Assembly: GCA_005843825.1 (NCBI GenBank)
Contig: SZXX01000024.1
Span: 1 to 40,681, forward strand
Direction of reading: 5' to 3'
Source: Chlorobium sp.
Lineage (GTDB): Bacteria > Bacteroidota > Chlorobiia > Chlorobiales > Chlorobiaceae
DNA length: 40,681 bases
The notes beneath the pieces are model-generated. The model saw nothing but the letters and a program-made list of their open reading frames with translations. It was not told the origin of the DNA and searched no databases. Each line of letters begins with the position of its first letter. Position 1 is the stretch's first letter. Both the position numbers and the translations under genes were made by a program. Of the stretch, positions 1 to 40,681 are shown in pieces.

Positions 1-114
1 CGGCTTGACTGCAAAAGCAGCATAAACGAGCCGGACAGCGTAATGACTGTTCTTGCTAAAACATCCTCAGGCTTTAAGGCCAGCGAGCATGATTTACCAA
101 GAACGCATTTTTAA
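1..114 (+). CDS. C-terminal end of an unrecognised protein (partial)
   Basis: The first frame is open from the window edge to a TAA at 112-114, giving 37 residues that end in PRTHF. The start lies upstream of the window. I do not recognise the sequence; it is not like the end of GvpA, GvpJ or GvpN. Its position directly before the gas-vesicle cluster and on the same strand makes a gas-vesicle role possible but unproven. A chance open frame of this length cannot be excluded, so this is a weak call. Confidence 0.3.
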   Translation, partial: RLDCKSSINEPDSVMTVLAKTSSGFKASEHDLPRTHF

Positions 115-222
115 GCATTAGGAAATCAGGTGTAGGTAGTACGTATTGACGAGATGGAAATGTTGAAGCTCTCAGAATAATAACATGACGTCAAGATGGA
201 CAGTAAGGAAGAGATATATAAC

Positions 223-807
223 ATGGTGGATGTTTCAGAAAATAATGGAGAATCTGATGAGGTGCGTATACAAAAGATTCAAAATGCTTTTCAGTGTTCT
301 GAAAATATTAAGGATTCATGCCACTCTTTAGTTGATAGTGTTGAGGACTCTCTTGAATACCTTAAAGAGAAGCGTCTAGGTGTGAGCTCCAGACTTTGCG
401 AAGTACTTGCTAACAGAGAGTCGTTAAGAAAAAAAGATTATAATAGCATCATGGATGATATATACAGGATGCTTGATGAAAAAGAAAATAATGCTAAAAA
501 TCAGTTTATAAATTATATAGAAGATCAGAAAGAGTTTACAAAATCATTAAAGAATATAATCCTGCATATTACTGATTATAGTAAGGAAGAGATTGCTGAT
601 AAAAGCGCGTTACTGAAAGAAGAGCTTTTTAAAATTGAAGAAATGCAGGAAAAAAGAAAAGAAATAGTTATAAAGATATTAACTGATTTTCAGGAAACAC
701 ATAAAAAAGTTATGGACTATCTTGAGTCGTTACTTGAAAAAGGCGATAATATCACTATTAGGGATATTAAAAATGCCAAATATATAATATGCAAAGATTT
801 GATATAA
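223..807 (+). CDS. Coiled-coil protein of the gas-vesicle cluster
   Basis: I do not recognise a named family. The product is about 194 residues, highly charged (many K and E) and almost entirely predicted helix with heptad-like spacing, and has no signal peptide or membrane segment. A basic patch reading RESLRKKDYNSIMDD lies near residue 75. I chose ATG 223 because AAGGAAGAG at 205-213 is a good ribosome binding site nine bases upstream; the ATG at 196 has none. The next gene starts 27 bases downstream and is also coiled coil, so the two may work together, perhaps as outer-surface or scaffold proteins of the vesicle. That role is inferred from position only. Confidence 0.6.
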   Translation: MVDVSENNGESDEVRIQKIQNAFQCSENIKDSCHSLVDSVEDSLEYLKEKRLGVSSRLCEVLANRESLRKKDYNSIMDDIYRMLDEKENNAKNQFINYIEDQKEFTKSLKNIILHITDYSKEEIADKSALLKEELFKIEEMQEKRKEIVIKILTDFQETHKKVMDYLESLLEKGDNITIRDIKNAKYIICKDLI

Positions 808-834
808 TAATACCTAACTAAACCGGAGAGAATC

Positions 835-1998
835 ATGGGTCTATCAAATGAAATGAAAAATTTGAGTGAAGAAATACTTGATTCATTCAAAGGTCGCGTA
901 AAGGATAATGCAGACCTTGTTGCAAGTGTTGGAAACAAACTTCACCAGTTTCGCAGTGAGCAGCAGCAAACAGCTAAAAAAATACAGGCAAATGCAGCAG
1001 AATTAAAAGATGATCTTGCTGTTGCAGAAAAAGATAGATTAAAAAAGTATAATCAATTGATTGGATCCATACAGTCAGACATTAAAAGCATAGAGAAGGA
1101 TGTTAAAAGTTCGAAGTCATCAACGAAGGGATTGATGCAGGATTTTTCTAAGGCAAGAAAAATTATGAGCAGTGATCTTGATAAATTTTTTTCAGAAGAA
1201 AATAAATCACGTGCCGAGAATGAACAATCTAGAATGTCTGATTATCAACTGTACATTGAAAAATTAAGTGAGGAAGTATCAAGTATTTTTAATTATACCA
1301 ATGAAATGCTTGAGAAATTTGCAAGTGAACATAAGGAAATGTCTGCTGAATTAAGTGAAGAATTGAGTAAGAATAAAAAAGAGAGATTTGAGCATACTCA
1401 TGCATTGATTAAAAGCATTCAGAGCAGACTGGCTGAGATAAGTAGTGAAAATGTTGATGCTGCACGCAAGCTGAAAAATAATTTAAACCATGGTGAAACA
1501 GAAAGACTGAAAGAATACAATGCCTTGTTTGACAGGATAAGCAGTGAAATCACAGAAATGAGCAAGTCAACAGCAACATTGCTTGATAATTTTTCAAAAG
1601 ACAGGTCTAAGGGAGCTGAGCATTGGAAAGAGATGCAGGACAAGATAGCCGCAATAAGGAGTAATAAACAGGAAGCGAGTCCCAAGAAAGCTGAAAAAGT
1701 CGTTGAGAAAGATGAAATAAAAGCAGCAGTTGTTGTCAAGAAAGAGTTGCCTGTCATTGAAGAAAAACCTCAGCTCTTACCAGTCGAGAAGCCAAAAGTA
1801 AGCGAAGAGAGTACCTTGGAAGATAAAATCCTGATTTACATTAATAATCATCCTCAAGGTGTTAAGGTTTCAGATATGGAAGAGCCTTTGCATGAAACAA
1901 GAATGAAGATAGGCTTTGCTGCAAAATGTCTTCTCGATGCCGCTAAAGTATCAAAGGTTGAAAATCTTTATTATCCTATAACGAAATCTTATCATTGA
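835..1998 (+). CDS. GvpC-like coiled-coil protein with a possible C-terminal winged helix
   Basis: The protein has 387 residues. Residues 1-275 are continuous amphipathic helix with degenerate repeats: blocks starting near R68, R133, R184 and R224 share a pattern of R, then Y or H, then hydrophobic residues every three to four positions, and three of them lead to a phenylalanine followed by SK or SE (F104, F162, F253). GvpC of cyanobacteria is likewise a repeat-built helical protein that coats and stiffens the GvpA shell; the similarity here is of type rather than clear sequence. Residues 280-325 are a K/E/P-rich linker. Residues 328-383 look like a compact helix-helix-helix-wing domain (KILIYINNHPQGVKVSDMEE onward). 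ATG 835 has GGAG at 825-828. GvpC-like is a moderate-confidence call. Confidence 0.6.
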   Translation: MGLSNEMKNLSEEILDSFKGRVKDNADLVASVGNKLHQFRSEQQQTAKKIQANAAELKDDLAVAEKDRLKKYNQLIGSIQSDIKSIEKDVKSSKSSTKGLMQDFSKARKIMSSDLDKFFSEENKSRAENEQSRMSDYQLYIEKLSEEVSSIFNYTNEMLEKFASEHKEMSAELSEELSKNKKERFEHTHALIKSIQSRLAEISSENVDAARKLKNNLNHGETERLKEYNALFDRISSEITEMSKSTATLLDNFSKDRSKGAEHWKEMQDKIAAIRSNKQEASPKKAEKVVEKDEIKAAVVVKKELPVIEEKPQLLPVEKPKVSEESTLEDKILIYINNHPQGVKVSDMEEPLHETRMKIGFAAKCLLDAAKVSKVENLYYPITKSYH

Positions 1999-2005
1999 GC
2001 AATTC

Positions 2006-2062
2006 CCCATAAAGCATGATGGAGTTTTCTTCATGGAAGGATTCTCTATTTTGCTTTATGGG
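2006..2062 (+). other. Long stem-loop between the GvpC-like gene and gvpN
   Basis: CCCATAAAGCA at 2006-2016 and TGCTTTATGGG at 2052-2062 are perfect 11-base inverted arms enclosing 35 bases, which contain a further weak ATGGAG/CTTCAT pairing. No T-run follows, so it is not a standard intrinsic terminator. It could be an mRNA processing or stability element that adjusts gvpN expression relative to the coiled-coil genes, or a protein-binding dyad. Confidence 0.55.
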
Positions 2063-2117
2063 TGTTTGATTAAGGATTATGACAGAGCTTCAGCAAAATT
2101 TCAAATAGCTTTTCAAT

Positions 2118-3044
2118 ATGCGTGTTCATGAATATGATAGAGAGATGAATACAGTGCTTGAGCCGAAGGCCATGCCTAATTTCGTCGAGACAGACTACAT
2201 CAGGGATATTACAAACCGTGGTCTTACCTATATGAAAGCAGGATTTCCTGTTCATTTCAGAGGCCCATCGGGAACTGGAAAAACTACCGTTGCCTTGCAT
2301 CTGGCAAGTAAGATAGGGAGGCCAGTGGTCATTATTCATGGTGATTCTGAATACAAAACATCAGATCTCATCGGAAGTGAACAGGGATACAAGTATAGAA
2401 GGTTAGATGATAATTTTATTCACTCTGTACATAAGTTAGAAGAGGATATGACAAAGCAATGGGTCAACAATCGGTTGACCATTGCTATTAAAAAAGGATT
2501 TACATTAGTCTATGACGAATTTACACGTTCACGTCCAGAAGCTAATAATGTTCTTCTTCCTATTCTTCAAGAAAAGATGTTAAGTACCTCTTCATCAAAT
2601 GAAGATGAGTATTATATGAAAGTACATCCGGAATTCAGAGCAATATTCACCTCTAACCCTGAAGAATATGCCGGAGTTAACAGGACTCAGGATGCGCTCA
2701 GAGATAGAATGGTTACGATGGATCTGGATTATTTTGATTACGAGACTGAATTGATGATCACTCATTCAAAATCTGGCATGTTGTTTGAAGATGCCGAAAA
2801 AATTGTTAAAATTGTAAGAGGTTTGCGTGAATCCGGTAAAACGGAGTTTGATCCTACAATCCGTGGCTCGATTATGATTGCCAAGACCTTGAATGTCCTT
2901 AATGCAAGGCCTGATAAGAATAATGAGCAATTTAAAAAAGTTTGTCAGGATATTTTAACATCAGAGACGAGCCGTGTTGGATCAAAGACAAATCAGGAAA
3001 GAGTCCGAAGTATTGTCAATGAGCTCATTGAGTTACATTCATAA
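2118..3044 (+). CDS. gvpN: Gas vesicle protein GvpN (MoxR-like AAA+ ATPase)
   Basis: GvpN is an ATPase needed for normal gas-vesicle growth in several organisms. The 308-residue product has a Walker A motif GPSGTGKT at 49-56, a Walker B LVYDEF at 130-135 and a sensor-1 asparagine in FTSNPEEYAGV near residue 180, followed by the typical RDRMVTMDLDY segment. Length and motif order match GvpN, and the gene sits in an unambiguous gvp cluster. The start is uncertain: neither ATG 2118 nor ATG 2148 (residue 11) has a well-spaced ribosome binding site. A large inverted repeat lies just upstream at 2006-2062. Confidence 0.95.
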   Translation: MRVHEYDREMNTVLEPKAMPNFVETDYIRDITNRGLTYMKAGFPVHFRGPSGTGKTTVALHLASKIGRPVVIIHGDSEYKTSDLIGSEQGYKYRRLDDNFIHSVHKLEEDMTKQWVNNRLTIAIKKGFTLVYDEFTRSRPEANNVLLPILQEKMLSTSSSNEDEYYMKVHPEFRAIFTSNPEEYAGVNRTQDALRDRMVTMDLDYFDYETELMITHSKSGMLFEDAEKIVKIVRGLRESGKTEFDPTIRGSIMIAKTLNVLNARPDKNNEQFKKVCQDILTSETSRVGSKTNQERVRSIVNELIELHS

Positions 3045-3073
3045 CGATATCAACCATAATCAGGCAATATATT

Positions 3074-3385
3074 ATGAGGATATATAATGCAAAAAAAGGG
3101 GTTAATAATATTAAAACCCTGCAAACGGTCACTTCATTATCTAGTAAGGAACAAGGAACAGCTGATTTTCTTAATTTATATATGCTTGAAAAAGAAAAAC
3201 AGCGTTTAATGAGTGAAGAGATAAAAATATTGCGTAGACTTGATTTTGTTCACAATAGGCTGAAAATAATTCAGAATATTTATGAACATAATTCTCATTT
3301 ACTTCAAAATAAAAACTATCAACAGAATCAATATGACGAAGATAATGTAAGGACAGGATTCACAACAATGCAAATAGAGTACTAA
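3074..3385 (+). CDS. Small coiled-coil gas-vesicle cluster protein
   Basis: This 103-residue protein of unknown function lies 29 bases after gvpN and 11 bases before a GvpA/J-family gene, so it is co-transcribed with them. Its middle (about residues 30-75, LYMLEKEKQRLMSEEIKILR and onward) is a charged helix likely to form a short coiled coil. The N-terminus starts MRIYNAKKG and the C-terminus is Q/N-rich and probably disordered. No signal peptide, membrane segment or catalytic motif is visible. Small helical proteins of this kind often serve as adaptors, but there is no sequence evidence for a specific role. Confidence 0.7.
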   Translation: MRIYNAKKGVNNIKTLQTVTSLSSKEQGTADFLNLYMLEKEKQRLMSEEIKILRRLDFVHNRLKIIQNIYEHNSHLLQNKNYQQNQYDEDNVRTGFTTMQIEY

Positions 3386-3396
3386 ATTATAGCATC

Positions 3397-3702
3397 ATGC
3401 CTGAATTAAAACATGCTGTTAATGCGACAGGCCTTGCCGATATACTTGAAAGAGTTCTCGATAAAGGTATTGTAATAGCTGGAGATATTAAGATACAGAT
3501 TGCTGATATTGATTTGTTGACAATTAAAATCAGGCTCTTGATTGCATCTGTAGACAAAGCTATGGAGATGGGTATAAACTGGTGGCAGGAAGACCCATAT
3601 CTTTCAACGACAGCAAAAGAAAAAGAACAAGAACAAAAACAGTTACAGGATGATTTGCAGCAGCGCTTGGAAAAACTCGAAGCAATGAATAAGATAAAAT
3701 AA
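3397..3702 (+). CDS. GvpA/GvpJ-family gas vesicle protein (GvpJ-like)
   Basis: Residues 12-60 carry the gas-vesicle structural family signature: LADILERVLDKGIVIAGDI, then a beta-like IKIQIADIDLL and an amphipathic helix IKIRLLIASVDKAMEMGI. The sequence GINWWQEDPYLS and a charged coiled tail extend beyond the usual length of about 70 residues for the major shell protein GvpA. This argues for a minor structural paralogue (GvpJ, or the related GvpM/GvpS) that caps or nucleates vesicles rather than the main shell protein. There is no strong ribosome binding site. The stop codon TAA at 3700-3702 shares a base with the gvpH start. Confidence 0.88.
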   Translation: MPELKHAVNATGLADILERVLDKGIVIAGDIKIQIADIDLLTIKIRLLIASVDKAMEMGINWWQEDPYLSTTAKEKEQEQKQLQDDLQQRLEKLEAMNKIK

Positions 3703-4238
3703 TGGGGTATGCCATGAAAAACGATAAGAATAGTAGCGGTAAAGGTGAATCAGAAGCGGAATTCGATTTTTTAGGTCTTGGAGGCCTTTTTAAGGGGATA
3801 GAAAAATTGGTGGATCTTGCAGGCAAACTTGAACAGAGCGGTACAGTAAATCGTGAAGGAGAGATCAATTTAGATCATTTAAAACAAGGAATGAAGGGTG
3901 TCTACGGATTTACTATCAAGTCGGCTATTGGCGGCACTCCTAAAGTAGAAACTTTTGGAAATATTGTCAAAACACCTCAAGGGCCTAAGGTTAATGAAGA
4001 GCGTGAACCTATAACCGATATATTTGATGAGTCGGATGAAGTTGTAATTATTGCTGAAATGCCTGGTATTGAGGAAACAGATATTGTTATAGATCTACAT
4101 GACGATATCCTTGAGATATCAACAAAAAATGCGAAAAAGAGTTATAGAAAGGAGCTTTTGTTACCTATTAAAGCTGTAGATAATACTTGTCAACAAAAAT
4201 ATACTAATGGCATTCTTGAAATAAGAATTAAAAAATAA
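3702..4238 (+). CDS. gvpH: Gas vesicle protein GvpH (Hsp20/alpha-crystallin type)
   Basis: The 178-residue product has a glycine/leucine-rich N-terminal part (FLGLGGLFKGIEKL), a GvpH-typical GMKGVYGFTIKSAIGG near residues 64-80, and an alpha-crystallin domain at about 105-178 containing the diagnostic VVIIAEMPGIEETDI and NGILEIRIKK strands. Hsp20-type GvpH is thought to keep aggregation-prone Gvp subunits soluble in the cytoplasm. The start at 3702 overlaps the preceding stop by one base (TAATG); ATG 3714 is an alternative, preceded by a weak GGGG. The gene lies four bases before the Get3-like ATPase. Confidence 0.9.
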   Translation: MGYAMKNDKNSSGKGESEAEFDFLGLGGLFKGIEKLVDLAGKLEQSGTVNREGEINLDHLKQGMKGVYGFTIKSAIGGTPKVETFGNIVKTPQGPKVNEEREPITDIFDESDEVVIIAEMPGIEETDIVIDLHDDILEISTKNAKKSYRKELLLPIKAVDNTCQQKYTNGILEIRIKK

Positions 4239-4242
4239 CACA

Positions 4243-5181
4243 ATGCCGCTGACGGGTTTAGAGAGTAAAGACCTTATAATGATCATATTTGGCGGGAAGG
4301 GCGGTGTTGGAAAAACGAGTTGTTCTGTTGCCTGTGCTATCGGTTTGGCTGAAAAATTTAAAACATTAGTGATTTCTACTGATCCGGCACACTCAGTTTC
4401 GGATAGTCTTTGTCAGCACATAGGGTTCAGACTACAGACCGTTCAGAAGGTCATGAACCTTACTGCAATTGAGATATCTGCAGACAAGGCATTTCAGCAG
4501 TTTAAAGAAGAGCATGAAAATGAACTGATAAAACTATTCGATACATCAACAAATTTCGATGCAGAAGATATTCAGCAGATGATGAGTCTTTCAATACCGG
4601 GTATTGATGAAGTCATGAGTTTTAAGATCATCATTGATCTGATAGAAGAGAATAATTATGAAAAGTACGTTGTTGATACGGCTCCTACTGGCCACGCATT
4701 GCGACTCTTGTCATCTCCAGAGCTTTTAGATGAGTGGATTAAGATGGCGGCAAAAATGAGGTGGAAGTATCGTTATATGATTGAATCGTTTTCTGGCGAT
4801 TACAAGGAGGATGAGGCCGATGTCATGCTGCTGAATCTAAAAAAAACAGTAAAACGTATAGCAGCACTTTTCAGCAGCAGACAAAAATGTGAATTCATTC
4901 CCGTTTGTATTCCTGAGGATATGGCTATTATGGAGACGGAGAGACTGTTGAAAGAGCTTCAGCACTTTAAGATTACTTCACGCCAGATGATTATGAATAA
5001 TGTTATGGAGTCAGATGAATCTGGATTTTGCCGGCAAAGAAAGGCGGCTCAGTCAAAGTACATACTCAAGGCAGCTGATGTTTTTAAACAATTACAGGTA
5101 GTGACTGTTCCTGTATTCCCTGAAGAAATTAAGGGAGTGCTAGCATTGATGAAGTTAAAAGAAGTGCTTTTTGATAGATAG
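4243..5181 (+). CDS. ArsA/Get3-family ATPase of the gas-vesicle cluster
   Basis: The 312-residue product is a deviant-Walker-A (SIMIBI class) ATPase. Visible motifs are GKGGVGKT at 18-25, the switch-I-like STDPAHS at 45-51 and the switch-II-like [12 protein letters not shown] at 145-156. This set defines the ArsA/Get3 group; DTAPTGH is especially characteristic. Eukaryotic Get3 delivers tail-anchored hydrophobic proteins, whereas ArsA energises arsenite export. No ars genes are nearby, and the flanking genes are gvpH and a Cdc48-like ATPase, so a role in handling hydrophobic Gvp subunits is more likely; this is inference. An alternative start is ATG 4279, which begins right before the P-loop. 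Confidence 0.88.
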
Positions 5182-5203
5182 CGACATAAATGAGGAATGC
5201 GTA

Positions 5204-7345
5204 ATGAGCAAAGAAGAGTTAGTTTTGAAAGTAAAAGAGGCGATTGTCAAGGATGTAGGAAGAGCGATTGCCAGAATTGATCCTCAAGATATGTCTCATC
5301 TCTGTTTAGAGTCTGGTGACATCGTCATGATCGAAGGCAAGCGTCCTACCCCTGTAAAAATACTTCCCTCCTACCCCGAAGACAGAAACAAGGGGGTTAT
5401 TCAGATTGATGGAATAACCCGTGAGAATGCCAGCGTCGGAATAGATGAAAAAGTAATAATAAAAAAAACATCATTTCGCCAGGCTTCAAAAATAAAGCTA
5501 AAGCCAGTAACAAAATCCAGCACACTGGTAAGGGCTGACGATGCTAGATATATTGGTTCACTTATTAATGGCTTGCCAGTCACAAAAGGCGATAAAATAA
5601 AGGCAACTCTTTTCGGTTCCCGCTCAATATACTATACAATTACCTCAACAGCTCCTGATGGAGTTGTGCTGATACATCCGGATACGTCGATTCAGCTTGA
5701 GTCATCAAAACAGAACGAGGAAAGATCCAATAAGGTAACGTATGAGGACATAGGGGGACTCGGTAATCAGGTGCAGCGAATTCGCGAAATGATTGAATTA
5801 CCCCTTAAATACCCTGAAATATTTGAAAGACTGGGCGTTGAACCACCCAAAGGTGTCTTTTTGTATGGCCCTCCGGGTACTGGCAAAACATTGATTGTTA
5901 GAGCAGTTGCTCAGGAGACAGATGCATACTTTATCAATATTTCCGGCCCTGAGATTATGGGCAAGTATTATGGCGAAAGCGAAGCCAGGGTGCGTAATAT
6001 CTTTGCAGAGGCTCAGGCTCATGCGCCATCAATCATTTTTATTGATGAAATAGATGCCATCGCTCCTAAGAGAGAGGATATGGGCGGTGAAAAGCAAGTG
6101 GAAAAAAGGGTAGTAGCTCAACTCCTGTCATTGATGGACGGATTGGAGTCAAGAGGTAAAGTCATTGTCATTGGGGCAACCAATATACCCAATTCTATTG
6201 ATCCTGCACTGAGAAGACCTGGCCGTTTTGATCGTGAGATATCCATTTCAATTCCCGATAAAAAGGGAAGACTTGAAATCCTTCATATCCATACAAGGGG
6301 CATACCCTTGTCAGAAGATGTCGATATGTCGAAAATAGCTGATATTACGCACGGGTTTGTTGGTGCTGATTTAGAAGCACTTGCGCGTGAAGCAGCTATG
6401 ACAGCGTTGAGAAAAATTCTTCCAAAGATTAACTTTGAAATATCTGAGATTCCATACGAACTTCTCATGCAGTTGGAAGTTACAATGGACAACTTTATGG
6501 ATGCAATGAAGGAAGTTGAACCATCTGCTATAAGAGAAGTATTTGTGGAGGTGCCTGATGTTAAGTGGGAAGATGTAGGTGGGCTTGAAGAAATCAAGCA
6601 GGCCTTGAAAGAAACTGTGGAATGGCCTTTAAAGTATGCTGAACTCTTTAAAAAAACAGATACAAAACCCCCGAAAGGAATAATTCTTTATGGTAAGCCT
6701 GGTACGGGTAAAACATACCTGGCAAAAGCTCTCGCGAGTGAAAGTGGCGTAAATTTTATCTCGGTTAAAGGGCCGCAGATACTCAGTCGTTTTATTGGCG
6801 AATCTGAAAAGGGTGTCCGTGAGCTCTTCAGGCTTGCAAAACAGTCAGCACCGACGATCCTTTTCCTTGATGAAATAGACAGTCTCACACCACGCAGAAG
6901 GAATGATGGAACGGAATCAGGGGTTATCGAAAGGGTGATCAGTCAATTTCTTACAGAGATGGATGGTATTGAAGAGCTGAAAGGAGTTACAGTACTAGCA
7001 GCAACAAACAGGATTGATATTATTGATCCTGCATTATTGCGTTCAGGAAGATTTGATCTTATGTTTGAAGTTCCATTACCCGATAATAAGACGAGAGAGC
7101 AGATTTTTAAGATTCATACAAAAAACATGCCACTTGGATCTGATGTAAACTTGACACTTTTGGCTGGAAAAGTAGAAAATATGACTGGTGCTGATATACA
7201 GTTTATTTGTCAAAAAGCAAAGATGTGTGCTATTCGTGAAATTATAGATAAAAACGATTCTTCAGAAAACGCAGAAATTTATATTCTTGAAAAGCACTTC
7301 GAAGAGGCAATACAAGTTGTATTGCTTCAAAACGGGATATTCTAA
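5204..7345 (+). CDS. Cdc48/VAT-like double AAA+ ATPase
   Basis: The 713-residue product has a Cdc48-type N-domain (about 1-185; [20 protein letters not shown]) and two AAA modules. D1 has Walker A GPPGTGKT near 222 and Walker B FIDEID near 279; D2 has GKPGTGKT near 497 and LFLDEID near 552. Both carry the arginine-rich [18 protein letters not shown] second-region motif. Cdc48/VAT proteins are hexameric unfoldases that extract or remodel protein complexes. ATG 5204 is preferred because TGAGGA at 5191-5196 is seven bases upstream; the upstream TTG at 5171 would overlap the ATPase gene. No clear C-terminal HbYX motif is seen, so coupling to a proteasome is unlikely. A 60-base sample is about 42% G+C, higher than the neighbouring GvpF/L genes. 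Confidence 0.92.
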
Positions 7346-7356
7346 ATAAGTAATGA

Positions 7357-8376
7357 ATGAATAATCAAGGTATATATATCTATGGGTTTGTTCCTGATAA
7401 TTGTATAGATAATGTTAAAAGTCTATTGTTGGAATCTGGAATATACTCAATAGAATACGGTGATATTTCTGCGCTTGTCTCAGATACAACTATCAATAAA
7501 ATTGAATATTTGAATAGGGATGAGCTCGCACATCTGCTTGTTGATCATCAACAAAAGATAGAAAAAATAATGAATAGCGGCTGTTCTAAAATTATACCAA
7601 TGAAACTCGGTACAGTAGTTAGTTCAGGGAATGATGTGATTAAAATAATAAAAAATGGATTTAATCTGCTTAATCAGACTTTTGAGAGTATAGATGGAGT
7701 CGAGGAAATAGATGTGGCAGTTGTTTGGAGTAATTTCGCTGATGTTATTGCGGGAATATCAGAAAAGCCACAAATAAGACATATGAAGGAGAGTATAGCT
7801 GACAAAGAAAGTCCTGATCCTGTGGATAGTATTAATATTGGTAAAATGATTAAAGAAAAAATTGATCATAAAAATAATAAAGTAAATATTGATATTGTTA
7901 ATTCCTTGATGTCATTTTGTGTTGATTTGAAAAAGCACGATACAATGAATGATGAGATGCCTGTAAATTGCGCCTTCCTTGTAAAAAAAGAAAATCGAAA
8001 TCAATTTATGGAAATGATTGATAAACTTGATATAAAGTATTCTGATAAATTGAATTTTAAGATAGTTGGCCCTCTTCCTTGTTATAGTTTTTATACCATT
8101 GAAAGTAAAATTATAAAGAAAGATGATATAGAGCATGCTAAAAAATTACTTGATATTGATTTATTAAATTCTGAATATGATCTTAAAAAAGCATATCGAA
8201 TTAAAGCATCATTAACTCATCCGGATAAAATAATTGATTCTAAAGAAGAGAATGCGGATAATTTTATCGAGGCAAATAATGCGTATAAACTACTGCTTGA
8301 TTATTCAAGTATTATAAATAAATCGCCTGAAACTGTATTATCAGAGCCATTATACCTTGTTAAAATTAAAAACTGA
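7357..8376 (+). CDS. GvpF/L-family protein fused to a C-terminal J-domain
   Basis: Residues 1-250 are a GvpF/L protein: it opens with IYIYGFVPDN, has IPMKLGTVVSS near residue 80 (the family's P-x-R/K-x-G-T segment) and ends with the GPLPCYSF signature. GvpF/L proteins bind GvpA-type subunits and are essential accessory proteins. About residues 258-320 then resemble a J-domain: AKKLLDIDLL, DLKKAYRIKASLTHPDK and FIEANNAYKLLLDY, with the essential HPD triad at H288-P289-D290. J-domains stimulate the ATPase of DnaK/Hsp70, so the fusion could recruit DnaK to nascent vesicle proteins. It starts 11 bases after the Cdc48-like gene. Confidence 0.88.
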   Translation: MNNQGIYIYGFVPDNCIDNVKSLLLESGIYSIEYGDISALVSDTTINKIEYLNRDELAHLLVDHQQKIEKIMNSGCSKIIPMKLGTVVSSGNDVIKIIKNGFNLLNQTFESIDGVEEIDVAVVWSNFADVIAGISEKPQIRHMKESIADKESPDPVDSINIGKMIKEKIDHKNNKVNIDIVNSLMSFCVDLKKHDTMNDEMPVNCAFLVKKENRNQFMEMIDKLDIKYSDKLNFKIVGPLPCYSFYTIESKIIKKDDIEHAKKLLDIDLLNSEYDLKKAYRIKASLTHPDKIIDSKEENADNFIEANNAYKLLLDYSSIINKSPETVLSEPLYLVKIKN

Positions 8377-8377
8377 T

Positions 8378-9151
8378 ATGCAAAAAGATGGTAAATATGT
8401 TTATTGTATAATTGCAACAAGCTATGAATGCAATTTTGGACCTATAGGAATAGGTGGTAGAGGCGATTTGGTTAATTCTATTGGATTTGATGGTTTAAGT
8501 ATGGTTGTGAGTGATCATCCTCTCAATCATTTTGTTTTAAATCCAGAAAACATTCTTGCTCATCAAAAAGTAATAGAAGCGGTAATGAGCCTGTTTAATA
8601 GTGTTATCCCTGTCAGGTTTGGTACTGTTGCTGCAACTCCAGATGAAATACGCAATCTGTTAGATAGACGATATAGTGAATTATCTGAACTTCTTGAACG
8701 TTTCGAAAATAAAGTTGAATATAATATTAAGGGATCCTGGCGAAATATGGGGGTTGTCTATAAGGAGATCGATAAAGAAAATAAAGAGCTGAAAAAGTTA
8801 AGGAGCAAAATAGAGAATCTAAATGATGAGAAAAAAAGAAATATATTGATAGAAGAAGCAGGACATTTTATTGAAGAAGCAGTACAAAAAAAGAAAGAGA
8901 TTGAAACTGAAGAAATTATAACGGCTTTTCGTAAAACTGTAGTTGCCTATAAAAATAATAGGACTACAGGTGAAGCAATGTTCATGAATACAGCATTTTT
9001 AATAAATAAAGGTCGAGAAGTTGAATTTGATAATATTTTGACAGCACTCGGAGAAAGATTTAAGGATAGAAGTGACTATTATTGTACTGGGCCTTTGCCA
9101 ATATTTAATTTTATTGACTTACGCATCCTTCCGGAAAAATGGGAACTTTAA
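8378..9151 (+). CDS. GvpF/L-family gas vesicle protein, second copy
   Basis: The 257-residue product has the GvpF/L layout: N-terminal KYVYCIIATS, IPVRFGTVAAT near residue 80, a long charged helical middle (about 120-190) and the terminal signature GPLPIFNF. The family consists of two-domain accessory proteins that interact with GvpA and with other minor Gvp proteins during assembly. I chose ATG 8378, one base after the preceding stop; a TTG at 8357 would overlap that gene by 20 bases. It is closest in N-terminal sequence to the next gene, so these two probably arose by tandem duplication. Confidence 0.9.
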   Translation: MQKDGKYVYCIIATSYECNFGPIGIGGRGDLVNSIGFDGLSMVVSDHPLNHFVLNPENILAHQKVIEAVMSLFNSVIPVRFGTVAATPDEIRNLLDRRYSELSELLERFENKVEYNIKGSWRNMGVVYKEIDKENKELKKLRSKIENLNDEKKRNILIEEAGHFIEEAVQKKKEIETEEIITAFRKTVVAYKNNRTTGEAMFMNTAFLINKGREVEFDNILTALGERFKDRSDYYCTGPLPIFNFIDLRILPEKWEL

Positions 9152-9951
9152 ATCAACAGTCTATTAAACAAGATATGGGTACAGATCTTGTAAAAGAAGG
9201 AAAATACATATACTGTATTATTCGTAATAGCTGTGATATTAATTTTGGGGGGATTGGTATAGGAGTTCGACATGACGCCGTTTATGGAGTTGCGTATAGA
9301 GATATATGTGCTGTAGTCAGTTCTTCACCTGTTGTTCAATATGAGGCAAGACGTGCAAACATGATTGCACATCAAAGGGTTCTTGAAGAAGTGATGAAGA
9401 AGTTTAATGTATTGCCAGTTAGATTTTCAACAATTTCACCACACGATAACGATGAGGCAATAATTCGTATACTGACCGAAGAATATGCAAGGCTTGATGA
9501 ATTGCTTAATAAAATGAAAGGGAAGAAAGAGTTGGGTCTTAAAGTAATGGCTATTGAAACAAAGATATATGAATATATTATTCTTAAATATGATAACATA
9601 AGATCACTTAGAGATAAACTGATCAATCAACCACCAGATAAAATTCACTACAAACGCATTAAAATAGGTGAAATGGTTGCAGATGCCCTCAAAGAAGAAA
9701 TTGAAAGTTTTAAAAATCAGATTCTTGATACGTTGAATCAAATAGCTGATGATGTTAAGATTACTGATAATTATGGAGATCTCATGATACTTAATGCTGC
9801 TTTTCTTATAAAAGAAATAAATGAATCTCTTTTTGATGCTGCTGTTAATAATCTCGATAAAAAATATGGAGATATTATGACATTTAAATATGTTGGCACG
9901 TTGCCACCATATAATTTTGTTAATCTATCGATTAATACGAAAGGAGACTAA
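9139..9951 (+). CDS. GvpF/L-family gas vesicle protein, third copy
   Basis: The 270-residue GvpF/L protein has GKYIYCIIRNS at the N-terminus, LPVRFSTISP in the middle and GTLPPYNFVNL near the end. Its N-terminal half is strongly similar to the preceding paralogue (both have NFG followed by IGIG). The ATG at 9139 overlaps the previous gene by 13 bases and has GGA four bases upstream; ATG 9175 would align better with the paralogue's start and is an alternative. Its last codons contain the AAGGAG that serves gvpG, so translation of the two is probably coupled. Confidence 0.9.
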   Translation: MGTLNQQSIKQDMGTDLVKEGKYIYCIIRNSCDINFGGIGIGVRHDAVYGVAYRDICAVVSSSPVVQYEARRANMIAHQRVLEEVMKKFNVLPVRFSTISPHDNDEAIIRILTEEYARLDELLNKMKGKKELGLKVMAIETKIYEYIILKYDNIRSLRDKLINQPPDKIHYKRIKIGEMVADALKEEIESFKNQILDTLNQIADDVKITDNYGDLMILNAAFLIKEINESLFDAAVNNLDKKYGDIMTFKYVGTLPPYNFVNLSINTKGD

Positions 9952-9955
9952 CATT
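9941..9955 (+). promoter_or_regulatory. Ribosome binding site and probable AUU start codon of gvpG
   Basis: AAGGAG at 9941-9946 is followed, six bases later, by ATT at 9953-9955. Translation from there gives FILDDILFAPLNGL, which matches the usual start of GvpG (M followed by F-L/I-D-D-L). No ATG, GTG or TTG lies at a suitable distance: the nearest in-frame ATG upstream is 63 bases away, inside the previous gene. The spacing of one base after the previous stop is the same as for two other genes of the cluster. Confidence 0.65.
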
Positions 9956-10189
9956 TTTATTTTAGATGATATATTGTTTGCGCCATTAAACGGGCTTATA
10001 TTTGTAGCAAAAAAAATTAATGATGTTGTTGAGAAAGAGACATCAGATGAAGGGACTGTGAAAGAAAGGCTTATGGCACTGCAGCTTAGATTTGAATTGG
10101 ATGAAATAAATGAAGAAGAATATGACAGGGAAGAGGATGACCTTCTCCGAAAACTTGAGCAAATCAGAGTAGACAAGCAAAGTCGTTGA
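9953..10189 (+). CDS. gvpG: Gas vesicle protein GvpG, probably started at AUU
   Basis: GvpG is a small helical accessory protein that, with GvpF/L, is needed for vesicle formation. The product of 78 residues reads FILDDILFAPLNGLIFVAKK at the N-terminus, then a charged helix with KERLMALQLRFELDEINEEE and YDREEDDLLRKL, the family hallmark. An upstream ATG at 9890 would add 21 residues unlike GvpG that overlap the preceding gene in another frame, so it is rejected. The start is most likely ATT at 9953, behind a strong AAGGAG. A G-to-T sequencing error at 9955 (ATG to ATT) is the alternative. Confidence 0.85.
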   Translation: MFILDDILFAPLNGLIFVAKKINDVVEKETSDEGTVKERLMALQLRFELDEINEEEYDREEDDLLRKLEQIRVDKQSR

Positions 10190-10252
10190 GTATTTACAAG
10201 ACAGACCTGCAATGGTATATCTGTATTCCTAATTGAATCATCGGAGAATATT

Positions 10253-10525
10253 ATGAGTAAAGTAATCGAGGTCAGAAATGCTGTCATTAGATTTCTGAAA
10301 GAAAATATTGAAACAGATGATGTGACAGTCATTAGAGTTGAAAAAACAGGAGAAACGTGGAAAACCGTTGCGGAGGTTTATGAGGAAGATTCATTTTTAA
10401 AATCAATGAATCTTCCCCCAAAAAAAGTAAGGTTATTTTACTCGGTTGTCGTTGACTCTAAAATAGAAATAATTTCATTTACAAGACTGACTTCATATGA
10501 TGATTCAGAAAGTGAAAATAATTAA
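10253..10525 (+). CDS. gvpO: Gas vesicle protein GvpO
   Basis: The 90-residue product matches the GvpO family: an N-terminal helix (VIEVRNAVIRFLKEN), a segment GETWKTVAEVYEED where the tryptophan and E-V-x-E are conserved, then RLFYSVVVDSKIEIISFTRL, equivalent to the usual YEV-x-LD-x-x-G-E-x-x-Y-x-R strand pair. GvpO is an essential small accessory protein in haloarchaea. GGAG at 10243-10246 places ATG 10253 six bases downstream. The 63-base gap from gvpG is one of the longer ones in the cluster, but no terminator or promoter is evident in it. Confidence 0.88.
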   Translation: MSKVIEVRNAVIRFLKENIETDDVTVIRVEKTGETWKTVAEVYEEDSFLKSMNLPPKKVRLFYSVVVDSKIEIISFTRLTSYDDSESENN

Positions 10526-10542
10526 TTATTATTACTAATACC

Positions 10543-11340
10543 GTGAATTTAGATCAAAACAATCTGATATATCTCTATTGCCTGACGGCTTCACCATACG
10601 TGCAAATTAATCTCACAGAGGATTTAAATATATATAGCATAGAAAGTAATAGGCTGTTTATAACAGTTAAGAATGTGTCAGAAAATGAATTTTCCGAAGA
10701 TAATATTAAGAAAAATTTATCAAATGAAGCTTGGCTTGATAAACAGGTTAGAGATCATATTTCCGTGATAGGTAAAATAATGGAGACAGAAACAGTCTTG
10801 CCTTTTAATTTTGGTACAATATATAAATCCGAGGAAAGCCTTAAACAGTTTGTAGATAAATATCATGTTGATTTTTTCAAAACCCTGAAATATCTTGAGA
10901 ATAAAGAAGAGTGGTCAGTAAAGATATATTGTGATAAAATAAAAATAATAGAAAATATAAGTATTCTAAGTAAAAATATTTCAGATATTGAGTCTCAGAT
11001 AATATCAAGTTCGCCTGGAAAATCTTATATTTTGGGTAAGAAAAAAAATGAAATTATTGCCAAGGAAATAAATGATATATATAATAGTTGTTCCAGGCAA
11101 ATATTTACCAAACTTAAAACGGTAGGAGAGGAGTATAGGTTAAATACTCTTCTTTCAAACGACGTATCAGGCAGAGACGAAGATATGATTGTAAATGCTA
11201 CATTCCTGATAAAAAATGAAAATATTGAAAACCTTGAAAACATATCGGATCAATTAATTATTGAATATAAAAATATTGGTTTGATTCTTGAACTTACAGG
11301 CCCTTGGCCTCCGTATACATTTATCAAATTAACTAATTAA
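10543..11340 (+). CDS. GvpF/L-family gas vesicle protein, fourth copy
   Basis: The 265-residue GvpF/L protein starts at GTG 10543, with LIYLYCLTASP at the N-terminus, LPFNFGTIYKS in place of the usual PxRFGT, and a classical GPWPPYTFIKL end. The middle is very A+T-rich: I count 7 G or C in the 60 bases at 10,921-10,980. There is no visible Shine-Dalgarno sequence before the GTG, and gvpO ends 17 bases upstream, so translation may depend on coupling. It is more divergent from copies two and three than those are from each other and shares the GPWPPY ending with the fifth copy. Confidence 0.88.
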   Translation: MNLDQNNLIYLYCLTASPYVQINLTEDLNIYSIESNRLFITVKNVSENEFSEDNIKKNLSNEAWLDKQVRDHISVIGKIMETETVLPFNFGTIYKSEESLKQFVDKYHVDFFKTLKYLENKEEWSVKIYCDKIKIIENISILSKNISDIESQIISSSPGKSYILGKKKNEIIAKEINDIYNSCSRQIFTKLKTVGEEYRLNTLLSNDVSGRDEDMIVNATFLIKNENIENLENISDQLIIEYKNIGLILELTGPWPPYTFIKLTN

Positions 11341-11341
11341 T

Positions 11342-11542
11342 ATGCAAAATGACTTCTACGACATAAATAAAGAAATTACAATTTTAGATGCTCTTGATCG
11401 TGTTTTAACCAAAGGAGTTGTCATAACTGGTGATATTGTTATTTCAGTAGCAGATATAGATCTGATATATGTCGGTTTGAGGGTTTTACTTAGTTCAGTT
11501 GAAACAATGAAGAAGAATCAGCGATTAATTGATATATCATAA
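11342..11542 (+). CDS. Second GvpA/J-family gas vesicle protein (GvpS/GvpM-like)
   Basis: This 66-residue protein contains the gas-vesicle structural domain almost alone: ILDALDRVLTKGVVITGDIV, ISVADIDLIYVGLRVLLSSV and ET. The combination KGVV-x-x-GDIVISVA-x-x-DLIY with a V-G-L-R helix resembles minor shell paralogues such as GvpS or GvpM rather than GvpA. It starts one base after the stop of the preceding GvpF/L gene. Unlike the first copy at 3,397 it has no extended tail. Minor GvpA paralogues are thought to nucleate the conical tips. Which named paralogue it is cannot be settled by eye. Confidence 0.87.
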   Translation: MQNDFYDINKEITILDALDRVLTKGVVITGDIVISVADIDLIYVGLRVLLSSVETMKKNQRLIDIS

Positions 11543-11555
11543 TTATATATTTCTT

Positions 11556-12305
11556 ATGTCTTTGATTATATATGCTTTGATTCAAAATGGACAAAAAAAT
11601 AGTTCTATAAAAAAATGTATTGATACTTTTTCTGAGGAAATAGAAATAAACTTAAAAATAATTAATTATAAGGAACTCTCAGCTGTATTCTCAGTTGAAG
11701 TTCAAAAAGTTGAGAAAGCGGATAAGGCTGATTTTATTAAATATGCTGAAATTATTGATAAGATATCAAAAACATGTACACTATTGCCCATGAGATATGG
11801 ATCTCTTGTTACCTCATACGATGATTTATATGCATTATTGGATAAAAATTACAGCGCATTTCTTGAGAGTATACATAAGATAAATGGTAAGGAAGAGTAT
11901 TCTGTAAAGGTACTTTTCTCTTCAAAAAACCAAGATAATATTATAAACAATAATCTTGGCGATGTCTCACTTAAAGTGCCGAATATATTAATGGGTACTT
12001 CAGACAGTAAGCAATATTTATTGGAAAAATATAAAAAACATACCATAGAAGAACGTCGCAATAAATATATAGAAAAGCTTAAATTATCTTTCCTTGATGA
12101 AGTTCGTAAGTTGACTGAATGTGTTGAATTTAATAAAACGCTTACATCTGCATTTATTATAGATGCTGTTGTTTTGATTGAAAAGTATAAAAAAGAAAAA
12201 CTTCTTGAAGGTATAGACAATCTTCGAAAAATGTATCCTGAAAATAATATAATCATCACCGGTCCTTGGCCCCCATATAATTTTGTTAACATTAATATTC
12301 AGTAG
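11556..12305 (+). CDS. GvpF/L-family gas vesicle protein, fifth copy
   Basis: The product has 249 residues. It opens SLIIYALIQNG, equivalent to the family's YIYGII strand, has LPMRYGSLVTSYDD near residue 85 and the signature GPWPPYNFVNI at the end. The start is ATG 11556, 14 bases after the previous stop; a TTG at 11529 would overlap the upstream gene. It lies between a GvpA/J paralogue and gvpK, a placement in which a GvpL is often found. Its sequence is the least charged of the five at the N-terminus and is again A+T-rich. Confidence 0.88.
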   Translation: MSLIIYALIQNGQKNSSIKKCIDTFSEEIEINLKIINYKELSAVFSVEVQKVEKADKADFIKYAEIIDKISKTCTLLPMRYGSLVTSYDDLYALLDKNYSAFLESIHKINGKEEYSVKVLFSSKNQDNIINNNLGDVSLKVPNILMGTSDSKQYLLEKYKKHTIEERRNKYIEKLKLSFLDEVRKLTECVEFNKTLTSAFIIDAVVLIEKYKKEKLLEGIDNLRKMYPENNIIITGPWPPYNFVNINIQ

Positions 12306-12307
12306 AC

Positions 12308-12652
12308 ATGGATGAAAACAAAATTATATTTTCTTCCGGTTCTATAGGTGAAATCAAAGAGGAACTGGAAAAAATTCAATACGGTAATCAAGGAAGAATA
12401 AATGCAACACCTGAAAATGTCGAATCAGGTTTGGCTAAACTTGTCTTGACTCTTATTGAATTGATAAGAAAGTTGATGGAAAAACAAGCAATGCGTAGAA
12501 TTGAAGGTGATTCCTTGACTGAAGAAGAAATTGAAAACCTTGGTGAGACACTTATGAAACTTGAAAATAAAATGGATGAATTAAAAAAAATATTTAATCT
12601 TACAGATAAGGATTTAAACCTTAATCTTGGCCCATTAGGTGATTTGATATAA
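12308..12652 (+). CDS. gvpK: Gas vesicle protein GvpK
   Basis: The 114-residue product matches GvpK: an N-terminal variable part followed by NATPENVESGLAKLVLTLIE, LIRKLMEKQAMRRIEGDSLT and a helical E-E-I-E-x-L-G-x-x-L-M-K-L end. GvpK is an accessory protein required for vesicle formation in some bacteria and is widely used as a marker of gvp clusters. It starts two bases after the fifth GvpF/L gene and is the last gene of the cluster. Its stop codon (12,650-12,652) lies one base from the end of the opposing regulator gene, leaving no room for a terminator. Confidence 0.93.
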   Translation: MDENKIIFSSGSIGEIKEELEKIQYGNQGRINATPENVESGLAKLVLTLIELIRKLMEKQAMRRIEGDSLTEEEIENLGETLMKLENKMDELKKIFNLTDKDLNLNLGPLGDLI

Positions 12653-12653
12653 G

Positions 12654-14048
12654 TTATTCGGCCTCTCTTTTTACTATATTAATTCCGTATTTCTTTATTT
12701 TTCTGATAAGAACATGACGGCTTATACCAAGAAAATTAGCAGCTAAAGATTGATTATATTTTGCATCATCCAGAGCTTTTCGAATATGTTCAATTTCATG
12801 TTGAACAAGTTTCACACCACTAACATCATTTATAGGTAATTTATTATTATGTTCGGGTAAACTAAAATCATCTGCTTTAAGTGAGTTACCACTACAGAGG
12901 ATAATAGCCCTTTCAGTCATATTTCTCAACTCTCTTACATTTCCAGGAAAACTATAGCAAACAAGTTTTTTAAATACATCATCAGAGATATTCTTAATGG
13001 GTTTATTGATTTTTTTGGAAAATTCTTCTGTGAAATCAATAAGTAAAGGGACAATATCTTCAGTTCGTTCCCTGAGAGGAGGAATATGAATATGCAGAGT
13101 GTTGAGTCGGTGAAGCAGGTCCAGTCTGAATTTCTTTTCTTCTACAAGACGATCAAGGTCAATATTTGTTGCAGAAATTACTCTAAAAGTTGTGTTTTTT
13201 AACTTTGTATCACCTACCCGCGTTATTACTTTCTCTTCAATCGCACGCAATATTTTTGATTGAAAAATAATAGGCATATCAGCTATTTCATCAAGAAAAA
13301 GAGTGCCTTCATTACAAAGTTCAAATAATCCTTTTTTATCACATACTGCGCCAGTAAATGCACCTTTTTTATGACCAAAAAATTCACTTTCCATGAGAGT
13401 CTCAGTTATTGCACTGCAGTTAATAGCGCCAAAATAGTTCTCACTTTTTGGTCCCATATAGTGAATTATTCGAGCAATAATCTCTTTGCCTGTTCCGCTC
13501 TCACCGGTTATCAGGACGTTAACATCAGGATATTGTGAGGCTGTTTTGGCGAGTTCAAAACTTTTCATGATCTGCGGACTATTTCCAATCACATGACGAC
13601 CTATTGACGCTTGAATATTTTTAGTAATCAAGGAGTGTTTTTCTTCCATGTGCGCCAGCTTTTGCTGCATGGAAAGATACTTTTGTGTGCGTTCGATAGC
13701 TATTTGTAAATCTATAAACCTTAAGGGTTTACGCATATAGTCAAAAGCCCCAAGCCTTATCGCCACAATGACGGTATCCATATCGCCATGTGCCGATACC
13801 ATAATAACTTCCATGTTTGGGTACAGGGATTTTACTTTTTTTAAAACATCCAATCCATTTGCTCCCGGCAGTCGAATATCAAGAATAAGCAGATCAATTT
13901 CATTTTGGCTTAATATCTCATATCCATCCCTGACGGTGTTTGCCGAATAAGAGATGAATCCTGCATTTTCAAAATAATCTTTAAGTTCTTCTGTGAAATC
14001 AATCTCATCATCGAGTATAAGAACATTAATTATGCTATAATTTTTCAT
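12654..14048 (-). CDS. NtrC-type sigma-54-dependent response regulator
   Basis: The 464-residue product has a receiver domain (acidic D13-D14, phospho-acceptor D57 in LILDIRLPG, S85, K107), a sigma-54 activator AAA+ domain with Walker A GESGTGKE at 182-189, an intact GAFTGA loop at 229-234 that contacts sigma-54, and Walker B TLFLDEIAD at 249-257, then a Fis-type helix-turn-helix near the end (QSLAANFLGISRHVLIRKI). All functional residues appear present, so it should be an active transcription activator. The gene overlaps the histidine kinase by 14 bases and converges on gvpK. Its target is probably the gvp cluster, but that is inferred from position. Confidence 0.93.
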   Translation of the reverse strand: MKNYSIINVLILDDEIDFTEELKDYFENAGFISYSANTVRDGYEILSQNEIDLLILDIRLPGANGLDVLKKVKSLYPNMEVIMVSAHGDMDTVIVAIRLGAFDYMRKPLRFIDLQIAIERTQKYLSMQQKLAHMEEKHSLITKNIQASIGRHVIGNSPQIMKSFELAKTASQYPDVNVLITGESGTGKEIIARIIHYMGPKSENYFGAINCSAITETLMESEFFGHKKGAFTGAVCDKKGLFELCNEGTLFLDEIADMPIIFQSKILRAIEEKVITRVGDTKLKNTTFRVISATNIDLDRLVEEKKFRLDLLHRLNTLHIHIPPLRERTEDIVPLLIDFTEEFSKKINKPIKNISDDVFKKLVCYSFPGNVRELRNMTERAIILCSGNSLKADDFSLPEHNNKLPINDVSGVKLVQHEIEHIRKALDDAKYNQSLAANFLGISRHVLIRKIKKYGINIVKREAE

Positions 14049-17019
14049 TATGCCCTTTGTTTGGAAGTGTAATTATTACTGATGTACCTTTCATAGGAGT
14101 ACTCTCAATTTTAAGAGTTCCATTCATCTCCTTAATTATACCATAACAGATTGACAGGCCAAGACCGGTACCCTTTCCTTCATCCTTTGTAGAAAAAAAC
14201 GGGTTCATTATATTTTCCTTAAGATTCTCGGTTATACCTATTCCATTATCTTTAACAATAATTATTACAGACCCTATGGTATTGAATGCACGTATATCTA
14301 CATTCATATCATAGTCTAACTGTGTTATATTCTTTTTTTCTTCAATTGCATCGGCAGCATTTTTTAATAAATTTAAAATTACTTCTTCAAATCTATATAT
14401 ATTCCCATTAACTAATAAGTTATTGTTTTCAGGAAAAAAATTTAATTTTATAAACTTGTTTTTATATTTCTCTGAAACCATTTTTATCGCATTTCTTATG
14501 CTTTTATTAATGTTGATAATAGAGGAGATATAGCTTTTATCGGATCTTGAAAAAAGCCTGATATTATCTATAATGCTTTGTACTCTTAAAATATTTTCAA
14601 ATATCCTTGCTGAGTTTATTTTAATTGACTTTTTACTTGCCCAGTTATCCTTTTCAGACTCCATTACAATTTTTTCAATAATTAAGCCTATATTGTTTAT
14701 TGGTTGGTAGATTTCGTGGGCAATACCTGAAGCCATTTCACCTAAACTAATCAGTCTTTTTGCTTGAAAAAGTTCACTTTCAATTATTTTACGCTGTGAG
14801 ATATCTCGTATAATAATCATATATGCAGATGGTGCTCCATTTTCATCTTGAATTAAAGCGGCGCTTATTTCTGCAGAGTATACTGAAGTGTTTTTTTTCT
14901 TTAAAATTATTTCCTTGTTTTGTATGAGACCTTCATGAAGTGTAGTTGCAAATATTTCATTTATTATTGCATTATTATCTGAATAAACAATTGTTGAAAA
15001 AGGCATTCCTATAAGGTCAGTTTTATTGTTGGTTCCATAAAGTTCCAGCCCAATATCAGAAATACTGGTTATAACTTTTTCAAGATTAGTTGTTATAATG
15101 CTGTCTGGTGAGGCCGTAATTAATGTTTGGTATTTTATATCTAATTGACGACGCGTTTCGGCTTCCTTATTTATTTCATTGATTTCTGTAATAAAAACTG
15201 CGATGGATGCTATTATTTTATCTTTACTAAAGCAAGGAAAAGCGGAAATATTATAAATACACTTTTCGCGCTTATTGTCATGATAATTGGTTTTAACGCA
15301 TTCATCTTTAAAATAAGTTGGTTCACCAGTATTAAAAACTAATTCAAATCTTGATTTTCTGTATTCTGCAACTTCCGATGAAAAAAGTTTATAAAAATTT
15401 TCATTTGATATTGTTATTAAATCTTTACTGTAATTTGATATAAATTCCTTATTAGCATCAAGTATCCTTCCATTTAAAGCAATAATACATACCGGTTCAG
15501 TGCTTAACGTTAAAATAGTATTAAGGTTATCTGTATTTATTTGAATAGAGATATCATCATTTTTATATTCTGTAATATCAATGCTGACACCCATGTATCG
15601 ATTAATATTTCCATCATTATTAAGCTCCGGAAATCCTTGATTCAACAGTAATCTCAAGCTTCCATCTGGTTTAAAGACATGAGATACCACATTAAACTTT
15701 TCTTTTTTATCAATTGCAGTTTGTATAATATTTTCCGTCAATTCTCTATCACCAGGTACAATAGACTCACGCCATGCTTTAAAAGTTGTTTCACCTGAAT
15801 ACATATGTAGCCCATACAGTGTACGGAGTTCATCATACCAATTCATTTTACCATTATTGATATTCCACTCCCAAATACCAGCATCAATAGCTTTTAATGG
15901 TACAAATAAAGCCACGACATAATCTTTTTGCGGGCTGTAGACAGTAATATCAAACCACTTATTTTTTTCATGCATATAAAACTCAAAACGCTCTGAGGTT
16001 CCATGTTGTGCTATTCGTCCAAATTTTATCAAAAGATCAGGATAAGATTGTATAAATTCAGGAAGAACCTCAGACATTCTTTTGCCTTCAATAGTATCGA
16101 ATCCTGTTATTCTTTTATAATTCTGGTTGACAACTTCATGAATGAAATCAACAGCATGACCATTATCGTAAATCATCCTGCAATAAGCATATCCGTTGGT
16201 CGTATTATTGAACAGGTTCCGATATCTGGCCTTCTTTTCAAGGAGTTCCTTTTCAGATGGATTAAGCGTTGTCATGTTTACAGATACAAACAGTAACTTC
16301 TCTATCTCTTCAGAAAGAGAAGGGACTGGATAGATGGTATGAAGGTAGATATCCTTTTCAAGTTCAGTTTCAAATGCACCTATAGCCTTTGTGCGTAAAA
16401 CCTCATCAACCTTGTTTTTTCCAACTACTGCAATTGTCGATGGGAATACATTGAATACTGATGTGCCGTAGAGATCCTCATTTTCAATACAAAATTTTTT
16501 GTTGAATGCATCATTGGCAGAAAGGATTCTCCCTTCTCGATCAATAAGAATAACAGGGTCAGGAAATGTATTCAACAGAGCAGAGATTGAGCTGTCGACG
16601 ATCTTTTTTATTGACGTTGATCCATCCCGAAAAATGAAGGCAGTTCCAGCGATCCTCTCCTGCTCATCAAGAAGGGGAATAATCTCTCCAGTCACCAGTT
16701 TTTCTGCAGAACAATATCCTACAAAAAAGGTATCAGACCCTATGCGGCTTACCTTATTTTCAGCCAGGGTTTTCTTAACGCTCTGTCCTATGAGGTCTCT
16801 TAGATGTTGACTCAGAGTGGGGAAAACGGCATCAATCGGCTTACCTGCAGCATTGTTCTGACTCATTCCAATAAAATATTCCGCCCGCTTGTTCAAATAG
16901 CTTACGAATCCGAGGTTATCGGTGATGATGACACTCTCCTCAATGTTATTCAGAATATTGATACAGGGCGTATTGATTACACTGGATGTTTTTTCCATAT
17001 CGGTAATGAATGGTACCAT
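14035..17019 (-). CDS. Soluble multi-PAS sensor histidine kinase
   Basis: The 994-residue product has about six PAS or PAS-like units (near residues 20, 155, 270, 390, 505 and 645 to 770 in total), no membrane segment and no signal peptide, so it senses a cytoplasmic cue. The kinase core has the H-box MASGIAHEIYQPINN (phosphorylated His near 768), N-box NLLKNAADAIEE, G1 DNGIGI and G2 KGTGLGLSICYG. The H-box has tyrosine where related NtrB-like kinases usually have asparagine or arginine. ATG 17019 is chosen because AAGGAG on the minus strand (17,027-17,032) lies seven bases upstream. It is the cognate kinase of the overlapping NtrC-type regulator. Confidence 0.92.
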   Translation of the reverse strand: MVPFITDMEKTSSVINTPCINILNNIEESVIITDNLGFVSYLNKRAEYFIGMSQNNAAGKPIDAVFPTLSQHLRDLIGQSVKKTLAENKVSRIGSDTFFVGYCSAEKLVTGEIIPLLDEQERIAGTAFIFRDGSTSIKKIVDSSISALLNTFPDPVILIDREGRILSANDAFNKKFCIENEDLYGTSVFNVFPSTIAVVGKNKVDEVLRTKAIGAFETELEKDIYLHTIYPVPSLSEEIEKLLFVSVNMTTLNPSEKELLEKKARYRNLFNNTTNGYAYCRMIYDNGHAVDFIHEVVNQNYKRITGFDTIEGKRMSEVLPEFIQSYPDLLIKFGRIAQHGTSERFEFYMHEKNKWFDITVYSPQKDYVVALFVPLKAIDAGIWEWNINNGKMNWYDELRTLYGLHMYSGETTFKAWRESIVPGDRELTENIIQTAIDKKEKFNVVSHVFKPDGSLRLLLNQGFPELNNDGNINRYMGVSIDITEYKNDDISIQINTDNLNTILTLSTEPVCIIALNGRILDANKEFISNYSKDLITISNENFYKLFSSEVAEYRKSRFELVFNTGEPTYFKDECVKTNYHDNKREKCIYNISAFPCFSKDKIIASIAVFITEINEINKEAETRRQLDIKYQTLITASPDSIITTNLEKVITSISDIGLELYGTNNKTDLIGMPFSTIVYSDNNAIINEIFATTLHEGLIQNKEIILKKKNTSVYSAEISAALIQDENGAPSAYMIIIRDISQRKIIESELFQAKRLISLGEMASGIAHEIYQPINNIGLIIEKIVMESEKDNWASKKSIKINSARIFENILRVQSIIDNIRLFSRSDKSYISSIININKSIRNAIKMVSEKYKNKFIKLNFFPENNNLLVNGNIYRFEEVILNLLKNAADAIEEKKNITQLDYDMNVDIRAFNTIGSVIIIVKDNGIGITENLKENIMNPFFSTKDEGKGTGLGLSICYGIIKEMNGTLKIESTPMKGTSVIITLPNKGHNEKL

Positions 17020-17022
17020 CAA

Positions 17023-17375
17023 TGTTCTCCTTAAGCCTTAAGATTCAGTAGTTTATTACCATGCAGGGAGTGAACCCTCAGAAAGTGAGTACGATTACTT
17101 TATGGTACAGCTGAACAAAAAGAACAAGATCGGAGAGGTGAACTCTCAAATACGCAGTTTATGGAATATCTGCTTTTCTATGTAGTATAACTATAATTTT
17201 CTGCGCAAAGTTCATGTAATATATACTTTTTGACATAGTAGGATATGTTCGAAAAAATAACGTATAATATACAGTGAATACATGTATTATAATAACTTAT
17301 GGGGATCGCTCTTCCTGCAGTTTCCAGAAGCGGAAACAATTTCTCTTCCAGAAACTGACAGAAATATGAGAAGAT
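17023..17375. other. Intergenic region upstream of the kinase and downstream of the peptidase
   Basis: No gene is visible here. Two small dyads lie upstream of the kinase: AGGG/CCCT arms at 17,065-17,078 and GAGAG/CTCTC arms at 17,133-17,147, each around a GTGAA core, and their flanks are near-copies (GTGAACCCTCA and GTGAACTCTCA). They could be operators for the kinase-regulator operon. The part from 17,220 to 17,300 is very A+T-rich with several TATAAT-like words, but no well-spaced promoter could be assigned. No terminator for the peptidase gene is evident. Confidence 0.4.
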
Positions 17376-19571
17376 CTACTTCGGCTGGAACTCGGGATGC
17401 CCTGTTTGCCAAAGTCCGAAACTGAGGACGTCAGCAAGGGTTTCAAACTCTTTTGTTTTACTGTTTCCCATACCGTGACCGGCTTTATCATCGGCAAAAA
17501 AGAGAATGGGTTTGTTTGAGCTGTTTGCTTGCTTCAGTCGTGCAGCAAACTTTGCCGGTTGCCACGCAATCACTCTTGGGTCGTTCAGTCCAGTGGTGAC
17601 AAGCGTTGCAGGGTAGGCTGCATGATCCCTGATGCTGAGGTAAGGATCCATTGCTATGAGTGCCATGCACTCTTCACGGTTTTTAACGGAGCCGAACTCA
17701 GGCACGTTTACCGGTCCGTTGGGACTCTCTTCGCCTCTTAGCGGATTCATTGCACCGACTTGGGCAATAACTGCGGCAAAGAGATCTGGCCGTTCAGTCA
17801 ACGCCTTGCCGACCAGAATTCCTCCGGCACTTGCACCGTTTATCGTAATTTTACCCGGTCCGGTATATCCCTTTTTTTCAAGATATTCAGCGCAACTGAT
17901 AAGATCTTTCCACGAATTTGGTTTTGTTGTTTTCATTCCTTCAGAGTGCCATGTGTCGCCGCACTCACCTCCGCCCCTGACATGAGCAAAGGCAAGGATG
18001 CCACCCTTATCTGTCCAGAGCAGCATTCCAGAACTGAAGAACGGGGTTATCGATTTTCCGTATGCTCCGTATCCGTATATCAATGTCGGGTTTTTGCTGT
18101 TTTTCACTAACCCTTTCTTATAGACCAGTGACAGTGGCACCAGAACACCGTCGTGCGAGGGGATCATCAGCTCCTCAACAACAAGGTCACGGTATTCCGG
18201 GTATTCAGCAGGGGATGAAAGGGTTTCCATGCTGAATGCGTTTTTCGCCGCATCGAATCGATACCTCCGGTAGTCGTTGCTCCACCCGGCAATAACCACC
18301 CAGAGATCAGAAAAGAGGAATCCTTTCGAAGTGAGGCCTATAGTACCGGCCTTGAAGGGGAGTGTCAGCTCTCTGGCTTTACCGTCTCCACTGGCTTTCC
18401 GGAACAGCTTTGCTTCCACACCGTTTAGGGATTGTGTGTAATAGAGGGCGTCCCTGGTAAGCGCGAATGAGGTCAGCATTGCCTGTTGGTCTTCCGGAAC
18501 AACGGTTATTGCATTGCCAATGTCAGGGTTGCGGAGCGAGGTTTTTACAACCTTGAACCGCGATGCATTTTTTGGCGTATAGAGGTAGAGCTCATCTTTA
18601 GTGGCCGCAAAATCATGAACGTCATCCTCGGGAGCAAAGAGTTTTTTCCAGGGTATTTTTTTCTCTTGAAGCATGGCTGCCGGTGCATAATAGATGGTCA
18701 GCCGCGGGTCAACGTTGGAGACTATAGCAAAAAGGTATCCGCTCTTTCTGTCAAAATCAACGGACGGGATATCTTCACTTCTGATGTGCAGTTCGGGATT
18801 TGTCGCCTTTGAAAAGATTTCACGGTCGGAAGACGGGTTACTGCCGATATGGTGCAGAAAGGTTTTGCTGTCGTACTGCGGGTTCTGTCCAGGGTGATCC
18901 AGTGGCTGCAGGCGGTTGTAGAGAAACGCGCTCCCATCCTTGACCCAGGAGGGTGAGGCAAACCTGCACCGGTCAATTCTTTCCGGGTAAAGTTTTTTTG
19001 ATGCGACATCCATGATCAACAGAATGCTGTCTTCAGATCCGTTTGCCGATACTGATATGACAATTTTCGATCCGTTTTCAGTGGACGAAACTCCATTGAT
19101 GACATACTCTTTCCCGCTGCTTGCAAAAAAAGCCCGTGCATCGAACAGAAGCGTCTCTTTTCCCTTGAAGGTGTCGCGGAAAAAGAGCTTGCCGGTTTCG
19201 TCCGTCGGCGTCTGTTTAAGATAGAAATAACGGTTGCTGTCCGTGATGGTGAGGTTGTATACTTTCGACGCTTTACGTTTGTCGAAATCCTGCATTTTTT
19301 CAATGAGAGATGTTCGGCCGGGGATTCTCTGCAGGGTCGACTTTGCATTATCTGACTGCTCTTTGATCCACTTCTGTACCTCGGCGTTTTTAAGATTCTC
19401 CAGAGAGCGGAAGTTGTCTGTCACTTTTGTGCCAAAGTACTCTTCCACAACAGGCGACGAAGGCGGAAGAGAACGTCGTGCTGGCGGGATATTCTGTTCT
19501 GCACCTGCCGCCATGATTGGCGCGAGCAGAATAAGTGCGGTGAAAAGAGCTATGGAGTGCTTTGTCGTCAT
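17376..19571 (-). CDS. Secreted prolyl oligopeptidase family (S9A) serine peptidase
   Basis: The 731-residue product begins with a cleavable signal peptide (positively charged start, hydrophobic IALFTALILLAPIM, then AAGA), so it probably acts in the periplasm. An N-terminal beta-propeller domain (about 70-450) is followed by an alpha/beta-hydrolase domain. The catalytic triad is visible: S581 in NGASAGG, D664 in GLNDPRV and H699 in AGHGMG. Family members cut short proline-containing peptides. The gene is monocistronic, with a 100-base gap to the pseudouridine synthase. The G+C-richer composition resembles the bch genes, not the gvp cluster. Confidence 0.92.
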   Translation of the reverse strand: MTTKHSIALFTALILLAPIMAAGAEQNIPPARRSLPPSSPVVEEYFGTKVTDNFRSLENLKNAEVQKWIKEQSDNAKSTLQRIPGRTSLIEKMQDFDKRKASKVYNLTITDSNRYFYLKQTPTDETGKLFFRDTFKGKETLLFDARAFFASSGKEYVINGVSSTENGSKIVISVSANGSEDSILLIMDVASKKLYPERIDRCRFASPSWVKDGSAFLYNRLQPLDHPGQNPQYDSKTFLHHIGSNPSSDREIFSKATNPELHIRSEDIPSVDFDRKSGYLFAIVSNVDPRLTIYYAPAAMLQEKKIPWKKLFAPEDDVHDFAATKDELYLYTPKNASRFKVVKTSLRNPDIGNAITVVPEDQQAMLTSFALTRDALYYTQSLNGVEAKLFRKASGDGKARELTLPFKAGTIGLTSKGFLFSDLWVVIAGWSNDYRRYRFDAAKNAFSMETLSSPAEYPEYRDLVVEELMIPSHDGVLVPLSLVYKKGLVKNSKNPTLIYGYGAYGKSITPFFSSGMLLWTDKGGILAFAHVRGGGECGDTWHSEGMKTTKPNSWKDLISCAEYLEKKGYTGPGKITINGASAGGILVGKALTERPDLFAAVIAQVGAMNPLRGEESPNGPVNVPEFGSVKNREECMALIAMDPYLSIRDHAAYPATLVTTGLNDPRVIAWQPAKFAARLKQANSSNKPILFFADDKAGHGMGNSKTKEFETLADVLSFGLWQTGHPEFQPK

Positions 19572-19671
19572 AATGCCTGGGTATACGGATATGAATAGAA
19601 ATGAATAATGAGGATACTCTTATCATTGAAAAAAAGCAAGCCATGAAGGGGAAAGAGAGAGTGCCTGACTT

Positions 19672-20721
19672 TTAGAGAGAGGCCTGAGTGACAGCAGAGC
19701 GGATTTTCCCCAGAGCATTCAGCATATCCTCAGGCATTGGAGCTGTGAACGTCAGTGGCTCATGGCTGATGGGCTGATGAAATGAGAGAGTCTCTGCGTG
19801 CAGAGCCTGACGCGGCAGCAGTTCAAGCAGGTTTTTAACAAAACTTTCGCTCCTGCTGAAAGGAAGAGTGCGAACTGAAGCGCCACCATACGTTTCGTCA
19901 CCAAGGATCTGATGGCCGAGGTGCTGCATGTGTGCCCTGATCTGATGTGTCCGCCCGGTGTGGAGCGTGAGAGAGAGCACCGAAAACCAGTGTAGATCTT
20001 CACTGACAGAATAGTCCGTAATTGCTGTTTTGCCGTCTTTTCCTTCATACGGAAAGTTTGCCATGACCTTCCGGTCTTTTTTTGATCGCCCGATATTGGT
20101 TGTAATGGTGCCGGCCGCGATAGCGGGAACACCCCAGACAATGGCCTTGTATATTTTTACAACTTTGCGGTCAGCAAACTGCCGTGCAAGACGGTGCAGC
20201 GCAACAGGATTTTTTGCAACAATGATCAGTCCTGAAGTGTTCTTGTCGAGCCGGTGCACAATACCCGGGCGGAGTTCTGATTTGTCAAGTTCTTCTCCCT
20301 CTTTGCCGATATGGTGAAGAATGGCGTTAGCCAGTGTGCCTGTCCAGTTTCCGAAAGCCGGGTGCACCACCATACCGGGTTTCTTGTTGATAACCATCAG
20401 ATCCTCATCTTCATAAATTATATCTATCGGAATATCTTCCGCAGCGAGTTCCGGTGCAGGTGGCCGCAGCATGGTATACTGTATCAGATCGCACGATTTT
20501 ATGCGGTAATTGGATTTAACCGCTTTTTCATTCACCAGGACACGTCCCTCTTCTATAGCCTCCTGAACCTTGTTGCGAGTGGCATTTTCAACCTGCTGCG
20601 TCAGGTACTGGTCGATACGCATTGAGGTCTGCATCTTGCTTACCTGAAGGGTAATTTTTTTCGGTTCAAGAGCCTCTTCATTCTGTCGCTCTGATTCGTT
20701 TTTTTCTGGCTGATTTTGCAT
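19672..20721 (-). CDS. RluD/RluA-family 23S rRNA pseudouridine synthase
   Basis: The product of 349 residues has an N-terminal S4 RNA-binding domain (SMRIDQYLTQQVENATRNKV, EGRVLVNEKAVK) and a pseudouridine synthase domain with the catalytic aspartate in GIVHRLDKNTSGL, plus KIYKAIVWG and LHTGRTHQIRAHMQHLGH. This is the RluD/RluC group, which converts uridines of 23S rRNA to pseudouridine. The frame stays open upstream to 21,033, but that part lies opposite the dihydrolipoamide dehydrogenase gene and reads unlike the family, so I start at ATG 20721. No obvious ribosome binding site. It is divergent from the next gene with 67 bases between. Confidence 0.9.
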   Translation of the reverse strand: MQNQPEKNESERQNEEALEPKKITLQVSKMQTSMRIDQYLTQQVENATRNKVQEAIEEGRVLVNEKAVKSNYRIKSCDLIQYTMLRPPAPELAAEDIPIDIIYEDEDLMVINKKPGMVVHPAFGNWTGTLANAILHHIGKEGEELDKSELRPGIVHRLDKNTSGLIIVAKNPVALHRLARQFADRKVVKIYKAIVWGVPAIAAGTITTNIGRSKKDRKVMANFPYEGKDGKTAITDYSVSEDLHWFSVLSLTLHTGRTHQIRAHMQHLGHQILGDETYGGASVRTLPFSRSESFVKNLLELLPRQALHAETLSFHQPISHEPLTFTAPMPEDMLNALGKIRSAVTQASL

Positions 20722-20788
20722 TTTGTAACACTTGAATACTGCCAACAATACATTTCCGGATAGAGTATAATAAAACCATACCATATCT

Positions 20789-22204
20789 ATGCATTCCATG
20801 CAAGAGTTGTCTGCGGAGCCCGGTATTACCTTCGATCTTGCCGTTATCGGTTCAGGCCCCGGAGGATATGAAGCTGCACTCAGGGCCGCCAAAGCCGGTA
20901 TGAAAGTCTGTATAATCGAAAAAGCAGCATTGGGCGGCGTGTGCATCAACTGGGGCTGTATTCCTACCAAAGCCCTCCTCAGGAGCGCGGAGGTATTCGA
21001 TCTGTTTAAAAAAGCAGACTCATTTGGTCTCAAGCTTCAGCCGGGGACTATTGATCTTGCAGAAGCCGTTAAACGCAGTCGCAATGTGGCACTGAAAATG
21101 TCCAAAGGTGTTGCGTTCATGCTTCGGCGTGCAGGTGTTGATGTTCGGCAGGGGGAGGCGGTCTTCAGCACACCGCACGATCTCGATATTTTTCGCGACG
21201 GCGTGCGTGTCGATGGTGTCAGTGCCCGTCATATCATTATAGCCTCAGGAGCGCATCCAAGAGCCCTGCCGGGTCTTGAGCCCGACGGAACCCGTATTAT
21301 AACCAGCAGGGAAGCGCTTGCCCTCAAGTCAGTTCCTGCCTCAATGATTGTCGTTGGGGGTGGAGCTATCGGCGTTGAAATGGCATGGTTTTACGCAATG
21401 GCGGGGAGTGAGGTGACGCTGGTGGAGTTGATGCCCCGGCTGCTTCCGCTTGAAGATGAAGAGATTGCTGAAGTCCTGAAGCGCTCACTTCAGAAAGCAG
21501 GTATCACAGTTGTAACGAGCGCAAAACTGGAGAGTGTTTCGATAGAAGGGGATAAAGTGACTGCTCAACTTGTCTCCGAAGCAAACGACAGCCAACTGCT
21601 GACTGCCGACTATCTTCTCGTCGCTGTAGGGGTAAGCGCCAACATCACAGGCCTTGGCCTTGAAAATACCGGAGTAGAAACTTCACGCGGGTTTATTGTG
21701 ACGGATAGTGTATGCAGAACTTCGGTCTCTCATATTTTTGCTATTGGTGATGTCCGTGGAGGCATGCTTCTTGCTCATAAGGCTTCAGCTGAAGCAGTTA
21801 TTGCCGTCCATAGCATAGCGGGCATACCCTGTCACTCTCTGGATGACTCCTTGATTCCTCGATGTGTCTATGCCGAGCCTTCAGTTGCAAGCATCGGTCT
21901 CAGCGAAAAAGAGGCTGAAGATCGCGGTTATAAGGTTCGGGTCGGCCGTTCAATGTTTGCAGCCTCAGGCAAGGCGAATGCCTTTGGAAATCTGGAGGGG
22001 CTGGTAAAGCTTGTATTCAGCGCGGCTGATGGTCGTTTGCTTGGCGCCCACGTTGTGGGACATGGTGCGGTTGAGTTGATCGGGGAGCTCACGCTGGCGC
22101 GACGGCTTTCCGTGACCGCCGAAATTCTTGCCGGTACAATACACGCCCATCCGACCCTTTCGGAAACCATAAAAGAGGCAGCTGAAAATGCTCTGCAGGA
22201 GTAA
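20789..22204 (+). CDS. lpdA: Dihydrolipoamide dehydrogenase
   Basis: The 471-residue flavoprotein has an FAD-binding GSGPGGYEAALRAAKAG at 21-37, the redox-active disulfide C52/C57 in GVCINWGCIPTK, an NAD-binding GGGAIGVEMAWFYA near 190, the second FAD motif IFAIGDVRGG and the catalytic HAHPTLSE near the C-terminus. It oxidises dihydrolipoyl groups of 2-oxoacid dehydrogenases or of the glycine cleavage system. No partner subunits are adjacent, so it stands alone between rluD-like and bchI. A TATAATA word at 20,766-20,772 could be part of its promoter. Confidence 0.93.
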   Translation: MHSMQELSAEPGITFDLAVIGSGPGGYEAALRAAKAGMKVCIIEKAALGGVCINWGCIPTKALLRSAEVFDLFKKADSFGLKLQPGTIDLAEAVKRSRNVALKMSKGVAFMLRRAGVDVRQGEAVFSTPHDLDIFRDGVRVDGVSARHIIIASGAHPRALPGLEPDGTRIITSREALALKSVPASMIVVGGGAIGVEMAWFYAMAGSEVTLVELMPRLLPLEDEEIAEVLKRSLQKAGITVVTSAKLESVSIEGDKVTAQLVSEANDSQLLTADYLLVAVGVSANITGLGLENTGVETSRGFIVTDSVCRTSVSHIFAIGDVRGGMLLAHKASAEAVIAVHSIAGIPCHSLDDSLIPRCVYAEPSVASIGLSEKEAEDRGYKVRVGRSMFAASGKANAFGNLEGLVKLVFSAADGRLLGAHVVGHGAVELIGELTLARRLSVTAEILAGTIHAHPTLSETIKEAAENALQE

Positions 22205-22398
22205 TGGGTAAATATGATCTATCTCCTGATAAAAAAAACGTCTCTTACTCTTGCCCAGTTTAGGAAAAGCATTTTCTATTGTCTTTCTAAAAGCATAAAT
22301 TCAATGTCTATTATTGAAAATCTTTAAAACAGTAAGCCTTTTTCGGTGAATGCTTTTTCATGGTTCACGGGGTGAAGGTATCAACTAAACGATCAATT

Positions 22399-23574
22399 AT
22401 GAGTCAGACTGAAACAGCTGCAAAAAAAACTGCTGCAAAGAAAACAGGTGCGGTGAAGGTAAAGGCTGATGCAACGGTTACAAAAGCTCCGGAAGCAAAA
22501 AAAGCAGCAAAACCTGCTGCCAAAAAGAAGTCAGGTCTTGCTTTTCCGTTTACAGCAATTGTAGGTCAGGAGGAAATGAAGCTCAGTCTGATCCTCAATA
22601 TCATTGATCCGAGGATTGGCGGTGTGCTGGTCATGGGTCACAGAGGTACAGGAAAAAGTACCACTGTCCGGGCACTTGCCGAAGTGCTTCCTTTGATCGA
22701 AAGGGTAGAGGGCGATACCTATAACCGTACTCTTGAGCAGTATCTCGAAGCTGAAGATGGCAAAAAAGGAGCCAAGGCTCTTGACCCGGCTTCAATCAGG
22801 ACTGAAAAAATTCCAGTTCCGGTTGTTGACCTTCCGCTTGGCGCTACCGAAGACCGTGTTTGCGGTACTATTGATATCGAACAGGCACTCACCAGCGGTG
22901 TAAAAGCATTTGAACCTGGTCTTCTTGCCCAGGCAAACCGCGGGTTCCTCTATATTGACGAGGTTAACCTGCTTGACGACCATCTTGTTGATGTTCTGCT
23001 CGACGTTGCCGCAAGCGGTAAAAACGTTGTAGAACGCGAAGGTATAAGTATTCGCCACCCTGCCCGTTTCGTTCTTGTAGGATCCGGCAACCCCGAGGAG
23101 GGAGAGCTTCGTCCTCAGCTTCTTGACCGTTTCGGACTCCATGCCCGTATCATCACTATTCTTGATATCGCAAAGAGAGTAGACATCGTCAAACGCCGCC
23201 GTGAGTTCGACGAAGATCCTGATGCCTTCATGAAAAAGTATAACCGCGAACAGCTGAAGCTTCAGAAAAAGATCCAGCAGGCAAAAGATCTGCTTCCTGA
23301 AGTTACCATGACAGATGCAGTCCTTACCGATATAGCAAGGCTCTGCATGAATCTTGGTATTGATGGTCACCGTGGTGAACTCACCATAACCCGAACCGCT
23401 TATGCACATGCCGCTTTCCGCGGGGAGACGGTTGTCACCATGAAGCACGTCAAAGAGATTGCAGGTCTCTGTCTTCGCCATCGTCTGCGCAAAGATCCTC
23501 TTGAAACCCTCGATGCCGGGGAGAAAATTGATCGCGAACTCGCTAAAGTCCTCGGAGAAGCAGAAGCAGTATAA
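22399..23574 (+). CDS. bchI: Magnesium chelatase subunit BchI (ATPase) with a lysine/alanine-rich N-terminal tail
   Basis: BchI is the AAA+ motor of the BchI-BchD-BchH complex that inserts Mg2+ into protoporphyrin IX, the first committed step to bacteriochlorophyll. The AAA core has Walker A GHRGTGKST, LPLGATEDRVCGTID, Walker B GFLYIDEVNLL and sensor motif VGSGNPEEGELRPQLLDRFG. The first 40 or so residues are a low-complexity lysine/alanine tail (AAKKTAAKKTGAVKVKAD and so on) not found in the roughly 350-residue proteobacterial BchI. I prefer ATG 22399; ATG 22360 would add 13 residues. The stop overlaps the bchD start by one base (TAATG), implying coupled translation. Confidence 0.95.
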   Translation: MSQTETAAKKTAAKKTGAVKVKADATVTKAPEAKKAAKPAAKKKSGLAFPFTAIVGQEEMKLSLILNIIDPRIGGVLVMGHRGTGKSTTVRALAEVLPLIERVEGDTYNRTLEQYLEAEDGKKGAKALDPASIRTEKIPVPVVDLPLGATEDRVCGTIDIEQALTSGVKAFEPGLLAQANRGFLYIDEVNLLDDHLVDVLLDVAASGKNVVEREGISIRHPARFVLVGSGNPEEGELRPQLLDRFGLHARIITILDIAKRVDIVKRRREFDEDPDAFMKKYNREQLKLQKKIQQAKDLLPEVTMTDAVLTDIARLCMNLGIDGHRGELTITRTAYAHAAFRGETVVTMKHVKEIAGLCLRHRLRKDPLETLDAGEKIDRELAKVLGEAEAV

Positions 23575-25430
23575 TGATAGCCTTTACCGATATTGTTGGA
23601 ATGGATCTGGCCAAGCAGGCGCTCATGCTGCTGGCCGTTGATTCTGAACTTGGCGGAGTGGTTATTCCATCGGCCGTAGGGTCGGGAAAATCGACGATAG
23701 CCAGGGCCTTTGCCGATATTCTTCCCAAAGGCACCCCTTTTGTAGAACTGCCTCTTAACGTTACCGAAGATCGTCTGATTGGCGGTGTTGATCTGGAGGC
23801 AACTCTTGCCACCGGTATTCGCGTCGTCCAGCACGGAGTGCTTTCGAAGGCGAATGGCGGCGTTCTCTATGTCGACTCCATCAGTCTCCTCGACAGCTCA
23901 GCCGTGTCGCACATCATGGATGCTATTTCACGCGGCGAGGTTCTTGTCGAGCGTGAAGGGCTCAGTGAGGTGCATCCTGCAAAGTTCATGCTTGTGGGCA
24001 CCTATGATCCAACTGACGGAGAGGTCCGGATGGGTCTGCTTGACAGGATCGGGATTATTGTTCCCTTTACTGCGCAGAACGACTACAGGGCACGCAAGAA
24101 AATCGTCAACATCGTCCTTGGCACGAGAGACGCAGAGGATACGAGCGACGAACTGAAAATGCTTTCCGGTCTTATCCAGGCCGCCCGAGAGCAGTTGCCG
24201 CACGTTTCGATAACCAGCGAACAGTTGCAGGCGCTGATACAGACTGCGATCAGTCTTGGTGTCGAGGGTAATCGTGTTGATATTTTTACAGTTCGTGCCG
24301 CCATAGCCAGCGCAGCACTTGCACAGCGCAGCGACGTTGAGGAAGAGGATATGAAGCTTGCCATCAAGCTCGTGCTTATTCCCCGAGCTACCCGCATGCC
24401 CGACAGGGAAGCTTCAGCAGACGAGATGCCCCCTCAGGAAGAGCCTCCCGAGGACGAAGAGCCCGAAGGCGAGGATGAAGAGGCACCAGCCGATACTCCG
24501 GATGCCGAAGCCGAAGAGGAGCAGAAAGAGACTCCCGACATGATTGAGGAACTGATGATGGATGCCATCGAAATGGAGCTTCCGGACAACATTCTCAATA
24601 TCTCGCTCGCTTCGAAAAAGAAAACTACCACAGGAAGCCGTGGTGAAGCGCTCAACAATCGTCGAGGACGTTTTGTAAGAGCCCAGCCCGGTGAGATGCG
24701 TACCAATAAAGTTGCGCTGATTCCAACACTCATTTCAGCTGCCCCCTGGCAGGAGACCCGCCGGCGCGACAGCAAAATGGCCGGGAGAGCGAAAACAGCT
24801 CTTCTTATCACGAAAGATGATGTGAAAATCAAGCGCTTCCGCGACAAGTCCGGCACCCTCTTTATTTTCATGGTTGATGCCTCAGGCTCCATGGCACTGA
24901 ATCGTATGCGCCAGGCCAAGGGTGCGGTAGCAAGCCTTCTGCAGAATGCCTATGTGCATCGCGATCAGGTTGCCCTTATCTCGTTCCGTGGAAAACAGGC
25001 CCAGGTTCTCCTGCCGCCCTCACAGAGCGTGGATCGCGCAAAACGCGAACTTGACGTCCTTCCCACAGGAGGCGGAACACCACTCGCTTCGGCACTCTAC
25101 CTCGGATGGGAGACTGCCAAGCAGGCGAGAACGAAAGGTATTTCCCAGATCATGTTTGTGCTCATCACTGACGGACGAGGAAACATCGGTCTGCAGGCCA
25201 CCTTTAACCCGGATGCTGAAAAGCTTCCGAAAGAAGAGCTTGAAAAGGAGATCGAAGCATTATCTCTTTCTATCCAGGCTGATGGTGTTGCTTCTATCGT
25301 CATCGATACCCAGATGAACTACCTTTCGAGGGGCGAAGCTCCAAAACTTGCCCAGAAGCTCGGTGGCCGCTACTTCTACCTGCCCAACGCAAAAGCCGAG
25401 CAGATCGTTGAAGCTGCACTGAGCTTTTAA
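23574..25430 (+). CDS. bchD: Magnesium chelatase subunit BchD
   Basis: The 618-residue product has an N-terminal AAA+-like domain related to BchI but with a degenerate nucleotide site (SAVGSGKSTIARAF kept, the Walker B region reading GVLYVDSISLL with no DE pair), an acidic/proline linker near 285-325 (EEPPEDEEPEGEDEE and so on) and a C-terminal von Willebrand A domain with the metal-binding MIDAS motif DASGSMALNRM and TGGGTPLASAL. BchD forms a double ring with BchI and docks to BchH. It follows bchI directly and is separated from bchH by a hairpin. Confidence 0.95.
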   Translation: MIAFTDIVGMDLAKQALMLLAVDSELGGVVIPSAVGSGKSTIARAFADILPKGTPFVELPLNVTEDRLIGGVDLEATLATGIRVVQHGVLSKANGGVLYVDSISLLDSSAVSHIMDAISRGEVLVEREGLSEVHPAKFMLVGTYDPTDGEVRMGLLDRIGIIVPFTAQNDYRARKKIVNIVLGTRDAEDTSDELKMLSGLIQAAREQLPHVSITSEQLQALIQTAISLGVEGNRVDIFTVRAAIASAALAQRSDVEEEDMKLAIKLVLIPRATRMPDREASADEMPPQEEPPEDEEPEGEDEEAPADTPDAEAEEEQKETPDMIEELMMDAIEMELPDNILNISLASKKKTTTGSRGEALNNRRGRFVRAQPGEMRTNKVALIPTLISAAPWQETRRRDSKMAGRAKTALLITKDDVKIKRFRDKSGTLFIFMVDASGSMALNRMRQAKGAVASLLQNAYVHRDQVALISFRGKQAQVLLPPSQSVDRAKRELDVLPTGGGTPLASALYLGWETAKQARTKGISQIMFVLITDGRGNIGLQATFNPDAEKLPKEELEKEIEALSLSIQADGVASIVIDTQMNYLSRGEAPKLAQKLGGRYFYLPNAKAEQIVEAALSF

Positions 25431-25439
25431 CTGCCCGAG

Positions 25440-25473
25440 GCCCTTCCTGCAGAATTCCGGGGAGGGCATTTTT
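25440..25473 (+). terminator. Hairpin with T-run after bchD (terminator or attenuator)
   Basis: GCCCTTCC at 25,440-25,447 pairs, with a G-T pair, to GGGGAGGGC at 25,459-25,467, followed by ATTTTT. It looks like a modest intrinsic terminator ten bases after the bchD stop. Because bchH follows on the same strand it may only reduce read-through. Confidence 0.6.
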
Positions 25474-25498
25474 CGGATTTCATCCCCTTCTTTTATAC

Positions 25499-25545
25499 AT
25501 TAGAGGTAGCTATATTTTTTATTTGTAAAAAAAGGAACCTCTAAT
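25499..25545 (+). promoter_or_regulatory. Perfect 9-base dyad upstream of bchH
   Basis: ATTAGAGGT at 25,499-25,507 and ACCTCTAAT at 25,537-25,545 are perfect inverted arms separated by a 29-base A/T-rich loop. The element sits 21 bases before the bchH start. It may be an operator or an mRNA structure in the bchH leader. Confidence 0.5.
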
Positions 25546-25566
25546 TATTACCCACCGGTTACCATC

Positions 25567-28500
25567 ATGTCTAATCGTCGTAAAGTAGTAGCTATTGTCG
25601 GACTTGAGCAGTACAACGCAGGCCTCTGGAAAAAGATTAAAGGGCTTCTTTCGAGCGAAGCCGACCTCATCCAGCTCAGTGATGTAGATCTCGAAAAACA
25701 GAACCCTGAAGCCGCGACAGCCATTCATGAAGCCGACTGTGTCTTCATGAGTATGATAAATTTCAAGGAACAGATCGACTGGTTCAAACTGCAGCTCGAT
25801 CAGTCAACCAACGATAAAACAGTTTTTGTCTTCGAGTCAATGCCTGAAGCCATGGCACTGACCAAGGTGGGGAGCTATTCAGTAGGTGATGGAAAGGCCG
25901 GCATGCCGGATATGGTTAAAAAAATAGCCAATATGCTGGTGAAGGGGCGCGATGAAGATGCTCTCTATGGCTACATGAAGCTCATGAAAATCATGCGCAC
26001 CATTCTGCCGCTTGTCCCTAACAAGGCAAAGGATTTCAAAAACTGGCTGCTGGTCTATTCATACTGGATGCAGCCGACGGCGGACAATATTGCCAACATG
26101 TTCCGCCTTATTCTTCGTGAATACTTTAATGAGCGCGTTACTGTCGGTGCCATTGTTGATGTGCCGAACATGGGTATCTATCACCCTGATGCCCCGGCAT
26201 ACTTCAAGGATATCAAGAGTTATAAAAACTGGCTGAAAAAACGCGGAATTAATATTGACAAGGGCCAGAAAATTGCCCTTTTGTTTTTCCGTAAGCACCT
26301 TCTTCAGGAAAAAACCTACATCGACAACACAATCCGTGCGTTCGAAAAGCGCGGAATCCATCTTTTTCCAGCCTTTGTGACCGGTGTTGAAGGTCATGTC
26401 CTTGTTCGTGACTGGTTGATAAAGGAGAATATTGACCTGCTTGTCAACATGATGGGCTTCGGCCTTGTGGGAGGCCCAGCAGGCTCCACCAAACCTGGAA
26501 CAGCCGCTGAAGCGCGTCACGAGATCATGACAAAGCTCGACGTTCCCTATATAGTAGCACAGCCTCTGTTGACTCAGGGTTTTGAATCCTGGAAGGAGCT
26601 TGGTGTTTCTCCCATGCAGATGACTTTTACCTACGCTATTCCTGAAATGGATGGCGCGGTATGTCCAGTTGTTCTCGGGGCATTGCAGGATGGCAAGATA
26701 GAGACCGTTCCTGAGCGCATCGACCGTCTTACCGGACTGGTCTCCCAGTGGCTCCGTCTGCGTGCGGCGTCCAACCGGGATAAAAAGATTGCCTTTATTG
26801 TTTACGACTATCCTCCAGGGTTAGGCAAAAAAGCAAGTGCGGCACTGCTCGATGTTCCCAGAACGCTTTTTGCAGCCCTGCAGAGGCTGAAAAAAGAGGG
26901 ATACAATGTCGGTACCCTGCCTGAAAGTTCCGATGCGCTCTTCCATGCGCTTGACAGGGCAACCGATCACCAGGTTCAGCAGAATAAACCCGATGCCCTT
27001 AAAGTCAGTTATGACACATTCAAGGAGCTGACTTCATCAAAAGAGCGTGAACGCATAGAAGACCGGTGGCAGAAGTTCCCCGGTGATATCGTTCCAATGG
27101 GAGATCAGGATGTTTTTGTCGGCGGCATACGGTTCGGCAATATCTTTATCGGCGTTCAGCCTCGCATCGGTATGCAGGGCGATCCCATGCGGCTTCTCTT
27201 CGACAAGGAAAATACGCCGCATCACCAGTATATAGCATTCTACCGCTGGATAAGCCGTGAGTTCAAGGCACATGCCATGGTGCATGTCGGTATGCATGGC
27301 TCAGTTGAGTGGATGCCCGGACTGCAGACGGGCTTAACTGGCGATTGCTGGCCTGATGCCCTTCTAGGCGAGGTTCCGCATATCTATATTTATCCGGTCA
27401 ACAACCCGAGCGAATCGACTATAGCAAAACGCAGGGGACTGGCCACAATGGTATCCCATGTTGTTCCTCCGCTCTCACGCGCCGGTCTTTACAAGGAACT
27501 TCCAGCACTCAAGGATCTGCTCGTTGATTTCCGCGAACGATATCATAAAACTTCATTTGACGAGGAGGGAGATGTTTCAGGTATTGAAGAGGCTATCATG
27601 CAGAAAGCCGAACTTCTCAACCTTACTGACGATTGTCCGCGCCGGGAGAGTGAAGATTTCAGTGAATTTGTCAGCCGTCTCTATATCTATATTGCAGAAC
27701 TTGAAAACCGTCTGATTTCCAATTCGCTTCATGTCTTCGGCGAAGCGAGTCCTCTTGAGTCACAGGTTATAACGATCACCGAAACACTCAAGAACAGGGG
27801 AGAAGAGGGCAAAACCCTGCCTTATATTCTTATGACAACGTCAGGCAAAAACGGCCACTACGACAGTTATGAGGAGCTGACCACCATGTCAAGAAAAGGT
27901 GATGAGGAGGCTATTCGACTTCGCGAGTGGGTTGAAAGTGCCTGCCGCAATTTTGTACAGCAGGTATTTTTTGATCACAAAAACGTTGCGCTGGTCTTTT
28001 CGTCGATCACTGGCGGCACAAAGCTCCCTTCTGAATATATGCCCTTCATAGATCAGCTGACCCAGGAAGGCGCCAAGCTTCTCTATGCCCTGCGCGACAA
28101 TACCGGCGAAATGGAATCGCTTATGAGAGTTCTCAACGGGCGTTATATTTCATCCGGTCCCGGAGGCGATCTAGTGCGTGACGGTATCAATGTGCTGCCG
28201 TCAGGACGCAATATTCACTCCATCGATCCATGGAGAATCCCTTCTGTAATGGCCTTCAAGCGGGGTACGCTGATTGCCGACAGCATTATCAAGCGGCACC
28301 TCGAAGAAAATGAAGGACAATATCCAGAAACCATTGCCCAGGTGCTCTGGGGGCTCGACACCATCAAAACCAAGGGTGAGGCAGTTGCTGTCGTTATTCG
28401 ACTGATGGGCGGTGAACCTGCCTACGATGCTTTTGGTAAAATCAGCCACTACAGCCTTGTTCCTCTTGAAAAGCTCGGCCGTCCGCGCGTTGATGTTCTT

Positions 28501-29397
28501 ATGCAGCTCAGCCCGATTTTCCGCGATGCTTTTGGTCTTCTCATGGACCAGCTTGACCGCCTTATCAAGGATGCGGCCAGGGCTGATGAGCCGATAGAGA
28601 TGAACTATATTAAAAAGCATGTTGACGAAGCTCTTGCGTCGGGTGCCGAGTTCGACAGCGCTACATCACGTCAGTTTACCCAGGCTCCCGGTGCTTACGG
28701 CACCTATGTCGATGATATGGTCGAAGACTCTGCATGGGACACGGAAAATGATCTTGACGATCTTTTCATCCGCCGCAACAGCAGCGCATACGGTGGTGGA
28801 CGAAAAGGGGAGAAGGAGACCGAGATCCTGCAGAAACTGCTCGGCTCTGTTGACCGCGTTGTGCACCAGGTCGACTCCACCGAGTTCGGCATTTCTGATA
28901 TCGATCACTACTTCTCCTCTTCCGGATCGCTGCAGCTCGCAGCCAGACGCCGCAATACGAAGAATGAGAATATCAAGCTCAACTACGTTGAATCCTTCAC
29001 CTCCGACATCAAGGTTGACGATGCCGATAAATCGCTGCGTATCGAATACCGCTCAAAACTGCTCAATCCAAAGTGGTTCGAAGGTATGCTGAAACACGGT
29101 CACAGTGGAGCTGGTGAAATCAGTAACAGGGTCACCTACATGCTGGGCTGGGATGCTGTAACAAAGAGCGTGGACGACTGGGTCTATAAAAAAACAGCCG
29201 AAACCTACGCCCTCGATCCCGAAATGAGAGAGCGGCTTGCTACGCTGAACCCGCAGGCAATCAAGAATATTGTAGGTCGTATGCTAGAGGCTCACGGCAG
29301 AGGCATGTGGAAAGCCGATCAGGATATGATCAATGAACTGCAGGAAATCTACGCCGATCTCGAAGACCGCCTCGAAGGCCTGATCGACGAAGACTAA
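25567..29397 (+). CDS. bchH: Magnesium chelatase subunit BchH (porphyrin-binding)
   Basis: The 1276-residue product is a CobN/BchH-type large chelatase subunit that binds protoporphyrin IX and carries out Mg2+ insertion with BchI and BchD. Recognisable segments include NMMGFGLVGGPAGSTKPGTA near 295, HVGMHGSVEWMPGLQTG near 573, YPVNNPSESTIAKRRG near 605 and HSGAGEISNRVTYMLGWD near 1178. Length matches the family. Green sulfur bacteria carry several BchH-like paralogues; linkage to bchI and bchD argues that this is BchH itself rather than BchS or BchT. There is no strong ribosome binding site before ATG 25567. It converges on guaB. Confidence 0.94.
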   Translation: MSNRRKVVAIVGLEQYNAGLWKKIKGLLSSEADLIQLSDVDLEKQNPEAATAIHEADCVFMSMINFKEQIDWFKLQLDQSTNDKTVFVFESMPEAMALTKVGSYSVGDGKAGMPDMVKKIANMLVKGRDEDALYGYMKLMKIMRTILPLVPNKAKDFKNWLLVYSYWMQPTADNIANMFRLILREYFNERVTVGAIVDVPNMGIYHPDAPAYFKDIKSYKNWLKKRGINIDKGQKIALLFFRKHLLQEKTYIDNTIRAFEKRGIHLFPAFVTGVEGHVLVRDWLIKENIDLLVNMMGFGLVGGPAGSTKPGTAAEARHEIMTKLDVPYIVAQPLLTQGFESWKELGVSPMQMTFTYAIPEMDGAVCPVVLGALQDGKIETVPERIDRLTGLVSQWLRLRAASNRDKKIAFIVYDYPPGLGKKASAALLDVPRTLFAALQRLKKEGYNVGTLPESSDALFHALDRATDHQVQQNKPDALKVSYDTFKELTSSKERERIEDRWQKFPGDIVPMGDQDVFVGGIRFGNIFIGVQPRIGMQGDPMRLLFDKENTPHHQYIAFYRWISREFKAHAMVHVGMHGSVEWMPGLQTGLTGDCWPDALLGEVPHIYIYPVNNPSESTIAKRRGLATMVSHVVPPLSRAGLYKELPALKDLLVDFRERYHKTSFDEEGDVSGIEEAIMQKAELLNLTDDCPRRESEDFSEFVSRLYIYIAELENRLISNSLHVFGEASPLESQVITITETLKNRGEEGKTLPYILMTTSGKNGHYDSYEELTTMSRKGDEEAIRLREWVESACRNFVQQVFFDHKNVALVFSSITGGTKLPSEYMPFIDQLTQEGAKLLYALRDNTGEMESLMRVLNGRYISSGPGGDLVRDGINVLPSGRNIHSIDPWRIPSVMAFKRGTLIADSIIKRHLEENEGQYPETIAQVLWGLDTIKTKGEAVAVVIRLMGGEPAYDAFGKISHYSLVPLEKLGRPRVDVLMQLSPIFRDAFGLLMDQLDRLIKDAARADEPIEMNYIKKHVDEALASGAEFDSATSRQFTQAPGAYGTYVDDMVEDSAWDTENDLDDLFIRRNSSAYGGGRKGEKETEILQKLLGSVDRVVHQVDSTEFGISDIDHYFSSSGSLQLAARRRNTKNENIKLNYVESFTSDIKVDDADKSLRIEYRSKLLNPKWFEGMLKHGHSGAGEISNRVTYMLGWDAVTKSVDDWVYKKTAETYALDPEMRERLATLNPQAIKNIVGRMLEAHGRGMWKADQDMINELQEIYADLEDRLEGLIDED

Positions 29398-29406
29398 GCT
29401 CTATAA

Positions 29407-29436
29407 GTCCTATAGGTCCCATAAGACCTATAGGAC
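29407..29436. terminator. Perfect 12-base-pair hairpin between convergent bchH and guaB
   Basis: GTCCTATAGGTC at 29,407-29,418 and GACCTATAGGAC at 29,425-29,436 are perfect inverted copies around a 6-base loop. Each arm is nearly self-complementary, and further CCTATA words flank it. No long T-run follows, but its position between two convergent stops suits a bidirectional terminator or transcript-end protector. Confidence 0.6.
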
Positions 29437-29461
29437 CTATAAAAGCCCTTAAAAGCTCTCT

Positions 29462-30985
<1,524 letters not shown>

Positions 30986-31089
30986 TCATTTTTGCCAATT
31001 TACAAAAACTGAGCGTAGAATGACAATGTTCGTGACAGAATGCTTTTGAAAATCTAAAATAGAGTGTAAATTGCAGGCCATTTTACAAT

Positions 31090-31177
31090 GGAGAGGTCGC
31101 ATAGTTGGTCTAGTGCGCTCGCCTGGAAAGCGGGTAGGGTGTTAAAGCCCTCGAGGGTTCGAATCCCTCCCTCTCCG
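31090..31177 (+). tRNA. tRNA-Ser (anticodon GGA)
   Basis: Acceptor arms GGAGAGG (31,090-31,096) and CCTCTCC (31,170-31,176) pair perfectly, with discriminator G31177. The anticodon loop places GGA at 31,125-31,127, which reads UCC and UCU. A long variable arm (class II) and GGTTCGAATCC T-arm are present. CCA is not encoded. A terminator follows. Confidence 0.96.
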
Positions 31178-31187
31178 CCCAACAAAA

Positions 31188-31214
31188 AAGCCCGCCAACC
31201 GCGGGCTTCTTTGT
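31188..31214 (+). terminator. Intrinsic terminator of tRNA-Ser(GGA)
   Basis: AAGCCCGC and GCGGGCTT arms surround a CAACC loop (stem core 31,190-31,206), preceded by an A-run and followed by CTTTGTT. The stem is identical in sequence to the terminator after tRNA-Ser(GCU) at 39,074. Confidence 0.85.
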
Positions 31215-31228
31215 TCAAAACTTTCCTC

Positions 31229-31254
31229 CACTGCCAATTGCCAATTGCCAACTA
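31229..31254 (+). repeat. Short heptamer tandem repeat after tRNA-Ser(GGA)
   Basis: CACTGCC, AATTGCC, AATTGCC and a partial AACT follow each other at 31,229-31,253. The unit matches the longer heptamer array at 39,124-39,184. Both arrays lie shortly after a tRNA-Ser and its terminator. The remaining bases to 31,404 show no gene. Confidence 0.7.
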
Positions 31255-31404
31255 TCTTCACTCAGCAGCAGTTCTCAGTCCTCCTGCCTCTTGCGCGCTC
31301 AGCTCAGTCATACTGCAGCGGAGTTCTTTTGATGAGTTGGAGAGCGTTCAGTTCCGGTGGACCAAGCAAACTTACTTGACAGTACCGCCTCAAGATTATC
31401 AAGA

Positions 31405-32433
31405 TCAAGGAACGTAGGTTGGTGGATTTGTAGAGAGGAATTTACTTAAGTTTTCCGGCTTGTACTCTTTGCGCACAACGGTCGTATGATGCACACCCTC
31501 ATATCCATTTATTTTCTCACCAAGTTTTCTTTCGTTCTTTCCAAGAAGCCGATAAAAAAATGTCATGGAATTCCGTATTTCGCCATCTGGTTGACCCTTA
31601 GGCATCATTTGAGAGTCCAACGCTAATCCTGCATTTTCCGCCCTGTTCCATAGCCAGGCCAATGCGCAATCAGAGAGGCCGAAATCGGCATAACCTCCCC
31701 CAACATTGCAATGTACCCCAGGGAACCACGCTTGCTCCAATACCTGGGATGGAGAGGCATCTTTGTGGCGAGTCCATATTGATGGCTCAAACGGCTTTCG
31801 CTTCTCATCGACTGACAAGGCATGATATGCAAACTTTATTAGAGGATTTAATTGTACGTCATGAAATTTGAATTTCGATTTATTCCAAAAGCGAAAAGCG
31901 GGAACAGGAATTCCTAATGCGCCAACCGTATCCCATACACCGATAAAGTGTATACCAAAATCTGGCGAGCAATATGCCGCTCGAAAAGCTTTGGCCGCAT
32001 CGGAGTTAGGTTTACTGCTGTCGTCGCGATCTCGGTAAAGGGTGTAAGCCTCTCCGATTTTTGCAAGATTCTCTCGTTTCAGCAGACCACAATTATGAAT
32101 CATGCCAGCCAAACTTCTTGCAGTATATGCCCCTCGACTGAAACCAAATAACCATACCTCATCTCCATCGGCATAGTTAAGGCATAAAAAGCGGTATAGA
32201 TCCTTTATGTTCCTTGTGATTCCTTCGCCGAAAGCTCCTCCGTTTATGTGGTCAATAATGCCGCCTTTCTCACCAACACCCTCGTGGTATGCGAGAACCT
32301 GATGCACTCCACTCTTATCTGCAGGTAACACCGCACTGGCTAATTTTACCACGTTAGTTTGTGCGGCCCTGCCCCTATCCTTCTGTTCAGGTTCATTCCA
32401 TGTCCCGTCTGCACAAACAACCAATCTTTTCAT
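31405..32433 (-). CDS. DUF2235 alpha/beta-hydrolase (Tle1-like phospholipase family)
   Basis: The 342-residue product starts MKRLVVCADGTWNEPEQ and carries GFSRGAYTARSLAG with the putative nucleophile S99, a likely acid in GVWDTVGALG and a likely histidine in GVHCNVGGGYADFGLSD. These define the DUF2235 family, which includes type VI secretion phospholipase effectors (Tle1), but many members have no known role. No VgrG, PAAR or immunity gene is adjacent, and no signal peptide is seen, so an effector role is not supported here. It is a single gene on the minus strand. Confidence 0.88.
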   Translation of the reverse strand: MKRLVVCADGTWNEPEQKDRGRAAQTNVVKLASAVLPADKSGVHQVLAYHEGVGEKGGIIDHINGGAFGEGITRNIKDLYRFLCLNYADGDEVWLFGFSRGAYTARSLAGMIHNCGLLKRENLAKIGEAYTLYRDRDDSSKPNSDAAKAFRAAYCSPDFGIHFIGVWDTVGALGIPVPAFRFWNKSKFKFHDVQLNPLIKFAYHALSVDEKRKPFEPSIWTRHKDASPSQVLEQAWFPGVHCNVGGGYADFGLSDCALAWLWNRAENAGLALDSQMMPKGQPDGEIRNSMTFFYRLLGKNERKLGEKINGYEGVHHTTVVRKEYKPENLSKFLSTNPPTYVP

Positions 32434-32760
32434 TGCATGTAACTTTTTATGTTCCTGCCATTGTAAACTGTCAATGATCTTATTTCCCTATGAACTTAGT
32501 GAAAATAATTGTAAAAATGATGTAATGACCTAACGGACTCTATCAATGGAGTCGAACGAAAGAGGGAGGCCCGAACATCATTTGTGATTTTTAAATCTGC
32601 TTTGCAACGATTGCTGCTGTGAGATGGATATACTCATTGGGGACTTGGATGATGAGCTCTCTGCATAGAGAGTGGACAAAATCTTCTTTTGGAGGGTTCA
32701 GTTTTGAGAAGGGGGCGATTAAAACTTGTTGAGTATCGAAATTTTCGATAAACGAAATTA
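32434..32760. other. Intergenic region with a palindrome
   Basis: No convincing gene is seen. The palindrome TATCGAAA-T-TTTCGATA at 32,734-32,750, ten bases past the end of the small membrane-protein gene, may serve as a terminator stem or binding site. The rest shows no repeat or RNA gene that I could recognise. Confidence 0.4.
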
Positions 32761-33057
32761 TCAGTCATCTTCATTCTGCGTTTCCGAAAAAGTCTGCTTA
32801 GCAACAGGCTGTGTCTTGTTCGGTTCCTCCCCGGAGGGTTTAAGAAGCTCAAGAGTTTTAGGGTTAAAGAGCAGGTTCCCAGCCACAGCTCCAATAGCCC
32901 CGACACCAATCCCGTGAATAGCGTGGAAAAAAAACGGAACAGCTAAAGGGATAGCTAATGGAAGCGCCAGGGGAAGAGTAACAACCGGTGCCAGGAGAAC
33001 AAGTTGGTATATATCCGGTTGTGTCGTTTTATTTTCTGCTGTATTTTCTTCAGGCAT
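32761..33057 (-). CDS. Small hydrophobic membrane protein of unknown function
   Basis: This 98-residue protein is not recognised. It has a polar N-terminus (about 17 residues), then a strongly hydrophobic stretch with a striking repeat of leucine/alanine-proline pairs (LPLALPLAIPLAVPFF at about 29-44), a glycine-rich hydrophobic segment (HGIGVGAIGAVAGNLLF) and a polar, acidic C-terminus. It probably has one or two membrane segments or a hairpin. It lies between the DUF2235 and MFS genes with gaps of over 100 bases on both sides, so it is probably its own transcript. Confidence 0.6.
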   Translation of the reverse strand: MPEENTAENKTTQPDIYQLVLLAPVVTLPLALPLAIPLAVPFFFHAIHGIGVGAIGAVAGNLLFNPKTLELLKPSGEEPNKTQPVAKQTFSETQNEDD

Positions 33058-33186
33058 GGCAGTGATAAAATATCATGTTGTAATAAAGATAAACTAATTT
33101 TCTCTTTCAACGTAAAACTCTTGTATAGAATGGGAAGGTTTTAGTGATGGTGTCAGAGTGTTGCGTTAAGTAAGCAAAAGAGTAGG

Positions 33187-34599
33187 TTATGCATCTTCTT
33201 CGACGTGCGCATGACTGATATTCTCGCCATCCTGTGCCCTCAACGTGCGGAAGAAGAGGGCAGACAAAATGGTAGTGCACCCCATAATGGTAAATGCATG
33301 ATGTAAGGCACTGAGAACTGCTGTGTGATCTGATTGTGGAAAGCCATGTAAATACCATGCCGCAACCAGAGAGCCGCAGGCCAGCCCGAAACTGAGCGAT
33401 ATTTGCTGCAGGCAGCTGAAAATAGAACTTGCCATGCTGGAATCTTCGGAAGCGATGTCGGCATAGGCCATACTGTTCATACTTGAGAATTGCAGCGAGT
33501 TGAAAAAGCCCAACGCCAGACTGCGCAGGATGATTCCTGTTTGTGGCGTTTCCGGCGTTACGGAGGCAAAGCTGATAATGACCACACCGATCATCATCGT
33601 GTTAAAAATTAAAACTTTGCGATACCCATATCTTTTCAGCACAGGTTCAGAAATCAACTTCATGCCCATGGCCGCCGCAGCTGTCGGCATCATAAGAAGG
33701 CCGGCATGCCATGCCGGAAGACCGAGTCCCAACTGGTAAAGCAAGGGCATTAAAAACGGCAGGCCGCCGATACCCAGCCTTGTAACAAAACCGCCGACTA
33801 CGGAAACACGGAAGGTCCTTATTTTGAATAAGGATAGATTCAAGAGAGGGAATTGGTGATGTCTGGCATGCCAGACATATGCCCCCAGCAATCCAAGAGA
33901 AAGTCCGAGCAGCGCAAGAATAATGGAACTATCTGCATTATATTCGCCGAATATCTCCAGGATCCACGACAGCAATGCCGTGCCGGAACCAAACAGAATA
34001 ATGCCGGTAACATCAAGCGGACGCAGCGTATCGCCATGATAATCAGGCATATAGCGATAAATCAAAAACAACGCGATCATGCCTACCGGCACATTGACGA
34101 AGAAAATATCGCGCCACGACAACCAATGCACGATAAGTCCGCCGACTGTCGGCCCCAGCAGCGGCCCGATCAGCGCGGGGATAATGACGAAGTTCATTGC
34201 GTGCAGAAGCTCTGATTTTGGAAATGTCCGGATGATCGTCAGGCGACCGACAGGAACCATCATGGCAGCGCCGATGCCCTGCAGGATACGCATAGCGATC
34301 ATCATAGGCGCGTTCACCGATAGGCCGCATAACACAGAAGAGAGGGTGAAAATTAAAATCGCCGTCGAGAAAACACGTCGTGTACCAAAACGATCGGCCA
34401 TCCAGCCGCTAAAGGGAATGCAAACGGCCAGACTCAGGATATAGCTGGCAACGACGGCTTTAAGGCTGAGCGGCGCGACATGCAGGCTGGCAGCCATAGC
34501 GGGCACTGCCGTATTGATGATTGTGGAATCCATCTGCTCCATGAACAGAGCCGTGGCCACAACCCAAGGCAGAAAATGTTTTGTACGCTCTTCATTCAT
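33187..34599 (-). CDS. MFS multidrug efflux protein, DHA2 family (MdtD-like)
   Basis: The product of about 470 residues is a polytopic inner-membrane transporter with roughly 14 hydrophobic segments. It has motif A (GWMADRFGTRRVF), motif B region (RILQGIGAAMMVPVGRL) and the antiporter motif C (GPLLGPTVGG), and reads closely like Escherichia coli MdtD from memory. It should export drugs or other small molecules using the proton gradient. ATG 34599 is preferred; the frame extends upstream only with a TTG at 34641 and an ATG at 34611. This is an accessory function for this organism and could be acquired. Confidence 0.9.
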   Translation of the reverse strand: MNEERTKHFLPWVVATALFMEQMDSTIINTAVPAMAASLHVAPLSLKAVVASYILSLAVCIPFSGWMADRFGTRRVFSTAILIFTLSSVLCGLSVNAPMMIAMRILQGIGAAMMVPVGRLTIIRTFPKSELLHAMNFVIIPALIGPLLGPTVGGLIVHWLSWRDIFFVNVPVGMIALFLIYRYMPDYHGDTLRPLDVTGIILFGSGTALLSWILEIFGEYNADSSIILALLGLSLGLLGAYVWHARHHQFPLLNLSLFKIRTFRVSVVGGFVTRLGIGGLPFLMPLLYQLGLGLPAWHAGLLMMPTAAAAMGMKLISEPVLKRYGYRKVLIFNTMMIGVVIISFASVTPETPQTGIILRSLALGFFNSLQFSSMNSMAYADIASEDSSMASSIFSCLQQISLSFGLACGSLVAAWYLHGFPQSDHTAVLSALHHAFTIMGCTTILSALFFRTLRAQDGENISHAHVEEDA

Positions 34600-34876
34600 A
34601 CTGGGGAACATGGCACTGCAAAATGTCAGCTTTCTTCGCAACTTGACAGCGCCCTACGACAACTATACTCAGATCGTCTCTCATCAGCAGGTTGTCAGAA
34701 CATATCAGTTAATCCCGCCTCATCGAGATGATTCACTGGATGAGACTAATAGGGGGTCTATAATCAAAGTCACTCAATGACTGTTCTTAATTGACAATCA
34801 TCTCTTTATCCAAGATCAGGCAATTCGGTATGCAGTCATGAAATAGAGTGCACTGTCAGTCGCTCTCTCTGTCTTG

Positions 34877-35023
34877 TTAAATACTTCGGCTCTGAAGAGC
34901 ATGAATCTCGATTAACACGATTGCGACAATCAGAAGGACATGAATAAGCCCCCCCATCGTGTAAGAAGTAGCCAATCCTAAAAGCCATAGGAGAGTCAGG
35001 AGCGCTGCGATAGTTTCAAACAT
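34877..35023 (-). CDS. lmo0937-type small membrane protein
   Basis: The minus strand encodes 48 residues starting MFETIAALLTLLWLLGLATS and continuing YTMGGLIHVLLIVAIVLIEI, ending at TAA (34,877-34,879). This matches the small two-helix lmo0937/DUF5670 family (hydrophobic helix, SYTxGGxIHxLL turn, second helix, basic tail) as I remember it. AAGGAG on the minus strand lies seven bases before the ATG at 35,023. The function is unknown; family members are often stress-associated. It is too short for most automatic gene calls. Confidence 0.8.
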   Translation of the reverse strand: MFETIAALLTLLWLLGLATSYTMGGLIHVLLIVAIVLIEIHALQSRSI

Positions 35024-35259
35024 TTCTTTCTCCTTTTGATGGCGAATACAGGGATAAAAATTTCATAGACCAATGTCTATCAAGCCCTTTATTTTGTATA
35101 CTAAAATTATATATAATTGGTTCAAAAAAAGCGCTTATTTATTAATAATTATCGCCATTCGGGTTGTATATTGCTTCCAAGTATATATTATTAATATATT
35201 TTTATGGGCTTTTTCCTGTTTCAGACCTGATACATTTATAAAACGTCAAGGAGAGTGCG

Positions 35260-35334
35260 ATGAACGTAAGTCCCGAAAACAGTGAAATCTTCAGCGTCTT
35301 GCTTGCTGAAGAGTTGACAATTATTAACCAATGA
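35260..35334 (+). CDS. 24-residue leader ORF coupled to the reductase gene
   Basis: A short reading frame MNVSPENSEIFSVLLAEELT plus four residues begins at ATG 35260, six bases after a strong AAGGAG (35,248-35,253). Its TGA (35,332-35,334) overlaps the ATG (35,331) of the following reductase in an ATGA arrangement. The reductase has no ribosome binding site of its own, so the short ORF probably delivers ribosomes to it. No run of a single amino acid suggesting attenuation is seen. Confidence 0.5.
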   Translation: MNVSPENSEIFSVLLAEELTIINQ

Positions 35335-36218
35335 CCATTATGAAAAAAGTGCTTGTTGCCGGTGCGTCGGGATATTTAGGCCGATATGCAGTTAATGAGT
35401 TCAAGGCGCGAGGATATTATGTCCGGGCCTTTGTGAGAAATTCCGCAAAGATCAAAACGCCGGGCCCTAACATGGAGCCTGCTATTTACAGTATCGCTGA
35501 CGAGATTGTTGAGGGAGATGTAACCTCCCCGGAAAGTCTCAATGGCTTATGCAAAGGGATTGATATTGTTTTTTCTTCGCTTGGTCTGACATCGCCTGAC
35601 TGGAAGCACAATAACTACGATGTTGATCATCTTGGTAATAAGCGAATTCTTGATCAGGCTGTGGCAGAAAAAGTGTCAAGATTTGTCTATGTCTCCGTGT
35701 TCAATGAAGATAAAATGCCTGATCTTCCTCTTATCCGGGCACATGAGCTGTTCGTTGCCGATCTGAAAGCTTCTGGGCTTTCATGGGCCGTTATGCGCCC
35801 TAATGGTTACTTCTCAGATATGGGTCGTTTTTTCTCAATGGCTCGAACCGGACATATGTTTATGGTGGGTGAGGGGGAGAAAAAAATGAATCCCATTCAC
35901 GGTGCTGACATCGCGAGTGTTTGTGTCGATGCGGTCAATGGCGATTACCGGGAAATTGCAGCAGGAGGTCCCGATATCTATACCTTCAGGGAAATCATGG
36001 AGATGGCGTTTCTTGCCTGTGGCAAATCAACCTGGATTACATCAATTCCCTTGTGGCTGGCCGAAGGAGCTCTCACGGGAATCGGACTCTTTAACAGAAA
36101 TCTTGCCGATATGATGTCATTTGCGGTTGAAGCTGTGAAGTTTGACCATGTCGCACCCTCTTATGGCAGCCGGCATCTGAAAAGCTTTTTTGATGAACTT
36201 GCCATTGCGCCAAAATAA
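35331..36218 (+). CDS. NAD(P)-binding atypical short-chain reductase (NmrA/complex-I-NDUFA9-like)
   Basis: The 295-residue product begins with a Rossmann motif VLVAGASGYLGRYAVNEF (G-A-S-G-Y-L-G), followed by VRAFVRNSAK that would contact NADP, a GDVTSPESL acidic turn and FSSLGLTS. The canonical YxxxK catalytic pair is not obvious, as is usual for atypical SDRs. The sequence resembles proteins annotated as NAD(P)H-binding or NAD-dependent epimerase/dehydratase; no specific substrate can be named. It is not obviously BciA. ATG 35331 overlaps the leader ORF; ATG 35340 is also possible. The next gene starts six bases downstream, so they form an operon. Confidence 0.85.
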   Translation: MTIMKKVLVAGASGYLGRYAVNEFKARGYYVRAFVRNSAKIKTPGPNMEPAIYSIADEIVEGDVTSPESLNGLCKGIDIVFSSLGLTSPDWKHNNYDVDHLGNKRILDQAVAEKVSRFVYVSVFNEDKMPDLPLIRAHELFVADLKASGLSWAVMRPNGYFSDMGRFFSMARTGHMFMVGEGEKKMNPIHGADIASVCVDAVNGDYREIAAGGPDIYTFREIMEMAFLACGKSTWITSIPLWLAEGALTGIGLFNRNLADMMSFAVEAVKFDHVAPSYGSRHLKSFFDELAIAPK

Positions 36219-36224
36219 TATTCT

Positions 36225-36845
36225 ATGAACCGGAATAATGAAACCGTCCGTCTTGAATCATTTAGTGATGGTGTATTTGCTATCGCCATGACTCTTCTTG
36301 TCATACAAATCAAGGTTCCTCGCCATGAAGTAGTTGCGGTCAAAGGGCTGGCGCATTCTGTAGCGGCACTTTGGCCAAGTTATTTAGCCTTTTCGACCAG
36401 TTTTATTACCATCCTTGTTATCTGGATACACCACCACTGGATCTTCAGGTTGATCAGAAGAGATGGTCATGCCTTATTTTACTGGAATGGTCTCTTACTG
36501 TTCTGTGTCTCGTTTATACCATTTCCGACAGCACTGTTGTCAGAATACTTTACCGATCCCGAGGCAAAGGTGGCATCAACCCTCTATTCAGGAACATTTC
36601 TTGCCACTTCACTCGCCTTGTTCGCCCTCTGGCGGCACGCATCCCTCCATCTTCTGTCTCCGTTGGCATCAGAGGAGAAAATAGATGAAGCTGTTCAGCT
36701 GACCAATCAATACCGGTACGCTCCTCCCCTCTATTTCTTGGTATTCCTGTTGTCGTTTATATCGGAATCGTGGAGTGCGGGACTCTGTTTACTGCTTGCA
36801 TTAGTTTTTGCGTTTGGGGGATGGCCAGACAAAGGGAATCATTGA
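36225..36845 (+). CDS. TMEM175/DUF1211-family potassium channel-like protein
   Basis: The 206-residue membrane protein starts with the family hallmark RLESFSDGVFAIAMTLLVIQ at about 9-28, whose FSD residues line the first helix of TMEM175 channels. About five to six hydrophobic helices follow (SYLAFSTSFITILVIWI, ALFYWNGLLLFCVSFI and others), including the histidine-rich WIHHHW turn. Bacterial TMEM175 proteins are tetrameric K+-permeable channels with one six-helix repeat per subunit. It is co-transcribed with the upstream reductase. Confidence 0.88.
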   Translation: MNRNNETVRLESFSDGVFAIAMTLLVIQIKVPRHEVVAVKGLAHSVAALWPSYLAFSTSFITILVIWIHHHWIFRLIRRDGHALFYWNGLLLFCVSFIPFPTALLSEYFTDPEAKVASTLYSGTFLATSLALFALWRHASLHLLSPLASEEKIDEAVQLTNQYRYAPPLYFLVFLLSFISESWSAGLCLLLALVFAFGGWPDKGNH

Positions 36846-37309
36846 CTTGCACCCGATTCGTTGCCTTCTCCAAAAACGCTTTACCGATCCCTGCAAATAA
36901 GGAAATAGAGCATCGTCCCGTAAAACAGACTAAAGGGGTTGATAGCGTGCAGGATTATATATATTTAATATGTTTTACTTTTCTGTGCCTTATCCGGGTT
37001 ATCAACAAATAAAAAGGATTCTCTCCTTTCTTGATCGAAAAATATGATCTAAGTTGTTACTTAATAAATAGATAATAAATTGAATAGACTGATTTAGCCT
37101 TATAGTGATGGAAGTGGAGAATAAAGTTAGAATATGGTGGTTTTATATATAAATTATATATAGATTTTATGTGCATCTCTTTGAGTGCTGAAGAGCATGA
37201 TGATTAGTGAAGGGAGCGATATTTGTCAGCACTCTCGTTGTTGTGTTTGATTTCTCAAGAAAGGAAACGTTCATTCTTGCACTTGTTGCAAACTTAAAAA
37301 AACTCTGAA
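36846..37309. other. Long A+T-rich intergenic region
   Basis: No gene is seen in these 464 bases. A perfect A/T palindrome, TATATATAA-A-TTATATATA, lies at 37,144-37,162. AAAGGAAA near 37,259 is too far from the next start to be its ribosome binding site. The size and A+T content suggest that the promoter of the PRC-barrel gene is here, but no well-spaced -35/-10 pair could be fixed. Confidence 0.4.
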
Positions 37310-38083
37310 ATGATTTTAATCAAAGCCAGGACACTTAAGGGTTATCAGCTTGACAGCCTTGACGGAGAAATCGGAAAGGTCGAGGAGTTCTATTTCGACG
37401 ACCATCATTGGACCATTCGTTATCTGGTCGCTGACACCGGAAACTGGCTCACCGGCAGGCAGGTACTCATCTCTCCCTATGCTCTTGGGGCAGTGAATAC
37501 CTCTGAAAAACTCATTACCGTTGATTTAACAAAAACACAGATTGAGAACAGTCCATCATTGAACAGTGACAAGCCCGTTTCAAAGCAGTTCGAGACAGAT
37601 TACTATGGATATTATGGATGGCCGATATACTGGGGTGCCCCATATATGTGGGGATATTATCCATACCTGGAACGTGACAGTGAGCAATGGAAAAACTTTA
37701 CAACGGGTGAGAAAGCCTGGGATCCCCATTTGCGCAGTACGCATCAGGTAACAGACTACCACATTCAGGCTACAGACGGTGAGATTGGTCACGTTGAAGA
37801 TTTTATCATTGATGACGAGACGTGGGCGATTCGTTATCTCATCGTCGATACACGCAACTGGTGGCCAGGCAAAAAAGTACTGCTTTCACCACAATGGATC
37901 GAGAGTGTAAGCTGGGAAGAAGGGAAAGTCTACGTTGATCTTCTCCGCGAGACTATCAGGCAGTCACCGGAATACACAGAGGGCTCTCTGCTGACTCGGG
38001 AATATGAAACCGGGCTCCACAGGCATTACAATAGCCACGGTTACTGGATCGATGAAAAGACTCCTGAAAAACACTGCCAATAA
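37310..38083 (+). CDS. Double PRC-barrel domain protein
   Basis: The 257-residue product contains two PRC-barrel copies: residues 5-75 (GYQLDSLDGEIGKVEEFYFD, TIRYLVADTGNWLTGRQVLI) and 145-215 (DYHIQATDGEIGHVEDFIID, AIRYLIVDTRNWWPGKKVLL). Between them lies a tyrosine/tryptophan/glycine-rich linker at about 97-119 (DYYGYYGWPIYWGAPYMWGY). PRC-barrels occur in the photosynthetic reaction-centre H subunit and in RimM, and also in many stress-related bacterial proteins of this two-copy layout. A photosynthetic role cannot be claimed from the domain alone. No signal peptide or membrane segment. Confidence 0.85.
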   Translation: MILIKARTLKGYQLDSLDGEIGKVEEFYFDDHHWTIRYLVADTGNWLTGRQVLISPYALGAVNTSEKLITVDLTKTQIENSPSLNSDKPVSKQFETDYYGYYGWPIYWGAPYMWGYYPYLERDSEQWKNFTTGEKAWDPHLRSTHQVTDYHIQATDGEIGHVEDFIIDDETWAIRYLIVDTRNWWPGKKVLLSPQWIESVSWEEGKVYVDLLRETIRQSPEYTEGSLLTREYETGLHRHYNSHGYWIDEKTPEKHCQ

Positions 38084-38165
38084 GAGAGACGAGTATGCAG
38101 TAATCCCTGAAAAGCATAGCCATTTGGAAATGTTGACCTTTAAATAAATCTAAACAATTACAGCC

Positions 38166-38393
38166 ATGTCAAACGTATCAATTAACGAGTATCAAGGCGA
38201 CCTCAACACACTGCCTGAAACCATTAGTAAACTTGTCCACTATCAGGTTGAGCTGGTGAAAATTGGAATCGTCTCGTCAGCAAATTTTATTGTTTTTGTT
38301 GGCACAACGTCGATAAACCTTGCGGGTAACGTCTTATCTGCAGTTAGTCAGGTGTTGCAGGGTGTATCATCAGCGTTTGCTTCAAAAAAGTAA
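38166..38393 (+). CDS. CsmB/CsmF-like chlorosome envelope protein
   Basis: The 75-residue product has the size and pattern of the chlorosome envelope proteins CsmB and CsmF: a short polar N-terminus starting MSN, an amphipathic helix (TISKLVHYQVELVKIGIV), a hydrophobic middle and the C-terminal NLAGNVLSAVSQVLQGVSSA with a final lysine pair. CsmB/CsmF sit in the lipid monolayer around the light-harvesting chlorosome. I compare from memory; the C-terminal third is the most convincing part. It is followed by a strong terminator, so it forms its own transcription unit or ends that of the PRC-barrel gene. Confidence 0.7.
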   Translation: MSNVSINEYQGDLNTLPETISKLVHYQVELVKIGIVSSANFIVFVGTTSINLAGNVLSAVSQVLQGVSSAFASKK

Positions 38394-38410
38394 GCTGTTG
38401 AATTTTTTGA

Positions 38411-38448
38411 AAAGCACTTTATACGTCTGGTATAAGGTGCTTTTTTTT
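38411..38448 (+). terminator. Strong intrinsic terminator after the CsmB/F-like gene
   Basis: GCACTTTATAC (38,414-38,424) and GTATAAGGTGC (38,430-38,440 region) form an 11-base-pair stem with one G-T pair around a short loop, followed by eight T residues. It is a textbook rho-independent terminator. Confidence 0.92.
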
Positions 38449-38877
38449 ATTGTCGTAAGCGGGAATAATGGCCGCAATCAAAAAACACTCACGAAGGACA
38501 AGCTCATTGAACAAAACAGTTGCATCGATAGCCATGGCAAGGATTATCACACGGAAGTCCAGTATTGAGGAGCGCATGCCTGAGTCGTAGAATGTTTTTT
38601 AGTGAAATTCAATTCATTGTTATTCACTGATAATTTTTATATTCGGCATCGAAACCTAGGAAATACAGGCCTTTGCAGATTCCCATGTCGGGGGATTTTG
38701 CGTTATTTCCTGATAAATTCCCTGTCAGCAGTGAATTTTGGCGGCAAAGAGATGTTATCGGAGGACTGCCAATACCGCCAGGAATCGCGGCAAAAAAAGA
38801 ATGTTATTCGCTTTCGTTTTTTTCTGGCATTTTAGGGAGGATTCACTATCTTTGAAACCTGTTCTTTACATCATCGA
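38449..38877. other. Intergenic region before the tRNA-Ser pair
   Basis: No gene is supported in these 429 bases. Overlapping short open frames at about 38,602-38,855 lack ribosome binding sites and recognisable domains; they may be remnants of a repeated or decayed sequence. The tRNA promoter presumably lies shortly before 38,878. Confidence 0.4.
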
Positions 38878-38960
38878 GGAGGATTAGTCTAATTGGTAAG
38901 GCAGCAGTCTTGAAAACTGCCGGGTTAACACCCTTGGGGGTTCGAGTCCCTCATCCTCCG
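38878..38960 (+). tRNA. tRNA-Ser (anticodon UGA)
   Basis: Acceptor arms GGAGGAT (38,878-38,884) and ATCCTCC (38,953-38,959) pair perfectly, with G38960 as discriminator. The anticodon stem GCAGT/ACTGC holds the loop CTTGAAA, giving TGA at 38,911-38,913. A GGGT/ACCC variable arm marks a class II tRNA. CCA is not encoded. It is 12 bases before another serine tRNA. Confidence 0.92.
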
Positions 38961-38972
38961 CGCTGTCACTTT

Positions 38973-39062
38973 GGAGAGGTGGCCGAGCGGCTGAAGGCAA
39001 CGGTTTGCTAAACCGTCATAGTTCTTATAGGGCTATCGAGGGTTCGAATCCCTCCCTCTCCG
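38973..39062 (+). tRNA. tRNA-Ser (anticodon GCU)
   Basis: Acceptor arms GGAGAGG (38,973-38,979) and CCTCTCC (39,055-39,061) pair perfectly, with G39062 as discriminator. The loop TTGCTAA places GCT at 39,007-39,009, reading AGC and AGU. The long variable arm is class II. Its last 20 or so bases are the same as those of the tRNA-Ser(GGA) at 31,090. Confidence 0.96.
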
Positions 39063-39073
39063 CACAACACAAA

Positions 39074-39100
39074 AAGCCCGCAAATCGCGGGCTTCTGTGT
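39074..39100 (+). terminator. Intrinsic terminator of the tRNA-Ser pair
   Basis: AAGCCCGC (39,074-39,081) and GCGGGCTT (39,087-39,094) form an 8-base-pair stem around AAATC, followed by CTGTGTTT. The stem is the same as after tRNA-Ser(GGA). Confidence 0.85.
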
Positions 39101-39123
39101 TTCCATAATATTTTCACCATATT

Positions 39124-39184
39124 CACTGCCCACTGCCCACTGCCCACTGCCAACTGCCAACTGCCAACTGCCAACTGCCAACTG
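39124..39184 (+). repeat. Heptamer tandem repeat array (8.7 copies)
   Basis: Four copies of CACTGCC (39,124-39,151) are followed by four copies of AACTGCC (39,152-39,179) and a partial AACTG. The two halves differ at one base, so the array has grown by separate local expansions. It lies between the tRNA terminator and the toxin-antitoxin patch. Such arrays change length by slippage. Confidence 0.92.
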
Positions 39185-39241
39185 ATTTTCCACTGCCTTT
39201 CGAAACTTTTTTATATTCCCGAAATAACGTATTATTACTGA

Positions 39242-39493
39242 ACTCTTTTCTCCTTTATCGCTGAACGTCAACTGGCCAGTCTGGTGGATCAGGCAGCAAG
39301 CGGTACAGCATTTATTATCAGTAAAACAGGACAACCAGTGGTAAAAGTAATCCCATTGACATCGGATACCGAAATTCCAAAGCGTCTTGGCTTCATGGTC
39401 GGTGAAATTACAGTTCCCGAAGATTTCGATCAAATGGCCAGCGTAGAAATTGAACACCTATTTACTGAAAGCAGGTTAGCTGTATGTGAATAA
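39242..39493 (+). pseudogene. Phd/YefM-type antitoxin remnant
   Basis: The frame reads AERQLASLVDQAASGTAFII, then SKTGQPVVKVIPL and RLGFMVGEITVPEDFDQMAS, which matches the antitoxin partner of VapC-type PIN toxins (usual AKTQLSRLVD-x-A-x-x-G). The normal first ten or so residues with an ATG are missing: the frame opens after a TGA at 39,239 without a start, and only a GTG at 39,284 is available inside the conserved region. No PIN toxin gene follows at the usual position. The gene is therefore probably a decayed, orphan antitoxin. If translated from GTG it would give 69 residues without part of the DNA-binding domain. Confidence 0.7.
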
Positions 39494-39553
39494 GGAATCC
39501 AACAGGAATGAGTAGCTTGGCCAAGCTCAGCACTCAGAAAAGCACTTTTTTAA

Positions 39554-39841
39554 ATGAGACTCACACCAGCGCAACAAGACGTCATACATCAAGCAACGCG
39601 TCTTAACTTCGGAGAGGATGCCAAGGTCTGGCTCTTTGGTTCCCGCGTTGACGATTCCCGTCGTGGTGGAGATGTAGACTTGTATATAGAAACTAAACAC
39701 ATCACAAACATTCTCTCCTCAGTACGCTGCAAAATAGCCATTGAAGACGCTATCGATCTGCGCGTTGATTTGATTGTAAATGACCAGGCAAAAAATCAAC
39801 CGATTTACCAAATTGCAAAAAATCATGGGGTCCAACTATGA
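39554..39841 (+). CDS. MntA-type minimal nucleotidyltransferase antitoxin
   Basis: The 95-residue product has the nucleotidyltransferase motif GSRVDDSRRGGDVDLYIE, with G29-S30 and the metal-binding aspartates D40 and D42, and the later DLRVDLIV. MNT proteins of this kind neutralise their HEPN partner by attaching AMP groups to a tyrosine near its active site. The stop codon overlaps the start of the HEPN gene (ATGA), the normal layout for this toxin-antitoxin pair. The active-site residues are all present, so it should be functional. Confidence 0.9.
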   Translation: MRLTPAQQDVIHQATRLNFGEDAKVWLFGSRVDDSRRGGDVDLYIETKHITNILSSVRCKIAIEDAIDLRVDLIVNDQAKNQPIYQIAKNHGVQL

Positions 39842-40305
39842 CTGAACATTTGCAATTAATTGCCAGGCAATTAGACCATTTGCAGCGCATGCAAACTTAT
39901 CTGGCGCACTCTTTTGAGCGGTGCAAAAATATATTCCCGGTTACGAATTGGCAAAACCTAAGCATGCAGCAACACGAAATGCTTGCCGCTTTTCGCGTGC
40001 GGTTTAGTGAATTTCAGGAGCATTTGGGTAAAACCATGCGAGCCGTGGCAATCGAAGAAGAAGTCGACGTAGAGCGATTCGGTACAGTATTGGCTTTCAT
40101 GGAAAAACTCGGTGTGTTGGACTCGGTTGAGCAATGGAAAATTATTCGAGAAATTCGAAATGCCGTTAATCATGAGTATGAAGAAGATGCCGAACGACTC
40201 ACACAATTTTTTACCGAAATGATCAAGTCAACACCTGCATTATTTGAATGCCATCAGAAACTAGTGTTTTTTTGTAAAAATGCATATGGACTCAATCCCG
40301 AATAA
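39838..40305 (+). CDS. HEPN toxin (HepT-like), partner of MntA
   Basis: The 155-residue all-helical product carries the HEPN ribonuclease motif R-x4-H-x-Y as R107-N-A-V-N-H112-E-Y114. Arginine and histidine are the proposed catalytic pair, and the tyrosine is the residue AMPylated by MntA in studied systems. The start overlaps the MntA gene by four bases. No truncation is visible, unlike its neighbours on both sides. It would cut RNA, perhaps tRNA, when its antitoxin is lost. Confidence 0.88.
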   Translation: MTEHLQLIARQLDHLQRMQTYLAHSFERCKNIFPVTNWQNLSMQQHEMLAAFRVRFSEFQEHLGKTMRAVAIEEEVDVERFGTVLAFMEKLGVLDSVEQWKIIREIRNAVNHEYEEDAERLTQFFTEMIKSTPALFECHQKLVFFCKNAYGLNPE

Positions 40306-40310
40306 CGAAA

Positions 40311-40511
40311 GTGCTTGTTGCCCGTTGGATTCAGCGCGTCGGTGAAGGAGTTTCAGAAATGAAGATTGATGTGGGGCCAGGTTATCGAGTATACTACACC
40401 CGAATAGGGGATACAACTTACTTCCTATTGGCTGGCGGAGATAAGTCAACACAGTCAAAAGATATTATCCGGGCAAAAAGACTTTCTAAAGGACTTAAGG
40501 AGGATAATTAA
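40311..40511 (+). pseudogene. HigB/RelE-type toxin lacking its N-terminus
   Basis: The 66-residue frame reads RVGEGVSEMKIDVGPGYRVY, then YTRIGDTTYFLLAGGDKSTQ and KDIIRAKRLSKGL. These match the C-terminal two thirds of the HigB1-type killer proteins (usual length about 100). The normal N-terminal 35 to 40 residues are missing and are replaced by a short unrelated stretch starting at GTG 40311, just after the HEPN gene stop. The final TAA overlaps the start of the antitoxin. It is probably an inactive toxin left by a deletion, although translation from GTG cannot be excluded. Confidence 0.7.
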
Positions 40512-40681
40512 TGAAAACTACATCTATCCCATTTGATATCGCTGATTATCTCGACAACGAAGAAGTGATCGAAGGCTATCTTTCTGCTGCGGCTGAATCC
40601 GATAATCCTGATGTATTTATTTCCGCAATAGCAGACGTTGCAAAGGCTCGCGGAATGACTCAAATAGCAAAAGAAACTGGG
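40511..40681 (+). CDS. HigA-type antitoxin (partial at window end)
   Basis: Starting at ATG 40511, nine bases after AAGGAGG (about 40,497-40,503), the frame reads MKTTSIPFDIADYLDNEEVI and on to RGMTQIAKETG at the edge of the window. This is the addiction-module antidote family with a helix-turn-helix whose first helix is at the end of the visible part. The gene overlaps the shortened HigB toxin by one base. The rest lies outside the window. Confidence 0.85.
   Translation, partial: MKTTSIPFDIADYLDNEEVIEGYLSAAAESDNPDVFISAIADVAKARGMTQIAKETG

Follow-up and report, generated by a model that had tools for sequence, protein, structure and literature searches.

A GvpF/L gas-vesicle protein fused to a J-domain, a probable Hsp70 co-chaperone of gas-vesicle assembly in Chlorobiaceae

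A gas-vesicle (gvp) gene cluster of Chlorobium sp. encodes a protein in which a complete GvpF/L domain is followed by a genuine J-domain. This protein, hereafter GvpF-J, is probably a dedicated class C Hsp70 co-chaperone of gas-vesicle assembly. The GvpF/L and J-domain families are both known and the novelty lies in the fusion itself, which already exists in public records under the label GvpL/GvpF family. No fusion of a gas-vesicle protein with a J-domain was described in the openly accessible papers searched. The open reading frame (7357-8376, plus strand) is located in a stretch of 40,681 nucleotides, here called the window, and its 339-residue translation matches the sequence quoted in an earlier note on this DNA. 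The features of the protein and of the cluster are listed in Table 1.

Table 1. Positions in the window of GvpF-J, its parts and the neighbouring gvp-cluster genes.
Feature	Position	Strand	Evidence
GvpN-like MoxR-type AAA+ ATPase	2118..3044	+	PF07728 1.7e-19; cluster position
GvpA-family protein, GvpJ-like	3397..3702	+	PF00741 5.5e-17
Hsp20-type small heat-shock protein	3702..4238	+	PF00011 3.2e-5, above cut-off
Single-domain ArsA/Get3-type ATPase, 312 aa	4243..5181	+	PF02374 8.9e-76
Cdc48/p97-type AAA+ ATPase (CDC48_N, CDC48_2, two AAA), directly upstream of GvpF-J	5171..7345	+	Pfam
GvpF-J, GvpF/L protein with C-terminal J-domain	7357..8376	+	ORF, translation, Pfam, orthologues 34-75% identical
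GvpF/L domain, residues 5-246, end GPLPCYSF	7369..8094	+	PF06386 4.5e-47; 6l5d Z 17.8, 4qsg Z 17.0
J-domain, residues 255-322 (Pfam match 264-315)	8119..8322	+	PF00226 7.6e-8; AlphaFold; 6rzy_A Z 8.6, 5nro_B Z 8.1
HPD triad, residues 288-290	8218..8226	+	Invariant in 15 aligned and 3 more divergent orthologues; YPD in deleted-cluster remnant
Conserved C-terminal strand, residues 332-338, replacing helix IV	8350..8370	+	DSSP on model; alignment
GvpF/L paralogue without J-domain	8378..9151	+	PF06386 9.6e-58; tail PEKWEL
GvpF/L paralogue without J-domain	9139..9951	+	PF06386 2.2e-62
GvpG, true start probably downstream	9890..10189	+	PF05120 3.4e-19
GvpO-like protein	10253..10525	+	PF05800 2.2e-4, just below cut-off
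GvpL-type paralogue without J-domain	10543..11340	+	PF06386 2e-48; outside GvpF group of tree
GvpA-family protein, GvpS/M-like	11342..11542	+	PF00741 4.9e-16
GvpF/L paralogue without J-domain	11529..12305	+	PF06386 2.2e-35
GvpK	12308..12652	+	PF05121 2.9e-35

Domain architecture and predicted structure

The GvpF/L domain is complete, as the earlier note had claimed, with the Pfam match covering profile positions 1-244 of 245. The signature GPLPCYSF is followed by 94 further residues. The note had recognised helices II and III and the HPD triad in this tail, and the AlphaFold model confirmed them, but its estimate of about 60 residues was too short and a helix I has to be added. As the note also said, the tail is absent from the cluster's four remaining GvpF/L proteins, none of which extends more than 12 residues past the signature.

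The DnaJ profile search that had been proposed for the tail was significant: GvpF-J scored 32.8 bits against PF00226, for which the curated cut-off is 27.8 bits, and the tail searched alone yielded an E-value of 1e-8. The NCBIfam DnaJ models concurred, a DjlA profile also matched weakly, and a phmmer search of the tail against PDB sequences retrieved J-domain proteins with a best E-value of 1.3e-5. The PF00226 match ends at profile position 55 of 63, and the canonical helix IV is absent from the tail in the profile match, the AlphaFold model and the alignment, leaving helices I-III only. We take helix IV to be dispensable for membership in the J-domain family, and membership therefore rests on the HPD triad, helices I-III and the profile. 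The Pfam matches comprised GvpL_GvpF and DnaJ only, with no DnaJ C-terminal domains or zinc finger, and GvpF-J is assigned to the class C J-domain proteins because no other part of DnaJ is present. Helix II contains KKAYR and is basic, with a net charge of +1 to +4 over 15 residues in all intact copies.

An AlphaFold model built with 15 orthologues (mean pLDDT 84.6, pTM 0.74) placed helix I at residues 255-265, helix II at 273-287 and helix III at 296-322, so that the hairpin anticipated from the sequence, with HPD in the II/III loop, was obtained in the model and by superposition. The last strand (332-338) has the consensus EPLYLVKIK, and certainty was lower in the loop at about 291-300 and in the stretch at about 321-330 (pLDDT ~60). 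In Foldseek searches the N-terminal part matched GvpF crystal structures, and the tail matched J-domains with probabilities of 0.98 to 1.00 but weak E-values (>0.01). Structural realignment superposed the GvpF part on 6l5d with 3.2 A over 235 residues and the tail on 5nro_B with 2.2 A over 61 residues (Z-scores in Table 1). Z-scores of about 8 are modest for helices if taken alone; here they are concordant with the sequence match.

Conservation, distribution and origin of the fusion

Full-length orthologues of GvpF-J were present in 15 of the 86 Chlorobiaceae genomes; in addition, the gene was split over two contig ends in one genome (G029) and reduced to a remnant in another (G026). Every sampled Chlorobiaceae genome with a full-size gvp cluster carried it. 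Across 15 aligned orthologues with 34-75% identity to the window protein, the invariant tail residues included H288, P289, D290, A279, A284, F303 and Y310, those outside the triad being mostly J-domain core positions. The triad was also retained in three orthologues more divergent than the aligned 15, and the question whether HPD is conserved in other gas-vacuolate Chlorobi is thus answered by its occurrence in every intact orthologue. When five intact divergent orthologues were searched with the DnaJ profile, each scored above the cut-off (best E-value 1.5e-13, in G102); the proteins above it included those of P0002, L074, L075, L083, L020 and L018.

Conservation was unevenly distributed along the tail, with a mean pairwise identity of 0.69 for helix II and HPD and 0.24 for the loop after HPD (291-300), in which position 292, corresponding to N37 of DnaJ, is not conserved. 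In six orthologue pairs dN/dS was 0.12-0.27 for residues 255-322, fairly close to the 0.10-0.15 of the GvpF part. These values come from a simple Nei-Gojobori count; the stretches compared are short, and in several pairs dS approaches saturation. The tail is under purifying selection, and since HPD is also invariant in the 15 orthologues, the tail is not a product of chance. Decay of the triad was seen only in G026, where nearly the entire gvp cluster is gone: the leftover, truncated copy (L082, G026:C33:105000-118000, positions 6394-7296) reads YPD, ends before helix III and has no match to the DnaJ profile. In G026 the remnant is closely followed by the gene (ORF MSSMAERVKKLFRQ) that in G025 comes after the intact cluster.

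The fused form, with HPD, was also found in a genome from another family of the same order (G154), in one from another family of the same phylum (G102) and, with HPD intact, on plasmid pOA238_160 of the alphaproteobacterium Octadecabacter arcticus 238, which is a complete plasmid record. Spread outside Bacteroidota/Chlorobiota was judged from the plasmid collection alone, where one of 12 records was fused. A scan of genome contigs returned only two close Chlorobiaceae relatives, and no relative was found on viral contigs. Within the same order, gvp clusters of smaller size, with two or three GvpF/L genes, lacked the fusion, as did the cyanobacterial and streptomycete plasmid gvp clusters; a J-domain scan of 20 genomes with smaller gvp clusters found no J-domain in those clusters. 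With so many gvp clusters lacking it, the fusion is no general need of gas-vesicle assembly. A different type of fusion was observed in Bacteroidota genomes with a single GvpF/L match each, where long ORFs that in part resemble coiled coils have the GvpF/L domain at their C-terminus, as in L080 (G339:C1; ORF ending at about 2919) and L081 (G226:C1; 979-2697), and similar long ORFs are present in G229, G192, G274, G315 and G363.

The phylogeny of 53 GvpF/L domains, inferred after removal of the J tails, included 10 J-bearing rows. All 10 fell into a single clade (support 99/94, recovered in 100% of the bootstrap trees), nested on the GvpF side of the tree with the cyanobacterial and streptomycete GvpF rather than with GvpL; Octadecabacter formed a long branch. 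One J-bearing clade in a tree that excludes the tails is what a single fusion, kept since, would give, and a single event followed by vertical and horizontal spread appears to be the simplest reading of the tree. Independent fusions in each lineage found no support, given that the J-bearing GvpF domains are one clade.

The gvp cluster and its ATPase and heat-shock neighbours

The cluster in the window contains gvpN, gvpG, gvpK, a gvpO-like gene, two genes of the GvpA family and four further GvpF/L genes. The paralogue next to GvpF-J is listed from 8357, and orthologues and spacing suggest ATG 8378 as its start. The window contig starts just downstream of gvpA, and another contig, C2 (L091), ends inside a typical gvpA (MAVEKTIGSSSLVEVIDRILDKGVVV); near-identical gvpA copies probably caused the assembly break. 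Between gvpA and gvpN are genes for two helical proteins (196-807 and 835-1998, plus strand) with no Pfam match above the cut-off; they are possibly GvpC-like, and both G154 and G102 have similar genes at this location. A small gene after gvpN (3074-3385, plus strand) has no family match, and genes of similar size occur there in the same two genomes. Convergent to the cluster on the minus strand (12654-17022) are genes for an NtrC-type sigma-54 response regulator and a PAS-like histidine kinase, which may regulate it; in G102 (L075) a response-regulator pair precedes gvpA.

The CDC48_N domain was found in 15 of the 86 Chlorobiaceae genomes, all 15 of which contained GvpF-J (Fisher p 7e-16, ignoring shared ancestry). 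GvpF-J occurred without it in G074, whose contig breaks off some 1.2 kb upstream, and as the remnant in G026. Among these 86 genomes the Cdc48-type protein is thus seen only with GvpF-J, which makes it a candidate gas-vesicle factor, and it looks like one that is uncharacterised: no paper was found on a Cdc48-type protein in gas-vesicle clusters, and the Cdc48d in PMC6107691 is a non-specific Ni-NTA contaminant. That Cdc48 is an obligatory partner of the J-domain is made less credible by the Octadecabacter cluster, which lacks it. ArsA and Hsp20 have been described in gas-vesicle clusters, the ArsA homologues as two-domain proteins of about 600 residues (PMC2963123). The ArsA-family ATPase is single-domain here (312 residues), as it is in G102 and, judged by length, in G154. 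A similarity of GvpC to DnaK/DnaJ has been noted (PMC2270826) and is unrelated to the GvpF-J fusion.

Proposed function and comparison with known systems

It is an open question how the insoluble GvpA escapes aggregation and gets to the vesicle as it grows; GvpF is the leading chaperone candidate, and no general chaperone is named in the gas-vesicle reviews and interaction studies consulted. The shell protein GvpA is bound primarily by GvpF, which has been proposed to act as its chaperone until GvpG takes over (PMC11445434, PMC9501494). Since GvpF-J groups with GvpF, and binding of a GvpA-type shell protein is known for the GvpF of other organisms (PMC9501494, PMC11445434), GvpA or another GvpA-family protein would by analogy be its likeliest client.

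As for the Hsp70 side, DnaJ and GvpF-J are the only two proteins of the host genome (98% complete) with a J-domain above the cut-off, and the genome has one full-length DnaK. The latter retains KRIINEPTAAA, the site of R167, which acts with the aspartate of HPD (PMC5519331, PMC7289447). K23 and K26 of DnaJ, named by coevolution as DnaK-contact positions (PMC5519331), correspond to K278 and R281 in GvpF-J and likewise to K and R in the host DnaJ. These residues and the R167 site are compatible with a DnaK shared by GvpF-J and DnaJ. The DnaK residues N187, T189 and D208, which coevolve with DnaJ, are not clearly retained, the host DnaK differing around there; the DnaJ-DnaK interface is variable (PMC7289447). 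DnaK is the probable partner, and the idea in the earlier note that the fusion would physically link a shell-protein chaperone to DnaK is a sound inference.

Behind the proposal of a dedicated co-chaperone stand the fusion itself, a J fold with invariant HPD and basic helix II, the purifying selection on the tail, the single clade and the restriction to gvp clusters. The GvpF part would capture a GvpA-type shell subunit, which is hydrophobic, possibly already at the ribosome, and hold it soluble. Using helix II and HPD, the J-domain would then dock on DnaK and trigger ATP hydrolysis, upon which DnaK could clamp the subunit while it still adjoins GvpF. Nucleotide exchange driven by GrpE would free the subunit, which could then pass to GvpG, to GvpN and to the rib as it grows. 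In this scheme the sequence of steps and every contact are putative. The fusion suggests that a vesicle shell protein is passed directly to Hsp70 (DnaK). A broader idea, which we put forward tentatively and to which we give somewhat less than even chances, is that this gvp lineage has tied shell assembly to ATP-driven proteostasis, with GvpF-J, a private Cdc48/p97, the Get3/ArsA-type ATPase and Hsp20 forming one pathway that delivers, corrects or recycles the very hydrophobic shell subunit.

Alternatively, GvpF-J might act with the Cdc48-type AAA+ protein and Hsp20 in quality control or turnover, bringing in DnaK where shell protein is misfolded or in excess or where vesicles have collapsed, so that the material is extracted and recycled. 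The position of the Cdc48 gene directly upstream, its co-occurrence with GvpF-J in the Chlorobiaceae and the order Hsp20-ArsA-Cdc48-GvpF-J, retained in G154 and G102, would fit this, but the Octadecabacter plasmid cluster has GvpF-J without a Cdc48 or ArsA gene and the GvpF part groups with an assembly factor, and we regard such a role as unlikely. That the tail is a J-like structural or protein-protein module which has lost contact with DnaK, serving for instance in oligomerisation or in holding Cdc48 or another Gvp, seems quite improbable. The missing helix IV, the highly variable positions 291-300 beside HPD and the new conserved strand after the J-domain are what such a module might exhibit, yet H, P and D are each invariant in orthologues down to 34% identity and in three more divergent ones, despite being dispensable for the J-domain fold; moreover, helix II stays basic and the triad decays only where the cluster has been deleted. 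Apart from the draft state of the genome of which the window is a contig, nothing was found that would favour a mere chance resemblance, a frameshift or the artefactual joining of two genes during assembly. These explanations, or that of a single-genome oddity, can practically be dismissed because the architecture recurs in separately assembled Chlorobiaceae genomes, with 15 full-length copies, as well as in G154, in G102 and on a complete plasmid. An assembly co-chaperone thus is the reading we prefer for GvpF-J. With an Hsp70 switch built into a GvpF, GvpF-J offers a natural experiment in which the mutation of three residues can probe whether DnaK has a role in assembly, and it may be of use where gas vesicles are engineered into foreign hosts as ultrasound reporters.

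The closest known architecture is that of the Octadecabacter arcticus 238 protein WP_015497776, annotated merely as GvpL/GvpF family, which shares the two domains, HPD, a DnaJ match (2.3e-6) and the clade, whereas it is only 28% identical to GvpF-J and comes from the cluster without Cdc48 or ArsA. The solved GvpF proteins of Anabaena (6l5d) and Microcystis (4qsg) have the fold of residues 3-249 at 21% identity, the PF06386 domain, the gvp-cluster context and a place on the GvpF side of the tree, but at 237-244 residues they end at the GvpF domain and have no J-domain. The J-domain of DnaJ on DnaK (5nro) and that of the host DnaJ resemble the tail in helices I-III, the HPD loop and KKAYR in helix II. 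In contrast to DnaJ, GvpF-J has its J-domain at the C-terminus and lacks helix IV, the G/F region, the zinc finger and the DnaJ C-terminal domains, and client binding would come from the GvpF part. Class C J-domain proteins with a client domain of their own include Hsc20/HscB, auxilin and DjlA, in which the J-domain is likewise attached to a part of the protein's own that binds a client or a membrane; in GvpF-J, that part is GvpF/L.
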